Shown: piece after piece, positions 1 through 64,000 of the stretch | Numbering within the stretch: position 1 is the first letter of the stretch | Layout: every line of letters starts with the position of its first letter | From: Candidatus Gastranaerophilales bacterium | GTDB lineage: Bacteria; Cyanobacteriota; Vampirovibrionia; Gastranaerophilales; Gastranaerophilaceae | Assembly (NCBI GenBank): GCA_905235155.1 | Contig: CAJOKJ010000011.1 | Coordinates: forward strand, 62,001 to 126,000 | Length of the DNA stretch: 64,000 nucleotides | Direction of reading: 5' to 3' | Program-made: the position numbers and the translations under genes | Notes under the pieces: generated by a model | What the model was told of the DNA's origin: nothing | What the model saw: only the letters and a program-made list of their open reading frames with translations | Databases searched by the model: none

Positions 1-897
1 GTAACCTTTCATCAATTGTTCATCAACAGCTTTCGCAATCATAGGATTTGCCCAGTTTTCCGCAGGAACATCCGAGAAGATACATTTTGGTTCAAGTGAA
101 CAATTATCCATGTTGAAGCCTTTTACAAGCATTGTTGCAAATTCTGCACGGCTTACATTTCTGTTTGGCTTGAATTGTCTGTCAGGATAGCCGACTACAA
201 CGTCATTCATAGCTAATTTGTCAATATCGCAAGATGCCCAGTGCTGTTCAGGAACATCAGGGAAGTAGTTTAGTAAATTAGCGGCTGCTCCCGTCATACC
301 TTTAAGATTAGATTGTAAATCAAAAGGTTCGTAACTTCTTTTTAGTGCATCAATAGAGTTTTCTGTGTGAATGTCAATAGGGCATCCTCCATCAATGTAT
401 TTTTCTTCTCCACTTACTGAAACACCGTTGATTGTGTTCATATCAGAATTTAAATATGGCAGTTGGCTTGCTGCACCTGTCATTGAACCTTCAGATGTGA
501 TTGTTGCACCTGCAAGGCTTGGATTTAGGTAATTTTCACTTGAGGTGATTGAATTTGCATTTTCGCCAACATAGTTGTTTGTTCCGTAAATTGCATTAGG
601 ATATCCGTAAATTTGACGCATATCTTTTCTATCTGTTGTTTGTGCAGAAGCACAGCTTGCACAAGTTGGTTGTGCTTTTTTTGCACAACGTTCATTAATT
701 TCTTCTGATTTTTGGCATTTACATTTTGGTTTTGCTTTATGGCACTTGTTACATTTTTTAGATACTTTTTCACAAGGTGCATTTACCTTAGGTTGTTCGC
801 TTTTACAAGGGCATGCTGCATTTGCTGCATTACCGATTGTGGTTGCACTTATACCTAAAGCGATTAAAGCGGCTACTGTTAATTTTTTAAATTTCAT
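1..897 (-). CDS. SLH-domain (S-layer homology) envelope protein with signal peptide and Cys-rich N-terminal segment; 3' end runs off the left edge
   Basis: Read manually on the minus strand (not in ORF track): MKFKKLTVAALIALGISATTIGNAANAACPCKSEQPK...; C-terminal part ...FPDVPEQHWASCDIDKLAMNDVVVGYPDRQFKPNRNVSRAEFATMLVKGF... is typical SLH; AGGAGG upstream of start. Confidence 0.85.
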   Translation of the reverse strand, partial: MKFKKLTVAALIALGISATTIGNAANAACPCKSEQPKVNAPCEKVSKKCNKCHKAKPKCKCQKSEEINERCAKKAQPTCASCASAQTTDRKDMRQIYGYPNAIYGTNNYVGENANSITSSENYLNPSLAGATITSEGSMTGAASQLPYLNSDMNTINGVSVSGEEKYIDGGCPIDIHTENSIDALKRSYEPFDLQSNLKGMTGAAANLLNYFPDVPEQHWASCDIDKLAMNDVVVGYPDRQFKPNRNVSRAEFATMLVKGFNMDNCSLEPKCIFSDVPAENWANPMIAKAVDEQLMKGY

Positions 898-1044
898 TTT
901 TTCTAACCTCCTTATTGGTCTGTTATTTTTTATGTTTTTTTTTGTCGACTTTCTTTAAGATTATGTCTTTTAAATTTTTTTATAACATTGTCGAAAGAGG
1001 TTATATGATTAGGCTATTTGAAAATATCGTTTTGGGTAGGGTAT

Positions 1045-1082
1045 AAAAATGCGATTTGTATTATACAAATCGCATTTTTATT
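1045..1082 (-). terminator. Intrinsic bidirectional terminator downstream of purA
   Basis: 16-bp perfect stem AAAAATGCGATTTGTA / TACAAATCGCATTTTT with short loop and flanking A/T tracts. Confidence 0.85.
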
Positions 1083-1102
1083 TATTAATTTATTAAATTT
1101 TT

Positions 1103-2377
1103 TTAAACGAAAATAGTTTGTTCTCTGTCCGGCCCGACACTTATTATTGATATTTTAGTTTCTGTTAATTCTTCAATTCGTTTTAAATATTTTTTGCAAT
1201 TTTCCGGTAAATCTTCATAGGTTCTTATATTTGATAATTTTGTTTTCCAACCGGCATGAGTTTCATAAATCGGTTCTAAATATTTGTGCATAAATACATT
1301 TGTCGGATAATTTTCGTATATTTTACCGTTTCTTTTATCTTTGTATGCGGTACATATTTTAATTTCATCAAAATCATCAAACACATCAATTTTTGTAAGA
1401 GCAATAGATGTTAAACCGCTAACAAGTCCTGCATAGCGTCCAATTACGGCATCAAACCAACCGCATCTTCTTGGACGTCCTGTTGTTGTTCCGTATTCGT
1501 GTCCTATTTCTCTTATTTTATCTCCTGTTTTGTCTTTTAATTCCGTAACAAAAGGACCTTCTCCAACTCTTGTTATGTAGGCTTTTGAAACACCTATAAC
1601 CTCTTTTATTATAGTTGGACCATAGCCACTTCCGGTTCCGGCTCCGCCTGCTATTGCGTTTGAACTTGTTACAAAAGGATACGTGCCATAGTCTACATCA
1701 AGCATTACTCCTTGTGCACCTTCAAATAAAATAGTTTTATTTTTGTTTTCTTTCAGTAGTTCTTGCCAATTTTCACAAATATATGGTTCAAATATTTTTT
1801 TGTATTTTTTTAATAATTCAAGTAATTCTTCTTTTGAATATTCTTTTAAACCATAAACTTCTTTAAGTATTTTATTTTTTAACGGTAAAATAATATCTAT
1901 TTTTTCAGAAAGTGTTTCGTCATCATATAAATCGCCAATTTTTAATGCACATCTTGCCATTTTATCAGTATAAGTTTGTCCGATACCTTTTCTTGTTGAG
2001 CCTATTTTACCTTTTTTTACAGTATCTTCTGTCCAACCGTCAATTTCTGTGTGATAGGGCATTGTTATTGTTGCAAGAGGGCTTAATTTTAAATTTGATA
2101 AATCAACACCTCTTTCTTCTAATTCTTTTGTTTCTTGTTCAAAATTTTCAGGAAGAATTACTGTTCCTGCTCCAATAAAACAAATTTTATTTTCATATAA
2201 AATTCCTGATGGTACAAGATGAAGTTTATATGTTTCTCCATTATAAACTACGGTATGTCCTGCATTGCAGCCACCTTGATATCTGATAACAACATCTGCT
2301 TTTTGGGCAAGTAAATCGGTAATTTTGGCTTTACCTTCATCTCCCCATTGAGCACCGACAACAACTGTATTTTTCAT
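1103..2377 (-). CDS. purA: Adenylosuccinate synthetase
   Basis: MKNTVVVGAQWGDEGKAKITD and GRPRRCGWFDAV motifs, full length. Confidence 0.97.
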   Translation of the reverse strand: MKNTVVVGAQWGDEGKAKITDLLAQKADVVIRYQGGCNAGHTVVYNGETYKLHLVPSGILYENKICFIGAGTVILPENFEQETKELEERGVDLSNLKLSPLATITMPYHTEIDGWTEDTVKKGKIGSTRKGIGQTYTDKMARCALKIGDLYDDETLSEKIDIILPLKNKILKEVYGLKEYSKEELLELLKKYKKIFEPYICENWQELLKENKNKTILFEGAQGVMLDVDYGTYPFVTSSNAIAGGAGTGSGYGPTIIKEVIGVSKAYITRVGEGPFVTELKDKTGDKIREIGHEYGTTTGRPRRCGWFDAVIGRYAGLVSGLTSIALTKIDVFDDFDEIKICTAYKDKRNGKIYENYPTNVFMHKYLEPIYETHAGWKTKLSNIRTYEDLPENCKKYLKRIEELTETKISIISVGPDREQTIFV

Positions 2378-2382
2378 TATGA

Positions 2383-3375
2383 CTATCCTTTTAATTTGTT
2401 TATTAATCCAGGTAATATTTCAAAAACGTCACCAACTATACCAACATCTGCAACTTTGAAAATGGGTGCATTTTTGTCTTTGTTTATTGCTATTATTTTA
2501 TCTGAACCGCTCATTCCTACCGTATGTTGAATAGCACCTGAAATTCCGCATGCTATATATATTTTGGGAACGACGGTTTTTCCTGTTTGACCTATCTGAA
2601 TAGAACTGTCAGCGAGTTTCATATCAACAGCCCCTCTTGATGCACCAACAGAGCCTCCTAATAATTTTGCAAGTTCTTCAAGTAATTCAAAACCTTCTTT
2701 GTTTTTCATACCTTTTCCGCCTGCAACAATTATTTCTGCTTCGTCAATGCGAACATCTAAAATTTGTTTATTCGGTATAAATTCAATAAATTCAATTTTA
2801 CTGTCTATTGAAGATACATCAAAAGAAATTTGCTCAAATTGAGTATTTTTGATAATTTCCGTTTCTGATTTTTTTAAAACTTTAGGTCTTACTGTTGCCA
2901 TTTGCGGATAATTTTTGCATAAGATTGTTGCCATTAAATTTCCGCCAAATGTCGGACGAGTTGAGGCAAGTTGACCTTTTTCATTTATATCTAATTTTGT
3001 GCAGTCCGCAGTCAGACCTGTATTTAAGGTGGTTGCAACAACAGGTGCAAGTTCTCTGCCTTGTGTTGTTGCTCCTATTAAAAATATTTCAGGGTTGATA
3101 TTTTTTATTAAATCAACTGTAATTTTTGAATAATATTCTGTTGAATATTGTCTTAATTCCGGTGAATTTGCAATATAAACCTTATTAAATCCGTTTTTGC
3201 TTAAAATATTTTTGTTTTCTTCTAAATTTGTTCCGTCAGTAAATAAAATAGCGTTAATTTCACAGTTATCAAGCTTTTGAGATAAATCTTGGGCAGTTTT
3301 TGCAAGTTCAAGAACGACATTTTGTAAAATACCGTTTCTGTCAGTTTGAGCATAAATTAAAATTCCTTTAGCCAT
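2383..3375 (-). CDS. etfA: Electron transfer flavoprotein alpha subunit
   Basis: C-terminal FAD-binding motifs GASRGAVD...QIGQTGKTVVPKIYIACGISGAIQH. Confidence 0.95.
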   Translation of the reverse strand: MAKGILIYAQTDRNGILQNVVLELAKTAQDLSQKLDNCEINAILFTDGTNLEENKNILSKNGFNKVYIANSPELRQYSTEYYSKITVDLIKNINPEIFLIGATTQGRELAPVVATTLNTGLTADCTKLDINEKGQLASTRPTFGGNLMATILCKNYPQMATVRPKVLKKSETEIIKNTQFEQISFDVSSIDSKIEFIEFIPNKQILDVRIDEAEIIVAGGKGMKNKEGFELLEELAKLLGGSVGASRGAVDMKLADSSIQIGQTGKTVVPKIYIACGISGAIQHTVGMSGSDKIIAINKDKNAPIFKVADVGIVGDVFEILPGLINKLKG

Positions 3376-4147
3376 TTAGTGCCTCCAAAAATTTATTTAC
3401 TGCGTCATAAGTATTATCCGGCACGAAAATTTCTCCGCCTTGTTTTTGTTCGGGTCTGAATGCTTTACTTACGTAGGTCGGAGAACCTTTTATTCCAACC
3501 TGCTCTGCTTCAAGACCGATATCATTTAATCCGTAGAATTTAATTTCTGCTTTTTGTGCATTTTTAAAACCTTTAATAAGCGGTCTTCTTGGTTCATAAT
3601 CGCATTTAAGCATGCATAGAACGGCAGGAAGTTTTACTTTTAATATTTCCGTGCCATCTTCAACTTCTTTTTTTACGGTTGCAATATTATTTTCTACCGA
3701 TAAAATTTCTTTTACATAAGTTATAACAGGGCAATTTAAATTTACTGAAATTGCAGGGCCTGTTTGAGCGGTATCACCGTCTGTTGCAAATTGTCCGCAT
3801 AAAATTAAATCAACTTCTTTAATTTTTTCTTTTATTGCGGCGGCAAGAGTTCTACCTGTGGCTGCGGTGTCTGCACCTGCAAATTTTTTATCCGACACAA
3901 CAAAACCATCATCAATGCCCAAAGAAATTGCCTTCCTGATAATTTCTTCTGCTTGCGGAGGTCCCATTGTAAGTGTTGTAATATTTACGTTTTGCTCTCT
4001 ATCTTTTAATTTTAATGCCGTTTCCAGTGCATACATATCAAAAGGATTGATAATACTTTCCAAACCTTCACGCTGAATGGTATTATTTTCAGTCCACTTA
4101 ATATCCGCAGTATCAGGGACTTGTTTAACACATACGGCTATTTTCAT
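3368..4147 (-). CDS. etfB: Electron transfer flavoprotein beta subunit
   Basis: MKIAVCVKQVPDT...NPFDMYALE...CGQFATDGDTAQTGP. Confidence 0.95.
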   Translation of the reverse strand: MKIAVCVKQVPDTADIKWTENNTIQREGLESIINPFDMYALETALKLKDREQNVNITTLTMGPPQAEEIIRKAISLGIDDGFVVSDKKFAGADTAATGRTLAAAIKEKIKEVDLILCGQFATDGDTAQTGPAISVNLNCPVITYVKEILSVENNIATVKKEVEDGTEILKVKLPAVLCMLKCDYEPRRPLIKGFKNAQKAEIKFYGLNDIGLEAEQVGIKGSPTYVSKAFRPEQKQGGEIFVPDNTYDAVNKFLEALNG

Positions 4148-4149
4148 CG

Positions 4150-4332
4150 TTATTGTTTCTTAGTTTGTTTGATTTGAACATCTAATGCTGCGTTGTGTGC
4201 CAGCATATAAATTGAACAAATTTTGTAACTTTTTAAATACCATGCACAAGCATCTTGTGTACATACTTTCTCAAACTGTGCACCTGCTGACATTAGCGGG
4301 CAAAATGGTATATTTTTGTCATTTCCTGCCAT
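4150..4332 (-). CDS. Small Cys-containing conserved-type protein in the etf operon
   Basis: 60 aa, CPLMSAG...VCTQDACAWYLKSYKICSIY; tightly spaced between NfnA-like gene and etfB. Confidence 0.7.
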   Translation of the reverse strand: MAGNDKNIPFCPLMSAGAQFEKVCTQDACAWYLKSYKICSIYMLAHNAALDVQIKQTKKQ

Positions 4333-4340
4333 TTATTTGA

Positions 4341-5174
4341 TTATCCTTTCTTTAATAGGTTGCAGTTTTCATCTCTTTTACGTTCTTGATCTTTGTAAAT
4401 ACGTGTTCTGTTTATAACTTCGTCAAAATCAATTTCGTGTGCGTTAAAATCAGGACCGTCAACACAAGCAAATTTAACTTCTCCGCCAACGGTTATACGA
4501 CATGCTCCACACATACCTGTTCCGTCAACCATAATCGGATTCATACTCGCTTCTGTATAAATACCTTTATCTCTTGTTAAATTTGCAACTGCTCTCATCA
4601 TAGGCATTGGACCTACTGCAATTGCATAGTCAACTTTTTCTTGATTCATTATTCTGTCTAATACTTGTGTTACAAATCCTTTTTCACCCAATGTTCCGTC
4701 ATCGGTTGTGATAAATAGTTCCGTACAAGCGTCTTTCATTTTATCTTCCCAGAAGATTAAATCTTTGTTTCTTGCACCCATAATCATATAAACTTTGTTA
4801 CCTGCTTCTTTAAATGCTTTTGCAATCAAATAGCAAGGTGCAGCACCATATCCGCCTGCAAGACATACAACTGTTCCGTATTCTTTTATGTGAGTAGGCT
4901 GTCCTAAAGGCCCTACAAGGTCTGCCAGTTCATCACCTTCATTTAATGCTGCAAGTTGTTTTGTTGAATAGCCGACAGCCATAAATACCAATGTTAAAAT
5001 ACCTTTTTCTTTATCTACATCAGCAATAGTTAGCGGTACTCTTTCACCGTCTTTTGTTGCTCTGAAAATAATAAACTGTCCTGCTTTTGCGTTTCTTACA
5101 ACAAATGGTGCTTCAATAGTTATTTCATATTGATTAGGACAAATTTCCTTTTTTGTTAAAATTTTATATGGCAT
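4341..5174 (-). CDS. Sulfide/dihydroorotate dehydrogenase-like FAD/NAD(P)-binding protein (NfnA / ferredoxin-NADP reductase alpha-like)
   Basis: FAD/NAD binding fold plus C-terminal DGTGMCGACRITVGGEVKFACVDGPDFNAHEIDFDE [2Fe-2S] motif. Confidence 0.9.
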   Translation of the reverse strand: MPYKILTKKEICPNQYEITIEAPFVVRNAKAGQFIIFRATKDGERVPLTIADVDKEKGILTLVFMAVGYSTKQLAALNEGDELADLVGPLGQPTHIKEYGTVVCLAGGYGAAPCYLIAKAFKEAGNKVYMIMGARNKDLIFWEDKMKDACTELFITTDDGTLGEKGFVTQVLDRIMNQEKVDYAIAVGPMPMMRAVANLTRDKGIYTEASMNPIMVDGTGMCGACRITVGGEVKFACVDGPDFNAHEIDFDEVINRTRIYKDQERKRDENCNLLKKG

Positions 5175-5262
5175 GTTATACTATCCTATTTAGCCCTTGA
5201 ATTATATCATATTATTATAAGTTTATTATATAATTAAAAATAAAAAATACAACAGGTGGAGT

Positions 5263-5943
5263 ATGCGAAACATTGCAATAATTTTAGCGTCAGGAAGCGG
5301 AGAACGCTTTGGTGAGAATATTCCAAAGCAATTCTTTATATTTAAGGGCAAAACTCTATTAGAACATTCACTGGACGCTTTTGAAAAAAATGAAAATATT
5401 GACGAAATATTTTTAGTAACAAATCCTAAATTTAGAGATTTAGCAGAGGAAATTTTGTCTAAAAACAATTATAAGAAAATCTCAAACGTTTTAAACGGCG
5501 GAAAAACAAGAGTTGAAAGTTCTTATATAGGTACAAAAAACGCACCTGATAATTCTAATGTTTTAATACATGACGCAGTTAGGGCTTTTGTTACACAAGA
5601 TATTATTAATCGTAATATTGAGGCTTTAAATAAGTATCAGGCAGTCGGAACTGCCATTGAATCGGTTGATACGATTATTCAGGTTGATGAAAATAATTGT
5701 ATAACCAATATCCCTGCAAGAAGCAGTTTAAAAAGGGTGCAAACACCTCAATCTTTTAGAGCCGAATTAATTAAAAAAGCACATAAAATGGCATTAGAAG
5801 AAAACAAACAAAATTTTACGGATGATTGCGGGTTGATTTTGCAGTATAAATTAGCACCGATACACATTGTTGAAGGTGATGAAATTAATTTAAAAATTAC
5901 TCAAAAAAGCGATTTGGAGATTATTGAAAAACTATGGAAATAA
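5263..5943 (+). CDS. IspD/TarI-family cytidylyltransferase
   Basis: IILASGSGERFGENIPKQFFIFKGKTLLEH; IHDAVRAFV; KRVQTPQSFR. IspD versus TarI not resolvable by eye. Confidence 0.85.
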   Translation: MRNIAIILASGSGERFGENIPKQFFIFKGKTLLEHSLDAFEKNENIDEIFLVTNPKFRDLAEEILSKNNYKKISNVLNGGKTRVESSYIGTKNAPDNSNVLIHDAVRAFVTQDIINRNIEALNKYQAVGTAIESVDTIIQVDENNCITNIPARSSLKRVQTPQSFRAELIKKAHKMALEENKQNFTDDCGLILQYKLAPIHIVEGDEINLKITQKSDLEIIEKLWK

Positions 5944-6899
5944 AAGTTTCTGTCGTAATTCCCATTTATAATGCCGAAAAATATTTAAAACAATGTCTTG
6001 ATAGTATAAAAAATCAAACTTTAAAAGATATTCAGGTTATTTGTGTAAATGACGGTTCAACGGATAAAAGTCTGGATATAATAAACGAATATGCTCAAAA
6101 TGATGAAAGATTTATTGTAATCAATCAAAAAAACAGCGGTTGCGGAATGGCTTATAATGCAGGCATGTCAAAGGCGGAAGGTGAATTTATCGGCTTTGTG
6201 GAACCTGATGATTATATTTCTGAAGATATGTATGAAACACTTTATAATGTGGCAAAATTAAATGATGTGGATTTTGTTAAGTCTGATTTTGTAGAATTTA
6301 ACTCTCAGGGTGCAACAAATTACAGAGCATTAACTTATTCAAAAGAATATTACAACAGGGTTATAGATCCCAAAGATGATTTAAATATATTTAATTTTGC
6401 GATGAATACTTGGACAGGGCTTTATAAAAGGGCGTTTCTTGAAAAAAACGATATAAACTACCATGAAACAGCAGGTGCAAGTTTTCAGGATAACGGATTT
6501 TGGTTTAAGACTTTTTGTTTTGCAGATAAAGTTTATTTTTTGGATAAGGCTTTTTACAATTACAGAATTGATAATCCTAATTCATCAGTAAATGACCCGA
6601 ATAAAGTTTTTTGTATGAAAATTGAATATGATTTGATATATTCATTTTTAAACAAAAATAGAAAATTAAAAGAAAAATTTAAGTACATATATCAATTACG
6701 CAAATTTAAAAATTACAAATTTTCGTATAAAAGAATTGCTCCAAAATATAAAAGGTCATTTTTAAAGGTTTTTGCAAATGACTTGAAAGAAGCGGAAAGA
6801 CGACAAGAAATTGATAAAAGCTTATTCAGAAAAGACGAATTAAGAGAAATGTTTTTAATAAAACATTTTCCGCTTTTGTATTTCATTTTTTTCAAGTGA
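5934..6899 (+). CDS. Family 2 glycosyltransferase
   Basis: VSVVIPIYNAEKYLKQCLDSIKNQTLKDIQVICVNDGSTDKS. Confidence 0.93.
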   Translation: MEIKVSVVIPIYNAEKYLKQCLDSIKNQTLKDIQVICVNDGSTDKSLDIINEYAQNDERFIVINQKNSGCGMAYNAGMSKAEGEFIGFVEPDDYISEDMYETLYNVAKLNDVDFVKSDFVEFNSQGATNYRALTYSKEYYNRVIDPKDDLNIFNFAMNTWTGLYKRAFLEKNDINYHETAGASFQDNGFWFKTFCFADKVYFLDKAFYNYRIDNPNSSVNDPNKVFCMKIEYDLIYSFLNKNRKLKEKFKYIYQLRKFKNYKFSYKRIAPKYKRSFLKVFANDLKEAERRQEIDKSLFRKDELREMFLIKHFPLLYFIFFK

Positions 6900-6965
6900 T
6901 TTAATATATTTGACTAATCGGTTGATTTGTATGACAATAAACGTAGGGAAAGTTAAGGAGATATT

Positions 6966-7796
6966 ATGTTAAGCAAATATTTTGAAATAAAGACAAAATC
7001 CAAAAAATTTGATGATGACTTATTATGGTCAATGGGCGAAATAAAAGGTAAAAAAGTTCTTTTGTACGGTGCAGGAGAAGCATTTGTTGAATTAAACAAA
7101 AGATATAATTTCAAAGAAGTTTTGAATATTGTTGCTATTGCTGATAAAAAATTCGAGGTTGAAGAATGTGAATGCGGATGTTGCTGTTGTGGACACGAAC
7201 ATAAACACGAACATAAAGAAAAAAAAGAACAATATTTTGAAGGTATTAGAGCAATAGCACCCGAAGAAATTTTAAATGAAGATTACGAAGTGCTTTTAAT
7301 TACAAATGAAAATCCAAATCCGATTTTACGTTATGTATTTAAAGATTTAAACATAAAAGATAAAGATGTAAGAACCGTATTTAATCAAGAAATACCTGAT
7401 GAACAACCGAGTTTATTGTATTTGTATGAAAATAAATTTGAAAAAACTTTACCAAAACTGTTAAAAAAATTAGAAGGTAAGTCTGTTGTTATATATGGTG
7501 CAGGAGTATTTTTTGAAGCAATTAAAAAATATTTTGACCTGTCAGGTTTAAATATAATTGGTATTTCTGACAGAAAATTTGAAGACCACGAAGAAAATGA
7601 AGAATTTTTGGGATATAAAGTTTATGCTCCCGGTGAAATAAAATATTTAAATCCTGATTATGTGCTTGTTGCAACGAAATATTATATCAATATAATTGAA
7701 GATTTGTACTATAACACTTTACACGGAACAAAAATTAAAATAAAACCGTTGATGAAAAAATCTTTCTGGACTTTGTTCAAGGAAATATGGGGCTAA
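6966..7796 (+). CDS. Tandem Rossmann-like (nucleotide-binding) protein with Cys/His-rich insert
   Basis: Two internal copies: KGKKVLLYGAGEAFVELNKRYNF...IADKKFE and EGKSVVIYGAGVFFEAIKKYFD...ISDRKFED; insert ECECGCCCCGHEHKHEHKE in copy 1. Confidence 0.7.
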   Translation: MLSKYFEIKTKSKKFDDDLLWSMGEIKGKKVLLYGAGEAFVELNKRYNFKEVLNIVAIADKKFEVEECECGCCCCGHEHKHEHKEKKEQYFEGIRAIAPEEILNEDYEVLLITNENPNPILRYVFKDLNIKDKDVRTVFNQEIPDEQPSLLYLYENKFEKTLPKLLKKLEGKSVVIYGAGVFFEAIKKYFDLSGLNIIGISDRKFEDHEENEEFLGYKVYAPGEIKYLNPDYVLVATKYYINIIEDLYYNTLHGTKIKIKPLMKKSFWTLFKEIWG

Positions 7797-7797
7797 G

Positions 7798-9552
7798 ATG
7801 AATGAGAAAATAAATATATTCTTTGCCGTAAATGACTTGTATGTAAAGTATCTGTCAGTGACAATGGCTTCTATTTTAATGAATACAAAAAGTGAGGTTT
7901 CGTTTTTTGTTATAAGCCATGATATTACAGATAAAAGTAAAAAAAAATTAGCACAATTAAAAAATATAAAAAATTTTGATATTGAATACATTGATATAGA
8001 TAGTAAGAAATTAGATGTAATTCCTGAAAGTTCAAGAAGTGATATATCTGTTGAAACAAATTACAGATTTTTAGTTTCTACTCTTAAACCAAATATGCAA
8101 AAATGTATTTTTCTTGATGTAGATTTAGTGGTTGACAAGGATATATTTGAGTTATGGAATACAAATATTGAAGATTATTATATGGCTGCTGTTACAGACA
8201 GAATAAACTTCTCTCAAAATAAAAGTTGGATTTGTCAATTACCATTACCTAAAGGTAGTATGTATGTAAATACGGGTGTAACATTAATTAATTTGGATTT
8301 ATGGCGAAAAAATAATATTGAACAAAAAATCTTCGAATGCAGTCAAAAATATCGAGATTTATTGAGATTTCCGGATCAAGATATTTTAAATATTGTTCTT
8401 ACAAATAAAATTAAAATTCTTGAAAACAGATACAATGCTGACTGTAATCACAATTATTTTATTGAAGAAGAACGAGTAAAAGCATTTTCTAATCCAATCA
8501 TCCTTCATTGGGTAGGTAAAAATAAACCTTGGAAATATTTTTTTGTAAAATCTGCAGAAATATATTATAAATATGCAAAATTATCGCCATACTATGAAGA
8601 AATTATGAATAAGGTAGAAACTGTTATTCCGATTATTTTTGCATCAGATAATAAATATATGAAATATTTTCTTGTTGCATTGAAATCATTGATTTGTAAT
8701 ATATCAAAGAATTACAACTACGATATATACGTGCTTGATGAAGATATATCAGATAAATATAAACAAATGGCTTATTCAATGCAAACGGATAATGTCAAAA
8801 TTTCTTTTGTGGATATAAAACCAAGTCTTAAAAATATTGACAGAAATATATTTTTTACAGTAGGTCGTTTTGCACTTTCTACTTATTACAGGATGTTTAT
8901 TCCAAGACTTTTTAAAGATTTTCAAAGAGTATTGTTTATTGATTGCGATACTGTTATATTGGATGATGTTGCAAAGTTATACAAAACGGACCTTAAAGGT
9001 AAGGCTATAGGTGCAGCACTTGATTTAGGTGTTAAATATTACGTCTGTGCCAATGAACCTAAACGTATAAATTATTTTGACAATATTTTAAAGTTAAAAA
9101 ACAAAGATAATTATTTCCAAGCAGGTGTATTAATTTTAGATATTGAAAAATTACTAAATTTAAATGTAGAAGAAAATTTATTGAAAATTTTAGCGGAAGT
9201 GAAATCTCCAATGTATTTTGATCAGTGCATATTAAATAAATTTTTTGAAGGTAATGTTCAAATAATAAATCAAGAGTGGAATGTTTTATGGAGTATGTGT
9301 GACAAAATAAATTATGAAAACATTTTACCGAAAGATATATTGAACGAGTATAAAAGAGCATATAAACATCCGAAAATTATACATTTTTCAAGTGCAATAA
9401 AACCTTGGTTTAATATATTTCATAAAAAATCTATACAGTTTTGGAAATATGCTATTCAAAGTCCTTCATTAAAAGAACTTTTATTAGATTTAATATTTAA
9501 AGCAACAAGAAAAATCCGTTTGACAAAAATAATTTGTTTTAGTGAATTATGA
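7798..9552 (+). CDS. Tandem glycosyltransferase family 8 protein (two GT8 domains)
   Basis: Two copies of IFFAVNDLYVKYLSVTMASIL / IIFASDNKYMKYFLVALKSLI and of CIFLDVDLVV / VLFIDCDTVIL (DxD). Confidence 0.88.
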   Translation: MNEKINIFFAVNDLYVKYLSVTMASILMNTKSEVSFFVISHDITDKSKKKLAQLKNIKNFDIEYIDIDSKKLDVIPESSRSDISVETNYRFLVSTLKPNMQKCIFLDVDLVVDKDIFELWNTNIEDYYMAAVTDRINFSQNKSWICQLPLPKGSMYVNTGVTLINLDLWRKNNIEQKIFECSQKYRDLLRFPDQDILNIVLTNKIKILENRYNADCNHNYFIEEERVKAFSNPIILHWVGKNKPWKYFFVKSAEIYYKYAKLSPYYEEIMNKVETVIPIIFASDNKYMKYFLVALKSLICNISKNYNYDIYVLDEDISDKYKQMAYSMQTDNVKISFVDIKPSLKNIDRNIFFTVGRFALSTYYRMFIPRLFKDFQRVLFIDCDTVILDDVAKLYKTDLKGKAIGAALDLGVKYYVCANEPKRINYFDNILKLKNKDNYFQAGVLILDIEKLLNLNVEENLLKILAEVKSPMYFDQCILNKFFEGNVQIINQEWNVLWSMCDKINYENILPKDILNEYKRAYKHPKIIHFSSAIKPWFNIFHKKSIQFWKYAIQSPSLKELLLDLIFKATRKIRLTKIICFSEL

Positions 9553-10523
9553 ATAAAGAGAATAAAGTAAAAATTTTAATAGCATATCATAAACCTTCTG
9601 TATTGCTAAAAAATGAATTGTATATACCAATACATGTAGGAAGAAGTGTTGCAACACAGAAAAGTAAAGACGGTCTGCTTACCAAAAAAGATTACAAATG
9701 GTTAATGAAAAACCTTGTTGGTGATGATACTGGCGAAAATATTTCATTATTAAATCGTTATTTATGTGAATTGACTGCATTATATTGGGCTTGGAAAAAC
9801 TATGATAAAATTGGTAATCCTGATTATATAGGACTTATGCATTATCGTAGGCATTTAATTTTTAATGCAAAAGATATCAAGGATTTCAAAAAACATCGTA
9901 TTTTTGATTGTTACAAGTTTGCTGATTTTAGAGATTTATATGGCAAAAATGGTTGTGAAGAACTTGATGATATTTATAATCTAATTTCAAAGTATGATAT
10001 TATACATGCTGAAACAATAAAGCACACGCAAACTGTTAGAGAACAGTTTGCAGGACTTAAAAGAGTTCCTTTTTGCTTAAATCCTAAAATTTTTGATAAT
10101 GTAATATTTAGAATAAAACGGGATAAACCTGAATATGTGCCTGCTATGGAATTATATTTAGAACAAAAGCAGCATTACTGGTTTAATTGTTTTATTATGT
10201 CAAAAGAATTATTCTTTGAATATGCAGATTTTGTATTTGATATTCTTTTAAAAGAACATGAAGTTATAAATTATGAAAATTATTCTGTTAGTGCAAAACG
10301 TTGTCTTGGATTTATATCTGAGAGATTATTAGGAATTTTTATAACAAAAAAAGTTATATTTGATGGTAAAACCATAAAACACTTACCTTTGGCATTTATT
10401 GAAAATACTGATAAATATCAGACTTTATACTTTAAAAAATTTTTAAACAAATTAAAAATATTAATAAATAAAATAAAGCGTGTAAATTTTTTAATCAAAT
10501 ATATTTTGGTAACTTTAGACTAA
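9549..10523 (+). CDS. DUF4422-type glycosyltransferase
   Basis: ILIAYHKPS...IHVGRSVA...GENISLLNRYLCELTALYWAWKNY...YIGLMHYRRHLIF. Confidence 0.85.
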   Translation: MNKENKVKILIAYHKPSVLLKNELYIPIHVGRSVATQKSKDGLLTKKDYKWLMKNLVGDDTGENISLLNRYLCELTALYWAWKNYDKIGNPDYIGLMHYRRHLIFNAKDIKDFKKHRIFDCYKFADFRDLYGKNGCEELDDIYNLISKYDIIHAETIKHTQTVREQFAGLKRVPFCLNPKIFDNVIFRIKRDKPEYVPAMELYLEQKQHYWFNCFIMSKELFFEYADFVFDILLKEHEVINYENYSVSAKRCLGFISERLLGIFITKKVIFDGKTIKHLPLAFIENTDKYQTLYFKKFLNKLKILINKIKRVNFLIKYILVTLD

Positions 10524-10552
10524 TATTAAATTTAGTGTGTTATTATTATTAT

Positions 10553-11665
10553 ATGAAAAATATTGTAGTTGGTGCAGGGCTGACAGGTTCTGTTATAGCA
10601 AATTTAATAGCAAATAAATTAGGCGAAAAAGTTACCGTAATTGACAAAAACAATTTTGTCGGCGGTAATATTAATGATTATGTTGACGAACAAACTAAAA
10701 TCCACGTTCATCGCTTTGGTCCGCACATTTTTCATACTAATTCAGAAAGAGTTTGGAATTACTTATCTCATTTCACTGACTGGCATGAGTACTCTTTTGA
10801 ACCAAATGTAGTTATCGAAGGTCAAAAAGTAACTCTGCCATTTAACTTAAACACAATAAAACAATGCTTTGACGAGCAAACCGCTGAAAAATATATAAAA
10901 AAACTTGTCGAAACATACGGAATGGAGCATAAAATTCCGATTTTAGAACTTAAACAAACGAATGACGAAGATTTAAAATTTATTGCAGATTTTGTTTATA
11001 AATATGTATTTGAGGGTTATACCGTTAAACAGTGGGGCTTAAAACCGGAAGAAATCGACCCGTCTATTACGGCAAGAGTTCCTGTATTCATAAGTTATGA
11101 CAACAGATATTTTCAAGACAAGTATCAAGCCATACCCAAAAATGGCTATACTGAAATGGTTAAAAATATTCTTAATCACAAAAATATTGAAGTACGTCTG
11201 AATACAAAATATCAAGATTTAACAGAAAATTTTGACAGAATTTTCTATACCGGCTCTATTGACGAATTTTTTAATTACAAATACGGAATGTTACCGTACA
11301 GAAGTCTTACTTTTGATATTGAAACGCTTGATTGTGAATATTATCAGCCAACCGCTATGGTAAATTATCCTTGCGATAACGATTATACAAGAATAACAGA
11401 ACATAAATATTTTTTGAATGAACAATCAGAAAAAACAGTTATTTCAAAAGAGTATTCACAAGCATTTGAGCTTGGAAAAAACGAAAGATATTATCCGATA
11501 AAAAATGATGAAAATGCAAATTTATACGAAAAATATTTAAATGACACAAAGCAACTAAAAAATACCTACTTTTTAGGCAGGCTTGGTGCATATAAATATT
11601 ACAACATGGATCAAGCGGTACTTGCAGCACTAGAGTTCTTTGATAACTTCAATAACTCTATCTAA
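10553..11665 (+). CDS. glf: UDP-galactopyranose mutase
   Basis: NIVVGAGLTGSVIANLIA...NDYVDEQTKIHVHRFGPHIFHTNSERVWNYL...; likely start is the internal ATG at 10553. Confidence 0.95.
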   Translation: MKNIVVGAGLTGSVIANLIANKLGEKVTVIDKNNFVGGNINDYVDEQTKIHVHRFGPHIFHTNSERVWNYLSHFTDWHEYSFEPNVVIEGQKVTLPFNLNTIKQCFDEQTAEKYIKKLVETYGMEHKIPILELKQTNDEDLKFIADFVYKYVFEGYTVKQWGLKPEEIDPSITARVPVFISYDNRYFQDKYQAIPKNGYTEMVKNILNHKNIEVRLNTKYQDLTENFDRIFYTGSIDEFFNYKYGMLPYRSLTFDIETLDCEYYQPTAMVNYPCDNDYTRITEHKYFLNEQSEKTVISKEYSQAFELGKNERYYPIKNDENANLYEKYLNDTKQLKNTYFLGRLGAYKYYNMDQAVLAALEFFDNFNNSI

Positions 11666-12846
11666 CGCACCTTGATTTGCTTCAAATACGTTTTTGCAAT
11701 CTTCGCAGCACTTGTTATAAAAATCTCTATCAGAAAGCAGTTTCCGCATATATTCTTCAAGTTCTTGTGCATCTGCAACAAGTTTTGCCGCATTTGTTTG
11801 GGTTAGGAGTGCAAATATATCTTTAAAATTATGAATACATTTGCCTGAAATTACGGGCTTTTCAAATACTGTCGCTTCAAGCGGGTTATGTCCGCCTGTT
11901 TTGTTAAAACTTCCGCCCATAATCGCAAAATGGCACAATGAATAGGCTTTTCCAAGTTCTCCCATTGTATCAAGCATTATAATTTCTTTGTCGTCAAATT
12001 TATCACCTTTAGAACGCAGTCCCCATTTTAATCCTGTTTTTTCAATCAATTTTTTTACAGCTTCGTGTCTTTCCGGGTGTCTTGGTGCAACAAGAAGTTT
12101 TGCGTCAGGAAATTCTTTTTTAATATGCTCAAAAACAGGAATAATTAACTCGTCTTCTGTTGAATGTGTGCTTCCTGCAATTATTATACGACCTTGTCCT
12201 AAATCAAAATCACAATCTTTGCGGGAAATGTCAAATTTTAAATTGCCCATAACTGTTGTTGTTTCAGGGTTAGCACCTATTGAAATCAGTTTTTGATTGT
12301 CTTGTTCGGATTGGGTTAAAATTCTTGTGTAGTTGCGTAAAACAGGCTTGAAAAAGAACGACAGTTTTTTATAACTGTTATAAGTTCTGTCTGAAATTCT
12401 GCCGTTTATAATTAGTAAATTTATTCCTCTGTTTTTAACAAGTCTTGCAAAATTAGGCCATAACTCTGTTTCTGCTACAATTATTGTCTTTGGATTAACC
12501 TTGTTCAAAAAATGACCTATACAAAACGGAAAATCAAACGGAAAATAGGTTATAAAATCAGCAACATCTTCTAATTTTTTCTTGGCAATTTCTTGTCCTG
12601 TTTTGGTTCCTGTGCAAACAACAATTTTATTATTAAAAGTTTCTTTGGTTTAATAAGGTTTTCTAAAGCAATAACTTCACCAACAGAAACTCCGTAAAAT
12701 ACTATTGAATCTTTTAATTCAGGTGCATCAAAATATCCGCATTTTGTTTTAAATCCGTGTATTAATTTTGGTTTAAAAATTCCTGCAATAAGCCAAAATG
12801 GTAAGATTAAGATAAATAAAATTGTTGAAAAAAAGCCATATATCAT
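11630..12846 (-). pseudogene. waaA: 3-deoxy-D-manno-octulosonic acid (Kdo) transferase, frameshifted near 12646-12654
   Basis: N-terminal part (12571-12846) ...IVFYGVSVGEVIALENLIK then shifts to the frame TKETFNNKIVVCTGTKTGQEIAKKKLEDVADFITYFPFDFPF...NKVNPKTIIVAETELWPN; consistent with one missing base. Confidence 0.88.
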
Positions 12847-12872
12847 AATATAATTATCTTACCACGAACATT

Positions 12873-12878
12873 TATAAT
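12873..12878 (+). promoter_or_regulatory. Putative -10 box of the 23-aa toxin-like gene
   Basis: TATAAT; no good -35; predicted TSS about 12885. Confidence 0.45.
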
Positions 12879-12953
12879 TAAATACAAGGGGCGACCGCAT
12901 CTCCTACGCACGACAAACATTACTGAAAGATGGTGAAAGGAGGTGAAAACTAC

Positions 12954-13025
12954 ATGAAAAACAAAATAAAAATTGCTATAACGGTAATTATAGCAATTTT
13001 ACAAATCATTTTGTTGAGTTTGTAG
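12954..13025 (+). CDS. Small hydrophobic type I toxin-like peptide (23 aa)
   Basis: MKNKIKIAITVIIAILQIILLSL*, preceded by AAAGGAGGTGA; below ORF-track length cut-off. Confidence 0.7.
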   Translation: MKNKIKIAITVIIAILQIILLSL

Positions 13026-13068
13026 GGGGTCTGAAAAGGCTGTTTGACCGAACAGCCACCCTCTGTAT
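12958..13068 (-). ncRNA. Predicted convergent antisense RNA (antitoxin candidate) overlapping the toxin-like ORF
   Basis: Minus-strand promoter TTGAAA (13101-13096) N16 TGTTATAAT (-10 at 13079-13074); ends at 12-bp stem AAAATTGCTATA/TATAGCAATTTT followed by TATTTTGTTTTTC. Confidence 0.6.
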
Positions 13069-13073
13069 ATGTC

Positions 13074-13101
13074 ATTATAACATATTTTTATAAAATTTCA
13101 A
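13074..13101 (-). promoter_or_regulatory. Strong sigma70-like promoter for antisense RNA
   Basis: TTGAAA-16 nt-TATAAT with extended -10 TGn. Confidence 0.65.
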
Positions 13102-13131
13102 GTGTAATGGATATAAAGAAAGGTAGGAAAA

Positions 13132-14274
13132 ATGAAAGACAAGAATTTTTTAATGATACCGGGCCCTACACCTGTTCCTGAAAGTGTATTGCTTGCAATG
13201 GCAAAACATCCGATAGGACACAGAAGCAGCGAGTTCTCAAAAGTTTTGGAAGAAGTTTATACAAATTTAAAATACGTGTTCCAAACTGAAAATGATGTAT
13301 TTATGTTTGCATCAAGCGGTACAGGTGCAATGGATGCAGCGATTTCAAACCTTGTAAACGAAGGTGATGATGTTTTATCGCTTGTTTTGGGTAATTTTGG
13401 AAAACGCTGGGCAAAAATTGCGGCAGGATACGGTGCTAATGTTGATACTATTGAGGTTAATGCGGGAGAAGTTATTAATCCTGAAGATGTTAGAAAAAAA
13501 TTACAGGAAAAAAATTATAAAGTAGTTACTTTAACACATTCTGAAACTTCAACCGGTGCTAAAAATGATGTTGAGGCAATTTGCAAAATTATAAGAGAAA
13601 CAGGTGCAATATCTGTTGTTGACGGGGTTACAAGTGTTACGGCAATGGATGTAAAACCTGATGAATGGGGAATTGATGTTTTAGTTTCAGGTTCTCAAAA
13701 AGGATTTATGATTCCTCCCGGACTTGCCTTTTTAACAGTTAATGAAAAGGCTTGGAAAGTTCACGAACAATGTAAACACCCTAGTTTTTATTTTAGTTGG
13801 GATGCACACAGAAAATCAGTAAGAGAAAACTCAACTCCATATACTGCGGCTGTAAACCTTATTTTTGCACTGCAAGAAGCGTTGAGAATGATTAAAGATG
13901 AAGGCTTGGAAAATATTTTTGCACGCCACGAAAGATTGGCACTTGGTTTAAGGCATTCTCTAAGAGCAATGGGACTTGAATTGCTTGTGAAAGAAGATAA
14001 AAACGCAAGTTATTCAATAACATCAGTTCTTCCGCCTGAAAATATTTCTGTTCCTGATATAAGAAGTCATTTGAACAAAGATTTTGATATTGTAGTTGCA
14101 AACGGTCAAAACGATTTGAAAGACAAAATTTTTAGAATGGGTACATTAGGCTTTGTATCGGATAGAGATTTGCTGACGGCAGTTTCTTCTTTAGAAACAG
14201 TATTAGCAAGACTTGGCTACAAATTTGAAGTTGGAATTGGTACAAAAACCGCTATTGAATGGTTGAATAAGTAG
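13132..14274 (+). CDS. Class V aminotransferase (alanine-glyoxylate / serine-pyruvate aminotransferase type)
   Basis: MIPGPTPVPESVLLAMAKHPIGHRS...VDGVTSVTAMDVKPDEWGIDVLVSGSQKGFMIPPGLAF. Confidence 0.93.
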   Translation: MKDKNFLMIPGPTPVPESVLLAMAKHPIGHRSSEFSKVLEEVYTNLKYVFQTENDVFMFASSGTGAMDAAISNLVNEGDDVLSLVLGNFGKRWAKIAAGYGANVDTIEVNAGEVINPEDVRKKLQEKNYKVVTLTHSETSTGAKNDVEAICKIIRETGAISVVDGVTSVTAMDVKPDEWGIDVLVSGSQKGFMIPPGLAFLTVNEKAWKVHEQCKHPSFYFSWDAHRKSVRENSTPYTAAVNLIFALQEALRMIKDEGLENIFARHERLALGLRHSLRAMGLELLVKEDKNASYSITSVLPPENISVPDIRSHLNKDFDIVVANGQNDLKDKIFRMGTLGFVSDRDLLTAVSSLETVLARLGYKFEVGIGTKTAIEWLNK

Positions 14275-14339
14275 ACAAATATGATGACAACGAACTCAAA
14301 AGTGCATTAATATATCTAATAATAAAAGCTAGTAAAGAT

Positions 14340-14375
14340 AAGGCGGATTTTTATTAAAAATCTGCCTTGTTTTTA
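14340..14375. terminator. Intrinsic terminator-like hairpin
   Basis: AAGGCGGATTTTTA/TAAAAATCTGCCTT followed by GTTTTT. Confidence 0.75.
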
Positions 14376-14386
14376 TTATTATATTT

Positions 14387-14665
14387 CTAAATATTATGCA
14401 TTTTATCAAAAATTTCTTTTTTCTGAATCCAAATTTCCATTCCAAGTTCGTTTGCCTTATCCAGCAAAGCTTGTTTTAGTTCCTTAAACGTACTTGTAGA
14501 ATTTGATATATCTCCAAGTAAAAACATTACAAATTGACCTTGCATCAGAGTTTGCTTGATATCTTCAATGTTTACGTTAAATTCTGTCAAAACTGTTGTA
14601 AATTTCATTACTATTCCGACTTGGTCTTGTCCTGATATTGTAACTATGATTTTTTGTCCGTCCAT
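14387..14665 (-). CDS. ACT-domain protein
   Basis: MDGQKIIVTISGQDQVGIVMKFTTVLTEFNVNIEDIKQTLMQGQFVMFLLGDI; internal start avoids overlap with the divergent gene. Confidence 0.87.
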   Translation of the reverse strand: MDGQKIIVTISGQDQVGIVMKFTTVLTEFNVNIEDIKQTLMQGQFVMFLLGDISNSTSTFKELKQALLDKANELGMEIWIQKKEIFDKMHNI

Positions 14666-14728
14666 TATTTCACCTTGTTTAAATCCATAACTTATGATAA
14701 AATGATAACACAAATATCGGGAGTTTTA

Positions 14729-15745
14729 ATGAAAATTTTAGTTGTTGATGATAATACCACTAATTTGAAAATTCTGTCTATGCTTTTGTCAAAAGACGGT
14801 TATGACGTAAAAACAGCAAATGCAAAAGACAGTGCAATAGATAAAATGTCTAATTCAATTGATTTGGTCGTTATTGATGCAACAGATACAAAAGGTTATG
14901 AAACTTGCAAGGCTATAAAAAGTATTAATGAATATAAAGATACTCCTATAATTCTTATTTCAAGAGAATCAAGAACTGATGATATTGTAAAAGCATTTGC
15001 TTCAGGTGCAAGTGATTATATTTCTGCACCATTTAAACCTGAGGATGTCAGAAATCACGTAAAAACTCAACTCGAATTGAAAAAATTACAAAATAATTCA
15101 GATGTTCAAAAAATTACGGATTCGCAAATTGAACAAATTTTTTCACTTGCTCAATCTGCTCAGTCAAAAGATGATGATTCGGGAAAGCACTTGGAACGTA
15201 TTAAGAAATATTGTGTTGTGCTTGCAAAAGAACTTGCAAAACCGGTTTATAAGCAAACCATAACTCCTGAATTTATCAAAAATATTGAGCTTGCATCTCC
15301 TTTGCACGATATCGGTAAGGTAGGTATTCCGGATGAAATAGTTTTAAAACCCGATAAACTGACAGATGAAGAATTTGAGCAAATGAAACAGCATACTATT
15401 ATCGGATACAATATGCTTAAAGATGTTTACGAGCAATTTGACGGAAACAGTTTTATCAAAATGGCAATGAATATTGCTCGTTATCATCACGAAAGATATG
15501 ACGGACTGGGTTATCCTGACGGATTAAAAAAGCAGGATATTCCGCTTGAAGCACGTATTATGGCAGTTGCAGATGTATATGATGCTCTAAGATGCCAAAA
15601 ACCATATCACGATTCACTCTCTCACGAAAAAAGTTTTGAAGTTATAAAAGGCGGCAGAGAGCTTCAATTCGATTATTTAATCGTTAAGGCACTAAAAAAA
15701 GTTCACAGAGATTTTGAAAAAATTTGGGATGAATTACCTGATTAA
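14729..15745 (+). CDS. Response regulator with HD-GYP output domain (putative c-di-GMP phosphodiesterase)
   Basis: Receiver MKILVVDDN...LVVIDATD; HDIGKVGIPDEIVLKPDKLT...HHERYDGLGYPDGL. Confidence 0.93.
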   Translation: MKILVVDDNTTNLKILSMLLSKDGYDVKTANAKDSAIDKMSNSIDLVVIDATDTKGYETCKAIKSINEYKDTPIILISRESRTDDIVKAFASGASDYISAPFKPEDVRNHVKTQLELKKLQNNSDVQKITDSQIEQIFSLAQSAQSKDDDSGKHLERIKKYCVVLAKELAKPVYKQTITPEFIKNIELASPLHDIGKVGIPDEIVLKPDKLTDEEFEQMKQHTIIGYNMLKDVYEQFDGNSFIKMAMNIARYHHERYDGLGYPDGLKKQDIPLEARIMAVADVYDALRCQKPYHDSLSHEKSFEVIKGGRELQFDYLIVKALKKVHRDFEKIWDELPD

Positions 15746-15807
15746 AAATTTTGGCAAATATATACGTGTTTTCACTAAATAACACTCAAGCGGTAATGCT
15801 GAAATTT

Positions 15808-17346
15808 TTAAACTCTTTCTTTGTCCAATTTTGCAAACCATTTTTTATTAAACGCATAAGCGATATTGTGTCGTTTTGCATATTCGCATAAATCACGTTT
15901 AATTTCGGGTGCTAAAAAGTACATTGTTATAATGTTAGGCACTGACATTGAAATCATCATTGCATCCGTAATGTTAATTACAGAACGTAAGTTCATAACG
16001 GAACCGATTATAACAAATCCGCAATATGCCAGTTGGAAAATAATAGTTCTTTTATAACCTTCACCAAATAAAAAGTTCCACGCTTTTTGTCCGTAATAAG
16101 CCCAAGAAATTAATGTTGATAATCCGAATAAAACTACAACAACTGCCAAAATGTAAGGGAAGAATGAAATTACCGAAGAAAATGCTTTGGAAGTCATTTG
16201 AATACCTGTAATACTTCCTTGAACTACGTGATAATTATCAGTAATTGTTATTACAAAAGCAGTTAATAAGCACAACATACCTGTTAAAAAAGGTTCAATA
16301 AGTGATACAAAACCTTGAGAAACAGGTTCATTTGTTTTAACCGTAGCATAAGCGATAGGTGCAGAACCTGTACCTGCTTCATTACATTGAACAGAACGTC
16401 TTAAACCCATAATGATTGTACCAAATATACCGCCCGCAACAGCTTCAGGGAAAAAAGCCTGTTTTACAATGATTGCAATTGCATAAGGAATGTGAATAAT
16501 ATTTGCTAAAATTACAATTATTCCTGAAATTATATACAATGCACACATAAACGGAACAACTTTTTCGGTAACTTTTGCAATTCCTTTTATACCACCAACT
16601 ATAATCAATGCAACAATGACCGCAACAGTTAAGCCAATAATCCAATTTTGTCCGTAAAGAATACTGTTTTCCCCTCCTGTAATATTAACTATTTGCTGCG
16701 TAGCTTGATTAATTTGAATCATATTACCGCCTGTAATACCGCCAAAAATGCATAACCAAGCAAATATTACGGATAAAGGCTGACCAAGCCAGCGTAATTT
16801 TTTACGTGTTAAACCGTGTGCCATATAGTGCATAGGTCCGCCTGATATTGAACCGTCAAGGTTAAATCTTCTGTATTTTACAGCAAGAGAGGCTTCTACA
16901 AATTTTAAAGACATTCCGAAAATTGAGCCGATGAAAATCCAAAATGCCGCACCGGGTCCGCCTAAAGAAATAGCAATTGCAACCCCTGCAATACTTCCTA
17001 AACCGATAGTTCCCGATAATGCAGTTGCCAAAGCTTGAAATGATGAAACTTCTCCGTTTTTATCATCTTTTTCTGTTGGTTTTCTTAATATATCAATAGC
17101 GTGTTTAAATCCCCAAATAGCAATACCTCTGAGGTATAACGTGAAAAATATTCCTGCGAATAAAATCCAGAAAATTATTATTGGAACATCTGTTCCGCAA
17201 ATTGATACAGGAAAGAATATCCAGCCTGCAATTTTATCCGAAATCGGTGCTACATATTTATCAAGTGTTGCGTCAATATTAAAGGCATAACATTTCTGTT
17301 GTAATGATGCTAACAACACTAATATAGAAAACAAAATTTTATACAT
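15808..17346 (-). CDS. AGCS-family sodium:alanine/glycine symporter
   Basis: ATALSGTIGLGSIAGVAIAISLGGPGAAFWIFIGSIFGMSLKFVEASLAVKYR. Confidence 0.95.
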   Translation of the reverse strand: MYKILFSILVLLASLQQKCYAFNIDATLDKYVAPISDKIAGWIFFPVSICGTDVPIIIFWILFAGIFFTLYLRGIAIWGFKHAIDILRKPTEKDDKNGEVSSFQALATALSGTIGLGSIAGVAIAISLGGPGAAFWIFIGSIFGMSLKFVEASLAVKYRRFNLDGSISGGPMHYMAHGLTRKKLRWLGQPLSVIFAWLCIFGGITGGNMIQINQATQQIVNITGGENSILYGQNWIIGLTVAVIVALIIVGGIKGIAKVTEKVVPFMCALYIISGIIVILANIIHIPYAIAIIVKQAFFPEAVAGGIFGTIIMGLRRSVQCNEAGTGSAPIAYATVKTNEPVSQGFVSLIEPFLTGMLCLLTAFVITITDNYHVVQGSITGIQMTSKAFSSVISFFPYILAVVVVLFGLSTLISWAYYGQKAWNFLFGEGYKRTIIFQLAYCGFVIIGSVMNLRSVINITDAMMISMSVPNIITMYFLAPEIKRDLCEYAKRHNIAYAFNKKWFAKLDKERV

Positions 17347-17430
17347 TAAAATCCTAACTTCCTTTGTAAAAATAAGCAAAATGCTTGCGTACTATAATTA
17401 TAGCAAAAAGATATCCTTTACTTTTATCCT

Positions 17431-18486
17431 TTATATAATCTTTAATATATTTTCCAGATATTTTTCGGCACAATGTGCGGAATTATAGCAAGTAGCAGTG
17501 TTGTAACAATTTTGTAATATATTTTTTATATGATATTCATATAAATTTGAAATCTTATCTAAAACAATTTTGATATCTTCGGTATTTGGTTTTATTAAAA
17601 AACCGTTTTCTTCGTTTTTAATAATTCCGTCAATACCCTCGTTTTCTATGCCAACAGTAACACATCCGCAAGCCATAGCCTCTAAATATACCATTCCAAA
17701 GGTTTCGTTTATGCTTGGCAAAATAAAAATATCTGCGTTTTTCATTTCTTCAATAACTTTTGACTTTTCTAAATAACCGGTAAATTTAATATTTTTACCC
17801 GCAATTTTTTGTAATTTATCAAATTCTTTTCCCCCACCGATTACGGTGAGATTATATTTTTGTTCTTCGTTAATTACACGTATTAGTTTGTCTATATTTT
17901 TACGTTTAATTAAATTAGCACAAGTCAAAATGTTTTTTCGTGGATTATTTGTCCGAAGTATAGGTTCAAAATCTGTTCCGCTTTCACATAAAAAAGTTTT
18001 TTGGGCATATTGCGGATAGAGTTTTAAAAATTTGTTTTTCAAAACTTGGCTTCTGCACGCAATTCCGTCAGCATTTTGATATGCTTTTTCCATTTGTGAT
18101 TTAAAATAGACGGAATATATCGGATTAGTTAAAACTTCTATATCCGAAACATGAACCGCACAAATCTTTTTGCCCTGCAATTTGTTTGAAAAAATTATTC
18201 CTGACGGCATGTGTGCAACTATTACATCGTAATCAAACTTTGGAAGTTTTTTTGTTACATCAAACAAAAACGGTGTATGGTAATTTACATTATAAACACT
18301 GCCATATTGACCTGTTTTGTAAAAAGGCTTTTTTCTGAAGAAAGAATTTAACAAAAAGTTAGGCTTTAGTATACTGACCGTATGACCCATATTCTCCCAT
18401 TCTTTAACAAAATTATAAAGAGTTTTTGGAGTGTATTTTTCAGTTTCTTTGACAGGGTATAAATCAGTAACAAAAAGAATTCTCAT
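17431..18486 (-). CDS. Family 4 glycosyltransferase
   Basis: KNIDKLIRVI...TVIGGGKEFDKLQ...ADIFILPSINETFGMVYLEAMACGCVTVG. Confidence 0.92.
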   Translation of the reverse strand: MRILFVTDLYPVKETEKYTPKTLYNFVKEWENMGHTVSILKPNFLLNSFFRKKPFYKTGQYGSVYNVNYHTPFLFDVTKKLPKFDYDVIVAHMPSGIIFSNKLQGKKICAVHVSDIEVLTNPIYSVYFKSQMEKAYQNADGIACRSQVLKNKFLKLYPQYAQKTFLCESGTDFEPILRTNNPRKNILTCANLIKRKNIDKLIRVINEEQKYNLTVIGGGKEFDKLQKIAGKNIKFTGYLEKSKVIEEMKNADIFILPSINETFGMVYLEAMACGCVTVGIENEGIDGIIKNEENGFLIKPNTEDIKIVLDKISNLYEYHIKNILQNCYNTATCYNSAHCAEKYLENILKII

Positions 18487-18506
18487 AGAAAAATTCTATC
18501 ACAAAC

Positions 18507-18713
18507 TTAATTATCAGGTGTAAATTCTAAAATATCGTTAGGTGTACATTCCAAATAATTGCAAAGTTTATCAAGCTTTTCAAATTCAATACTTTTTATT
18601 TGATTATGATAAATTCTTTGGATAGTTGCATATCCAATATTAGTCATTCTGGCGATTTCTGACATTTTAATTCTTTTTCTACCCATTATTTCAGATAATT
18701 TATTTTTAATCAT
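18507..18713 (-). CDS. XRE/Cro-type HTH regulator
   Basis: MIKNKLSEIMGRKRIKMSEIARMTNIGYATIQRIYHNQIKSIEFEKLDKLCNYLECTPNDIL. Confidence 0.9.
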   Translation of the reverse strand: MIKNKLSEIMGRKRIKMSEIARMTNIGYATIQRIYHNQIKSIEFEKLDKLCNYLECTPNDILEFTPDN

Positions 18714-18744
18714 AAAGATTATTTTATTATATTTATCTGTAAGG

Positions 18745-18791
18745 TTGTATTTTATTCGCTAATCGTATATAATATTCGCATAGAGAATATT
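18745..18791 (+). promoter_or_regulatory. Promoter with overlapping palindromic operator between divergent HTH and hypothetical genes
   Basis: TTGTAT-N17-TATAAT (18745-18773) and AATATTC-N7-GAATATT (18771-18791). Confidence 0.6.
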
Positions 18792-18822
18792 ATTAGAAAT
18801 AAAACTTAAAGGAGTGGTAAAA

Positions 18823-19077
18823 ATGGCACAATTAGAAATGGTAAAAGATAAAGCAATTGAAGCATTATTTAGTGAAATGCTCGGGGATTATAAAGAATAT
18901 TTGAGCAGTTTAAAGGTTATTGCAAATTCGGCGGAAAATGATTATACCGGTTTGGAACAAGAGGTTTTTGCAAATTCTATAAATATAATTGTAAGAAAAA
19001 TGGAAAAAACTAACAGAATGTTAGATAAATGTTTTGAACTTACAATGTCAAAATGTGCTTTTAATTCAGACAAATAA
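18823..19077 (+). CDS. Hypothetical helical protein divergent from HTH regulator
   Basis: ORF with AAAGGAG SD; MAQLEMVKDKAIEALFSEMLGDYKEYL... Confidence 0.75.
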   Translation: MAQLEMVKDKAIEALFSEMLGDYKEYLSSLKVIANSAENDYTGLEQEVFANSINIIVRKMEKTNRMLDKCFELTMSKCAFNSDK

Positions 19078-19159
19078 TTAAAGGATATGCTTAAAAATAT
19101 TATGACAAAATAGTAAAACTTTCTTGCCAAGAGGATGTTTTTAAAGTACGATTTAGTTA

Positions 19160-21418
19160 ATGGTCAACGAACAAAAAAAATTATCAATAGCATTCTATTG
19201 GCACATGCATCAGCCGTCTTACAAATTAAATCAAGACAGTGATTATTTGTTGCCTTGGGTTAGAATGCATGCGGTAAAAGATTATTTAGACATGGTGCTT
19301 TTAATGAATGAGTTTCCAAAACTCAAATTAAATTTTAACCTTGTGCCAATGCTTTTACAATCACTTATTGATTATGGTGAAAATAATTATCAGGATGTCC
19401 ATTCTCGTTTGACTACAACTCCTGTTGAAGATTTGACTGATGATGATAAAAGATTTATTTTAACAAACTTTTTTGATGCTAATTTTAATTCAATGATTTT
19501 GCATCACGAAGAATATCGACAACTTTACGAAAAAAGGGTTTACAAGAATATTTATGATATAGAGGAATATTCAAATCAAGAGTATTCTGATATTATGGCT
19601 TGGTTTAATTTGGCATGGTTTGATCCAATATATGCTAATATTTATCCGGAATTAAAGGAACTGGCAGAAAAGGGTTCAGGCTTTACTCTTGAAGATAGAA
19701 AGACCATTTTAAAATATCAATATGAAATTATAAGACAAATAATTCCGACATATAAAAACTACATGGACGCAGGTAAAATTGAAATTACCACAAGTCCGAT
19801 GTATCATCCGATTTTGCCTATTTTGCTGGATATAAAATGTGCTTACAGAAATATTGCAAATCCGGAAGTTTTACCGTCTAACTTAAAAATGGCAAAAGAT
19901 GCTATTGCTCAGACAAAAATGGCATTAGATACAATGGAAGAAATTTTTGGAAAACGTCCTAAAGGAATTTGGCCTCCTGAGCATTGTGTAAGTTCAAAAA
20001 CAATGGAAATGCTGTCAGATTTAGGTGTTGAATGGACTATTGCGGATGAAGGTATTTTGGCAAATTCGATTAACTTTGAGTTTGTAAGAGATTTTAAAGG
20101 GCATTTGGCTGATCCTTATCATTTGTTAAAGCCCTATGAATATACGGCAAGGAATAATTCAAAAATCAATATGATTTTCCGAGATTCGATGATACCAAAT
20201 CTTATAAGTTTTGAATATCCGAATGTTGATGCTCAAAAAGCGGCAAATGATTTATATGACAGAATAAAAGTTATTCAAAGTAAAATTTTTGCATCTCCCG
20301 ATGATTCACACTTACTTACTATTGCATTGGACGGTGAAAATTCTTGGGAAAATTACGTTGATGACGGTTCTAACTTTTTACGTGCCATATATCAACTTAT
20401 TGAAAATGATGATACGCTTGAAACGGTTTTAATAAGTGATTATCTTGAAAAAGATAAAAATATAAAAAAACTTTCAAAATTATACTCAGGCTCTTGGATA
20501 AACAGAAACTTTCAGCTTTGGATAGGCGAACCAACTAAAAATCAGGCTTGGAATACTTTGAAAAAAGTAAGGGATGACTTTATGCAATTTGTTGCAAAAA
20601 ATCCTGCTCATCCAAATATTGATAAAGCACGTCATGAAATATATATTGCGGAAGGCAGTGATTGGTTTTGGTGGTATGGTGAGCCTAATAATTCCGGTCA
20701 AGACCATGTGTTTGATTATTTATTCAGAGAACATTTGAAAAATGTATATAAATTATTAGAAATAGAAGCACCGCAATATTTAAATGTTCCGATTTCAATG
20801 CCAAACAGCCCTTCAAGTTTACCGACTGCTGCCATAACTCCGGCGATGGACGGTCAGGATAAAATTGATGATGAGTGGTTAAATGCGGGTATTATTTCGC
20901 TTTCCGAAAATACTTATTCTGATGAGATAAATCTTTTTGATAAAATTAAATTTGGGTTTGACAAGGATAATATATATTTAAGATTTTATATTGATAACGA
21001 AATAAAGGAAAACAATACTCAGGCTGTCAGACAAATGTTTATTTATCTTAGAAATCGCTCTAAATTGCAAAATCTTTCTCATATAAGATTAATAAGTAAA
21101 ACTGAAGATATTTATCAACTTTTGAGAGAAAAATTTGGTACTGAAATTAAAATTTCATTTGTAAATGGCATGCTAAGACCTTTGCAAATTTCAAAATCTA
21201 TGGCGAATGGCTTGTGGTGTATTCAAAATAACGAACAAATTAAAGTTGCTTATGATAGCGTAATAGATATAAGTATTCCGTTTGACGTTATTGATGTTGC
21301 GGAAGGTGAAATGGTGGAATTTTTCTTTGCACCCGCAGATTCAGGCATTATAGAAAGTGCAATTCCGCAAGAATTGCTTTTAACAATGCAAAGACCTAAA
21401 CAACTTGTTTATCAATAA
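19160..21418 (+). CDS. Glycoside hydrolase family 57 protein
   Basis: LSIAFYWHMHQPSYKL...LPWVRMHAVKDYLDM...GIWPPEHCVSSKTMEMLSDLGVEWTIADEGIL. Confidence 0.93.
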   Translation: MVNEQKKLSIAFYWHMHQPSYKLNQDSDYLLPWVRMHAVKDYLDMVLLMNEFPKLKLNFNLVPMLLQSLIDYGENNYQDVHSRLTTTPVEDLTDDDKRFILTNFFDANFNSMILHHEEYRQLYEKRVYKNIYDIEEYSNQEYSDIMAWFNLAWFDPIYANIYPELKELAEKGSGFTLEDRKTILKYQYEIIRQIIPTYKNYMDAGKIEITTSPMYHPILPILLDIKCAYRNIANPEVLPSNLKMAKDAIAQTKMALDTMEEIFGKRPKGIWPPEHCVSSKTMEMLSDLGVEWTIADEGILANSINFEFVRDFKGHLADPYHLLKPYEYTARNNSKINMIFRDSMIPNLISFEYPNVDAQKAANDLYDRIKVIQSKIFASPDDSHLLTIALDGENSWENYVDDGSNFLRAIYQLIENDDTLETVLISDYLEKDKNIKKLSKLYSGSWINRNFQLWIGEPTKNQAWNTLKKVRDDFMQFVAKNPAHPNIDKARHEIYIAEGSDWFWWYGEPNNSGQDHVFDYLFREHLKNVYKLLEIEAPQYLNVPISMPNSPSSLPTAAITPAMDGQDKIDDEWLNAGIISLSENTYSDEINLFDKIKFGFDKDNIYLRFYIDNEIKENNTQAVRQMFIYLRNRSKLQNLSHIRLISKTEDIYQLLREKFGTEIKISFVNGMLRPLQISKSMANGLWCIQNNEQIKVAYDSVIDISIPFDVIDVAEGEMVEFFFAPADSGIIESAIPQELLLTMQRPKQLVYQ

Positions 21419-21828
21419 ATAATCTGAATGTAGACTGTTCTTGTCCTTGCTTTGTTGTCAAAGTCTATTAATACAACCTGTTGCCATGTTCCAAGTTGTA
21501 ATGCTCCGTCAATTAAAGGTATAGACAGAGAGTTCCCCATAATTGACGCTCTTACGTGTGCAAAACCATTTCCGTCATGCCAAGTTTCGTCATGATGATA
21601 TTCAATATTTTGCGGGGCAATACGCTCTAAGGCTTCGGGTAAATCGACAAGTAATCCCGGTTCAAATTCTATTGTGGTTAAAGATGCTGTACTTCCCGAA
21701 ACATAACAAATAATTGACGCATCTTTTAAAGAGTGCATGTATACAGCATTTTGAATATTCTTTGTTACATCTATGATATCAGTAAATCCGTTTGTGTGAA
21801 TTTGAAATTTCTCGTTTATTACAGGCAT
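21412..21828 (-). CDS. YjbQ-family protein (UPF0047)
   Basis: HTNGFTDIIDVTKNIQNAV...CYVSGSTASLTTIEFEPG...YHHDETWHDGNGFAHVRASIMGNSLSIPL. Confidence 0.92.
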   Translation of the reverse strand: MPVINEKFQIHTNGFTDIIDVTKNIQNAVYMHSLKDASIICYVSGSTASLTTIEFEPGLLVDLPEALERIAPQNIEYHHDETWHDGNGFAHVRASIMGNSLSIPLIDGALQLGTWQQVVLIDFDNKARTRTVYIQIIY

Positions 21829-21925
21829 GAAAATCTCCTTGTTATATATTAATTAAAAAAAATTGTGAGAATTAAAATCACAATTTTTAATTTTTATCAC
21901 ATATTTTTACAATTACATGTGTAAT

Positions 21926-21952
21926 AAAAAAAAGGGCAACCGAAGGTTGCCC
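21926..21952 (-). terminator. Intrinsic terminator of TPR gene
   Basis: GGGCAACC-GAA-GGTTGCCC; T tract on minus strand. Confidence 0.85.
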
Positions 21953-21960
21953 GAGAATTT

Positions 21961-23619
21961 TTATAATTCAAATAGCGAGTGTAATCTTTCTGTAATTTCA
22001 GAGTCTTGCAAATCCTCTGTTAATTTATTCATATCAAGTGCCATTTGGTAGTATTCGGCTGCTTGTGTTTTTTTGTCCAGCATTTCATTTGCTCTGCCTG
22101 CATTGAAATAAGCCATTGTATATGAAGGATTAATTTCAAGTGCTCTTTCAAAGTATGGAAGGGCATCGGATGCACATCCTAAACTATCAAGGTATATAAC
22201 ACCCAAGTTGTTTTGTGCTATATCAAAATTAGGATTTAAATCAATTGATTTATGTAATGAAACCATTGCTTCTTCAATCATGTCGTTTTCCCATAATGCA
22301 ATACCTGCTTTTGAATAAGCACGATAATTTTCAGGATTACTGCTTATTGCTCCACAGTATGCTCTTATAGCATTTTCTACATCACCTTTTGCCATTAAAG
22401 CATCACCAAGTGAAATTTTTAAATCGTAATTTTTATCATCTAAATCAATACCAATTTGATATTTTTCAATTGCAAGTTCAAGATTTCCAAAAATTTCTCC
22501 GTAAACTGAGCCTAATGCGTGGCAAACCATTGCTGTCCATTCATTATCCGGATTTATGCTTATTGCCATATTATAGTGGTTAATTGCGTCTTCATACAAT
22601 TCTGCTTTTAAGTATGCAAAGGCAAGTGAATTATGATAAAAAGGATTAGTCTTTTCTTGTTCAAGTGCTAATTTAAAAGCACTTACAGCGTTGATTTTAT
22701 CTTCTTTTTTTAGGTATAAATGACCTAATTCATAATAAGTAAATGCACTTTGTTCAGGGTTAAGAGTTAATAATTCCGTGTAATAATCTATTGCTTCATC
22801 AACCATTTCAGGAAAATAAGTCTGAGTTAATGTTGCTAATTTCATTACATTTACAGTATTTTTAGGATTAGCATCATAAGATTTTTTATATGCTTCGTAT
22901 GCTTTGATGTGTTCTTTTTCTTTAACTGAAATATCACCCATTAGTGAATAAAAAATTTCTTTATGACCTGTTTTAGTCGCTGCAACATTGTATAAATTGT
23001 ATGCTGCTTTTGTCATTCTAATTTTTTCTAAAAATGCTCCGGCTTTTTTATATGCAAAAACTGACAAATCATCTTTCATTGAATGAGTTAGTATTTTTAA
23101 TGAAGGAATGTCATAAGATAACATTACTGAGCCGGAAATAAAGTAGTATAAGAAGTTTAAAACATCTTTGAAAGATGCTTTTTGTTTATTTGCACGTCTT
23201 AAAATTGATAATGCAAGCATTAAACGGGGTCTTGCAGATTTTATACCTGTTAGGCTGATTGCTTTTTTAAATTCGCTTTCTGCTTCTTCATAGTTATCCG
23301 CTAATTTTTCAAAGAAGCCTTTGTAAATTCTTGCATTTGCACTTTTTGGAGAAAAAGTTAAAGCCATTTTACATTGTTCTATTGCTGCATCAACATCAAT
23401 TTCGCCTTTTTCCCACATTAAAAATGCAAGTCTGTAATATGCTTCAGGTAATTCAGGATTATGTTTTGCTGCATTAACGTAATTTTCGATAGCTAAATTC
23501 CAATCTTCTTCCTGTTGTTTGATTAAATATCTTTGGTGTGCTGCTCTCGCATTTTCTAATTCTTCCAGTGCTAAATTAATTTCAATTTCGTTTTGTGATG
23601 CAGATAGTTGTTCTGACAT
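21961..23619 (-). CDS. Tetratricopeptide repeat protein
   Basis: Multiple TPRs (PELPEAYYRLAFLMWEKGEID...); likely start MSEQLSASQ at 23619 with SD. Confidence 0.9.
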   Translation of the reverse strand: MSEQLSASQNEIEINLALEELENARAAHQRYLIKQQEEDWNLAIENYVNAAKHNPELPEAYYRLAFLMWEKGEIDVDAAIEQCKMALTFSPKSANARIYKGFFEKLADNYEEAESEFKKAISLTGIKSARPRLMLALSILRRANKQKASFKDVLNFLYYFISGSVMLSYDIPSLKILTHSMKDDLSVFAYKKAGAFLEKIRMTKAAYNLYNVAATKTGHKEIFYSLMGDISVKEKEHIKAYEAYKKSYDANPKNTVNVMKLATLTQTYFPEMVDEAIDYYTELLTLNPEQSAFTYYELGHLYLKKEDKINAVSAFKLALEQEKTNPFYHNSLAFAYLKAELYEDAINHYNMAISINPDNEWTAMVCHALGSVYGEIFGNLELAIEKYQIGIDLDDKNYDLKISLGDALMAKGDVENAIRAYCGAISSNPENYRAYSKAGIALWENDMIEEAMVSLHKSIDLNPNFDIAQNNLGVIYLDSLGCASDALPYFERALEINPSYTMAYFNAGRANEMLDKKTQAAEYYQMALDMNKLTEDLQDSEITERLHSLFEL

Positions 23620-23785
23620 TTTGATATCTCTCCTTGTGTTCGTACCAAGTTTTTCGGCAGTCAAAAACAAAAATTTAGCAAAAATTTAAAAAACTCATCT
23701 GTATAGACTAATTTCAAAAAATAAACTTGTTAGAAAATATATATCATGATAATATTACATAGAAGACTTGACTAGCGAGGACAAT

Positions 23786-24364
23786 ATGAAAAGTTCAACA
23801 TTAAGAAGAGCAAATCTATCACGAGAAAAATTAGAAGTTTTAGAAACACTTGCGAAATATAGACGACAAAATTCAACATCGAATGCTCAAAATGCAAAAC
23901 CAAGTGTTCCTGCAAAACAAATGCAAGAACGTGAACTTGATATGCTTTGGAATAGCTATAAACAACATAGCAAACAAGATAAATCACCTACTGTATATTT
24001 GATAGCAGGGTTTGTTGCAGGTGTTATTGTTACAGTGATTGTGACAATTTTAATTCAAATGTCTATGACAAGTATTAATCAAACTGCAAATGATATTACA
24101 GCAAAAGTTTCTGATACAAAAATGGAAGATTCTGCTATAACATTTATTCCTGCGGATAAGGAAACAGTTTCTGTTGGTGCTGTGGCAACAAAAAATAATC
24201 AGGAAACATATACTGTTCAGCACGGTGATACTTTAGAAAGTATAATTATCAGATTTTACGGTTCTTATAGCAAAGAACACGAAAGGGCTATTAAAGAAGC
24301 AAATAATTTGAGTAATCCGAACGCATTGTCTATCGGACAAAAATTAACTATACCGCTTCATTAA
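23786..24364 (+). CDS. Single-TM LysM-domain protein
   Basis: TM VYLIAGFVAGVIVTVIVTILIQM and C-terminal YTVQHGDTLESIIIRFYGSYSKEHERAIKEANNLSNPNALSIGQKLTIP. Confidence 0.88.
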   Translation: MKSSTLRRANLSREKLEVLETLAKYRRQNSTSNAQNAKPSVPAKQMQERELDMLWNSYKQHSKQDKSPTVYLIAGFVAGVIVTVIVTILIQMSMTSINQTANDITAKVSDTKMEDSAITFIPADKETVSVGAVATKNNQETYTVQHGDTLESIIIRFYGSYSKEHERAIKEANNLSNPNALSIGQKLTIPLH

Positions 24365-24382
24365 TACTTTTATGTAATTTTT

Positions 24383-24419
24383 AAAAGCGTGATTTACAAA
24401 TCGTTTATCACGCTTTTTT
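24383..24419 (+). terminator. Intrinsic terminator
   Basis: AAAAGCGTGAT/ATCACGCTTTT followed by T tract. Confidence 0.88.
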
Positions 24420-24485
24420 GCATGTAAATAATTTGCAAGTTAAGTATTTTTGGCATATAATCAAACAAAGATTAAGGAGTATATA

Positions 24486-25724
24486 ATGGAAACAGATATA
24501 ATAAGACAAACGGATTCAGAAATTGCTGATTTAATTGAAAAAGAATTAAAGCGTCAACAAGAAACGATAGAATTGATTGCAAGTGAAAACTTTACTTCAA
24601 AAGCGGTAATGGCAGCTTGCGGTACGGTTTTAACAAATAAATATGCAGAAGGTAAACCTCATAAAAGATTTTATAACGGTTGCGAAAACATTGACTTAAT
24701 AGAAGAACTTGCTCAAAAAAGAGCCTGCGAACTGTTTAAGGCAGACCACGCTAATGTGCAGCCTCACAGTGGAGCACAGGCTAATATGGCAGTATTTATG
24801 TATGCTTTGAAAACAGGTGATACCGTTTTGGGCATGGATTTATCAAACGGAGGACATCTTTCTCACGGTTCTCCTGTAAATTTTTCCGGAATTAATTATA
24901 ACATTGTGAGTTACGGAGTTGATGACAATGGTGTTATTGATTACGAAAATGTCGAAAAACTTGCAAAAGAACATAAGCCCAAAATGATTATTGCAGGTGC
25001 AAGTAATTATTCGAAGATAATTGATTTTAAACGATTTAGAGAAATTGCAGATGCGGTCGGTGCTTACTTAATGGTTGATATTGCCCATATTGCAGGACTT
25101 ATTGCGGGTGGTGTTCATCCGTCACCTGTGCCTTACGCTGATTTTGTTACAACTACAACACATAAAACCTTAAGAGGTCCAAGAGGCGGTATTATCATGT
25201 GCAAAGAAGAACATGCACTTGGTATTGATAAAGCTGTTTTTCCGGGTATTCAGGGCGGACCTTTGGAACATATTATTGCAGGTAAGGCAATTGCTTTACT
25301 TGAAGCATCAAAACCGGAATTTAAGGCTTATGCCGAACAAGTTGTTAAAAATGCAAAGGCTTTGGCAAACGGTTTGATTAATGAAGGTCTTGATATAGTT
25401 GGCGGAATGACTGAAAATCATCTTATGACGCTTGATTTAAGACGTCAAGGTAAAACAGGCAAGGATATTGCAAATGTTCTTGAGGTTGTTGGTATTACAG
25501 CAAATAAAAATACCGTTCCTAATGACCCTCAAAGTCCTTTTGTAACGAGCGGTATAAGGCTGGGTACTCCTGCTGTTACAACCAGAGGCTTTAAAGAAGA
25601 TGATTTGGACGAAGTTGCAAAAATTATTGCCGGTGCTGTTTTTGCGTCAGATAATGAAGTTGCTTTAAAAAATCTTCGAGAACGTTCTTTAAAATTGTGT
25701 CAAAAATATCCGTTGTATAATTAA
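24486..25724 (+). CDS. glyA: Serine hydroxymethyltransferase
   Basis: [31 protein letters not shown]...[15 protein letters not shown]. Confidence 0.97.
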
Positions 25725-25748
25725 TAGTAAAATATAGGAGATAGAATA

Positions 25749-26792
25749 ATTCTTACACTGGGTCAAGTACAAGTACATATTATAGGTGCGATAATATCGC
25801 TTATTTTAGGTGTTTTTATAGTTCCTTTAGTTATTGCATATTCAAAAAAGGAAGGTTTGGTTGATTTACCGAACGAACGAAAAATTCATAAAATACCTGT
25901 ATCGAGGTTAGGTGGTGTTGCTATATGGTCAAGCACCATGCTTACATTCTTTTTGTTGGTATTGCTGAGTTATTATCCTTATGGCAGTTTACTTTCAGGA
26001 ATTTTACTTGGCGGTTCGTTAATGTTCTTATTAGGACTTGTTGATGATGTTTATAACTTAGGTGCAAAATTCAAATTGTTTATTCAAATTGCAATTGTTA
26101 CTATTGTTTATTTGCTTGGTGTAAAAATAGATACAATAATAAATCCTTTTGGAGGTGTTTTTCATTTAGGTTTATTATCATATCCGATAACTTTGTTATG
26201 GATTGTAGGCATTTGCAACGCTGTTAATTTTATTGACGGGGTTGACGGGCTTGCCGGTTCAGTTATTACTGTTAATTCTATTACACTTGCAATTGTTGCG
26301 GTTTCAATGACACCGTCAAATTCTATTAGTGCGTTGATTGCATTTATTTTAGCAGGTTCGATGCTAGCATTTTTAGCTTACAATTTTAATCCTGCAAAAA
26401 TATTTATGGGCGATTCGGGAGCATTATTTGCCGGATTTTTACTTGCGTCACTTTCCATTACAGGTGTAATGAAAACTGCTACTTTGGCAATTTTTTTGCC
26501 ATTTGTTGTGCTTGCTGTGCCGATTATGGATATTACTTTTTCAAGTTTAAGACGTATTTTAAAGGGTACATCTCCTTTTGTTGCTGATGCAGAGCATATT
26601 CACCATAAGTTATTAAAAGCAGGTTTTTCACAAAATAATACTGTTGCAATACTTACTCTCGTTGCAATAGTAGGTGGTGCTATTGCAACTGCTCTTGTAG
26701 GCTCTATCGGACACTATATTTTATACATGTTTGTTCTTTTGTCAATAATGTTTTCGTTAAGTTTGATAAGTATTACAAGAAAAAAGCACTAA
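25749..26792 (+). CDS. Undecaprenyl-phosphate sugar-1-phosphate transferase (WecA/MraY family); non-canonical start (AUU at 25749 or AUA at 25746) inferred
   Basis: LVDLPNERKIHKIPVSRLGGVAIW...GLVDDVYNLGAKFK...NAVNFIDGVDGLAG...KIFMGDSGALFAGF; N-terminal TM helix lies upstream of track TTG start; AGGAG at 25736-25740. Confidence 0.88.
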   Translation: MLTLGQVQVHIIGAIISLILGVFIVPLVIAYSKKEGLVDLPNERKIHKIPVSRLGGVAIWSSTMLTFFLLVLLSYYPYGSLLSGILLGGSLMFLLGLVDDVYNLGAKFKLFIQIAIVTIVYLLGVKIDTIINPFGGVFHLGLLSYPITLLWIVGICNAVNFIDGVDGLAGSVITVNSITLAIVAVSMTPSNSISALIAFILAGSMLAFLAYNFNPAKIFMGDSGALFAGFLLASLSITGVMKTATLAIFLPFVVLAVPIMDITFSSLRRILKGTSPFVADAEHIHHKLLKAGFSQNNTVAILTLVAIVGGAIATALVGSIGHYILYMFVLLSIMFSLSLISITRKKH

Positions 26793-26830
26793 AAAAGACT
26801 ATTCAATCAACGATTGAATAAATTTTTTAG
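26790..26830. terminator. Bidirectional terminator between convergent genes
   Basis: TATTCAATC-AAC-GATTGAATA with flanking A and T tracts. Confidence 0.85.
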
Positions 26831-26836
26831 TTTATT

Positions 26837-27868
26837 TTAAATAAATTCCATAACATTTGATGATGGAGCAAAGCTGTTCTCAACAATGCCTTGCATACGT
26901 TTTTTACGATATAGCATGTCTACAAATGCTTCAAGGCGGGTAATAAATCCTGCTTCTCCTGTGTGTTCGTCAATTGTAAGATTTAATAACGGCTTGTTAA
27001 ATTGTTTAGCACGTCTTGTAATTCTTTCTATCATAAGAGAATCAGGACCGCAGCCAAACGCAGTTATTGTAATAAGTCCGTCAATTTTGTTATCTTTAAG
27101 ATAATGACCTGCACATCCAATCATTTCGGCTTCATTAGCCCAATATACAGGTTGACCCAATGTAGATACACCTTCTTCAAGTTGTTCATCGGTTAATTGG
27201 TATGCTGTATATACTTTTACACCCATTTTATTAAGTTTATCAATAACTTTCATAGATGCACGTTCATCGTAGATGTTATATGCGTGGGATACAAGTCCTA
27301 TTGAAATAGGATATTCAGTTTCGTCTTTTTCTATTAATAATTTCCCCGAAGTTGCATATTTAAGTGCCTTTTCATATTTCATACCGGATTTAAGCATGAC
27401 TTGAAAATTGTTATAAACTTTCCAACCTGCTTTTGAGGCTTTTTTAATTTGCTCCATGTCTATCAAACCGAATGGTTTTACACATTCTAACAAGAAATCA
27501 TAAAGCCCGTGATGTTTAGCAGATTTATCTAAAGTCGGTTCTATAATTGTAAAGTCTTTTTTTATAACATTTCTGATTAAATCAGGAAGTCCTCTTATTT
27601 TTGAGCAATTATATATTTTTGGTGCGATAGATTGAATTGAAGGAATAAAAATTTTATTTACACCTTTTTCCAATAAGTTTAGCACTTGTCCTACAAAAAT
27701 TTTAACAGGCAGACAAGTTTCTGTTACAACCAATGCTGAGCCACAGGAAAGGGTTTTTTTTGTGGTTTTATCCGACAAAATCATTTCTATACCCATTGCT
27801 TTAAAAAAGCCAAACATAAACGGATATATGCTATAAAACGATAAACCTCTCGGTATTCCAATCTTCAT
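26837..27868 (-). CDS. DUF2229-type acyl-CoA dehydratase activase-related protein
   Basis: MKIGIPRGLSFYSIYPFMFGFFKAMGIEMILSDKTTKKTL...TCLPVKIFVGQV...TAFGCGPDSLM...LTIDEHTGEAGFITRLEAFVDM. Confidence 0.88.
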   Translation of the reverse strand: MKIGIPRGLSFYSIYPFMFGFFKAMGIEMILSDKTTKKTLSCGSALVVTETCLPVKIFVGQVLNLLEKGVNKIFIPSIQSIAPKIYNCSKIRGLPDLIRNVIKKDFTIIEPTLDKSAKHHGLYDFLLECVKPFGLIDMEQIKKASKAGWKVYNNFQVMLKSGMKYEKALKYATSGKLLIEKDETEYPISIGLVSHAYNIYDERASMKVIDKLNKMGVKVYTAYQLTDEQLEEGVSTLGQPVYWANEAEMIGCAGHYLKDNKIDGLITITAFGCGPDSLMIERITRRAKQFNKPLLNLTIDEHTGEAGFITRLEAFVDMLYRKKRMQGIVENSFAPSSNVMEFI

Positions 27869-27956
27869 TTTAAAACCTTTTTATACTAATTCCTAATTCA
27901 TGATATCTTAAAAAGAAAAAACTATAAATTATAAATATGTATTGGTTAATATTTAT

Positions 27957-29870
27957 TTACGCTTTTGCTTTTCTTAATTCTAACTCTATCAATTTTACAA
28001 ATTCGTTTACCAGTGTTGAATTCCATTTTTTATTTGCATCTTCTTTAATAATATCAAGTGCTTCATAAGGTGTTTTTGCTTTTCTGTAAATTCTTGGTTC
28101 TGTTAAAGCAAAATAAGCATCAATAATAAGAATAATTTGAGATGACAGCGGAATATCGTTTCCTGCAAGTTTATTAGGGTATCCTGAGCCATCCCAGTTT
28201 TCGTGGTGCTTTTCTATTATTGGTATAATATCTTTCACAGTTGAAATAGGTTCTAATATGTCATGTGCAGCTATAATAGGGTGATTTTCAATGTAATTTC
28301 TTTCTTCGTCAGTTAGCGGCCCGTCTTTTTGTAATATTTCTTGCGGTAACATTAAATTTCCAACGTCATACAATAACATTGCTACACGAAGTTTGTCAGC
28401 GTCATCCTTTTCAAGTTCAAATCTTCTTGCAAGTGTTGTTGCCATAACAACTTTTGATTTTGATGAGCCAAGAGTATGTTGTGGGTTATATGTTGTTACA
28501 AGTGCATCTGCAACACTGTAAAGAGTATCTTTAGGGTTTGAATTTTGTTCAATTGCCATTTGTAATTTGTGTCGTAAATTTTGTTTAAGTTCTTCAGATA
28601 TGTTTACTCTGCCTGTGGAAAGGATATCGTTAAAGGCATTAAGTGCTACTTCTTGCCATGAAATTTCTGAGATTGGTGTTGCAAGTGTAACTTGATTTCT
28701 TCCGTTACGTTTTGAGTTATACATTGCTTGGTCTGTAAGTTCCAATAATTCTTCAATATTATTTGCGTGTTCTAAGAATGTAGCAACACCTAAACTTGCA
28801 GTAATTGTTCCTACGGTTTCAATAGGAGTTGCTTCAATAGCCTTTCTTATTCTTTCTGCTGCTATCATTGCACCTTTTGAATCAATACCGGGTAAAAGAA
28901 CATTAAATTCTTCACCGCCAATACGTGCCGGTACATCAATAGAACGTGCATTTTGTTTTAGTACGCTTGAAATTTGTTTAATTGCTAAGTCACCGTATAC
29001 GTGTCCGTATTTATCATTTATTTGTTTTAAGTGGTCTAAGTCTATACCAATTACAGAGAATGGTTGTTTTTGACGATTTGCACGTGTAAATTCTTTTTCT
29101 ATTGATTCTTCAAAATATCTTCTGTTGTATAGTGTTGTTAGGGCGTCAGTTACGGCTTGTTCTCTAACCATTTGGAATAAATCTGCAATTGTTATTGCTA
29201 GTTCTATTTGTTGTGAGAATAATTTTAAAAAATCTATTTCGGCTTCTGTTGCTTCAATTCTGGATGACATTACTATTAATATACCGGTGTGTGTCATTTT
29301 TGATAGAGGAACTATCATAAATGAGCGACAGTGTGTTTCGCTCAAAAGTTCTTCAAGGTCTTCTTCTTTTAAATTTGGAGCAAGTGACAATAAACCTGCT
29401 CTTAAATCTGTACTTTGTAATATTTCTTTGCTTCTCAGAACCGCCCTTATGACATCTGATTGCTGAAAATTTAATCTTTGAGTATTTAACGGAGTATCCA
29501 ATTTTGAATTAACTATTTCAAAAAGGTTATCGCTTGAGGATGCCATAACACTGTAATACTCACCATTTTCATCACTTCTTTTTTGTAAGATACAACTATG
29601 CATGTAACCAAGTTCTTCTTGTAAGTTTGTTACCGTTGTATCTAAAATGCTGGAAAGAGGTTTTGAAGAATTCATCATCTCCCAAATATGCTGTAATGTT
29701 AGCATACGACGATTTGCTTCATTTAATTCATTTGTTCTTTCTTCAATTTCCAATTCAAGTTGGGCATTACGTTCATATATTTCAAGGAAATCTTTTTTAC
29801 CGCTGTATAAGTGATTTTCTACTGCATTAACCTGTTTTGTAAGGTCTTTAAATTTATCAAATAAGCCCAT
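27957..29870 (-). CDS. GAF-GGDEF-HD-GYP-like protein; GGEEF intact, HD motif degenerate (YDVGN)
   Basis: DALTTLYNRRYFEESIEKE...RIGGEEFNVLLPG; LLYDVGNLMLPQEIL...HHENWDGSGYPNKLAGNDIP. Confidence 0.92.
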   Translation of the reverse strand: MGLFDKFKDLTKQVNAVENHLYSGKKDFLEIYERNAQLELEIEERTNELNEANRRMLTLQHIWEMMNSSKPLSSILDTTVTNLQEELGYMHSCILQKRSDENGEYYSVMASSSDNLFEIVNSKLDTPLNTQRLNFQQSDVIRAVLRSKEILQSTDLRAGLLSLAPNLKEEDLEELLSETHCRSFMIVPLSKMTHTGILIVMSSRIEATEAEIDFLKLFSQQIELAITIADLFQMVREQAVTDALTTLYNRRYFEESIEKEFTRANRQKQPFSVIGIDLDHLKQINDKYGHVYGDLAIKQISSVLKQNARSIDVPARIGGEEFNVLLPGIDSKGAMIAAERIRKAIEATPIETVGTITASLGVATFLEHANNIEELLELTDQAMYNSKRNGRNQVTLATPISEISWQEVALNAFNDILSTGRVNISEELKQNLRHKLQMAIEQNSNPKDTLYSVADALVTTYNPQHTLGSSKSKVVMATTLARRFELEKDDADKLRVAMLLYDVGNLMLPQEILQKDGPLTDEERNYIENHPIIAAHDILEPISTVKDIIPIIEKHHENWDGSGYPNKLAGNDIPLSSQIILIIDAYFALTEPRIYRKAKTPYEALDIIKEDANKKWNSTLVNEFVKLIELELRKAKA

Positions 29871-30087
29871 ATTTTATCCTCAAACGCAATATTATATTTT
29901 GTATAACCGATTATACTACATAACTGTTGTTTCGTAAATTTTTTGTTTAGGTTTATTAAAAAAAATTATGACTTTTTAAATTTTGTCATTAAAAAATACA
30001 TGTCGTATAAAAGTATGAAATTTATTCAAAGATATTCAAAAACGGCATAAACATAATGTATCATGGAATAAGAGCGAGGATAAGAAA

Positions 30088-31617
30088 TTGTTTGATTCAA
30101 TGAGAGTGACGCCAAGGATTACTCCTCAAAATAAGCAATCCGTTAAGCGTAATGAAGATGAAGAAAAGAATAAGCAAACCGAACAAACCGAAGCCGAAAG
30201 CGGTGGTACTAACCTTGCACAAAGTCGAGGTTTGCAATATGTTCAAGATTTACAAGACGGTAAAAAACCACGTCGTCCTGTTGCTTCCGCTCAAACTTAT
30301 GCTGCGTATAATGCACCTGTAAATACAAATATTCATCGTTCAAACGTAAGGCCTGCAAATTTAAATACTCAAACACAGGCTGTTGAAAATAGCCAAGTAT
30401 CAAGTGTGGATACAACTACTTCAACGCAGTCAACACAAACTTCAAAAAAGTTGATTAGTCCAAGAATTAACATTGCTCAGGTTATTGGCGATTTTAAAAA
30501 TACGGCTCATGCTATCGGAACACCTGAAGATATTTTTGAAGAAGTTGACATGTATCTTGCTATTGTTGAAAAACAAACTAAAAAAGATAATGCAAACGTT
30601 AAAACTGTTCAATCAAATTTACGTAATGCGGCAGGTCTTTTAGATAAGTATATATCAGATACTTTAAATAAAGATTCAAAAGTTGTTGAAAATTGGGTTG
30701 AAGCAATTTTCTTACAACAAGTTGATTACAAGTATAATACCGAAGATATAAACGAAGCATTTTTGGTTCAAATGCCTGATGATAATAAAAAGAAATCAGA
30801 AGAAGCTTCACAGGCGGTTGAAACAGTTGAACCTCAACAATCTGCTCAACCTGAAAAACCAAAAATGGACGCAGTGTTGAAAAATCTTTTTGCTCAAGCA
30901 AGAAATATTCATAAAAAAGGTAATGACGATTTGGCTATTTCTACATATAAGCAAGCAAAAGAACGTTCAATAGCCGTTAATGATGTTGACAGTCAATCAA
31001 AAATTTCTTTTGAAATAGGCAAAATATACGATAAAAAAGATGATTTAGCATTAGCGTTGGAAAATTATAATGATGCTGCAAGTGTTGCAACTGATGATAA
31101 TGTTAAAGTGAAAGCACATTATGCAATGGCTCAAATTTATGATGATGTTAACCAATTTAAGCCGGCAATAGAACATTATATGGCTGCAATTTCTTTTGCA
31201 GGTGAAACGGATAATTTTAAAGCACAAATAAAATCTTTAACAAAAATAGGAGATATTTATGCTGATAAATACGATAAAGAAGCATTTAATGTTTATGAAG
31301 ATGCAAAAGTTATTGCTGATGAATCCAAAGATTTGAAAAGCAAAGGCTACGTTTCAAGCACAATTGCGACAGCTTATGACAAATTTAACAAACCTACCGA
31401 AGCATTGAAATACTACTCTGATGCGGTTAAAAACTATACGGAAGCCGGTGTTGACGATAAAGTTGCCCTAAATTACAAAAAAGCAGGTCAATTAATGATT
31501 GATTATAATAAGTTTGATAAAGGTAAAAATTTAATTCAAAAGGCTATTGCCTATGCAAAGCGTGCAAATAATGAAAAGCTTGTTAAAGAATTAAATCAAG
31601 AATTGAAAGCAGCATAA
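30088..31617 (+). CDS. TPR protein with disordered N-terminal region (TTG start, or ATG 30100)
   Basis: Low-complexity Q/T-rich N-terminus, TPR units ...LFAQARNIHKKGNDDLAISTYKQAKERS... Confidence 0.85.
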   Translation: MFDSMRVTPRITPQNKQSVKRNEDEEKNKQTEQTEAESGGTNLAQSRGLQYVQDLQDGKKPRRPVASAQTYAAYNAPVNTNIHRSNVRPANLNTQTQAVENSQVSSVDTTTSTQSTQTSKKLISPRINIAQVIGDFKNTAHAIGTPEDIFEEVDMYLAIVEKQTKKDNANVKTVQSNLRNAAGLLDKYISDTLNKDSKVVENWVEAIFLQQVDYKYNTEDINEAFLVQMPDDNKKKSEEASQAVETVEPQQSAQPEKPKMDAVLKNLFAQARNIHKKGNDDLAISTYKQAKERSIAVNDVDSQSKISFEIGKIYDKKDDLALALENYNDAASVATDDNVKVKAHYAMAQIYDDVNQFKPAIEHYMAAISFAGETDNFKAQIKSLTKIGDIYADKYDKEAFNVYEDAKVIADESKDLKSKGYVSSTIATAYDKFNKPTEALKYYSDAVKNYTEAGVDDKVALNYKKAGQLMIDYNKFDKGKNLIQKAIAYAKRANNEKLVKELNQELKAA

Positions 31618-31626
31618 GGAGACTTT

Positions 31627-31827
31627 GTGGATACTCGTATTTCGGTTTATTTGAGTATATTTGCAATATTTGTAATATCTGAAATAATTTTCAGTTTGTT
31701 TTTTGTATTATTTGTAAATAAATTTATTCAAGACTCCAAAAAACGTAAAAACACTATTATAAGGTATGTTTTTTTTACTGTTTTTATAATATTAGGATTG
31801 TTAGCGGGTTTATTTAGCCATTCTTAG
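31627..31827 (+). CDS. Small membrane protein
   Basis: 66 aa, two hydrophobic segments; immediately downstream of TPR gene. Confidence 0.6.
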   Translation: MDTRISVYLSIFAIFVISEIIFSLFFVLFVNKFIQDSKKRKNTIIRYVFFTVFIILGLLAGLFSHS

Positions 31828-33412
31828 ATTTTCTGACAATACTTGCAAGATTTGCGTATAGTTCTTTGTTTTTAGCCGATTCATCTATACTTGCAGCCTC
31901 GCCAATATATGCAAGTGCATCTTCATTTCTGCCAAGTTTTTGATAAAATTCACCCATTTGTACATAGTACATTGCGTTATTTACATCAAGAGAAATAGCT
32001 TTTTTCATTGATTCAATTGCAAAATTTGTATCACCAAGTTCAAACAAGGATATTGCATTATAAAAATATCCTTCAGCATTGTTTTGGTCAAGTTCTATTA
32101 TTTGTTGTGCTGAATCAAAAGCAGACTCAAAATCTTTTATTGACATATAAATTTTTGATTGAAGAATGTATGCTTCAACATATTTTGGGTTATTTTTAAT
32201 TATGTCTTCAATAATTTCTTGAGCTTCTCCGTAAGATTTGTTATTAATTAAAATATTTGCGTATTCAGTTTTATTTACAAGTGTTGGTGCAAGTTCTACA
32301 ACGGTATTCATTAAAGAGCAAGCCGTTTGAGTTTGTTCTAATTCTACATATACTTGTGAAAGTGATGTAAGGGCAAAAATATTTTGCGGATTTTCTTTAA
32401 TAATTTTATCTAAGTCAACTTTTGCACTTACCGGATCACCTGTTTTGCTCTTTATTAGTGCATTAAGTACATTTGCATTTACATATTTTGGATTTATTTG
32501 CAAAATATTTTTAATTTCACTTAATGCTTTTTCATATTGATTGTTTATATAATATGAATATGCTTGAGTGTAGCGATATTCACAATTTTCAGGCTCAAGA
32601 CATATTGCTATGTTCATATATTTTGTTGCTTCATCATTCCAACCATTTACAACATAAGCGTTAGAAAGATTATACGCATATTTTGAATTTTGTGGTTCTA
32701 ATTTTGTTGCTGTCAAAAAATATTCAATTGCTTCTTCAACTTTATTTTCATCAAGTTTAAATAAGCCTAAATAATTCATTACAAGAGCGTTTTCCGTATT
32801 ATTTTTGTATTTTGAAAACAATTCTTTTGATTTTTCAAAGTTATTACTTATATAATAAATTTCTGCAAGCAAAGTTTCTGTTTTTTCATCATTTGGTCTT
32901 ATAGCGGATGCTTTTTCAAGGTAAAAAATTGCCTTTGCATAGTCTTCCTTTTGGTAATGAGCAATTGCAAATTGATAATAAGTTTCTGCATCAAAATTAA
33001 AATCATAATTTGAATGTTCAAGATTTTCTATTGTGTCAAAATCTTTTATTTTGTTTAAAATTCTTATTTTTTCAGTAAAATTTTCAACAGTTTTGTCAAG
33101 TTCAAAAATTTTTACTGCTGCTTTTTGTGCTTCTATATAATTTTCTTCATCAAGATATATTGTTTTCATAAGCTTCAAACATCCTGTATGGGTTGGGTTT
33201 AGCTCAAGTGTTTTTTCAATGTAGTTTATTGCTCGCTGGTTATTTTCTAACAGATAGTATAATTCTGCAAGTTGAGATAATATTTCTACGTTATTATTTT
33301 CAATAGTAAGTGCTTTATAAAGCATTTCTATTGCAGGTTTATAAAATCCTTGTCGTTTAAGGTCAAATGATTGCGTTATATATTTTAAAACTTCATTATT
33401 ATCTGTTGACAT
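31814..33412 (-). CDS. Large TPR protein
   Basis: Repeated TPR units (NNVEILSQLAELYYLLENNQRAINYIEKTLELNP...). Confidence 0.92.
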   Translation of the reverse strand: MSTDNNEVLKYITQSFDLKRQGFYKPAIEMLYKALTIENNNVEILSQLAELYYLLENNQRAINYIEKTLELNPTHTGCLKLMKTIYLDEENYIEAQKAAVKIFELDKTVENFTEKIRILNKIKDFDTIENLEHSNYDFNFDAETYYQFAIAHYQKEDYAKAIFYLEKASAIRPNDEKTETLLAEIYYISNNFEKSKELFSKYKNNTENALVMNYLGLFKLDENKVEEAIEYFLTATKLEPQNSKYAYNLSNAYVVNGWNDEATKYMNIAICLEPENCEYRYTQAYSYYINNQYEKALSEIKNILQINPKYVNANVLNALIKSKTGDPVSAKVDLDKIIKENPQNIFALTSLSQVYVELEQTQTACSLMNTVVELAPTLVNKTEYANILINNKSYGEAQEIIEDIIKNNPKYVEAYILQSKIYMSIKDFESAFDSAQQIIELDQNNAEGYFYNAISLFELGDTNFAIESMKKAISLDVNNAMYYVQMGEFYQKLGRNEDALAYIGEAASIDESAKNKELYANLASIVRKSKNG

Positions 33413-33854
33413 TATTAAATATTCCTTTTTTCTTTTTATTATTTATATTTTCTTCTTCTTCTTTATTATCATTAATAAGAATTAAAACCTCGTCTTCTCC
33501 GGCCATTTTAAGATTGTTTCTTGCTATGGCTTCTAAACTTTTTACTGATGAAAAATCTTTTATTTCTTGTTTTAGTCTTCTATTTTTCTTTTCTGCTTCA
33601 TCTCTAATTTGTTTTATTTGAACAACTTTTCTCTGATATGAAATTGTTTTAGATATGTTTAAAAGAGCACTAAAACCTATTTGAGCAAGGCAAATTAATA
33701 GTACAATAGTCAAAAATGAATAATAAAAATTAGACTTTTTATTGTGTTGTTCACTTTTAGCTTTTGCCTTTTGCCTTACTGATTCAATATTTGTAACCTT
33801 GCTTGAAGGTTTTTTTCTTTTTGATTTATATTTTTTTATCTTATCGTTATCCAT
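33399..33854 (-). CDS. Septum formation initiator (FtsB/DivIC-like)
   Basis: TM plus coiled coil plus SLEAIARNNLKMAGEDEVLILI. Confidence 0.85.
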   Translation of the reverse strand: MDNDKIKKYKSKRKKPSSKVTNIESVRQKAKAKSEQHNKKSNFYYSFLTIVLLICLAQIGFSALLNISKTISYQRKVVQIKQIRDEAEKKNRRLKQEIKDFSSVKSLEAIARNNLKMAGEDEVLILINDNKEEEENINNKKKKGIFNNVNR

Positions 33855-33877
33855 TGTTATTTCATTATATTATAAAA

Positions 33878-34635
33878 TTATAATTTAAATTTTGTTGAAA
33901 CTGAAAATTGGTAATATTGCTCACCGGATGTGTAATAAGAAGTCTGACTGACTCCGGCCTCCAGTGAAAGATTTTCTCTTGTATTTTTGATTTTTGGGCT
34001 GTATTGAAGTATAACTTCATTTCTAAATCTATTTTCTTCAGGATTTGCTTTGAATGCATCAACAAGTGTGTAAAGCCTTTGCCAAGCTTTATCTCCGGTA
34101 CAATGTATACGCTGTTCAGTTGATTTCCTGATGTGGTATATGCATCTTTTCCGATTGCTGTCATTATGCCAAATCTTTTTGTATCATACCTTGTAAAAAG
34201 TTTAGTTCTGTATTCCAGTTGGGCTGTGTCCAATTCCGTTCCGAACGTTGTTCCATATGAAAATTTGCCAGACTGATATGTTAATTCCCCAAATGTTGGG
34301 TTAATTAAGTATTCGTCAATTTTTGGGGTTTCATATCTTCTTTGCTCCTCAATGGTTGAAAAAATTTCTTTATCAGATAGAACAGATTTTTTAGGATATT
34401 TTCGAGGCAGATTTATTTTTAATTCCATGTGGTTTACGTCTTCCGAATCCAGCAGTAAAACACCTTCTTCATCATATTCTACACGACCTTTAAATTTATA
34501 ATCCTTATCATTAAGTAATGCTTTTTGTTCATTTTGAGGTGTTGTTTCGTTTGACATTTCAAGAGGCTTAAATTCGACTGCTTGAGCAGAATTTAGGTAG
34601 AATGTCATCAAAAATATTAAAAGAAATTTCCTCAT
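33878..34635 (-). pseudogene. Exported hypothetical (outer-membrane-like) protein, frameshifted near 34076-34085
   Basis: Track frame (33865-34635) ends in KGFTHLLMHSKQILKK...; other frame gives GLYTLVDAFKANPEENRFRNEVILQYSPKIKNTRENLSLEAGVSQTSYYTSGEQYYQFSVSTKFKL*, with beta-strand alternation ending in aromatic/hydrophobic residues. Confidence 0.7.
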
Positions 34636-34732
34636 AACTCTATTATTTTAAATCATTTTTTTGTCAGTTTCAACATTTTAAAGATTTATTTCTTTTTGTT
34701 TATGATATACTCTATTTTAGAAAAGAGGAAAT

Positions 34733-35563
34733 ATGTTTAGTACTGAAACTATATACGAGGTGGTTACTTTTTCTGTTGGTGATACAAAAGCAGGAACTAA
34801 AATGGGTAAATTACAATTGAAAGATCCAACAGATGAGTCTTTGTTAAATTGTATTTTGTGGGAAGAAACTCTTAATCGTCTTGACTCAAAATTATTTAGA
34901 AGCGGTAACAAGTTGAGAATTGTATCGGGCAGTTTTAACGAAAAATATAATAATTGTCTTGTTTCAGCGTTGGAACTTGTTGAAGAAGCAATGATTGGTT
35001 TAAGTGAAGATCAAACAAAAAAGTATTATGAAGGAATTTTATCTTATATTGAAAAAATAAAAAACGAAAAGTTAAAAGAATTTTTAAATAAATATTTTAA
35101 AGAGCATGAACAAGAAATTAAAATTGCACCTGCTGCAAAATTAATGCACCATAATTTTATGGGCGGATTATTGGTTCATACTTTTGAATGCTGTCAGATA
35201 GCTGAAAATATTGCAGATACGGTTTTCCAAAAAATAAAAAGAGATGAATTATATGCTGCTTGTATTCTGCATGATATTGGTAAAATTTTTGAATATAATG
35301 TTAATACTGAAAGCGGATTAATTGATTATAATGAGGATTTCAAAAAAGATTGGATAACTCACTCTCAGTATGGTTATTCATTGTGTATGAATAATGGTTT
35401 TAAGACTGTTGCAAGAATGATAGCCGCACATCACGGAAGAACCGAGTGGGGTGCAATTATAGATTTGGATGAAAAAGATCTTGAACCATACGTTTATATC
35501 GTTCATCACGTAGACGATTTATCTGCAAAATTTGGTAGAAATAATGTAGCAATGTTAAAATAG
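34733..35563 (+). CDS. OB-fold + HD domain protein (YhaM-like 3'-5' exoribonuclease)
   Basis: Nucleic-acid-binding N-terminus, HHNFMGGLLVHTFECCQ...CILHDIGKIFEY...AAHHGRTEWGA. Confidence 0.88.
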   Translation: MFSTETIYEVVTFSVGDTKAGTKMGKLQLKDPTDESLLNCILWEETLNRLDSKLFRSGNKLRIVSGSFNEKYNNCLVSALELVEEAMIGLSEDQTKKYYEGILSYIEKIKNEKLKEFLNKYFKEHEQEIKIAPAAKLMHHNFMGGLLVHTFECCQIAENIADTVFQKIKRDELYAACILHDIGKIFEYNVNTESGLIDYNEDFKKDWITHSQYGYSLCMNNGFKTVARMIAAHHGRTEWGAIIDLDEKDLEPYVYIVHHVDDLSAKFGRNNVAMLK

Positions 35564-35569
35564 GTAAGT

Positions 35570-36508
35570 ATGAAAGTAAGTTATAAAGTACCAGCAACAA
35601 CTGCAAATTTAGGACCCGGATTTGATTGTCTGGGTATGGCTTTGCCTATATATAACATTATAACTATTGAAGAAACAGTTATGCCAAGTACAGGCATTGA
35701 AGTTAATGTGATGAAAGACGATGAAAATGCTGAGTTGTTGGAATTAAATGATTTACCGGAAGATAAAGATAATATTGTTTTAAAAGCGGTAAAAATGCTT
35801 TACAGTCTTGTCGGACAAGAAGCTAACGAATTGAAAATTAATATAAATACTAATATTCCTATTGCAAGAGGTTTAGGAAGTTCTGCCTCTGTTATAGTCG
35901 GAGGACTTCTTGCTGCAAATGAACTTTTGGGTTTTCCTGCTGATGAAGCGGCATTGTTATCTATTGCAACCGAAGCGGAAGGTCATCCTGATAATGTTGT
36001 ACCTGCTCTTTTGGGCGGACTTGTTATGTCTTCAATGGAAGATGATGGTTCAATTATATACAGAAAAATAAATTGGCCTCAGGAGTGGCGTATAACCGCT
36101 TGTATTCCTGATTTTGAACTTGCCACAAATGTTTCTCGTTCAGTTTTACCGGAAAATGTTTCTTTAAAAGATGCTTCTTTTAATTCAAGACGTTTGGCAA
36201 TGCTTATTCATGCTATAAATACAAAAGATGTTAAATTAATGAGAGTTGCTCTTGAAGATAGACTTCATCAACCGTATAGAGAAAAATTAATACCCGGATT
36301 CAAAGAGATAAAAGAAGCTTTTAAACACGAAGAAGATGTTTTAGGTACTGTTATAAGCGGTGCAGGGCCTGCGATAATTGTTATTTCGCAAAATAATATT
36401 TTAGATAAAATTCAAGATACGGTAGAAGAAATTTGGGATAATTTTAATATTCACTCTGAAATTAAAAATTTAAATGTTGAACTTGAAGGTGCTTCTAAAG
36501 TTGAATAG
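35570..36508 (+). CDS. thrB: Homoserine kinase
   Basis: VPATTANLGPGFDCLGMALPIYN...IPIARGLGSSASVIVGGLLAANELL. Confidence 0.95.
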   Translation: MKVSYKVPATTANLGPGFDCLGMALPIYNIITIEETVMPSTGIEVNVMKDDENAELLELNDLPEDKDNIVLKAVKMLYSLVGQEANELKININTNIPIARGLGSSASVIVGGLLAANELLGFPADEAALLSIATEAEGHPDNVVPALLGGLVMSSMEDDGSIIYRKINWPQEWRITACIPDFELATNVSRSVLPENVSLKDASFNSRRLAMLIHAINTKDVKLMRVALEDRLHQPYREKLIPGFKEIKEAFKHEEDVLGTVISGAGPAIIVISQNNILDKIQDTVEEIWDNFNIHSEIKNLNVELEGASKVE

Positions 36509-36881
36509 GTATTTTTTTTATAATTTCACTGCCGAAAAGTAAAATTCCTATGATTGCACTAAACAGGCTTGCAACTATAACAGCTCCCGCAGAAATATCT
36601 TTTGCTATGCCTACAAGACGTGAATATCTGTTATGAAAAACTGCATCAAGTCCGAATTCTAAACTTGTATTGACTATTTCAGCGACCATTACATTTGATA
36701 TTGCAAGTACAAGTATACAAATTTTAGTTACAGACATTTGTAGTATAATTGCAAATAATATAACCATAAGTGCTGCTATAATATGTATTCTTACGTTTCT
36801 CTCGGCTTTTACGGATAATCTGACACCTCTGCCGGCATTTTTAAATGTATTTAGCATGCCTTTTTTCTTAAACTTAGACAT
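36495..36881 (-). CDS. dgkA: Diacylglycerol/undecaprenol kinase
   Basis: FKNAGRGVRLSVKAERNVRIHIIAA...EIVNTSLEFGLDAV...VGIAKDISAGAVIVASLFS. Confidence 0.92.
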   Translation of the reverse strand: MSKFKKKGMLNTFKNAGRGVRLSVKAERNVRIHIIAALMVILFAIILQMSVTKICILVLAISNVMVAEIVNTSLEFGLDAVFHNRYSRLVGIAKDISAGAVIVASLFSAIIGILLFGSEIIKKIPIQL

Positions 36882-37392
36882 TTTTATCCTCTATTCTTTT
36901 TAGAGCATCATTTTGAGCGGATACCATAAATTTATAATCTTCTTCTGTTTGGTGGTCAAAACCAAGAAGGTGCATTATGCCGTGTGATAATAGAAAACAT
37001 AATTCTTCTTCTTTGGTTTTTCCTTTTTCTTTTGCACTTTTAATTATTTTATCAAGTCCGAGTATAATTTCTCCCAAGTTAATTTCTTCATCAAAAATAA
37101 ATCTAAATTCAGGTTCTTCATCTGCAAATATTGCAAATGTGATTATATCTGCCACATAATCTTTGTTTCTGTATTCCTTGTTTATATTGTGAGTTTTTTC
37201 CCCGTCACAATAAAGTATATCAAACGATATAGTATTGTAATCCTGTTCAAATAAGCAGGACTTATTATATATTTCGGGAGTGTCAATATAATAATTTAAG
37301 ATTTGACGGGCAATATCTATAAGTTTTGCTTCGTCAACTTGCCAATCAGTATAAATATTCTCGCTAAATATATTTATTACAGGCTTATTCAT
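36874..37392 (-). CDS. ybeY: Endoribonuclease YbeY
   Basis: EYRNKDYVADIITFAI...LGEIILGLDKI...LLSHGIMHLLGFDHQTEED. Confidence 0.95.
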   Translation of the reverse strand: MNKPVINIFSENIYTDWQVDEAKLIDIARQILNYYIDTPEIYNKSCLFEQDYNTISFDILYCDGEKTHNINKEYRNKDYVADIITFAIFADEEPEFRFIFDEEINLGEIILGLDKIIKSAKEKGKTKEEELCFLLSHGIMHLLGFDHQTEEDYKFMVSAQNDALKRIEDKNV

Positions 37393-39604
37393 TATTACCT
37401 TGTTCTAACTTTTTGACTTTTTCTTCCATTTCCTTGTCCATCAAGTGCATTTGATTTGGAAGAATTACATTTGAATTATCAAGTTCTTCAACTATGTTTT
37501 GGTGATATTTAATTCTATCGTGTTGAGTTCCTCTTAAAATTCTGCTGAATGTTGTAGCAATTGTTTTTAAATCAGCAAGAGTAAGCGGACAATCCGAAAG
37601 TTGATTATCTTTAATTCTTTCATCAATAATATTTTTTATTATCGGATCAATTTCTTCAGGTGTGCTTGCTTTCATTGCTCTTACCGCTGCTTCAACAGCG
37701 TCTGCAATCATTAATATTGCGGTTTCTTTTGTTTTGGGTTTTGGACCTGAGTATCTGAATTGTTCTTCTTTTACGTTTTCAATACCTTCTTCTTTTATTG
37801 CTTGATTGTAGAAGTAACTGGCAAGACCTTCTCCGTGATGTTGAAGAATAAAATCGTTTATTATCGGTGGAAGATTATATTCTTTAGCCAATTCAATGCC
37901 ATCTTTGGTATGGGCTGTTACAACCATTTTACTTAATCTTGAATTTAATTTGTTATGAGGATTTTCAATACCGAATGAGGATTGATTTTCTACAAAGAAA
38001 AATGGTCGTTTTAATTTGCCTATATCGTGATAGTATGCACCAACTTTTGCTAAAATAGGATTGGCACCTATTGCTTCTGCTGCTGCTTCACATAAGTTTG
38101 CAACCATTAAGCAATGGTGATAGGTTCCAGGAGCATCCATTTGTAAACGTTTTAAGATAGGTTGATTGTGGTCAGCCAGTTCTGCTAATGCATAAGGTGT
38201 TACAATTTTAAATGCACTTTCAAGTAAAGGAAGTACTCCTAATACTATCATACTGCTTAAAACTCCGTTTATGAAAATAAATACGGCATCTCTTGTTATC
38301 AATATGTTTTCTATATCAATTAAGAATTTTTCCAACATATAGATACTTACAACAAATAATGCACCGGCTAATGCTATGTACAATCCTGCTTTAATTAAAT
38401 CAAAACGTCTTGTATAATTAACTCTTGCCATAAATACTGAAGAAACAACATTTACAAGGGTTAAGGATGTCATAAATTGAATATCGTATTGCATACCTAA
38501 TGTGATTATTCCAAGTAATAAGCTTGCACTAACCAGTGCTATTCTTGGATTGGTAACTATTGAAATAATCATAATATATGCAGGGAACGGTATTATATAT
38601 GGTGAAAAACCTGTTGGTAGTGTAACGGATATTAATGCCAATATAAGTGATAAAATTGCTATGATTTGCATGTGGTTATTTGTTACGTTGTTTCTTTCAA
38701 ATGTATTTTTATACATTAAAAATGCTAAAATCGAAAATGATATGACAAAGAATACTCCTGCAAGACCGTTGAAATTAAGTTCTACAAGGTTATAACCTGC
38801 TTGTCTTAGGGCATCTCTTTTTAATTTAGTTACAGGTTCTCCTTCAAATAATATTTTATCGCCTTTTTCAAATGTTACTTCGTAAGGTTTTACCGCATTT
38901 TGTGCATTTTTTCTTGCTATATCTGTTGCAAATTCATCTACAATTAAGTTTGGCACAAGTATTTGTTCCAGAATAGCCGTGATGACAGATACTTGATTTT
39001 TGGATGTTTCTGCGGCTACGTGTTTTTTTATAATAGAATCGAGAATGTGTTTTTCAAAATCTTTTTCACTTATACCAACATTTAAAATATTTATTAAGGT
39101 AAGTTTTGATTTATCAAATATTATTTTTAAATCATTTTCAGAAGCTTTAAGAAGATAATTTATAACAAAATATTGTTTTGTATCGTCAGCGTTAAACAAG
39201 AGGCTTAATTCTTCTTTTTTCGTTTCTTCAGAGGTATCTTTTTCTCGTATTTTCAAAATTGAACTTTGCAATGAAGATAAGTTATTTTTTATAAACTCAT
39301 CTTCTGTTATTGTCATAATAGGTTCAATTTTTTGTGCAACTTCTTTTCTGTGTTGCTCTGTTCGTTTTGTATCTTCTACCGTAATGGTTTTTTCTGCAAT
39401 AATATCACGTTTGCTGATACCATTTTCTACTATTCTTTGAAATAAAAAATTTTGTGATGCAATGATTAATGTCATTGCAAGAGCAAACAGTACAAAATAC
39501 AGGTTATTTAGGAATTTAGAAGATGTTAAAAATTCTTTTACCTGTCTTGGCATTTCTATTTTATTCATCATACATACCTTATTTTTATTAATATTTAATA
39601 ACAT
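37385..39604 (-). CDS. pgpH: 7TM-HD family phosphohydrolase (PgpH-like c-di-AMP phosphodiesterase)
   Basis: 7TM region, PGTYHHCLMVANLCEAAAEAIGANPILAKVGAYYHDIGKLKRP; upstream of ybeY-dgkA. Confidence 0.9.
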   Translation of the reverse strand: MLLNINKNKVCMMNKIEMPRQVKEFLTSSKFLNNLYFVLFALAMTLIIASQNFLFQRIVENGISKRDIIAEKTITVEDTKRTEQHRKEVAQKIEPIMTITEDEFIKNNLSSLQSSILKIREKDTSEETKKEELSLLFNADDTKQYFVINYLLKASENDLKIIFDKSKLTLINILNVGISEKDFEKHILDSIIKKHVAAETSKNQVSVITAILEQILVPNLIVDEFATDIARKNAQNAVKPYEVTFEKGDKILFEGEPVTKLKRDALRQAGYNLVELNFNGLAGVFFVISFSILAFLMYKNTFERNNVTNNHMQIIAILSLILALISVTLPTGFSPYIIPFPAYIMIISIVTNPRIALVSASLLLGIITLGMQYDIQFMTSLTLVNVVSSVFMARVNYTRRFDLIKAGLYIALAGALFVVSIYMLEKFLIDIENILITRDAVFIFINGVLSSMIVLGVLPLLESAFKIVTPYALAELADHNQPILKRLQMDAPGTYHHCLMVANLCEAAAEAIGANPILAKVGAYYHDIGKLKRPFFFVENQSSFGIENPHNKLNSRLSKMVVTAHTKDGIELAKEYNLPPIINDFILQHHGEGLASYFYNQAIKEEGIENVKEEQFRYSGPKPKTKETAILMIADAVEAAVRAMKASTPEEIDPIIKNIIDERIKDNQLSDCPLTLADLKTIATTFSRILRGTQHDRIKYHQNIVEELDNSNVILPNQMHLMDKEMEEKVKKLEQGNNE

Positions 39605-39619
39605 AATTTTAGTACATAT

Positions 39620-40912
39620 TTAAAATTTTGCAAATATAGCGTCAATATTTTTAAGATAATCTTCAGATTTAAAACATTCTTCAATTTCTTTTTGAGTTAA
39701 AATTTTAGTTATTTCACAATCATTAAAAAGGTTTTGATTAAAGCTTCCGTTATTATCAATCGCTAAAAGGGCATTTTTTTGTACAATATTATATGCTTCT
39801 TCTCGAGATAAACCTTTTTGGACAAGTTTTAGCAAAACTTTTTGAGAATATATAACTCCACCGTATAATTCGGTATTTTTTTTCATATTATTTTCGTAAA
39901 CGATGAGATTTTGAAGAACATAATTAAATCTGTTCAACATAAAATCTATTAAAATTGTACTATCGGGATAAATAATCCTTTCTGCTGAACTGTGAGATAT
40001 ATCTCTTTCGTGCCAAAGAACCATATTTTGCATTTCAACAGAGGCATTTCCTCTAACAACTCTTGCAAGTCCGCACAGATTTTCGCACAAAACAGGATTT
40101 CGTTTATGAGGCATAGCTGAAGAACCTTTTTGTCCCTTAGAAAATCCTTCTTGAACTTCAAAAATTTCTGTTCTTTGAAGATTTCTTATTTCAGTTGCAT
40201 ATTGCTCAATAATGGTTGCTATTATTGCAAGTTCATTCATATATCTTGCATATACATCTCTTGAAATTATTTGTGTTGAAATTTTTGCAGGTTTTAAATC
40301 TAAGTATTTACATACAAGTTGTTCAACTTCCATCGGAACATTGCTGTAAGTCCCAACAGGGCCGGATATTTGTCCGATTGCAATATCTTCTGCTGCAATA
40401 AGAAAATTTTTGTATGCTCGTTCAAAAGAATCCAGCCAATTTAATAATTTTATTCCAAATGTTGTAATTTCAGCATGAATACCGTGTGAACGACCAATAC
40501 AAACCATATATTTATATTGTTTGGCTTTTTGTTTAATTGTAACAATCAGGTTTGCTAAATCGTCAGCAATTATCGCAGAGGCTTCTCTTATTTGAAGTGC
40601 ATAAGCCGTATCAATTACATCTGAACTTGTTAGACCCATGTGAATATATTTTGCATTTTCTCCGACGTTTTCGTTTAAGCAGGTTAAAAAAGCAATAACG
40701 TCATGATGAACTTCTTTTTCAATTTCTTCAATTCTTTCAATATCAAATTTTGCATTTTTAACAATATCTTGATATGCATTATCAGGTATTTGTCCAAGTT
40801 CACAATATGCCTTGCATACAGCAAGTTCAACTTTCAAGTAATAGTTAAATTTGGAATCTGTTTCCCAAATTTTTTTCATTTTTTCTAAGCAATATCTGTT
40901 AATCATAAACAA
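39620..40912 (-). CDS. purB: Adenylosuccinate lyase
   Basis: HMGLTSSDVIDTAYALQ...IGRSHGIHAEITTFG...SKGQKGSSAMPHKRNPVLCENLCGLAR. Confidence 0.97.
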   Translation of the reverse strand: MFMINRYCLEKMKKIWETDSKFNYYLKVELAVCKAYCELGQIPDNAYQDIVKNAKFDIERIEEIEKEVHHDVIAFLTCLNENVGENAKYIHMGLTSSDVIDTAYALQIREASAIIADDLANLIVTIKQKAKQYKYMVCIGRSHGIHAEITTFGIKLLNWLDSFERAYKNFLIAAEDIAIGQISGPVGTYSNVPMEVEQLVCKYLDLKPAKISTQIISRDVYARYMNELAIIATIIEQYATEIRNLQRTEIFEVQEGFSKGQKGSSAMPHKRNPVLCENLCGLARVVRGNASVEMQNMVLWHERDISHSSAERIIYPDSTILIDFMLNRFNYVLQNLIVYENNMKKNTELYGGVIYSQKVLLKLVQKGLSREEAYNIVQKNALLAIDNNGSFNQNLFNDCEITKILTQKEIEECFKSEDYLKNIDAIFAKF

Positions 40913-41005
40913 ATGTTAACATAAACAAGACTTTTATTAAAAAATCATGGCAATTTTTTTTGACAAAAATACTTTATATATGTACGAGGAGTATTAAAGT
41001 TTAAA

Positions 41006-41383
41006 ATGTCTATTCAATTTCAATTTTCAACTAATCCGCAAACAACTTCAACTCATTCAGAAGAAAGAATTGCTCAGTTAAAAGAACAACAAGAAGGAAG
41101 ACGTGCTGAACTTTTTGGCTTCGTTCAAGAATATAGAGAAGCTTATCAAGCATCTCAAAAGGCATGTGCTAAAGCACAATCAATTTTCTTGATGCAACAA
41201 CGTGAACTTGCAAAACACGATGAAAACGATAAAGATTATGCTAAATACGAAAAAGAATATAAACAAGCTAAAAAAGCATTTCGCTCTGCTTCTTCAGAAC
41301 AAGATTTAAGACTTCAATTATTACAATATCGTACTGATAACTACACAAAAGCTTGCAGAATTAACTTAATTGATTTAGCCTAG
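41006..41383 (+). CDS. Hypothetical coiled-coil protein
   Basis: 125-aa helical charged ORF. Confidence 0.75.
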   Translation: MSIQFQFSTNPQTTSTHSEERIAQLKEQQEGRRAELFGFVQEYREAYQASQKACAKAQSIFLMQQRELAKHDENDKDYAKYEKEYKQAKKAFRSASSEQDLRLQLLQYRTDNYTKACRINLIDLA

Positions 41384-41480
41384 TTTTTATTTTTTTGTTA
41401 CAACTGTTAAATTTGTAGTTGATTTTTTTTCTTGACATACTATTATTGTCTTACAGACAGATAATAGAGGAATTAAATTT

Positions 41481-41750
41481 ATGTCAATTAATTTGAAAAA
41501 CAAAAGTACAATTGTTAAAAAATTCGGTGCTAATGAAAAAGATACAGGTTCAGCAGAAGTTCAAATCGCTATGTTGAGCCAAAAAATCAGCGAATTAACA
41601 GAACACATGAAATCTAATAAAAAAGATTTCTCTGCAAAACGTGGTTTGTTAATGATGGTTGGTAAAAGAAAAAGATTATTAGCATACTTGAAGGATATCA
41701 ACTTAGACGGATACAGAGCTTTAGTTAAAAAGTTAAAACTAAGAGGCTAG
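41481..41750 (+). CDS. rpsO: 30S ribosomal protein S15
   Basis: KKFGANEKDTGSAEVQIAMLSQKISELTEHMKSNKKDFSAKRGLLMMVGKRKRLLAYL. Confidence 0.98.
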   Translation: MSINLKNKSTIVKKFGANEKDTGSAEVQIAMLSQKISELTEHMKSNKKDFSAKRGLLMMVGKRKRLLAYLKDINLDGYRALVKKLKLRG

Positions 41751-41771
41751 TTATCTAAGAAAGATTTTTTT

Positions 41772-41804
41772 AAATCATGCTCTGTTATATGAGCATGATT
41801 TTTC
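41772..41804 (+). terminator. Intrinsic terminator of rpsO
   Basis: AAATCATGCTC ... GAGCATGATTTTT. Confidence 0.88.
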
Positions 41805-41832
41805 CGTGTTTATAATTTATTTTATTTGAACT

Positions 41833-42186
41833 TTATCCAATCTGCCAATAAAAAGGTTTGTATATTATTATGTACATAACCGTTATAAATAGGAAAAATA
41901 ATATACCTATTCCTATTAGTTTGAGTTCATCTATAATTTGTTCGGGTTTGTTTTTCCAAGTATCACTAATTTCTTTATAGTGAGATGCAATAATAAAAGC
42001 ACCTAAAAAAGCAATAATAGCAATCAATGGTGCTATTATTATTATAATATAAAGCATTGAATCTTCACTTATATATTTGTTCAATCCGAATTTTGTATTC
42101 ATAAAGAAAAATTCGTAAATAATAAGTAGCAGCCATAAAATTAGGAATATTTTTATAAATTTTGCAGTTTGAGGTTTAAGTTTCAT
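41833..42186 (-). CDS. Hypothetical membrane protein
   Basis: Three hydrophobic segments. Confidence 0.7.
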   Translation of the reverse strand: MKLKPQTAKFIKIFLILWLLLIIYEFFFMNTKFGLNKYISEDSMLYIIIIIAPLIAIIAFLGAFIIASHYKEISDTWKNKPEQIIDELKLIGIGILFFLFITVMYIIIYKPFYWQIG

Positions 42187-42590
42187 TATCTGTTCATTAT
42201 ACCAAAAATCATTATTGCAAACAATATAATTGTAAAAATAAACGAAAATAGTATTATTTTTCCGATTTTTATTAATGTTTGTTTTAATTTTTGTGGGTTA
42301 TATCGGTATTCTCGTATACAGGAAAGAATAAAACCTGTGATAAGTATAATAAAAAGACTTGACAGACCTGTCCAAAATACAATGGGATGTTCATAAGGAA
42401 AATTCTCATTATGTGCGACAACAATTCCGAGAGTTCCGTCTAATATGCCTACTATGCCTGCAAGTGAATATAAAATAGTTTCAAATTTTTTATCTTGTTG
42501 ACGTCGCAGGCTATTTTTAAATTGAATTCGATTTTTATTTGTCATACATATATTAAATATTTCCTGTTGAGCTGTTTCTGTCATCTTCAA
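42186..42590 (-). CDS. Hypothetical membrane protein (start possibly 42545)
   Basis: Three hydrophobic segments. Confidence 0.65.
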   Translation of the reverse strand: MKMTETAQQEIFNICMTNKNRIQFKNSLRRQQDKKFETILYSLAGIVGILDGTLGIVVAHNENFPYEHPIVFWTGLSSLFIILITGFILSCIREYRYNPQKLKQTLIKIGKIILFSFIFTIILFAIMIFGIMNR

Positions 42591-43485
42591 GAGATTTTAA
42601 GTCAATATCTTTTGAATCATCGTCATACGCAAGATTTTGTTGAAGATTGTTGTCAATTTCAACATTAACTTCTGCTTCAACCATTTCAATATCGTTCTTT
42701 TGATAATCTTTAATTTTTCCGTCTTCAAGTTTGACTTGAATAGAACTATTTAAGAAATGCAATGCACAAACTTTACCTAATCCGTCAGGTGTCATAACAG
42801 GAGAACCAACCGGCGGCATGCCTTTTGCGGCTTCTATGTAATTTGAATATTCGTAATTTAAGCAGCATAAAAGCCTTCCGCAAGTACCGGAAATTTTACC
42901 CGGTGTAATCGGCATTCCTTGATCTTTTGCAAGTTTTACATTTATTGAACCAAATTTCTTTAAGAATGAACAGCAGCAAAATTCTTTACCGCATATTCCG
43001 CATCCTTCCATTATTGAGGTTTCATCACGAACTCCTATATGGCGAAGGTCTATTCTTACACGTTTAAATGTTTGAGTTAAATCTTTTAAAAGTTCACGGA
43101 AGTCAACTCTTTCCGGTGCTGTATAGTAAAACGTGATTTTTTTTCTGTCAAAAGTTATTCTTGATTGTACTAAGTTCATTACAAGTTTATGTTTTTCGAC
43201 AAGAGCTTTGCATTTAAAATAGGCTTCAACTTCTTCTTTTTTGATTTCTTGAAGTGTTTGTTTATCTCTTTCGCCTAAAACTCTTATAACAGGAAACGCA
43301 TCAGGTTTTTGTTTGCTGTTTTCCCAAAGCTGTGCAATTTCGTCTGTTACATAAACAACTTTTAATGCTTCTTCACCTTTTTCCGTGCGTACAAGAACCA
43401 TATCATCCGCTTCTATTTCAACCGTTGAAGGTACATCAAGCGGAAAGTACATATTTTTTAAGTATCTTACTGCATATTTACTCAT
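42553..43485 (-). CDS. ricT: PSP1-domain protein (RicT/YaaT-like)
   Basis: FYYTAPERVDFRELLKDLTQTFKRVRIDLRHIGVRDETSIMEGCGICGKEFCCCSFLKKF...KDQGMPITPGKISGTCGRLLCCLNYE. Confidence 0.93.
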   Translation of the reverse strand: MSKYAVRYLKNMYFPLDVPSTVEIEADDMVLVRTEKGEEALKVVYVTDEIAQLWENSKQKPDAFPVIRVLGERDKQTLQEIKKEEVEAYFKCKALVEKHKLVMNLVQSRITFDRKKITFYYTAPERVDFRELLKDLTQTFKRVRIDLRHIGVRDETSIMEGCGICGKEFCCCSFLKKFGSINVKLAKDQGMPITPGKISGTCGRLLCCLNYEYSNYIEAAKGMPPVGSPVMTPDGLGKVCALHFLNSSIQVKLEDGKIKDYQKNDIEMVEAEVNVEIDNNLQQNLAYDDDSKDIDLKSLEDDRNSSTGNI

Positions 43486-44483
43486 TAGTATTTTTCTTCT
43501 TCTTTCAATTTTCTGTTCATTAATTTTTGCATTACTTCAACAGGTGTAATATCTGTGTAGAGTGCTTCATATATTGCCTCTGATAAAGGTACTTCAACTC
43601 CAAGTTTTTTTGCAAGTTCGCAAAGAGCTTTTGATGTTTGTACACCTTCTGCAACAGAACCAAGTTCTTTTAGTATATCATCAATTTTCTTGCCTTGTGC
43701 CAATAATGCACCAACTGTATGATTTCTTGATAATGGACTGGAACAGGTTGCAATTAAATCGCCCATTCCTGATAATCCATATAACGTTGAAGGATTTGCA
43801 CCTAATCTTACACTGATACGTACAATTTCTGCCATTCCTCTTGTTAATAATGCACCGTTTGTATTATCACCAAGTTTCATTTGTGCTGCAAAACCTGCAG
43901 CTATTGCTATAACATTTTTTAAACTTCCACCAAGCTCTACACCTACTACATCTGAATTTGTGTATAATCTGAATTTATTTTTTACGTTTAAATACTTTTG
44001 TACAAATTCTGCAACTTCCATATTTTCTGATGCCACACACGCAGCAGTAGGGCAACCCATTAATACTTCTTTTGCAAGTGTCGGACCGGAAAGAATAGCA
44101 AGTTTTTGTTCGGGTAATACATCTTTAATAACATCAGACATTGTCATTAATGATGGTAATTCAATACCTTTTGAAGCATTTACAAGTATTTGATTTTGTT
44201 TTATACCTGCTTGTTTTAATTGTTCACAAACACTTCTTGTGCCTGCTGTTGCAACAACTGATAAAATAATATCAGCGTTATCAATTGCTAATTTCATATC
44301 CGATGTAACTTCAACTTTGTTTTGCAATTGTATTTCTAATGGCTTTGAACAATGTTTATTTTTAACCAAATCTTCTTGTAAATCTTGTTCTCGTGACCAA
44401 AGACAAACTTGTTCAAAATTATCTGTTAATAACCAAGCCAGTGTTGCTCCCCAGCATCCTGCACCAAGTATAGTCAATTTCAT
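43485..44483 (-). CDS. gpsA: Glycerol-3-phosphate dehydrogenase [NAD(P)+]
   Basis: MKLTILGAGCWGATLAWLL...GGSLKNVIAIAAGFAAQMKLGDNTNGALLTRGMAEI; start at 44483. Confidence 0.95.
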   Translation of the reverse strand: MKLTILGAGCWGATLAWLLTDNFEQVCLWSREQDLQEDLVKNKHCSKPLEIQLQNKVEVTSDMKLAIDNADIILSVVATAGTRSVCEQLKQAGIKQNQILVNASKGIELPSLMTMSDVIKDVLPEQKLAILSGPTLAKEVLMGCPTAACVASENMEVAEFVQKYLNVKNKFRLYTNSDVVGVELGGSLKNVIAIAAGFAAQMKLGDNTNGALLTRGMAEIVRISVRLGANPSTLYGLSGMGDLIATCSSPLSRNHTVGALLAQGKKIDDILKELGSVAEGVQTSKALCELAKKLGVEVPLSEAIYEALYTDITPVEVMQKLMNRKLKEEEKY

Positions 44484-45376
44484 TATACTGTTTCCTTTTC
44501 GTTTAATACTTTTCTTAATACTCCATTGTATTTTTTTAATTGAACTCTTGCAGTTTCTATATCGGTATTTTGAGTGATTGCGACAACTGCAGTTTTTACT
44601 TCCCAATTACATTTTTCAAGTGTTTCAAATGCTTTTGAGTGTGTTGTATTGGCAATTTGTGCAACAATTCTAATAGCACGATCTTTAAGTTTTTCATTTG
44701 TAGGTTTTAAATCTATCATAAAATTTTGGTAAGTTTTGCCAATTTTTATCATAGAGCCTGTTGTAAGCATATTTAAAACCATTTTTTGTGCTGTTCCAGC
44801 CTTCATTCTGCTTGAGCCGGCTATAACTTCAGGACCTACTTCAACGCAAATTGTAAGAGATGCTTCTTCTGCTATTCGTGCTTTTGTATTACAGGTTATA
44901 GCGATTGTCTTTGCATTAATGCTGTTTGCTTGTTCTGCAACACCAAGTAAATATTTTGGATTGCCGCTTGCGGATATTAGTACGGCAACATCATTTTCTG
45001 TCAATATTCTTGCGTCATACTTTCCTGCTTCACAATTGTCTTCAGCACCCTCTATTGGAATTTTGAAAGCAGTATCACCACCGGCAATAATTCCTTGAAC
45101 CATATCATTGTCAACGCTAAATGTCGGCGGACATTCGGAAGCATCCAATATTCCTAATCGACCTGATGTTCCTGCACCAAAATAAACTAATTTTCCACCT
45201 TTCAAAAATTGTTTAGATATAATATCAATTGCTTTTGCGATATATTCTAATTCATTTTCAACTGCAATGGCTACAAGTTTATCTTCTTCATTTATCTTTT
45301 GTACAATTTCCAAACTACTTAACAAATCAATATTTTTTGTATTTTCGTTGCGGAATTCCGTTATAATTTCGCTCAT
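44483..45376 (-). CDS. murQ: N-acetylmuramic acid 6-phosphate etherase
   Basis: TEFRNENTKNIDLLSSLEIVQKINEED...VYFGAGTSGRLGILDASECPPTF. Confidence 0.96.
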   Translation of the reverse strand: MSEIITEFRNENTKNIDLLSSLEIVQKINEEDKLVAIAVENELEYIAKAIDIISKQFLKGGKLVYFGAGTSGRLGILDASECPPTFSVDNDMVQGIIAGGDTAFKIPIEGAEDNCEAGKYDARILTENDVAVLISASGNPKYLLGVAEQANSINAKTIAITCNTKARIAEEASLTICVEVGPEVIAGSSRMKAGTAQKMVLNMLTTGSMIKIGKTYQNFMIDLKPTNEKLKDRAIRIVAQIANTTHSKAFETLEKCNWEVKTAVVAITQNTDIETARVQLKKYNGVLRKVLNEKETV

Positions 45377-45384
45377 TTGTGTAC

Positions 45385-45846
45385 CTAAATTTGTTTTACC
45401 AGATTTGCCATTTCAATAGCAGATTTTGCAGCATCAGCCCCTTTATTTCCTGCTTTTGTACCTGCTCTTTCAATTGCCTGTTCAATATTATCTGTTGTTA
45501 ATACTCCAAATATTACAGGAACTCCTGTTTCAAGGCTCACGGATGCAACACCTTTTGAAACTTCCGCACATACATAATCGTAATGTCCTGTTGAACCTTT
45601 TATCACTGCTCCAAGTGAGATTATTGCAGAGTATTTACCTGTCAAGGCTGCTTTTTTTGCAACTAGAGGTATTTCAAATGCACCCGGCACCCATATTACG
45701 TCAATACTATCATCTGAAACGCCATGTCTTTTTAATTCATCTGCGGCACCTGATAATAATTTTGAGCCAATAAATTCGTTAAATCTTGATATTACAATAC
45801 AAAATTTTTCGTTTTGTACGACAAATTTTCCTTCAATAGTTTTCAT
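45385..45846 (-). CDS. ribH: 6,7-dimethyl-8-ribityllumazine synthase
   Basis: [24 protein letters not shown]...[17 protein letters not shown]...[22 protein letters not shown]. Confidence 0.97.
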
Positions 45847-45889
45847 TTGCTATCTCCTTATATATTAATTGTAAATCAAATGGCTGATT

Positions 45890-46600
45890 TTACAATAGCG
45901 GAGAGAAAATCTTATAAAAAATATACAACCCTGATAATACAAGTAACGCACCGCTAAGTTTTAATAAAAGTTCCGAAACTTTAACAAATGATTGCATATT
46001 TTTGATTGATGAAGTGAAAACTCCTGCTATAATTAGAATTAAACCTTGTCCCAATGCAAATAAAAATAACATTAGAACTGCGAATAAAATGTTTTCCGAC
46101 ACAGAAGCAAATGCCATTATTCCTGCTAAAATTGGTGTAGAACAAGGTGTTCCTGCAAGTGCAAAAACCATACCTATTAAAAATGGGTATAAAAATGCAT
46201 ATCCACCGTCATTTTTAGGGATTGATTTTACTATTACCGGAAATTCAAAGTCAAGTATATCTAATAATTTTAGCCCCATGACTATTAAAAATGAGCCTAT
46301 TATAAGACCAAAATAACTTCCAAAGAAGGATATAAATACTTTCCCTGTTACTGCACAAATTATTCCTATTGCCGTAAATACTACTGCTGTTCCAAGTACA
46401 AAAAATAACATTTGCAGCAAGGTTTTGAGTGGTTTTTCTTTAGAATAGCCTCCAATATAACCTATTATTATTGGTAACATTGCAAGTGAACAAGGACTTA
46501 CCGAAGCAATTACACCACCTAAAAATGATGCAATAAGCATTGTTGCTTTAAATTGTTCGCCTTGTATATTTGTCGTTATTGTATTTAAGAATTCTATCAT
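45890..46600 (-). CDS. ccdA: CcdA/DsbD-like cytochrome c biogenesis transmembrane protein
   Basis: ASFLGGVIASVSPCSLAMLPIIIGYIGGYS...GMVFALAGTPCSTPILAGIMAFAS. Confidence 0.93.
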   Translation of the reverse strand: MIEFLNTITTNIQGEQFKATMLIASFLGGVIASVSPCSLAMLPIIIGYIGGYSKEKPLKTLLQMLFFVLGTAVVFTAIGIICAVTGKVFISFFGSYFGLIIGSFLIVMGLKLLDILDFEFPVIVKSIPKNDGGYAFLYPFLIGMVFALAGTPCSTPILAGIMAFASVSENILFAVLMLFLFALGQGLILIIAGVFTSSIKNMQSFVKVSELLLKLSGALLVLSGLYIFYKIFSPLL

Positions 46601-46601
46601 T

Positions 46602-47030
46602 TTATTTGAGTAAGTCTTTAAAATATGAGTCTAATTTTTCTTTTTTTACAAATCCTTCTGTTTTGTGTTTTTGATTTCCGTTTTTATCAATAAATATAAC
46701 AGTCGGAACTAGCGTAATATTATATTTATCAATTGCTTCGTTTACATTTTTGTCATTATTTTCAATATCGTATTCTATGATACTGATACGGTCTTGATAG
46801 TTTGGTTTTAGTTCATCAAAACAAACCTTTAATTTTTGGCAGTCGCTGCATAATTTTGAAGAAAATTTTATTACTTGCGGTTGACCTTCAACTATTTTTG
46901 CTGCTTCAACAGTGTGTCCTTTTGACATAATTGCATAAGCGATAACAGGTAAAATGAAAACTAATGCGATTATGATAATATTTTTTTTCATAGTGTTCTC
47001 CTTTTTATATTTAAAGAATACAACAAACAA
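46602..47030 (-). CDS. Thioredoxin-fold protein with SKLCSDCQKLK active-site-like motif
   Basis: IKFSSKLCSDCQKLKVCFDEL...KYNITLVPTVIFIDKNG; paired with ccdA. Confidence 0.88.
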   Translation of the reverse strand: MFVVFFKYKKENTMKKNIIIIALVFILPVIAYAIMSKGHTVEAAKIVEGQPQVIKFSSKLCSDCQKLKVCFDELKPNYQDRISIIEYDIENNDKNVNEAIDKYNITLVPTVIFIDKNGNQKHKTEGFVKKEKLDSYFKDLLK

Positions 47031-47065
47031 AAAATAAATCTAACCACAATCGGATAATATTACAA

Positions 47066-47092
47066 GGACACTGTGGTATAACCACAGTGTCC
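47066..47092. terminator. Strong 12-bp hairpin between thioredoxin-like gene and hypothetical
   Basis: GGACACTGTGGT-ATA-ACCACAGTGTCC. Confidence 0.65.
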
Positions 47093-47136
47093 GTTTCTTC
47101 GTATTAAAATTCTTGTGTACCGAAGAAGTTTTAAGA

Positions 47137-48468
47137 TTATTGGAATGTCTTGAATACAGTTTCGATATTTTTTTGGATAACGCTCTTTACAGATTCCATT
47201 TCTGTTGTAAGTGCTTTTTGTTCCGTATCTAACTGTCTTAAGCGTAATTCAAGAGTTCTGTCTTCTACTTGTATTCTAGATGTTTTAGCGTTGATTTCCG
47301 CAAGTCGTTTTTCATATTTTACAATATTGTAGTTATACTGTTGCATTGCGTCTTCGTATGCTTTATCATCTGCTTTTTCTTGTGAATTTAATGCAAGTTT
47401 TGTATCCATGCTTTCAAGTTTTATGTTTTGGTAACGGTTTGTTCCTGATTTATCATCAAGTCTTGCATATTCTGTGGTTGTAACTTTTTCCTGAACATTG
47501 TTTGCATAGTATTGATTTAGTGGTTTTTGAAAATCAATTGGTGAAGAAATTTGGTATTTGTTATTCACGTCAACTTTATTACTGTTTCCACTGTTTAGGC
47601 ATGTTTGTAAATCTTTTTCGATAGAGAAATACATTTTTCCGTTACGTTCGAATACCCAGATATCACTGTCTGCAACTGTTGCTAATTCCGGATAATCATG
47701 TCTTATTTGGTCAAGTGCTTGTTTTTGGATTTTATCAGTAGAATCATATTTTTCTGCTGTTGCATTACCTAATTTGTATTGATAATCTCCTGCAATAGAT
47801 GTTGCGTATTTTAATTCACCGGCTTTACCGCTTTGTGCAATCTTTTCCAAATCTTCATTTTTGCAGAAGAAATGAACCTTTTGACCTTGTTCATTTTCTG
47901 CTTCGCATTTGCTGATCTGGTTTACATTATCAAAAGTTATCAAACCTTTTTGTGCAAGTGCTTTAAGCTCATCCAAATCTTTTTCTGTACAAGTTTTGAA
48001 TTGTGCTGTTGTGCCTGTACTGTCGGTTACATTGTATGTATCGCCTTGTTTTGCAACGGAAATGTTATTTTCTGTTGTTGAATTTGTTGTGTATGTTGTA
48101 ACTTTTTGTACTTGAGGATTTGAATTTCTTTCTTGAATACCTTTATATACATCTTGGTTGTAGTGGTATGTAACTTGATAGTTATATTTTTCACCATTTA
48201 TTTCTTTGTCTACGCTTTGTAATTTATCTATTTCATATTCGTTTGAACCGTCTGTAAATGCATATTGCTGTTCAACGTAATCTGTTTTGTTTGGTGCAAT
48301 AGGTACAGACATATTTAACATTTTATTCCATAGCTCTGCCGACTGATTTGCGAGTGCAGTACGTGCTTGGTTTATCTGTTGACCTTCATATTCTACGTTT
48401 GTTTTTCTTGCTGTTAAGCCCAAGTATCGAGCCTGTGATGCTGCCATTCCCATAAGCGTATCTCCCAA
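47137..48468 (-). CDS. Large hypothetical protein with coiled-coil C-terminus
   Basis: MGDTLMGMAASQARYLGLTARKTNVEYEGQQINQARTALANQSAELWN...; no family recognised. Confidence 0.8.
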   Translation of the reverse strand: MGDTLMGMAASQARYLGLTARKTNVEYEGQQINQARTALANQSAELWNKMLNMSVPIAPNKTDYVEQQYAFTDGSNEYEIDKLQSVDKEINGEKYNYQVTYHYNQDVYKGIQERNSNPQVQKVTTYTTNSTTENNISVAKQGDTYNVTDSTGTTAQFKTCTEKDLDELKALAQKGLITFDNVNQISKCEAENEQGQKVHFFCKNEDLEKIAQSGKAGELKYATSIAGDYQYKLGNATAEKYDSTDKIQKQALDQIRHDYPELATVADSDIWVFERNGKMYFSIEKDLQTCLNSGNSNKVDVNNKYQISSPIDFQKPLNQYYANNVQEKVTTTEYARLDDKSGTNRYQNIKLESMDTKLALNSQEKADDKAYEDAMQQYNYNIVKYEKRLAEINAKTSRIQVEDRTLELRLRQLDTEQKALTTEMESVKSVIQKNIETVFKTFQ

Positions 48469-48556
48469 TTGTCCATAATGTGTCTATGCTTTGATTATAA
48501 TGATATTATTTTAAATATCAATATTTTTGCATGAATTTGGGCTAAATGGTTGAGAT

Positions 48557-48730
48557 TTATATATCTTCGGGAATGAAAATTATGCAGTCTTCAAGTTGAT
48601 TTCTTATTTCATCGTAAGAACTTCGGTATTTTACATGCTTTTGGTATTCTCTGACAACATTTATTACATCATCAGATGTCATACGTATAATTCGTCTTTT
48701 TCCTTCTTCATTTTCAATAATTCTTGCCAT
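48557..48730 (-). CDS. Small hypothetical protein
   Basis: MARIIENEEGKRRIIRMTSDDVINVVREYQ..., AAGGAG upstream. Confidence 0.65.
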   Translation of the reverse strand: MARIIENEEGKRRIIRMTSDDVINVVREYQKHVKYRSSYDEIRNQLEDCIIFIPEDI

Positions 48731-48820
48731 TTTTTCTCCTTTTGTTAATAAGGATAACGGCAAATAATGGTTAAGCTTTAATAAAATCAACTGTTTTGGT
48801 TAGAAATGTTTTTTCAAATT

Positions 48821-49153
48821 TTAATTGTCTAATGAAACGGACAATCCTTCCATGATATTTAAAAAATCTTCTGTTGGAAGGGTTGACATTGTTTTTAGGG
48901 CATATTTTAACTCATCATTTTTATCATACCAGCGTCTTTCATTTACGCTTTGTTGATATAGACCTAAAACTCTTTCTATACCAAGACTTAATTCCGGTTC
49001 TTCTTCTTCTCTGTGAAGTTCTTTGATTTGTCTTATAATTTCAATCAAATCTTTAGACAATCTTTTTTTTGATTCATTATCAAGTTTTTGTAATATTTCA
49101 AAAGCTTGTGTTGCTTTTTCGTGGTTATCATACCATCTGCGTTTCAAGTTCAT
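48821..49153 (-). CDS. Hypothetical protein with duplicated RRWYD segment
   Basis: KRRWYDNHEKATQAFEILQKLDNE and ERRWYDKNDELKYALKTMSTLPTE. Confidence 0.75.
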   Translation of the reverse strand: MNLKRRWYDNHEKATQAFEILQKLDNESKKRLSKDLIEIIRQIKELHREEEEPELSLGIERVLGLYQQSVNERRWYDKNDELKYALKTMSTLPTEDFLNIMEGLSVSLDN

Positions 49154-49253
49154 AAGTATTTTTCCTTTAATAAAAGAATATTATTTTTTTTAAGAAAGGT
49201 CAACTTTTTTTCAATCTGTAAAAAAAGTGATATAATATCCAAACGGAGAAGGT

Positions 49254-51200
49254 ATGATTAAAAAATTATTAATATATGCATTATTAATATTTTCATTAAG
49301 TTTACAGTCTGTATCGGCTGATGAGCGAATTACGTCAGTTAATTATGATACTTCTGCTAATATGTTATTTCTCACTTCTTCCGCAAATTTTAAACAAGAA
49401 GATAAAATTAAATTTGTACCATTATCAAATCCAAATAGAATATATTTTGATATTCCCGGAAGTGTATTAGTTGGAGGAAAGCAAGACTATCAGATATCTT
49501 CAGGAGGAGATTTAAAACAAATTGTTGTTTCTCAGTTTTCTACAAATCCTAATGTAGTAAGAGTTGTTATTTATTTTGCCGAAAACTATAAAACATCTAA
49601 TTTAAAATTATACAGGTTGAATAATAATATAATTGTAACTTTTAATAATCAGATATGTTATGATGCAAATTATATGCATACAACATATCGTGATGAAAAA
49701 TTTGAAAGTACTGATTATTATTCTTTTATCTCAATGGTATCTCAAAATATTACCGCAGAGGAAAAACCTTTTGTGGCACTGGCTGATGCGTCAGAAAAAG
49801 TTTTAAATCAAATTCAGCAGGCTTTTAACAATTCTACAATTCCGGTAAACATAACAACATCTTATCAAAATGCAAATGTTCAACTGACAAAAAAAGATTT
49901 TAATCTAAAGACAAAGTATTATTTAAAGAGTGTTCAGGCGAAAAATAACGGAATTTTGCTAAGCGGTGTCGGTTCTTTTTCAATTGAGCGTCCTATGGTA
50001 TTAAATTCCCCAAATCGTTTGGTTTTAGATTTGCCAAACACTTATACAGATAGAAATATTCGTTCAAAAACTTTTCAATACGGTTCTGATACTGTCCGTA
50101 TAGGACAATTTGAAGCAAATAAGGCTCGTGTTGTTATTACAACAGAAAAGCATGATAAATATATTCCTATTTTTTCGGCAGATAATCAGTCGATTTTGAT
50201 TGCAAATAAGGAAACTCTAAGTCATGACACATTGACAAATGTAATGACAAATCTTACTTCTGCAAAAGTTACAAAAACAAATGATCAAAATTACGGATTA
50301 AATTTTTATTTTAATAAACCTGTTGTTTATGCAATAAAGCGTGATGCTGCAAGCTTAACGATATATTTCTTTAATGCCGTTCAGTACAACGACCAAGATT
50401 TTAAATCAACTATAAGCGGAACGGAAATGTCTGCTTCAAAAATGAGTTTAATGCCAAGAGTTGGTTTAAGATATAATATTCCATTGGAAAAAGATGATGT
50501 TGTAAAAATATATACAGGTGCTGACGCAAGAACAGTAAAACTTGCTGTAAAAGTGCCGCCAAAGAAAGAAACATTAACCAAACGTACGCCTGAAGTAATT
50601 ACAAAATTGCCTACAACAAACCCTGAACAGATAGTAAAACCTCGCAAGTCAGGTGAAAAAGTTGTTGTTATTGATCCGGGACATGGTGGTATAGATTATG
50701 GTGCAATTCGTTCCGGTATAAACGAAAAAGATATTACAACGGATGTTTCTGCCAGAGTTGCAAAAATGTTGCGTTCTGACGGTTATACGGTTTATATGAC
50801 AAGAGATGAAGATAAAACAGTTTCCTTACAAGAACGAGTTGATTTTTCAGAGGAACGTAATCCTGATATTTTTGTAAGTATTCACGTAAATTCAAGTGAA
50901 GGTACTACGGCAACCGGTATTGAAACTCACTACTATCACGATTATAGTATTGGGCTTGCAAAAGTTGTGCATGCTGCAATGGCAAAACATATAAATTCAA
51001 AAGACAGGGGTTTGTTTAAATCTAAATTTTATGTTATAAATCATACGACGGTACCTGCAATTTTGGTTGAAATCGGATTTATTTCTAACGAAGAAGAACG
51101 TGAAGATTTGATTTCTGACAAACGTAAACAAGCAACGGCAAAAGCAATCGTAGAGGGGATAAAAAATTATTATAAGCAACAACAAAAAGAACAAAAATAA
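49254..51200 (+). CDS. AMIN-domain N-acetylmuramoyl-L-alanine amidase (Amidase_3)
   Basis: VVVIDPGHGGIDYGAIRSGINEKDITTDVSARVAKMLRSDGYTVYMTRDED...FVSIHVNSS...AILVEIGFISNEEE. Confidence 0.93.
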   Translation: MIKKLLIYALLIFSLSLQSVSADERITSVNYDTSANMLFLTSSANFKQEDKIKFVPLSNPNRIYFDIPGSVLVGGKQDYQISSGGDLKQIVVSQFSTNPNVVRVVIYFAENYKTSNLKLYRLNNNIIVTFNNQICYDANYMHTTYRDEKFESTDYYSFISMVSQNITAEEKPFVALADASEKVLNQIQQAFNNSTIPVNITTSYQNANVQLTKKDFNLKTKYYLKSVQAKNNGILLSGVGSFSIERPMVLNSPNRLVLDLPNTYTDRNIRSKTFQYGSDTVRIGQFEANKARVVITTEKHDKYIPIFSADNQSILIANKETLSHDTLTNVMTNLTSAKVTKTNDQNYGLNFYFNKPVVYAIKRDAASLTIYFFNAVQYNDQDFKSTISGTEMSASKMSLMPRVGLRYNIPLEKDDVVKIYTGADARTVKLAVKVPPKKETLTKRTPEVITKLPTTNPEQIVKPRKSGEKVVVIDPGHGGIDYGAIRSGINEKDITTDVSARVAKMLRSDGYTVYMTRDEDKTVSLQERVDFSEERNPDIFVSIHVNSSEGTTATGIETHYYHDYSIGLAKVVHAAMAKHINSKDRGLFKSKFYVINHTTVPAILVEIGFISNEEEREDLISDKRKQATAKAIVEGIKNYYKQQQKEQK

Positions 51201-51972
51201 ACCAATAGCAGTTTTTGATTCCGGTGTTGGCGGACTTACAGTATATGAAAAATTAAAAAAAATTCTGCCTGACGAAGACTATATTTATTTTGGTGATTTG
51301 AAAAATTCGCCATACGGTCAAAAATCGAAAACGCAACTTTTAGATATAACGTCTAATATTTTTGATTATTTTAAAAACAGAGATGTTAAGGCTGTTGTAA
51401 TGGCTTGTAATACCACTTCAGCGAATGTTTACGAAGAATATAAAAATTCTTTTAATTATAAAATTTATCCTATTATACAAACCTGTGCAAAAGTTCTTTC
51501 GGATTTACCTATTAAAAATTTGGGCGTTTTTGCTACTTCTGCAACTATATCATCAGGTGCATATAAACGAGAAATAAATAAGCATAACAGTAATATTGAA
51601 GTTTTTGAAATGTCTTGTCCGGGTTGGGTTCAAATTGTTGAAGAAAACAAACAGGACGATGAAACAAGCATTGCAAAAGTTAAAGGAAATTTGGATAAGA
51701 TGCTTGAAAATAATCCTGAAAAAATTATTCTCGGTTGCACGCATTATCCGTTTCTGTTAGATGTTTTGTCAAAATTTGCACCAAAAGAAATGTTTATTGA
51801 CCCGTCAGAATATTTTGCAAACTATATTAAATCAGATTTAGAAAAACAAAATTTATTAAATGATATCGGTGGTAACGAAGAAATTTTAGTCAGTGCTAAC
51901 CCTAATGAATTTAAAATCGCTGCTCAAATGTTTTATAAATTACAGGATATGCCATCAGTTATTGAATTTTAA
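51166..51972 (+). CDS. murI: Glutamate racemase; non-canonical start (AUU 51166/51169 or AUA 51172) inferred
   Basis: ...KPIAVFDSGVGGLTVYEKLKKILPDEDYIYFGDLKNSPYGQKS...VVMACNTTSANV...ILGCTHYPFL; no ATG/GTG/TTG between stop at 51160 and motif; GAGGGG at 51153-51158. Confidence 0.9.
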   Translation: MIISNNKKNKNKPIAVFDSGVGGLTVYEKLKKILPDEDYIYFGDLKNSPYGQKSKTQLLDITSNIFDYFKNRDVKAVVMACNTTSANVYEEYKNSFNYKIYPIIQTCAKVLSDLPIKNLGVFATSATISSGAYKREINKHNSNIEVFEMSCPGWVQIVEENKQDDETSIAKVKGNLDKMLENNPEKIILGCTHYPFLLDVLSKFAPKEMFIDPSEYFANYIKSDLEKQNLLNDIGGNEEILVSANPNEFKIAAQMFYKLQDMPSVIEF

Positions 51973-51976
51973 ACAC

Positions 51977-52008
51977 AAAAAATGAAGTTCAAGTGAACTT
52001 CATTTTTT
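51977..52008. terminator. Bidirectional terminator between convergent genes
   Basis: AAAAAATGAAGTTC..GAACTTCATTTTTT. Confidence 0.87.
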
Positions 52009-52035
52009 ATGTTATATTATGTAGTCTTTATATAA

Positions 52036-52773
52036 TTAGTCGCAAGCAGTTTTATCCTTAGCCCAACTTAATGTTATATTAGAGTTATTGTTACATACGT
52101 GAGCATCAGTTGCTTTTCTGTAATCTAAATTGCCATTATAAATAACCCATGCTGTACATCCTGCACCACCAGCAGCTTTACAGTTGGTAAAAGTTGCTTT
52201 ATTATCTGCTTCTGTACCGGCAGGATAAATACCTGTTGTTGTTATCCAAAAGTTAAATTCATCAATACCTTGAGTATTTTTACCATTATAACTGTCAACA
52301 TCTATAACTACTGAACCGCAAGTTTTTGCTAACGCAGGAGTATTTCCAACTGCTTTTGCACAGTTTGAGTCAAAAATATTTACACCTATTGCGGTTCCAT
52401 CTGCCAAAATTGCAGAATATCCGGGAGTACCACTGGCAGCACCTTCATTAGTTAAAGTATTTGCAGTTCCTGAACATGTTGCTGCACCGTTACACTCTTT
52501 TGATAATTTCATATTAGCTGCTAAACGGTGTCCTAAAGTATTTGATGCAATATTGGTTGTTGACCAATCAGTTAATTCGCCATGTTGAGCAACCATTCTG
52601 CCAAATGCGTCATCAAGGTTTGCATGTGTCTTTCTAACTTTAGCAACAATATCTTTACTATTTGTGCTGTTTGTTAATGAAGGAATTGTCAGTGCTGCCA
52701 CAACACCTATAATACCCATTACGATTAGTGTTTCTGCTAATGTAAACGCAGTAAATTTTCTAATTTTTGTCAT
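52036..52773 (-). CDS. Type II/IV pilin-like protein (prepilin N-terminal motif)
   Basis: KFTAFTLAETLIVMGIIGVVAALTIPSL. Confidence 0.92.
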   Translation of the reverse strand: MTKIRKFTAFTLAETLIVMGIIGVVAALTIPSLTNSTNSKDIVAKVRKTHANLDDAFGRMVAQHGELTDWSTTNIASNTLGHRLAANMKLSKECNGAATCSGTANTLTNEGAASGTPGYSAILADGTAIGVNIFDSNCAKAVGNTPALAKTCGSVVIDVDSYNGKNTQGIDEFNFWITTTGIYPAGTEADNKATFTNCKAAGGAGCTAWVIYNGNLDYRKATDAHVCNNNSNITLSWAKDKTACD

Positions 52774-52874
52774 ATAAAGACTCTCCTTTTATGCCAGTCA
52801 TGCTACTTACTTGTATAATAGCATATATTAATATATTTTTCAATATATAATACTAAAGTATTAACACTTTTTAA

Positions 52875-53606
52875 TTATTTTTCTTTTTCAAACAATGCAC
52901 CTTTACCGTATAAAACTCTTGCCGTGCAGCCGAATACATTTGTTTTTACGCTTTTAACGCAATCACCTTCTTTATACGGGAATGTTTTATCTCCGTCAGT
53001 ACCTGTCGGTATTATACCGTCACGAGTGATGTAGAATAAGAATAAATCTTGTCCGTATAAATTTTTATTTTTACCTTTTTGCGTGTTAAAAATATCAGTA
53101 TATGCAGTACCGCAAACCTGCTTTAAGTACAATGGTGCAACAGTTGAACCTTCTGTTACGTCAATTTTGCAGTCAGGGTCTTCTATTTGAAAAGCATAAG
53201 AAAATCCGTCAAATGCTATAAATTTATATACATTATTGCTTGTACAAGCATTAACAGCAGTTTTGTCTTTTGCCTTGTATAAACTTGGACATCCGGGAAT
53301 ACAGTCATTTACGGCTGTTAAATTATTTCTCGTCTGGCAATTCACACCTAAACTTACATTGTTTACAACTCTGTCACCATATATTTGTGTGTTTACTTCA
53401 TTCCAGTCTATCATAGAACCGTGTTTTGCAACTGCCCGTTCATAAGCATTTGACATAATGGAATATGCTTTTTTAACTTTTAATATGGTTTCTCGTCCAT
53501 AAGAATCTTGCATTACAATAGGTATTGTGAATGCTGCAATGACACCGATTACTACTAATGCAAACAGTGCTTCGCCTAAAGTAAACGCTTTATTCTTTTT
53601 TAACAT
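52875..53606 (-). CDS. Type II/IV pilin-like protein (prepilin N-terminal motif)
   Basis: KNKAFTLGEALFALVVIGVIAAFTIPIVM; several Cys residues. Confidence 0.9.
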   Translation of the reverse strand: MLKKNKAFTLGEALFALVVIGVIAAFTIPIVMQDSYGRETILKVKKAYSIMSNAYERAVAKHGSMIDWNEVNTQIYGDRVVNNVSLGVNCQTRNNLTAVNDCIPGCPSLYKAKDKTAVNACTSNNVYKFIAFDGFSYAFQIEDPDCKIDVTEGSTVAPLYLKQVCGTAYTDIFNTQKGKNKNLYGQDLFLFYITRDGIIPTGTDGDKTFPYKEGDCVKSVKTNVFGCTARVLYGKGALFEKEK

Positions 53607-53721
53607 TTATTCTCCTTAATATAAAACTTTTCTTAAAGTTTATCATTTTTTATTTAAAAGGTCAATTATTACAGCATAGGCGACTTTTTTTAAGCCGCCT
53701 ATATTAAAAAACTATTAAATT

Positions 53722-53874
53722 TTATTGTATTCCAATCATTTTTTTGTACCAACTGAAAGATTCAATTTCAATACCATTGAAGGTTGTTTTCATACATTGG
53801 TTTCTCAAATACATTTCAAATTCATCTTCATTTGAGTTTTTATTTGAGTCTTTTTTTGCTTTAGATGAGGTCAT
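53722..53874 (-). CDS. Small hydrophilic 50-aa protein
   Basis: MTSSKAKKDSNKNSNEDEFEMYLRNQCMKTTFNGIEIESFSWYKKMIGIQ*, AAGGAG SD; below track cut-off. Confidence 0.6.
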   Translation of the reverse strand: MTSSKAKKDSNKNSNEDEFEMYLRNQCMKTTFNGIEIESFSWYKKMIGIQ

Positions 53875-53961
53875 GTTTTCTCCTTATTTTAAACACTATC
53901 CGTTTATATAAGGAATATCAAAAATATTTTTGCTGTTTTATATTTATAATATTTACACTTT

Positions 53962-54651
53962 TTAACACATTGTTATCCACAAAAATTTCTTAATCCAATT
54001 TGCCAAAATTATAGATATTACACTAAACATGTAATCATAGAAGATTTTAACTCCGCTTTGAGCAATAATCCAACCTATCAATAATGTATTTGAAGTTTGA
54101 CTGATTGCACCAATTAAAAACGTGTATAAAATCCCGATTATATGGATTGTCAAAACGCCAACAAGTGCTGATTGTAGTATATTTTTTATGGTAAATCCGT
54201 TTTTTAGAATAGACGCAGACAAATAGACAGCGGGTATATATGCAAAAATGTAACCGAAATTGTAATCAAATACGTATTTTGGGCCTCCACCAAGAGCAAA
54301 AACAGGATATACAAAAAGTCCTATTGCTATGTATACAAATACTGCTATTACTCCAAAAATTTTGCCTAATAGTGCGGCAATGAAAACAATTACAGGTATT
54401 TGAGGTATATATCTGTAATATTTAAAAAAGTGTTGTTTTGCATCTGTATCGAAACCACCGGTATTTATATAATGAAGAAAATCGCCGGGTATTATAAAAT
54501 GGGTAAATGAAAATTGTGTAAATGTTGCTATTATTATTAAAAATACGCAAAGACAAGTTAATATGACAGTGCCAAGAGTCATTTTAACAGGTTCACCATT
54601 ATATCTAAAAACGTGTTCTTTTTTTACAACTTCAGGTTTATCAAGTTTCAT
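53962..54651 (-). CDS. BioY-like membrane transport substrate-binding component
   Basis: IPQIPVIVFIAALLGKIFGVIAVFVYIAIGLFVYPVFALGGGPKYVFDYNFGYIFAYIPAVYLSASIL. Confidence 0.75.
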   Translation of the reverse strand: MKLDKPEVVKKEHVFRYNGEPVKMTLGTVILTCLCVFLIIIATFTQFSFTHFIIPGDFLHYINTGGFDTDAKQHFFKYYRYIPQIPVIVFIAALLGKIFGVIAVFVYIAIGLFVYPVFALGGGPKYVFDYNFGYIFAYIPAVYLSASILKNGFTIKNILQSALVGVLTIHIIGILYTFLIGAISQTSNTLLIGWIIAQSGVKIFYDYMFSVISIILANWIKKFLWITMC

Positions 54652-55175
54652 AAAATTGTTATTTGTTCTTTCAGGTTAGATAAATTTTCTGCATATTTTT
54701 CTTTAAATTTATCCCAAAAAATATTTTCTGTCCACATTATCAAGGCATCTTCGTTATTGTTTTGATAGTAGCCCTTTCTTGTGCCAAGTGATTTAAAATT
54801 ATATTTTTCATACAATTTTATTGCAGGTGTATTGCTTACTCTTACTTCAAGAGTTAAATATTTTACCATTTCCTTAATGCAGGTATCAAAAATTTTTGCC
54901 AGCAGTGCTTCGCCAATTTTTTTTTCTCTAAATTCAGGTTTTACTGCTAAATTAGTGATATGTGCTTCATCTATTACTATCCAGCTTCCAACATAACCAA
55001 GCAAATTATCTTGTTCATCAAATGCACAAAAATATCTGGCAAGGTTATTAGATAATTCGGAATAAAATGAATCTTTAGACCAGTGATGCTCACCATAAGT
55101 TGATTCTTCTATGGCAATAATACCGTCTATATCTTCTTTTTTCATTGGTAATATTTTTACGGAAAACTGTTTCAT
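54648..55175 (-). CDS. GNAT acetyltransferase, RimI-like
   Basis: AHITNLAVKPEFREKKIGEALLAKIFD...LTLEVRVSNTPAIKLYEKYNFKSLGTRKGYY. Confidence 0.92.
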   Translation of the reverse strand: MKQFSVKILPMKKEDIDGIIAIEESTYGEHHWSKDSFYSELSNNLARYFCAFDEQDNLLGYVGSWIVIDEAHITNLAVKPEFREKKIGEALLAKIFDTCIKEMVKYLTLEVRVSNTPAIKLYEKYNFKSLGTRKGYYQNNNEDALIMWTENIFWDKFKEKYAENLSNLKEQITIL

Positions 55176-55237
55176 AACTTAATTTTATCTTAAAAAGATT
55201 ATATGTAAAATCTTTGATTTTAGATTATAATGGCATT

Positions 55238-56311
55238 ATGATAAACTATTCAAAATGGTTTTATATTTTAAGAGATTTATATTCAATGCCTGCTTATCAC
55301 TCAAAATATGGCAGGGCAAAGTTAATGCCGTTAAGATATTTTTTTGAATTAACTTATCGCTGTAATTTGCAGTGTCCATATTGTTATGTAGGCGAAGACC
55401 GAAATAAGAAAGAATTATCTACTGAAGATTGGTTTGATATTATTAATCAAATTCCTTTTTATTCAATAATTACGCTTGTTGGCGGTGAACCTTTTATAAG
55501 AAAAGATTTTATTCAAATACTTGAAAAGGCATGCAAAAAAACTTTTGGTAAAGTACATATTGTTTCTAACGGAGTTTTACTTGATGATGAAATATCAAAG
55601 GCTCTAATTAAATATAAACCTGCATTGCTATCAATTTCGTTGGATGGTTATGGCAAAACACATGATTTAAACAGAGGTAAAGAAGGTATTTTTGATAAAA
55701 TTTATACAAATATTGAAAAATTAAATTCATATAAAAAACGTCCTATGATAGACATAAAAACGATTGTTTTGCAGAATAACATTGATGATTTACCAAAGTT
55801 ATTCAAAATGTGCTCGGATATGAATTTTGAATTTCTTTCGATTTCATTTTTACGCAACAACAATTTGAAACAAAATTCTGTATTGTTTGACGATTTTGTT
55901 TCGGAATTTAATGATAACTATCCAATTAAAAAATATTTTGATTTAGAGCATTTTAAAGAAGTTTATAAGGAGTTGGAAAGTCTACAAAAAAAATCAAATA
56001 CAATTATAAGGTTTTCACCAAGATTTGAAGCTTCTAAGAATACTTTACAAAAAATAGAAGAATTTTTTAATTATGATGAAAATAAGCCAGTAAACGAAAT
56101 TTATAAACCTTGTAAATTTCCGTTTTCTAATACATTTATAACCCCTCAGGGTGATGTTTATCCATGTTTATCTCAAAAAATAGGTAATATTAAAGAAAAT
56201 TCAATAAAAGAAATTTTTAATAAACCAAATTATTGCTGCTTTAGGAAGAATATCAAAGTTGCAAAAGTTTTTGGTGCTTGTCAAATGTGTTGCGAATTAG
56301 AGGTTAAGTAA
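55238..56311 (+). CDS. Radical SAM/SPASM-type protein
   Basis: FELTYRCNLQCPYCYVGED...TLVGGEPFIRKDF; C-terminal C-rich CKFPFSNTFITPQGDVYPCLS...YCCFRKNIKVAKVFGACQMCCEL. Confidence 0.92.
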   Translation: MINYSKWFYILRDLYSMPAYHSKYGRAKLMPLRYFFELTYRCNLQCPYCYVGEDRNKKELSTEDWFDIINQIPFYSIITLVGGEPFIRKDFIQILEKACKKTFGKVHIVSNGVLLDDEISKALIKYKPALLSISLDGYGKTHDLNRGKEGIFDKIYTNIEKLNSYKKRPMIDIKTIVLQNNIDDLPKLFKMCSDMNFEFLSISFLRNNNLKQNSVLFDDFVSEFNDNYPIKKYFDLEHFKEVYKELESLQKKSNTIIRFSPRFEASKNTLQKIEEFFNYDENKPVNEIYKPCKFPFSNTFITPQGDVYPCLSQKIGNIKENSIKEIFNKPNYCCFRKNIKVAKVFGACQMCCELEVK

Positions 56312-57508
56312 TTACCAAACAAATGGTATAAATTTGTACTTAACTTTCTTTGTATATGCCCTGTAATCAGGATCTAACAATAAATGACGTTCTTCTGTTA
56401 TTGCACGCATATAGTAGATAAATGTCCATGTTATTGCACCAAGTATATAAAAGGCTGTTTCTACGTATTTTCCGTTTAATAATAAATTTTTAAGAATGAT
56501 AATTGATGCCAGCCACCACAGAGAAATTTTTGTTGCGTATGCAGGATGTCTTATTATATTATAAGGAAATATTGATACCGTGCCACGATTTGTTAAATTA
56601 CTTGCTTTGGTAAATAATGCTACGGATGCAGCTACGTATATAAAAATTAAAAAAGCCGCTATAAAATAACAAATCCAATTAATTATTGATGTCGGATTAT
56701 TTATAATATTAAATACATTATCATTATGTTCCCAATTTATTATTGACGCTGTTGCACTGCTAAATGGCGGATAGCATGCCAGACAAAATAACAACCCGAT
56801 TGCAGAGGATTCAACTGTACGTATTCTGTTTCTAAATATTGTTAATTCTGTGCAATATCCTATTGTGTAGGTAAAACAATCAATAAAATACATAATTTGT
56901 ACAAATAAAATGAAAATTATTTGTCGATAATTTATTAACGAAAATATATCTAATCGGTGTCCTTTCAGAATTTGGTTCGCATAAATAAGTTTGTTCCATT
57001 GACCTATTATTTGCTGATAATGCTGGAATGACCATAACAAAAGTTGTGGGCCAAAGAAAAATTTTATAAAATATAAAATTAGGGATTGTTTTTGTTTATA
57101 TGTAGGTGTAAGCCATTGTATAAATTCGGCAGAATTTGCATTTTTTTTTAAGCCTTGTCTTTTGATTAACTTTAAAATATAGTTTATTATTTCTATACTG
57201 TGTGAAGCGTATACTGTTTTTGATTTAAATGTAAAAAGAAAAATAGGTGCTATAAGTAAATATCCTAAGTATAAAGTTAATACAATTTCGGTTATATCAT
57301 AATTCGCAAATTTATTTACATAAAAAGGATTAAACAAAATAAAAAGCATTGCAACGGCATAAATAATAGCCGATAAAATATAGTGCATAAATAAAAGTTC
57401 ATTAGATGGAGTCGGTAAATTTTCATCATAATATGATATATTATAATTTTTATTGAAATAATCTTTGGCTTCTTGGTCAGATAACTTTTCGTAATTGATT
57501 TCATTCAT
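56312..57508 (-). CDS. Membrane protein with ICMT/PEMT-like methyltransferase C-terminus
   Basis: Multiple TMs and YNIIRHPAYATKISLWWLAS...RAITEERHLLLDPDYRAYTKKVKYKFIPFVW. Confidence 0.8.
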   Translation of the reverse strand: MNEINYEKLSDQEAKDYFNKNYNISYYDENLPTPSNELLFMHYILSAIIYAVAMLFILFNPFYVNKFANYDITEIVLTLYLGYLLIAPIFLFTFKSKTVYASHSIEIINYILKLIKRQGLKKNANSAEFIQWLTPTYKQKQSLILYFIKFFFGPQLLLWSFQHYQQIIGQWNKLIYANQILKGHRLDIFSLINYRQIIFILFVQIMYFIDCFTYTIGYCTELTIFRNRIRTVESSAIGLLFCLACYPPFSSATASIINWEHNDNVFNIINNPTSIINWICYFIAAFLIFIYVAASVALFTKASNLTNRGTVSIFPYNIIRHPAYATKISLWWLASIIILKNLLLNGKYVETAFYILGAITWTFIYYMRAITEERHLLLDPDYRAYTKKVKYKFIPFVW

Positions 57509-57558
57509 AATTAATATACTCCATACTATATTTTTACATTTTAACATAAATAAAACAT

Positions 57559-57604
57559 GTCCGTAATTTTACGGACGTATTTTTACGTACGAAAAAATAC
57601 GGAC
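57559..57604. promoter_or_regulatory. Cluster of palindromic/repeated operator-like sequences at prophage left boundary
   Basis: GTCCGTAA-TT-TTACGGAC (57559-57576), CGTATTTTTACGTACGAAAAAATACG, second TACGGAC at 57598-57604. Confidence 0.55.
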
Positions 57605-57723
57605 TTATTACAAAAATAAAAATTGTATAATTATTTCGTAAATTTGAATAAGGCTCACGCCCACGCAGGCAAAGTTGTTTTTCAAATTATTACGGGAGAT
57701 ATTGTGTTCAAAAGGAGATTTTT

Positions 57724-58092
57724 ATGGGATTTATTCACTGTTGCAGCGGATTTAGATGTTGTAAAACTTATGAATTAAAATCCGATGAAAAATACAAATA
57801 TAAAGAATTAGATTATCTGGAATGTTGTCCTGTTTGTGAGCATACCATATTGCAGCTTACGAGAATTGACTACAATAATAAAATTTCTGTATATCGATTG
57901 ATAAATAAAAAAGCAAAAAAATTTTTTGAAAAATATCAAAAGGATATAGTAAGCGAAATAAAAGATTATGACAGTTCATACTTGTTAAATTATGGTAAAT
58001 TTTACTTAAATTATAATGAATACGGAAAAAAGAAAAAATGTTTTTCAAATTTAAGTTCAATGAAACTGGGATTATTTGAAAACGGATATTAA
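57724..58092 (+). CDS. Small Cys-rich (putative zinc-binding) phage protein
   Basis: HCCSGFRCCKTYELK...LECCPVCEHTILQL. Confidence 0.6.
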   Translation: MGFIHCCSGFRCCKTYELKSDEKYKYKELDYLECCPVCEHTILQLTRIDYNNKISVYRLINKKAKKFFEKYQKDIVSEIKDYDSSYLLNYGKFYLNYNEYGKKKKCFSNLSSMKLGLFENGY

Positions 58093-58167
58093 AAACGTGA
58101 ATATATAAAAAATCTGCTAAATTTACCGTGTAGCATAGAAGTATTAGTTGGAATTAAGGAAATATAA

Positions 58168-58365
58168 ATGGTGTTAAGCAAGCAAGAGAATGCAGTTATA
58201 ACACTGCTTTGTCAAGGTTTTTGTTGTAAAGAAATTTCGGATAAATTACAAATATCGCCAAGAACCGTAGAAACATACATAGAAAGATTAATGTATAAAC
58301 TTAGAGCCAGAAATCGTTTGGAATTAGTAGCGATTTATGTCAGACAATATGAAAGGTTAAAGTAA
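58168..58365 (+). CDS. Stand-alone LuxR/GerE-type HTH protein
   Basis: LSKQENAVITLLCQGFCCKEISDKLQISPRTVETYIERLMYKLRARNRLELVAIYVR. Confidence 0.9.
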   Translation: MVLSKQENAVITLLCQGFCCKEISDKLQISPRTVETYIERLMYKLRARNRLELVAIYVRQYERLK

Positions 58366-58366
58366 T

Positions 58367-58858
58367 ATGAAGCGTATTATTATACATTGGACAGCCGGAG
58401 GTGCTGTCCCTAATGTTCATGAAAAAAATTGTTATCATTATTTGATAGATAGTTTAGGAAAAATTTATGAAGGAACATTTAAACCTCAAGCAAACGAGCA
58501 TTGTTTAAAAGGACAATATGCGGCTCATACGGGAGGAGGTAATACAGGTTCAATCGGAGTTTCACTTTGCGGAATGCAAGGATTTAAAAATAAAAACAAT
58601 ATTGGTATTTATCCGATAACCAAAGTTCAATTTGAAGCAGCAATGCAATTATGTGCAAAACTCTGCAAAGAGTTTAATATACAAATTACTAAAAATACTG
58701 TATTAACTCATTATGAATTTGGTTTAACTCATCCTTCAACAACCAGTGCAGGAAAGATAGATATAATTTATCTCCCGCCTTATTCTTGGGTTGAAAAAGA
58801 GTCAATAGGCGATTTTATTCGAACAAAAATCAGATGGTATTTTCAAAAATTAAATTAG
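58367..58858 (+). CDS. Phage endolysin, N-acetylmuramoyl-L-alanine amidase (Amidase_2)
   Basis: RIIIHWTAGG...YHYLIDSLGKIYEG...AAHTGGGNTGSIGVSLCGM...LTHYEFGLTHP. Confidence 0.88.
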   Translation: MKRIIIHWTAGGAVPNVHEKNCYHYLIDSLGKIYEGTFKPQANEHCLKGQYAAHTGGGNTGSIGVSLCGMQGFKNKNNIGIYPITKVQFEAAMQLCAKLCKEFNIQITKNTVLTHYEFGLTHPSTTSAGKIDIIYLPPYSWVEKESIGDFIRTKIRWYFQKLN

Positions 58859-58867
58859 GAGAAAACA

Positions 58868-60379
58868 ATGGAAAATTTTTATTACAGTCTTTCCGGAGGT
58901 ATAAATCAAGCCTCAACAAAGACAGAGCTTGGGCTGCGTACAAAAAATTTGTTTTGGGCAGATTCAAAAAATGTAGAAATATATAGAAATAGAGGTGTTA
59001 TAAGACAAAAAGGAAATACTATATTTACGCATTTGCCACAAGAAGAAGGCATAACGGTAATTCATGAAATGAAAGCAGGTAATGAATATAAATTAATAAT
59101 TGCAACGGAAAATGGTAATTTGTATGTCTATAATGAAGATTTAGAATATCCTGTTTTACTGAATAAAACTATAAATTCCTTAAAGCCTGTATTTACGAAT
59201 TTTTTAAACGGAACAATCGTATCAAGTGATTCTGATGAAATGTTTTATATAAAAAATAATTCATCTTATGACATAGTTGAATGTAATTTACATAAATCAG
59301 ACAACACTCCAATTTATGCAAATGTTGTAGCAATTTATAAAGGCAGAGTTTGGGCAGCAGAAGGTGCTTCGATTTATTTTTCTGCATTAGGTAAATTTGA
59401 TGATTTTTCAACAGCAAATGATGCAGGATATATAAGTAATTTTTATACTGATACCGATGAAATTACAGCATTATGTTCATATAAAGATTATCTTGCCATA
59501 TACAAAGATAAAAAAGTATACCTTTTATCAGGTTCATCACCAAGTGATTTCAGTGTAATTCCATTTGCAGATAAAGGTGCTTATTCAGCAAAAAGTGTTG
59601 TAAACGTAAATAACAGACAATATTTTTATTCATCAGGTATATATTCACTTGAGGTTGGGGCATTAAATCAAATTTTACTTGGCAGTGAAATTACCGAAAA
59701 TATAAAAGAAGAATTCAAATATTTTGATTTTTTACGTAAAAGGGAAGTTTTTGCTTTAAACTATGATACAAAAAATCAAGTTTGGTATTTTATTCCTTAT
59801 GTCAATGATGAGTATTTTCACACAATATGGATAAATGATATTATAAATAATGCTTGGTATAAAAGAGTTTTGCCTCAGAATATTACATCTGCTTGTAATT
59901 ATAAAAATTTTATTCTTACAGCAGATAAAAAAGGTTTTATATACAGAGAAGACGTAAATAATACTTTTGCGGGTGAACCAATAGAGTTTATGTGGAAGTC
60001 CCCATTCTTAGGACTTGGTAATCCTACAATCAGAAAAACGATAGATGAATTTTATTTTGTTCTGGATGAAGCACACGAAAATAATTTTAATTTTTCCGTG
60101 TATAAAAATTTTGATGCGGAAAATAGAGATGATATGGAAAAAATATATTCAAATAATTTAGAAAATCTTGTCTGGTATAAAGATGACAGCGAAATTCTGA
60201 TGAATTCCAATTGGTCTGACGAGCAAGAAGCTATATGGGCTTTGGATACGGAAGGTATTTATAAGGCAGAAATTTCGGAAGCAAATTATTCAATACAAAT
60301 TTGTGTTGAAGGCGACAGTATAGAGCATAATACTGCAATTATAGGTATACAGTTTAAAGAAATTTTTAACGAAGATTAG
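58868..60379 (+). CDS. Phage beta-propeller tail/DNA-stabilisation protein (P22 gp10-like)
   Basis: SGGINQASTKTELGLRTKNLFWADSKNVEIYRNRGVIRQKGNTIF..., repeated YKDYLAIYKDKKVYLLSGSSPSDFS pattern. Confidence 0.6.
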   Translation: MENFYYSLSGGINQASTKTELGLRTKNLFWADSKNVEIYRNRGVIRQKGNTIFTHLPQEEGITVIHEMKAGNEYKLIIATENGNLYVYNEDLEYPVLLNKTINSLKPVFTNFLNGTIVSSDSDEMFYIKNNSSYDIVECNLHKSDNTPIYANVVAIYKGRVWAAEGASIYFSALGKFDDFSTANDAGYISNFYTDTDEITALCSYKDYLAIYKDKKVYLLSGSSPSDFSVIPFADKGAYSAKSVVNVNNRQYFYSSGIYSLEVGALNQILLGSEITENIKEEFKYFDFLRKREVFALNYDTKNQVWYFIPYVNDEYFHTIWINDIINNAWYKRVLPQNITSACNYKNFILTADKKGFIYREDVNNTFAGEPIEFMWKSPFLGLGNPTIRKTIDEFYFVLDEAHENNFNFSVYKNFDAENRDDMEKIYSNNLENLVWYKDDSEILMNSNWSDEQEAIWALDTEGIYKAEISEANYSIQICVEGDSIEHNTAIIGIQFKEIFNED

Positions 60380-60423
60380 TAAAATCTTCTGAAATAGTAC
60401 AAAAAAAGAAAGGAAACAAGAAA

Positions 60424-61398
60424 ATGACAGAAAATCAATCAGCAGCAACACCGGTACAAACAGCAGAACAAAAAAATTCTTATTCTGCTTTTATTCCAGA
60501 AATATGGAGTAAAAAATTAAACGCAATTTTGGAAAAAAATTGCGTGATGATGCAATGTGTAAACCGAAACTATGAAGGTGATATTCAAAATCAAGGTGAC
60601 AAAGTAAGAATTATTACTCCGGCAGATGTAACAATTTCAACAGTAAGTAATGAAAACTTATCTTATAGCGAATTAGAGCCTACATCAATGGATTTGACAA
60701 TTGACCAAAAGAAATATTTTGCATTCAAAATAAATGATGTAGCACAAGCACAAGCAAATCAAGATATTATGCTGGCACATCTCGAAAACGCAAGACGTGC
60801 AATTGAGGAAGTACAAGATTCATTCTTATTGGGAATGCATACAGACGTTGAAGAAGCAAATACTGTTGGTAGTGAAGAAGAAGCAATTGTTTTGAATAAA
60901 TCAACTATATATGCACAATTTGTAGAGTTAGCAATGAAATTAAAAAATGCAAATGCACTAACTGGTAACAAAAAACCTTGGGTAATTATTAATCCCACAA
61001 TTGAATCGTACTTATTGCAAAGTACCGAATTCATTGGTGCACATAACGTTGCTGATGAAACAATAAGAGAAGGGGCAATTGGAAGAATTGCCGGCATGGA
61101 TGTTCTTGTAAGTACAAATTTAACATCTACTTCGGGTCTGTTTTATGTTCTTGCCGGTACAAATGATGCAATTACTTTTGCTTCTCAATTGGCAAAAATT
61201 GAAAGTTTAAGAGATAAAGATTCTTTTGCAGATTTAGTAAGAGGTTTATATTTATACGGAGCAAAAACAGTTCAGCCGAAAGCATTGGCAAAAATGGTTG
61301 TTGCTGATCCTTCATCAGTTGAAGATTCAACTTCATCAGAAACAACAGAACCTTTAGGCGAAGACGAAAATGATACCATAAATGGTGGTGAAGGCTAA
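60424..61398 (+). CDS. Phage major capsid protein, P22-coat-like
   Basis: FIPEIWSKKLNAILEKNCVMMQCVNRNYEGDIQNQGDKVRIITP...LTIDQKKYFAFKINDVAQAQANQDIM...AGMDVLVSTNL; followed by terminator. Confidence 0.75.
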   Translation: MTENQSAATPVQTAEQKNSYSAFIPEIWSKKLNAILEKNCVMMQCVNRNYEGDIQNQGDKVRIITPADVTISTVSNENLSYSELEPTSMDLTIDQKKYFAFKINDVAQAQANQDIMLAHLENARRAIEEVQDSFLLGMHTDVEEANTVGSEEEAIVLNKSTIYAQFVELAMKLKNANALTGNKKPWVIINPTIESYLLQSTEFIGAHNVADETIREGAIGRIAGMDVLVSTNLTSTSGLFYVLAGTNDAITFASQLAKIESLRDKDSFADLVRGLYLYGAKTVQPKALAKMVVADPSSVEDSTSSETTEPLGEDENDTINGGEG

Positions 61399-61432
61399 AA
61401 TTTTAACTACCCGTTATTATACATATTACCCC

Positions 61433-61462
61433 CGACGCAGATTTAATCTGCGTCGATTTTTT
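61433..61462 (+). terminator. Intrinsic terminator after capsid gene
   Basis: CGACGCAGAT-TTA-ATCTGCGTCG-ATTTTTT. Confidence 0.88.
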
Positions 61463-61472
61463 AGGAGAAATA

Positions 61473-61682
61473 ATGTTTAAAAATTTAAAAAATACAATAA
61501 AAGACTTAGCATATTTAGCGGTTAATTATGCCGAAAATAAATTATCAGAAAGTTCAGGACAAGAAAAAAAACAATTAGCAATAAATTATATTGTAAATAA
61601 ACTGGCTATTTCACCTGTTTTTAAACCTTTTTTGATAATTATTTTTAGCAATTTTATTGATAAATCAATAGAAAAAGTATGA
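61473..61682 (+). CDS. Small phage protein of unknown function
   Basis: 69-aa ORF with AGGAG SD immediately after terminator. Confidence 0.55.
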   Translation: MFKNLKNTIKDLAYLAVNYAENKLSESSGQEKKQLAINYIVNKLAISPVFKPFLIIIFSNFIDKSIEKV

Positions 61683-61708
61683 AACAATTAAATAATGAGG
61701 ATTAACAA

Positions 61709-62395
61709 ATGTCAGAAGAAATAAACGAAGCAACATCTTTAACCGAATCAAAAGAAGCGGATTTGGAAAAAAAAGACTTAGATATAAAAGCACAAATTGA
61801 AGAAAAACTCGACACTAAAGTTGAAGAAAAAGAAAATAATCACAAAGTGAGAAATGATTTTAAAGAAAATTTGAATGCTCTTCAAAATCTTTTAAATTCA
61901 GGTTTAGTAACCCAACAGCAAGGACAAAATTTATTGAACCATATAATCAGGACGGCACTTGATAGTAATACACAAAATTCTACGTTGGATGAAAAATCTA
62001 AAACAGTTTGTGATAAAACAGCGGCTTTTGAAGAATTTGAAAAGGAAAAACCGGCTTTTTTCTCGGCAGAAGGTCGTTCTGATTTGTTAAAATATCTAAA
62101 ATCCGATGAGATAAATTTTGATAAGGATGAACTTTCTAAAATTGCAAAAATTGTTGAACAAGTAGAAAAATCAGCAATTGACAGGTATTTAAAGAAAGCA
62201 GCACACGATGAAAGTTTGGTAAAATTTAATTCCGAAGCTAAGCAGCGTCTAAAAGCAAATGCTCAAAAATCACAAAACAGCGGAAATCAAGCCTTGTCTT
62301 TTACTCGTGAGCAAATCGGTAAAATGACTACTGATGAGTTTTTAAAAAATGAAAAAGCAATTATGGACCAATTAAAAAAAGGTCTAATCAAGTAG
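61709..62395 (+). CDS. Putative phage scaffolding protein
   Basis: Highly charged helical 228-aa protein near the capsid gene; composition-based call. Confidence 0.45.
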   Translation: MSEEINEATSLTESKEADLEKKDLDIKAQIEEKLDTKVEEKENNHKVRNDFKENLNALQNLLNSGLVTQQQGQNLLNHIIRTALDSNTQNSTLDEKSKTVCDKTAAFEEFEKEKPAFFSAEGRSDLLKYLKSDEINFDKDELSKIAKIVEQVEKSAIDRYLKKAAHDESLVKFNSEAKQRLKANAQKSQNSGNQALSFTREQIGKMTTDEFLKNEKAIMDQLKKGLIK

Positions 62396-62407
62396 CAGTA
62401 ATTTAAT

Positions 62408-62433
62408 GGCAGCAAGACTAATGTTTTGCTGCC
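62408..62433. terminator. Hairpin (attenuator/terminator-like)
   Basis: GGCAGCAA ... TTGCTGCC. Confidence 0.45.
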
Positions 62434-62452
62434 TGTATCAATAGGAGTAAAA

Positions 62453-63094
62453 ATGAATTATCTTGAAATAATAAATAAGTGTTTAGTAGAACTAAATTAT
62501 AAAAAAGTAACTAAATTTGAAGAATTGGTTAAAAACGACCACCAAAAAATTAAAAATATATTGAATATTATAAATGCAGAAATTTGCACATTTGATAACT
62601 GGAATTTTTTATTACGAAAGCAGACACTGCTTTTACCTGCAAATTCCGCAGAAATAATTAATACAGTAAACGGAAAAATTCATACGCTAAGTATAGACGG
62701 TAAAAAATTAAATTATACCCCTGATTTTGAAGGTCTTTTATTATCAAGCGGTAATTCATCTTCGGTATATGGCGTGTTAAATGATGTATTAATTTTACCA
62801 AAATATGATAAACAAAAGAATGTAGAAGTTATATATTATACAAATAACTTTGTAAAAGATGAGGACGGTAATGAAAAAGCAAGGCTGGAAGTTGCAACTG
62901 ATGAACCTTTAATACCTCAACCTTTTGTTGAACCCCTTTTGATTTACGGTACTTGCATGAAAATAAAGGCAAATCCGCAATATAGTAAATTTTCTTATTG
63001 GATGAGTATGTACAAAGAAAATCTTGCTACAATGCGTTCAAAGCTTTGCACTGATGTCCAACAAAGTCCTTGTATCGTACTTAAAAGAATTTAA
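62453..63094 (+). CDS. Putative phage head-tail/tail accessory protein (P22 gp4-like)
   Basis: MNYLEIINKCLVELNYKKV...IINAEICTFDNWNFLLRKQTLLLPA...EPLLIYGTCMKIKANPQYSKFSYW. Confidence 0.5.
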   Translation: MNYLEIINKCLVELNYKKVTKFEELVKNDHQKIKNILNIINAEICTFDNWNFLLRKQTLLLPANSAEIINTVNGKIHTLSIDGKKLNYTPDFEGLLLSSGNSSSVYGVLNDVLILPKYDKQKNVEVIYYTNNFVKDEDGNEKARLEVATDEPLIPQPFVEPLLIYGTCMKIKANPQYSKFSYWMSMYKENLATMRSKLCTDVQQSPCIVLKRI

Positions 63095-63230
63095 TAAAAT
63101 AAAACAAAAAAATAGGCCAAACAAAAGTTCTGCCTACTAATAAGATTTTACACTAGCCGAAATATAAATAGCATATTAATAATATTAAATTGAAATTTTA
63201 AAGGCAAATATATTAAGAGTTCTTAACATT

Positions 63231-63659
63231 ATGAAAAAATTAACATTACAGCAAAAAAAATTTGTAACTGAATATTTAAAAAATCTTGATGGAGAAATTG
63301 CAGCCAAAAATGCGGGTTATAAAAGTAACAATTTAAAATCCGTTTCTGAGGATTTACTGTCAAGAGATTATATAATTCGTGAATTAAACAGACAATTAAA
63401 TAATCAAATAAAAACATTGCATGTTCAAAGAGGTTATGTAGTAAAAAAACTTCTTCAGATAGCTGAATTTTCACTTGCAGAAGAAGATGTTTTGGATAAA
63501 GAAGGTAATCCGACAGGCAAAAAGAAATTACGAGATACTTCTGCTGCTCTCAAGGCACTGGATAGCTTGTGTAAATATCTTTTCCAAAAGGATGATTTAA
63601 ATACAGATTTAGAAGCAAAAATAATAACAATAAGCAATTTAAACGATAAAAAAATATAA
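63231..63659 (+). CDS. Phage terminase small subunit-like protein
   Basis: MKKLTLQQKKFVTEYLKNLDGEIAAKNAGYKSNNLKSVSEDLLSRDYIIRELNRQL...YVVKKLLQIAEFSL...DTSAALKALDSLCKYL. Confidence 0.8.
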   Translation: MKKLTLQQKKFVTEYLKNLDGEIAAKNAGYKSNNLKSVSEDLLSRDYIIRELNRQLNNQIKTLHVQRGYVVKKLLQIAEFSLAEEDVLDKEGNPTGKKKLRDTSAALKALDSLCKYLFQKDDLNTDLEAKIITISNLNDKKI

Positions 63660-63670
63660 AGGAGATAATT

Positions 63671-64000
63671 ATGAAGAACAAAAAACAATTTGTAGAAGAT
63701 GCATTACTTTCAGGAAAACGTATTGATGAATTAATAAAAATTAAAATGCAAGAAGAAATAAAACAGGCATTTAAAAAAGTTTCAACAAAATTTATAAAGA
63801 AAAAAGTACATAGTATAAAGGAAGTACCAACAAAATACATTTTTAGCAAAAATGCCGTATTCAAAAAATACAACAAAAACAACAATACGGTTAGTTTTAT
63901 TAACGGAATGCAAGCAGAGGCAATGCTTGGTTTAGATAATATTTCCAGAGAAAAACTGTTAAAAGGTGAAATTGATGTTTTTTCAACAGAAAATTCATTT
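63671..64000 (+). CDS. Hypothetical phage protein, truncated by right window edge
   Basis: MKNKKQFVEDALLSGKRIDELIKIKMQEEIKQAF...; 110 codons open to the edge, GGAG SD; not in ORF track. Confidence 0.65.
   Translation, partial: MKNKKQFVEDALLSGKRIDELIKIKMQEEIKQAFKKVSTKFIKKKVHSIKEVPTKYIFSKNAVFKKYNKNNNTVSFINGMQAEAMLGLDNISREKLLKGEIDVFSTENSF

What the first reader, a model, noticed from the sequence alone, without database searches (positions are those of the whole stretch)
12898..12945. Built-in anti-SD near the 5' end of the toxin-like mRNA
CATCTCCT (12898-12905) can pair over 8 consecutive bases (one G-U) with the SD AGGAGGTG (12938-12945). With a TSS near 12885 the anti-SD lies about 15 nt from the mRNA 5' end. 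SD sequestration in the primary transcript is a known control layer of type I toxin mRNAs.
Basis: partly seen in the sequence, partly recalled or inferred. Interest (0 to 1): 0.7.

Follow-up and report, generated by a model that had tools for sequence, protein, structure and literature searches.

The report
RNA-locked toxin-antitoxin module in non-photosynthetic cyanobacteria
The suspected anti-Shine-Dalgarno hairpin is real and is one part of a previously undescribed, repeatedly inserted type I toxin-antitoxin-like cassette of non-photosynthetic cyanobacteria, in which a hairpin hides the tiny toxin's start signal and its loop carries a docking site that appears matched to that locus's own antisense RNA.

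Summary
CATCTCCT (12898-12905) pairs over 8 bases, one G-U, with AGGAGGTG (12938-12945); dinucleotide shuffles of the leader reach this in 35 of 5000. The pairing is in the predicted fold of the mRNA.

More than 40 homologous loci from genomes of the same taxonomic family show that it belongs to a conserved cassette: weak toxin promoter; 5' end paired with the 3' UTR; anti-SD/SD hairpin; 21-32 aa hydrophobic ORF; a palindrome in the ORF that serves as antisense terminator; and a near-consensus antisense promoter downstream. The hairpin's upper stem and the 5'-3' pairing covary (0/20000 swaps as good). The hairpin loop carries a ~7-nt direct repeat of the sequence just after the stop codon. Its sequence differs among loci but matches within a locus, also in 19 loci found later with a covariance model built from the leader hairpin alone (0/20000). 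The antisense RNA could therefore also pair with the 5' leader, as RNA II does in Fst/par.

A sister genome has the empty site, so the cassette is gained or lost as a unit. The phylum is Cyanobacteriota; the family lacks photosystem I. No Pfam, NCBIfam or Rfam family and no paper found covers it. Toxicity, transcripts and repression are untested.

The parts
12872..13106 (.). whole cassette (about 235 bp), from the toxin -10 to the antisense -35; absent from the orthologous site in sister genome G002
   Evidence: blastn of the locus against L101 breaks between 12871 and 13107; G002 has a continuous kdtA-aminotransferase intergenic region
12873..12878 (+). toxin promoter -10 (TATAAT), no good -35; TSS about 12886-12888
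   Evidence: homologues start AGGG 4-10 nt after their -10
12888..12896 (+). 5' arm of the 5'-3' long-distance pairing (GGGG with CCCT 13059-13062; GACC with GGTC 13028-13031)
   Evidence: MFE fold; swap tests (0/20000 each)
12898..12905 (+). anti-SD CATCTCCT
12923..12928 (+). direct repeat copy 1 (CTGAAA) in the loop of the anti-SD hairpin; predicted docking site of the antisense RNA
   Evidence: unpaired probability 0.85 in the full-length mRNA
12938..12945 (+). Shine-Dalgarno sequence AGGAGGTG
12954..13025 (+). ORF of 23 aa MKNKIKIAITVIIAILQIILLSL, hydrophobic toxin-like peptide (stop included)
   Evidence: 21 homologous peptides aligned; no Pfam or NCBIfam family
12969..13000 (-). palindrome inside the ORF, predicted terminator hairpin of the antisense RNA, followed on the - strand by a T-rich tract
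   Evidence: arms pair -10.5 kcal/mol against -3.2 when swapped, 0/20000; A-rich on the upstream side of the + strand
13031..13036 (+). direct repeat copy 2 (CTGAAA) just after the stop codon, in the 3' UTR
13038..13057 (+). 3' UTR hairpin GGCTGTTTGACCGAACAGCC
   Evidence: a hairpin at this place is present in the close homologues
13074..13101 (-). antisense promoter TTGAAA-16-TATAAT (11 of 12)
   Evidence: the antisense promoter scores 9-12 of 12 in 25 homologous loci, 11-12 in 23 of them
12955..13066 (-). predicted antisense RNA (antitoxin), about 100-110 nt, complementary to the 3' UTR and most of the ORF but not to the SD
   Evidence: fold -32.5 kcal/mol, z -4.9; ends inferred from promoter and terminator

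Best explanation
12872-13106 is a self-contained type I toxin-antitoxin-like cassette. A weak promoter makes a ~180-nt mRNA for a 23-aa membrane-type peptide. The 5' leader folds as soon as it is made: the anti-SD pairs with the SD, and the 5' end is tied to the sequence after the stop codon, so the primary transcript is silent. A strong promoter downstream makes a ~100-nt antisense RNA that ends at a palindrome inside the ORF. It is fully complementary to the 3' UTR and ORF. Through a short direct repeat it can also pair with the loop of the anti-SD hairpin. The anti-SD therefore does two things: it hides the SD until the antitoxin has bound, and it holds out the antitoxin's docking loop. The repeat differs between loci, so each antitoxin would recognise its own mRNA. 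Translation would need loss of the anti-SD arm, for example by 5' processing, or ribosome invasion of the hairpin when antitoxin is missing. Shown by computation: the sequence elements, their covariation, their recurrence and the empty site. Inferred: the RNAs, toxicity, repression and activation.
For: Leader hairpin: own arms pair better than swapped arms across loci (-15.1 vs -12.3 kcal/mol, 0/20000); the upper stem outside the SD covaries (4.35 vs 3.45 bp, 0/20000) through many different helices (CCGAC/GUCGG, CAGAC/GUCUG, CUAGC/GCUAG, CCAAC/GUUGG). Long-distance pairing: -9.2 vs -7.0 (0/20000) and, in 18 held-out loci, -8.8 vs -6.3 (0/20000). Direct repeat: longest common stretch 6.4 vs 4.5 in 25 loci and 6.05 vs 4.78 in 19 loci found with a model that knew nothing of the 3' UTR, 0/20000 each. 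Within the repeat, 8 mismatches are loop G where the 3' copy has A, which keeps pairing with the antisense RNA through G-U. Docking sites are predicted open: 0.81 in the mRNA loop, 0.87 in the antisense RNA. SD mean unpaired probability is 0.02 full-length, 0.03 nascent, 0.03 after 3' truncation and 0.50 after 5' truncation. Antisense promoters are near consensus; toxin promoters are weaker on the whole. The ORF hairpin covaries (0/20000). Tandem copies about 300 bp apart. Empty site in a sister genome.
Against: No transcript, probing or toxicity data. In the window's own copy the upper stem is only about 3 bp and the shared repeat only 6 nt. The SD side is constrained by the ribosome, so covariation of the SD stem itself is modest. 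The swap tests do not correct fully for relatedness of the loci. The antisense RNA does not overlap the SD in cis, so control through the loop repeat rests on covariation alone. No strong intrinsic terminator is seen for the mRNA. The window is a draft assembly.
Confidence: 0.8

Rival explanations
1. Leader peptide or attenuator for the downstream aminotransferase: the small ORF and hairpins control that gene in cis.
For: The ORF lies about 110 bp upstream of the aminotransferase on the same strand.
Against: The sister genome G002 has the same aminotransferase (97% identical) without the cassette. Homologous cassettes occur at many other sites and in tandem. A conserved strong antisense promoter is unexplained.
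Confidence: 0.04
2. The direct repeats and long-distance pairing are alternative switch helices within the mRNA (the 5' arm pairs first with the loop, then with the 3' UTR), and the antisense RNA acts only through the ORF and 3' UTR, by RNase III cleavage.
For: The 5' arm (for example TAGTA) is complementary to part of the loop copy (TACTA) in many loci. The antisense RNA overlaps the mRNA fully only in the ORF and 3' UTR.
Against: In L017, L050, L052 and the window most of the repeated bases are not complementary to the 5' arm, yet they are still repeated. Deviations are loop G versus 3' A, as pairing with the antisense U would allow.
Confidence: 0.15
3. Not a toxin: a regulated membrane microprotein with a cis-antisense RNA and some non-toxic role.
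For: Toxicity is untested; several unrelated peptides use the same RNA frame.
Against: Strong antisense promoter, SD occlusion, long-distance pairing, tandem copies and presence/absence between sister species are the hallmarks of type I modules.
Confidence: 0.12
4. Chance complementarity with no function.
For: An 8-bp match arises in 0.7% of shuffles of this leader.
Against: The hairpin is conserved in dozens of homologues with compensatory changes.
Confidence: 0.01

Closest known systems
par/Fst type I system of plasmid pAD1 (Fst/Ldr family; PMC7472228)
   Same: 5' stem-loop hides the SD; direct repeats give the antitoxin RNA a second contact at the leader; 5' end tied up in an upstream helix; short membrane-type peptide; repeat sequences vary between loci and are thought to set specificity.
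   Different: In par the two RNAs converge on a shared bidirectional terminator and the antitoxin is short (about 40 nt in the cited review). Here the antisense RNA is nested, starts beyond the toxin 3' UTR and ends inside the ORF; there is one repeat pair. The peptides show no PXXXG(C) motif and hit no Pfam family; the host is a non-photosynthetic cyanobacterial lineage.
aapA/IsoA of Helicobacter pylori (PMC6733600)
   Same: Antisense RNA on the opposite strand of a ~30-aa ORF; SD hidden by anti-SD hairpins during transcription and by a 5'-3' long-distance interaction in full-length mRNA.
   Different: In aapA3 the upstream anti-SD hairpins are only transient and a 3' truncation activates the mRNA. 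Here the upstream anti-SD is predicted stable in every form and only loss of the 5' arm opens the SD. IsoA starts opposite the ORF; here the antisense RNA starts beyond the 3' UTR hairpin. No relation in sequence was found.
msoT1/msoA1 of Microcystis aeruginosa (PMC12390103)
   Same: Type I system proposed for the phylum Cyanobacteria; described by its authors as the first there.
   Different: A photosynthetic cyanobacterium; MsoT1 behaves like SrnB; no direct-repeat or anti-SD architecture found in the passages read. The leader model found no match outside this family in a sample of the phylum.

Membership tests
Type I toxin-antitoxin system (in general) | small hydrophobic peptide ORF of under 60 aa | tested here: met
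   23 aa, hydrophobic; homologues 21-32 aa
Type I toxin-antitoxin system (in general) | antisense RNA expressed from the opposite strand, strong promoter | tested here: inconclusive
   promoter and terminator conserved in 25 loci, but no transcript data
Type I toxin-antitoxin system (in general) | SD sequestered in the primary transcript | tested here: met
   by prediction and covariation; not probed
Type I toxin-antitoxin system (in general) | peptide toxic when overproduced, relieved by the antisense RNA | not testable with these tools
   needs expression in a lab strain
Fst/Ldr (par) | Fst-type peptide with PXXXG(C) motif | tested here: not met
   motif absent from the aligned peptides; no Pfam hit at E<=1 for six of the peptides and only a sub-threshold DUF6133 hit for a longer reading of the window ORF
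Fst/Ldr (par) | convergent promoters with shared bidirectional terminator | tested here: not met
   antisense promoter lies beyond the toxin 3' UTR hairpin and its predicted terminator is inside the ORF
Fst/Ldr (par) | direct repeats giving antitoxin-leader complementarity | tested here: met
Fst/Ldr (par) | 5' stem-loop hiding the SD and upstream helix at the 5' end | tested here: met
aapA/IsoA | SD occluded by long-distance interaction that 3' truncation releases | tested here: not met
   SD stays paired after 3' truncation in the predictions (mean unpaired 0.03)
Any Rfam RNA family | match at gathering score | tested here: not met
   whole window; 351-bp region, E up to 5: only unrelated weak matches

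The most novel reading that the evidence does not exclude
A lineage-specific superfamily of type I-like modules in non-photosynthetic Cyanobacteriota uses one exchangeable RNA chassis (anti-SD hairpin with a locus-specific loop code, 5'-3' closure, antisense terminator hidden in the toxin codons) to carry several unrelated toxin peptides. The 7-nt loop/3' UTR repeat is an insulating code that lets tandem copies and many paralogues coexist.
Probability: 0.55. Interest if true: 0.8.

Novelty: new variant of a known kind. Interest (0 to 1): 0.68.

Why it matters
Type I systems have been reported from Proteobacteria, Firmicutes and Tenericutes, plus one candidate in Microcystis (PMC12390103), partly because searches start from known toxins. 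Here the RNA chassis, not the peptide, is the searchable signature: a 52-position model of the leader hairpin finds it in 53 of 118 sampled genomes of the family. The locus-specific repeat makes a testable case of how many paralogous antisense pairs avoid cross-talk, and dozens of natural variants are at hand for compensatory-mutation tests of SD occlusion.

Tried and rejected
Kinship was instead inferred from PsaA/PsaB in same-phylum genomes. Searching collections with the 23-aa peptide: the profile was too diverse, and in viral contigs no candidate passed the tblastn threshold. Plasmid collection, blastn: no match. Viral contigs, exact chassis core: none. Promoter 12825-12854 as toxin promoter: rejected, it lies in host flank kept in the empty site. 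Leader/attenuator for the aminotransferase: rejected by the empty site. MAFFT/RNAalifold consensus on the whole module was too misaligned to be useful, so alignment-free swap tests were used. Short DNA matches to the antisense promoter alone (L003, L005, L007) are generic promoters, not modules. For family B a loop repeat is not clear; family D seems to repeat ATGACTTCAA in the leader and the ORF hairpin loop, seen by eye and not tested.

Full report
OBSERVATION. The RNA from 12885 to 13075 folds far better than shuffles (MFE -53 kcal/mol, z -4.6) and MFE and centroid both contain the SD/anti-SD helix. TATAAT at 12873-12878 puts the TSS at about 12886-12888; homologues begin AGGG 4-10 nt after their -10. 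The better-looking promoter at 12825-12854 is in flank shared with the empty site of a sister genome.

HOMOLOGUES. blastn over 147 genomes of the same family gave loci of about 70-75% identity across the module. From these and a second query, 25 loci with a 23-25 aa ORF of the same kind were collected (one, L049 copy 2, has an altered reading frame). All share the same order of parts: AGGG at the 5' end; anti-SD arm; conserved CACA/CACG; loop; SD; ORF with a central palindrome; stop followed directly by GGTACT-like sequence; 3' hairpin; CCCTA; minus-strand promoter. Tandem copies lie about 300 bp apart (three in L040, three of another peptide family in L014).

COVARIATION. In swap tests, which need no alignment, each locus's own 5' arm is paired with its own or another locus's 3' arm. 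SD hairpin: -15.1 own, -12.3 swapped, 0/20000 (first run on 18 loci). Upper stem outside the SD: 4.35 vs 3.45 bp, 0/20000. Long-distance 5'-3' pairing: -9.2 vs -7.0, 0/20000; in 18 later loci -8.8 vs -6.3, 0/20000. ORF palindrome: -10.5 vs -3.2, 0/20000. Column counts agree: 86.0% paired against 83.6% on the unfitted alignment of 23 sequences (2/500), and 81.4% against 78.1% on the model-fitted alignment of 48 distinct rows, with 25 double-change cells against 9.9 (0/500). Relatedness of loci is not fully removed by these controls, but the number of different helices at the same place (CCGAC/GUCGG, CAGAC/GUCUG, CUAGC/GCUAG, CCAAC/GUUGG, CUGAC/GUCAG) argues for many separate changes.

DIRECT REPEAT. 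The loop of the SD hairpin holds a copy of the sequence that follows the stop codon (window: CTGAAA at 12923-12928 and 13031-13036). The repeated word differs among loci (CTGTAAA, TACTAAG, TACGAAG, TGTGAAG, TATGAAG, CTGCGTT, GCGACAA, TACAAAG) but agrees within a locus: longest common stretch 6.4 vs 4.5 swapped, 0/20000. A covariance model built only from the leader hairpin then brought in loci not used before; in 19 of these the within-locus agreement recurs, 6.05 vs 4.78, 0/20000. Over 43 loci 27 repeats are perfect 7-mers; the mismatches inside the repeat are, in 8 cases, G in the loop where the 3' copy has A, a change that keeps pairing with the antisense RNA through G-U. GGAG-like words could in principle arise for another reason, so this point is suggestive. 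The repeat is predicted unpaired in the mRNA loop (0.81) and its complement unpaired in the antisense RNA (0.87).

ANTISENSE RNA. Every one of the 25 loci has a minus-strand promoter scoring 9-12 of 12 (11-12 in 23 of them), while toxin promoters score 6-12. The ORF palindrome is followed on the minus strand by a T-rich tract that comes from the Lys and Ile codons, so it is the likely antisense terminator; the + strand side is less T-rich (0.38 against 0.59). The predicted RNA of 12957-13066 folds at -32.5 kcal/mol, z -4.9. It does not cover the SD.

MECHANISM. In predictions the SD is closed in the full-length, nascent-leader and 3'-truncated forms (0.02, 0.03, 0.03 unpaired) and opens only when the 5' arm is removed (0.50). 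The most likely reading is that the anti-SD keeps the message silent from the moment it is made, that its loop docks the antisense RNA, and that translation needs 5' processing or ribosome invasion when antitoxin is scarce. The last step is inference.

MOBILITY. The sister genome G002 has the same kdtA and aminotransferase neighbours and an intergenic region without the cassette: about 235 bp, 12872-13106, with both promoters, is gained or lost as one piece. This also removes the reading as a leader of the aminotransferase.

DISTRIBUTION. The leader model matches 53 of 118 genomes of the family. In a phylum-wide sample of 146 genomes the 42 matching genomes are all in this family. 48 of 117 same-phylum genomes carry PsaA/PsaB, all of them in other families, so the phylum is Cyanobacteriota and this family is non-photosynthetic; from genome size, base composition and gene content I infer Gastranaerophilales (Vampirovibrionia), not confirmed by name.

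INTERCHANGEABLE ORFS. The same leader and 3' UTR carry different peptides: MxxxIIKxAI-type, M...YKEKAPELELLELFLKS-type and MIVQIIKLLLALALLIIACKI-type. Three further peptide families (B, C, D) have related layouts, including one next to trmFO in this genome (L002) and in two relatives.

COMPARISON. Fst/par works most like this: 5' stem-loop over the SD, direct repeats, upstream helix (PMC7472228). Membership is not met: no PXXXG(C) peptide motif and not convergent on a shared terminator. aapA/IsoA shares SD occlusion and long-distance pairing (PMC6733600), but there 3' truncation activates. Type I systems are stated to be known only from Proteobacteria, Firmicutes and Tenericutes, with MsoT1/MsoA1 the first cyanobacterial candidate (PMC12390103). 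No held paper combines type I systems with Melainabacteria; for Gastranaerophilales with toxin-antitoxin only two papers mention both words, neither in title or abstract.

Noticed in passing
window 12640-12660: kdtA/waaA (minus strand) is split into two ORFs (12571-12846 and 11630-12508); relative to sister genome L101 the window lacks 4 bases here, next to a T run: a frameshift or an assembly error.
   Followed up: partly
L002 (G000:C17 61560-61850), L006, L008: Second module type in the same genome and two relatives, next to trmFO: peptide MIDFILLFFILKQKLTLMTSILVLVLLTK, SD in CGAAAGGAGG pairing with CTTTCG, 5'-3' pairing CTCCCG/CGGGAG, and ATGACTTCAA repeated in the leader and in the ORF hairpin loop.
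   Followed up: partly
L014 1074-1758, L015, L018: Tandem modules about 305 bp apart with peptides such as MIFTISEKALMLILLIVIALKLKK, an SD hairpin and the same kind of downstream minus-strand promoter region.
   Followed up: partly
L051, L059, L065: Another peptide family (MDNFNISLLLIFLILYILKNGSYLNR) with SD GAAAGGGGGTCGAT after GGTTGGTTCCCGACTAG, adjacent to family A modules.
   Followed up: no
L034, L069, L072, L075, L077: Family A RNA frame carrying unrelated ORFs (for example MSLGVFLLFDFLIEQYKEKAPELELLELFLKS).
   Followed up: partly
window 12860-12890 and loci L043, L017, L050: GAACATT(G/T)A-AATT-A-ATA precedes the module in several distant loci; it may be a promoter element or a conserved left end of the mobile unit.
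   Followed up: no
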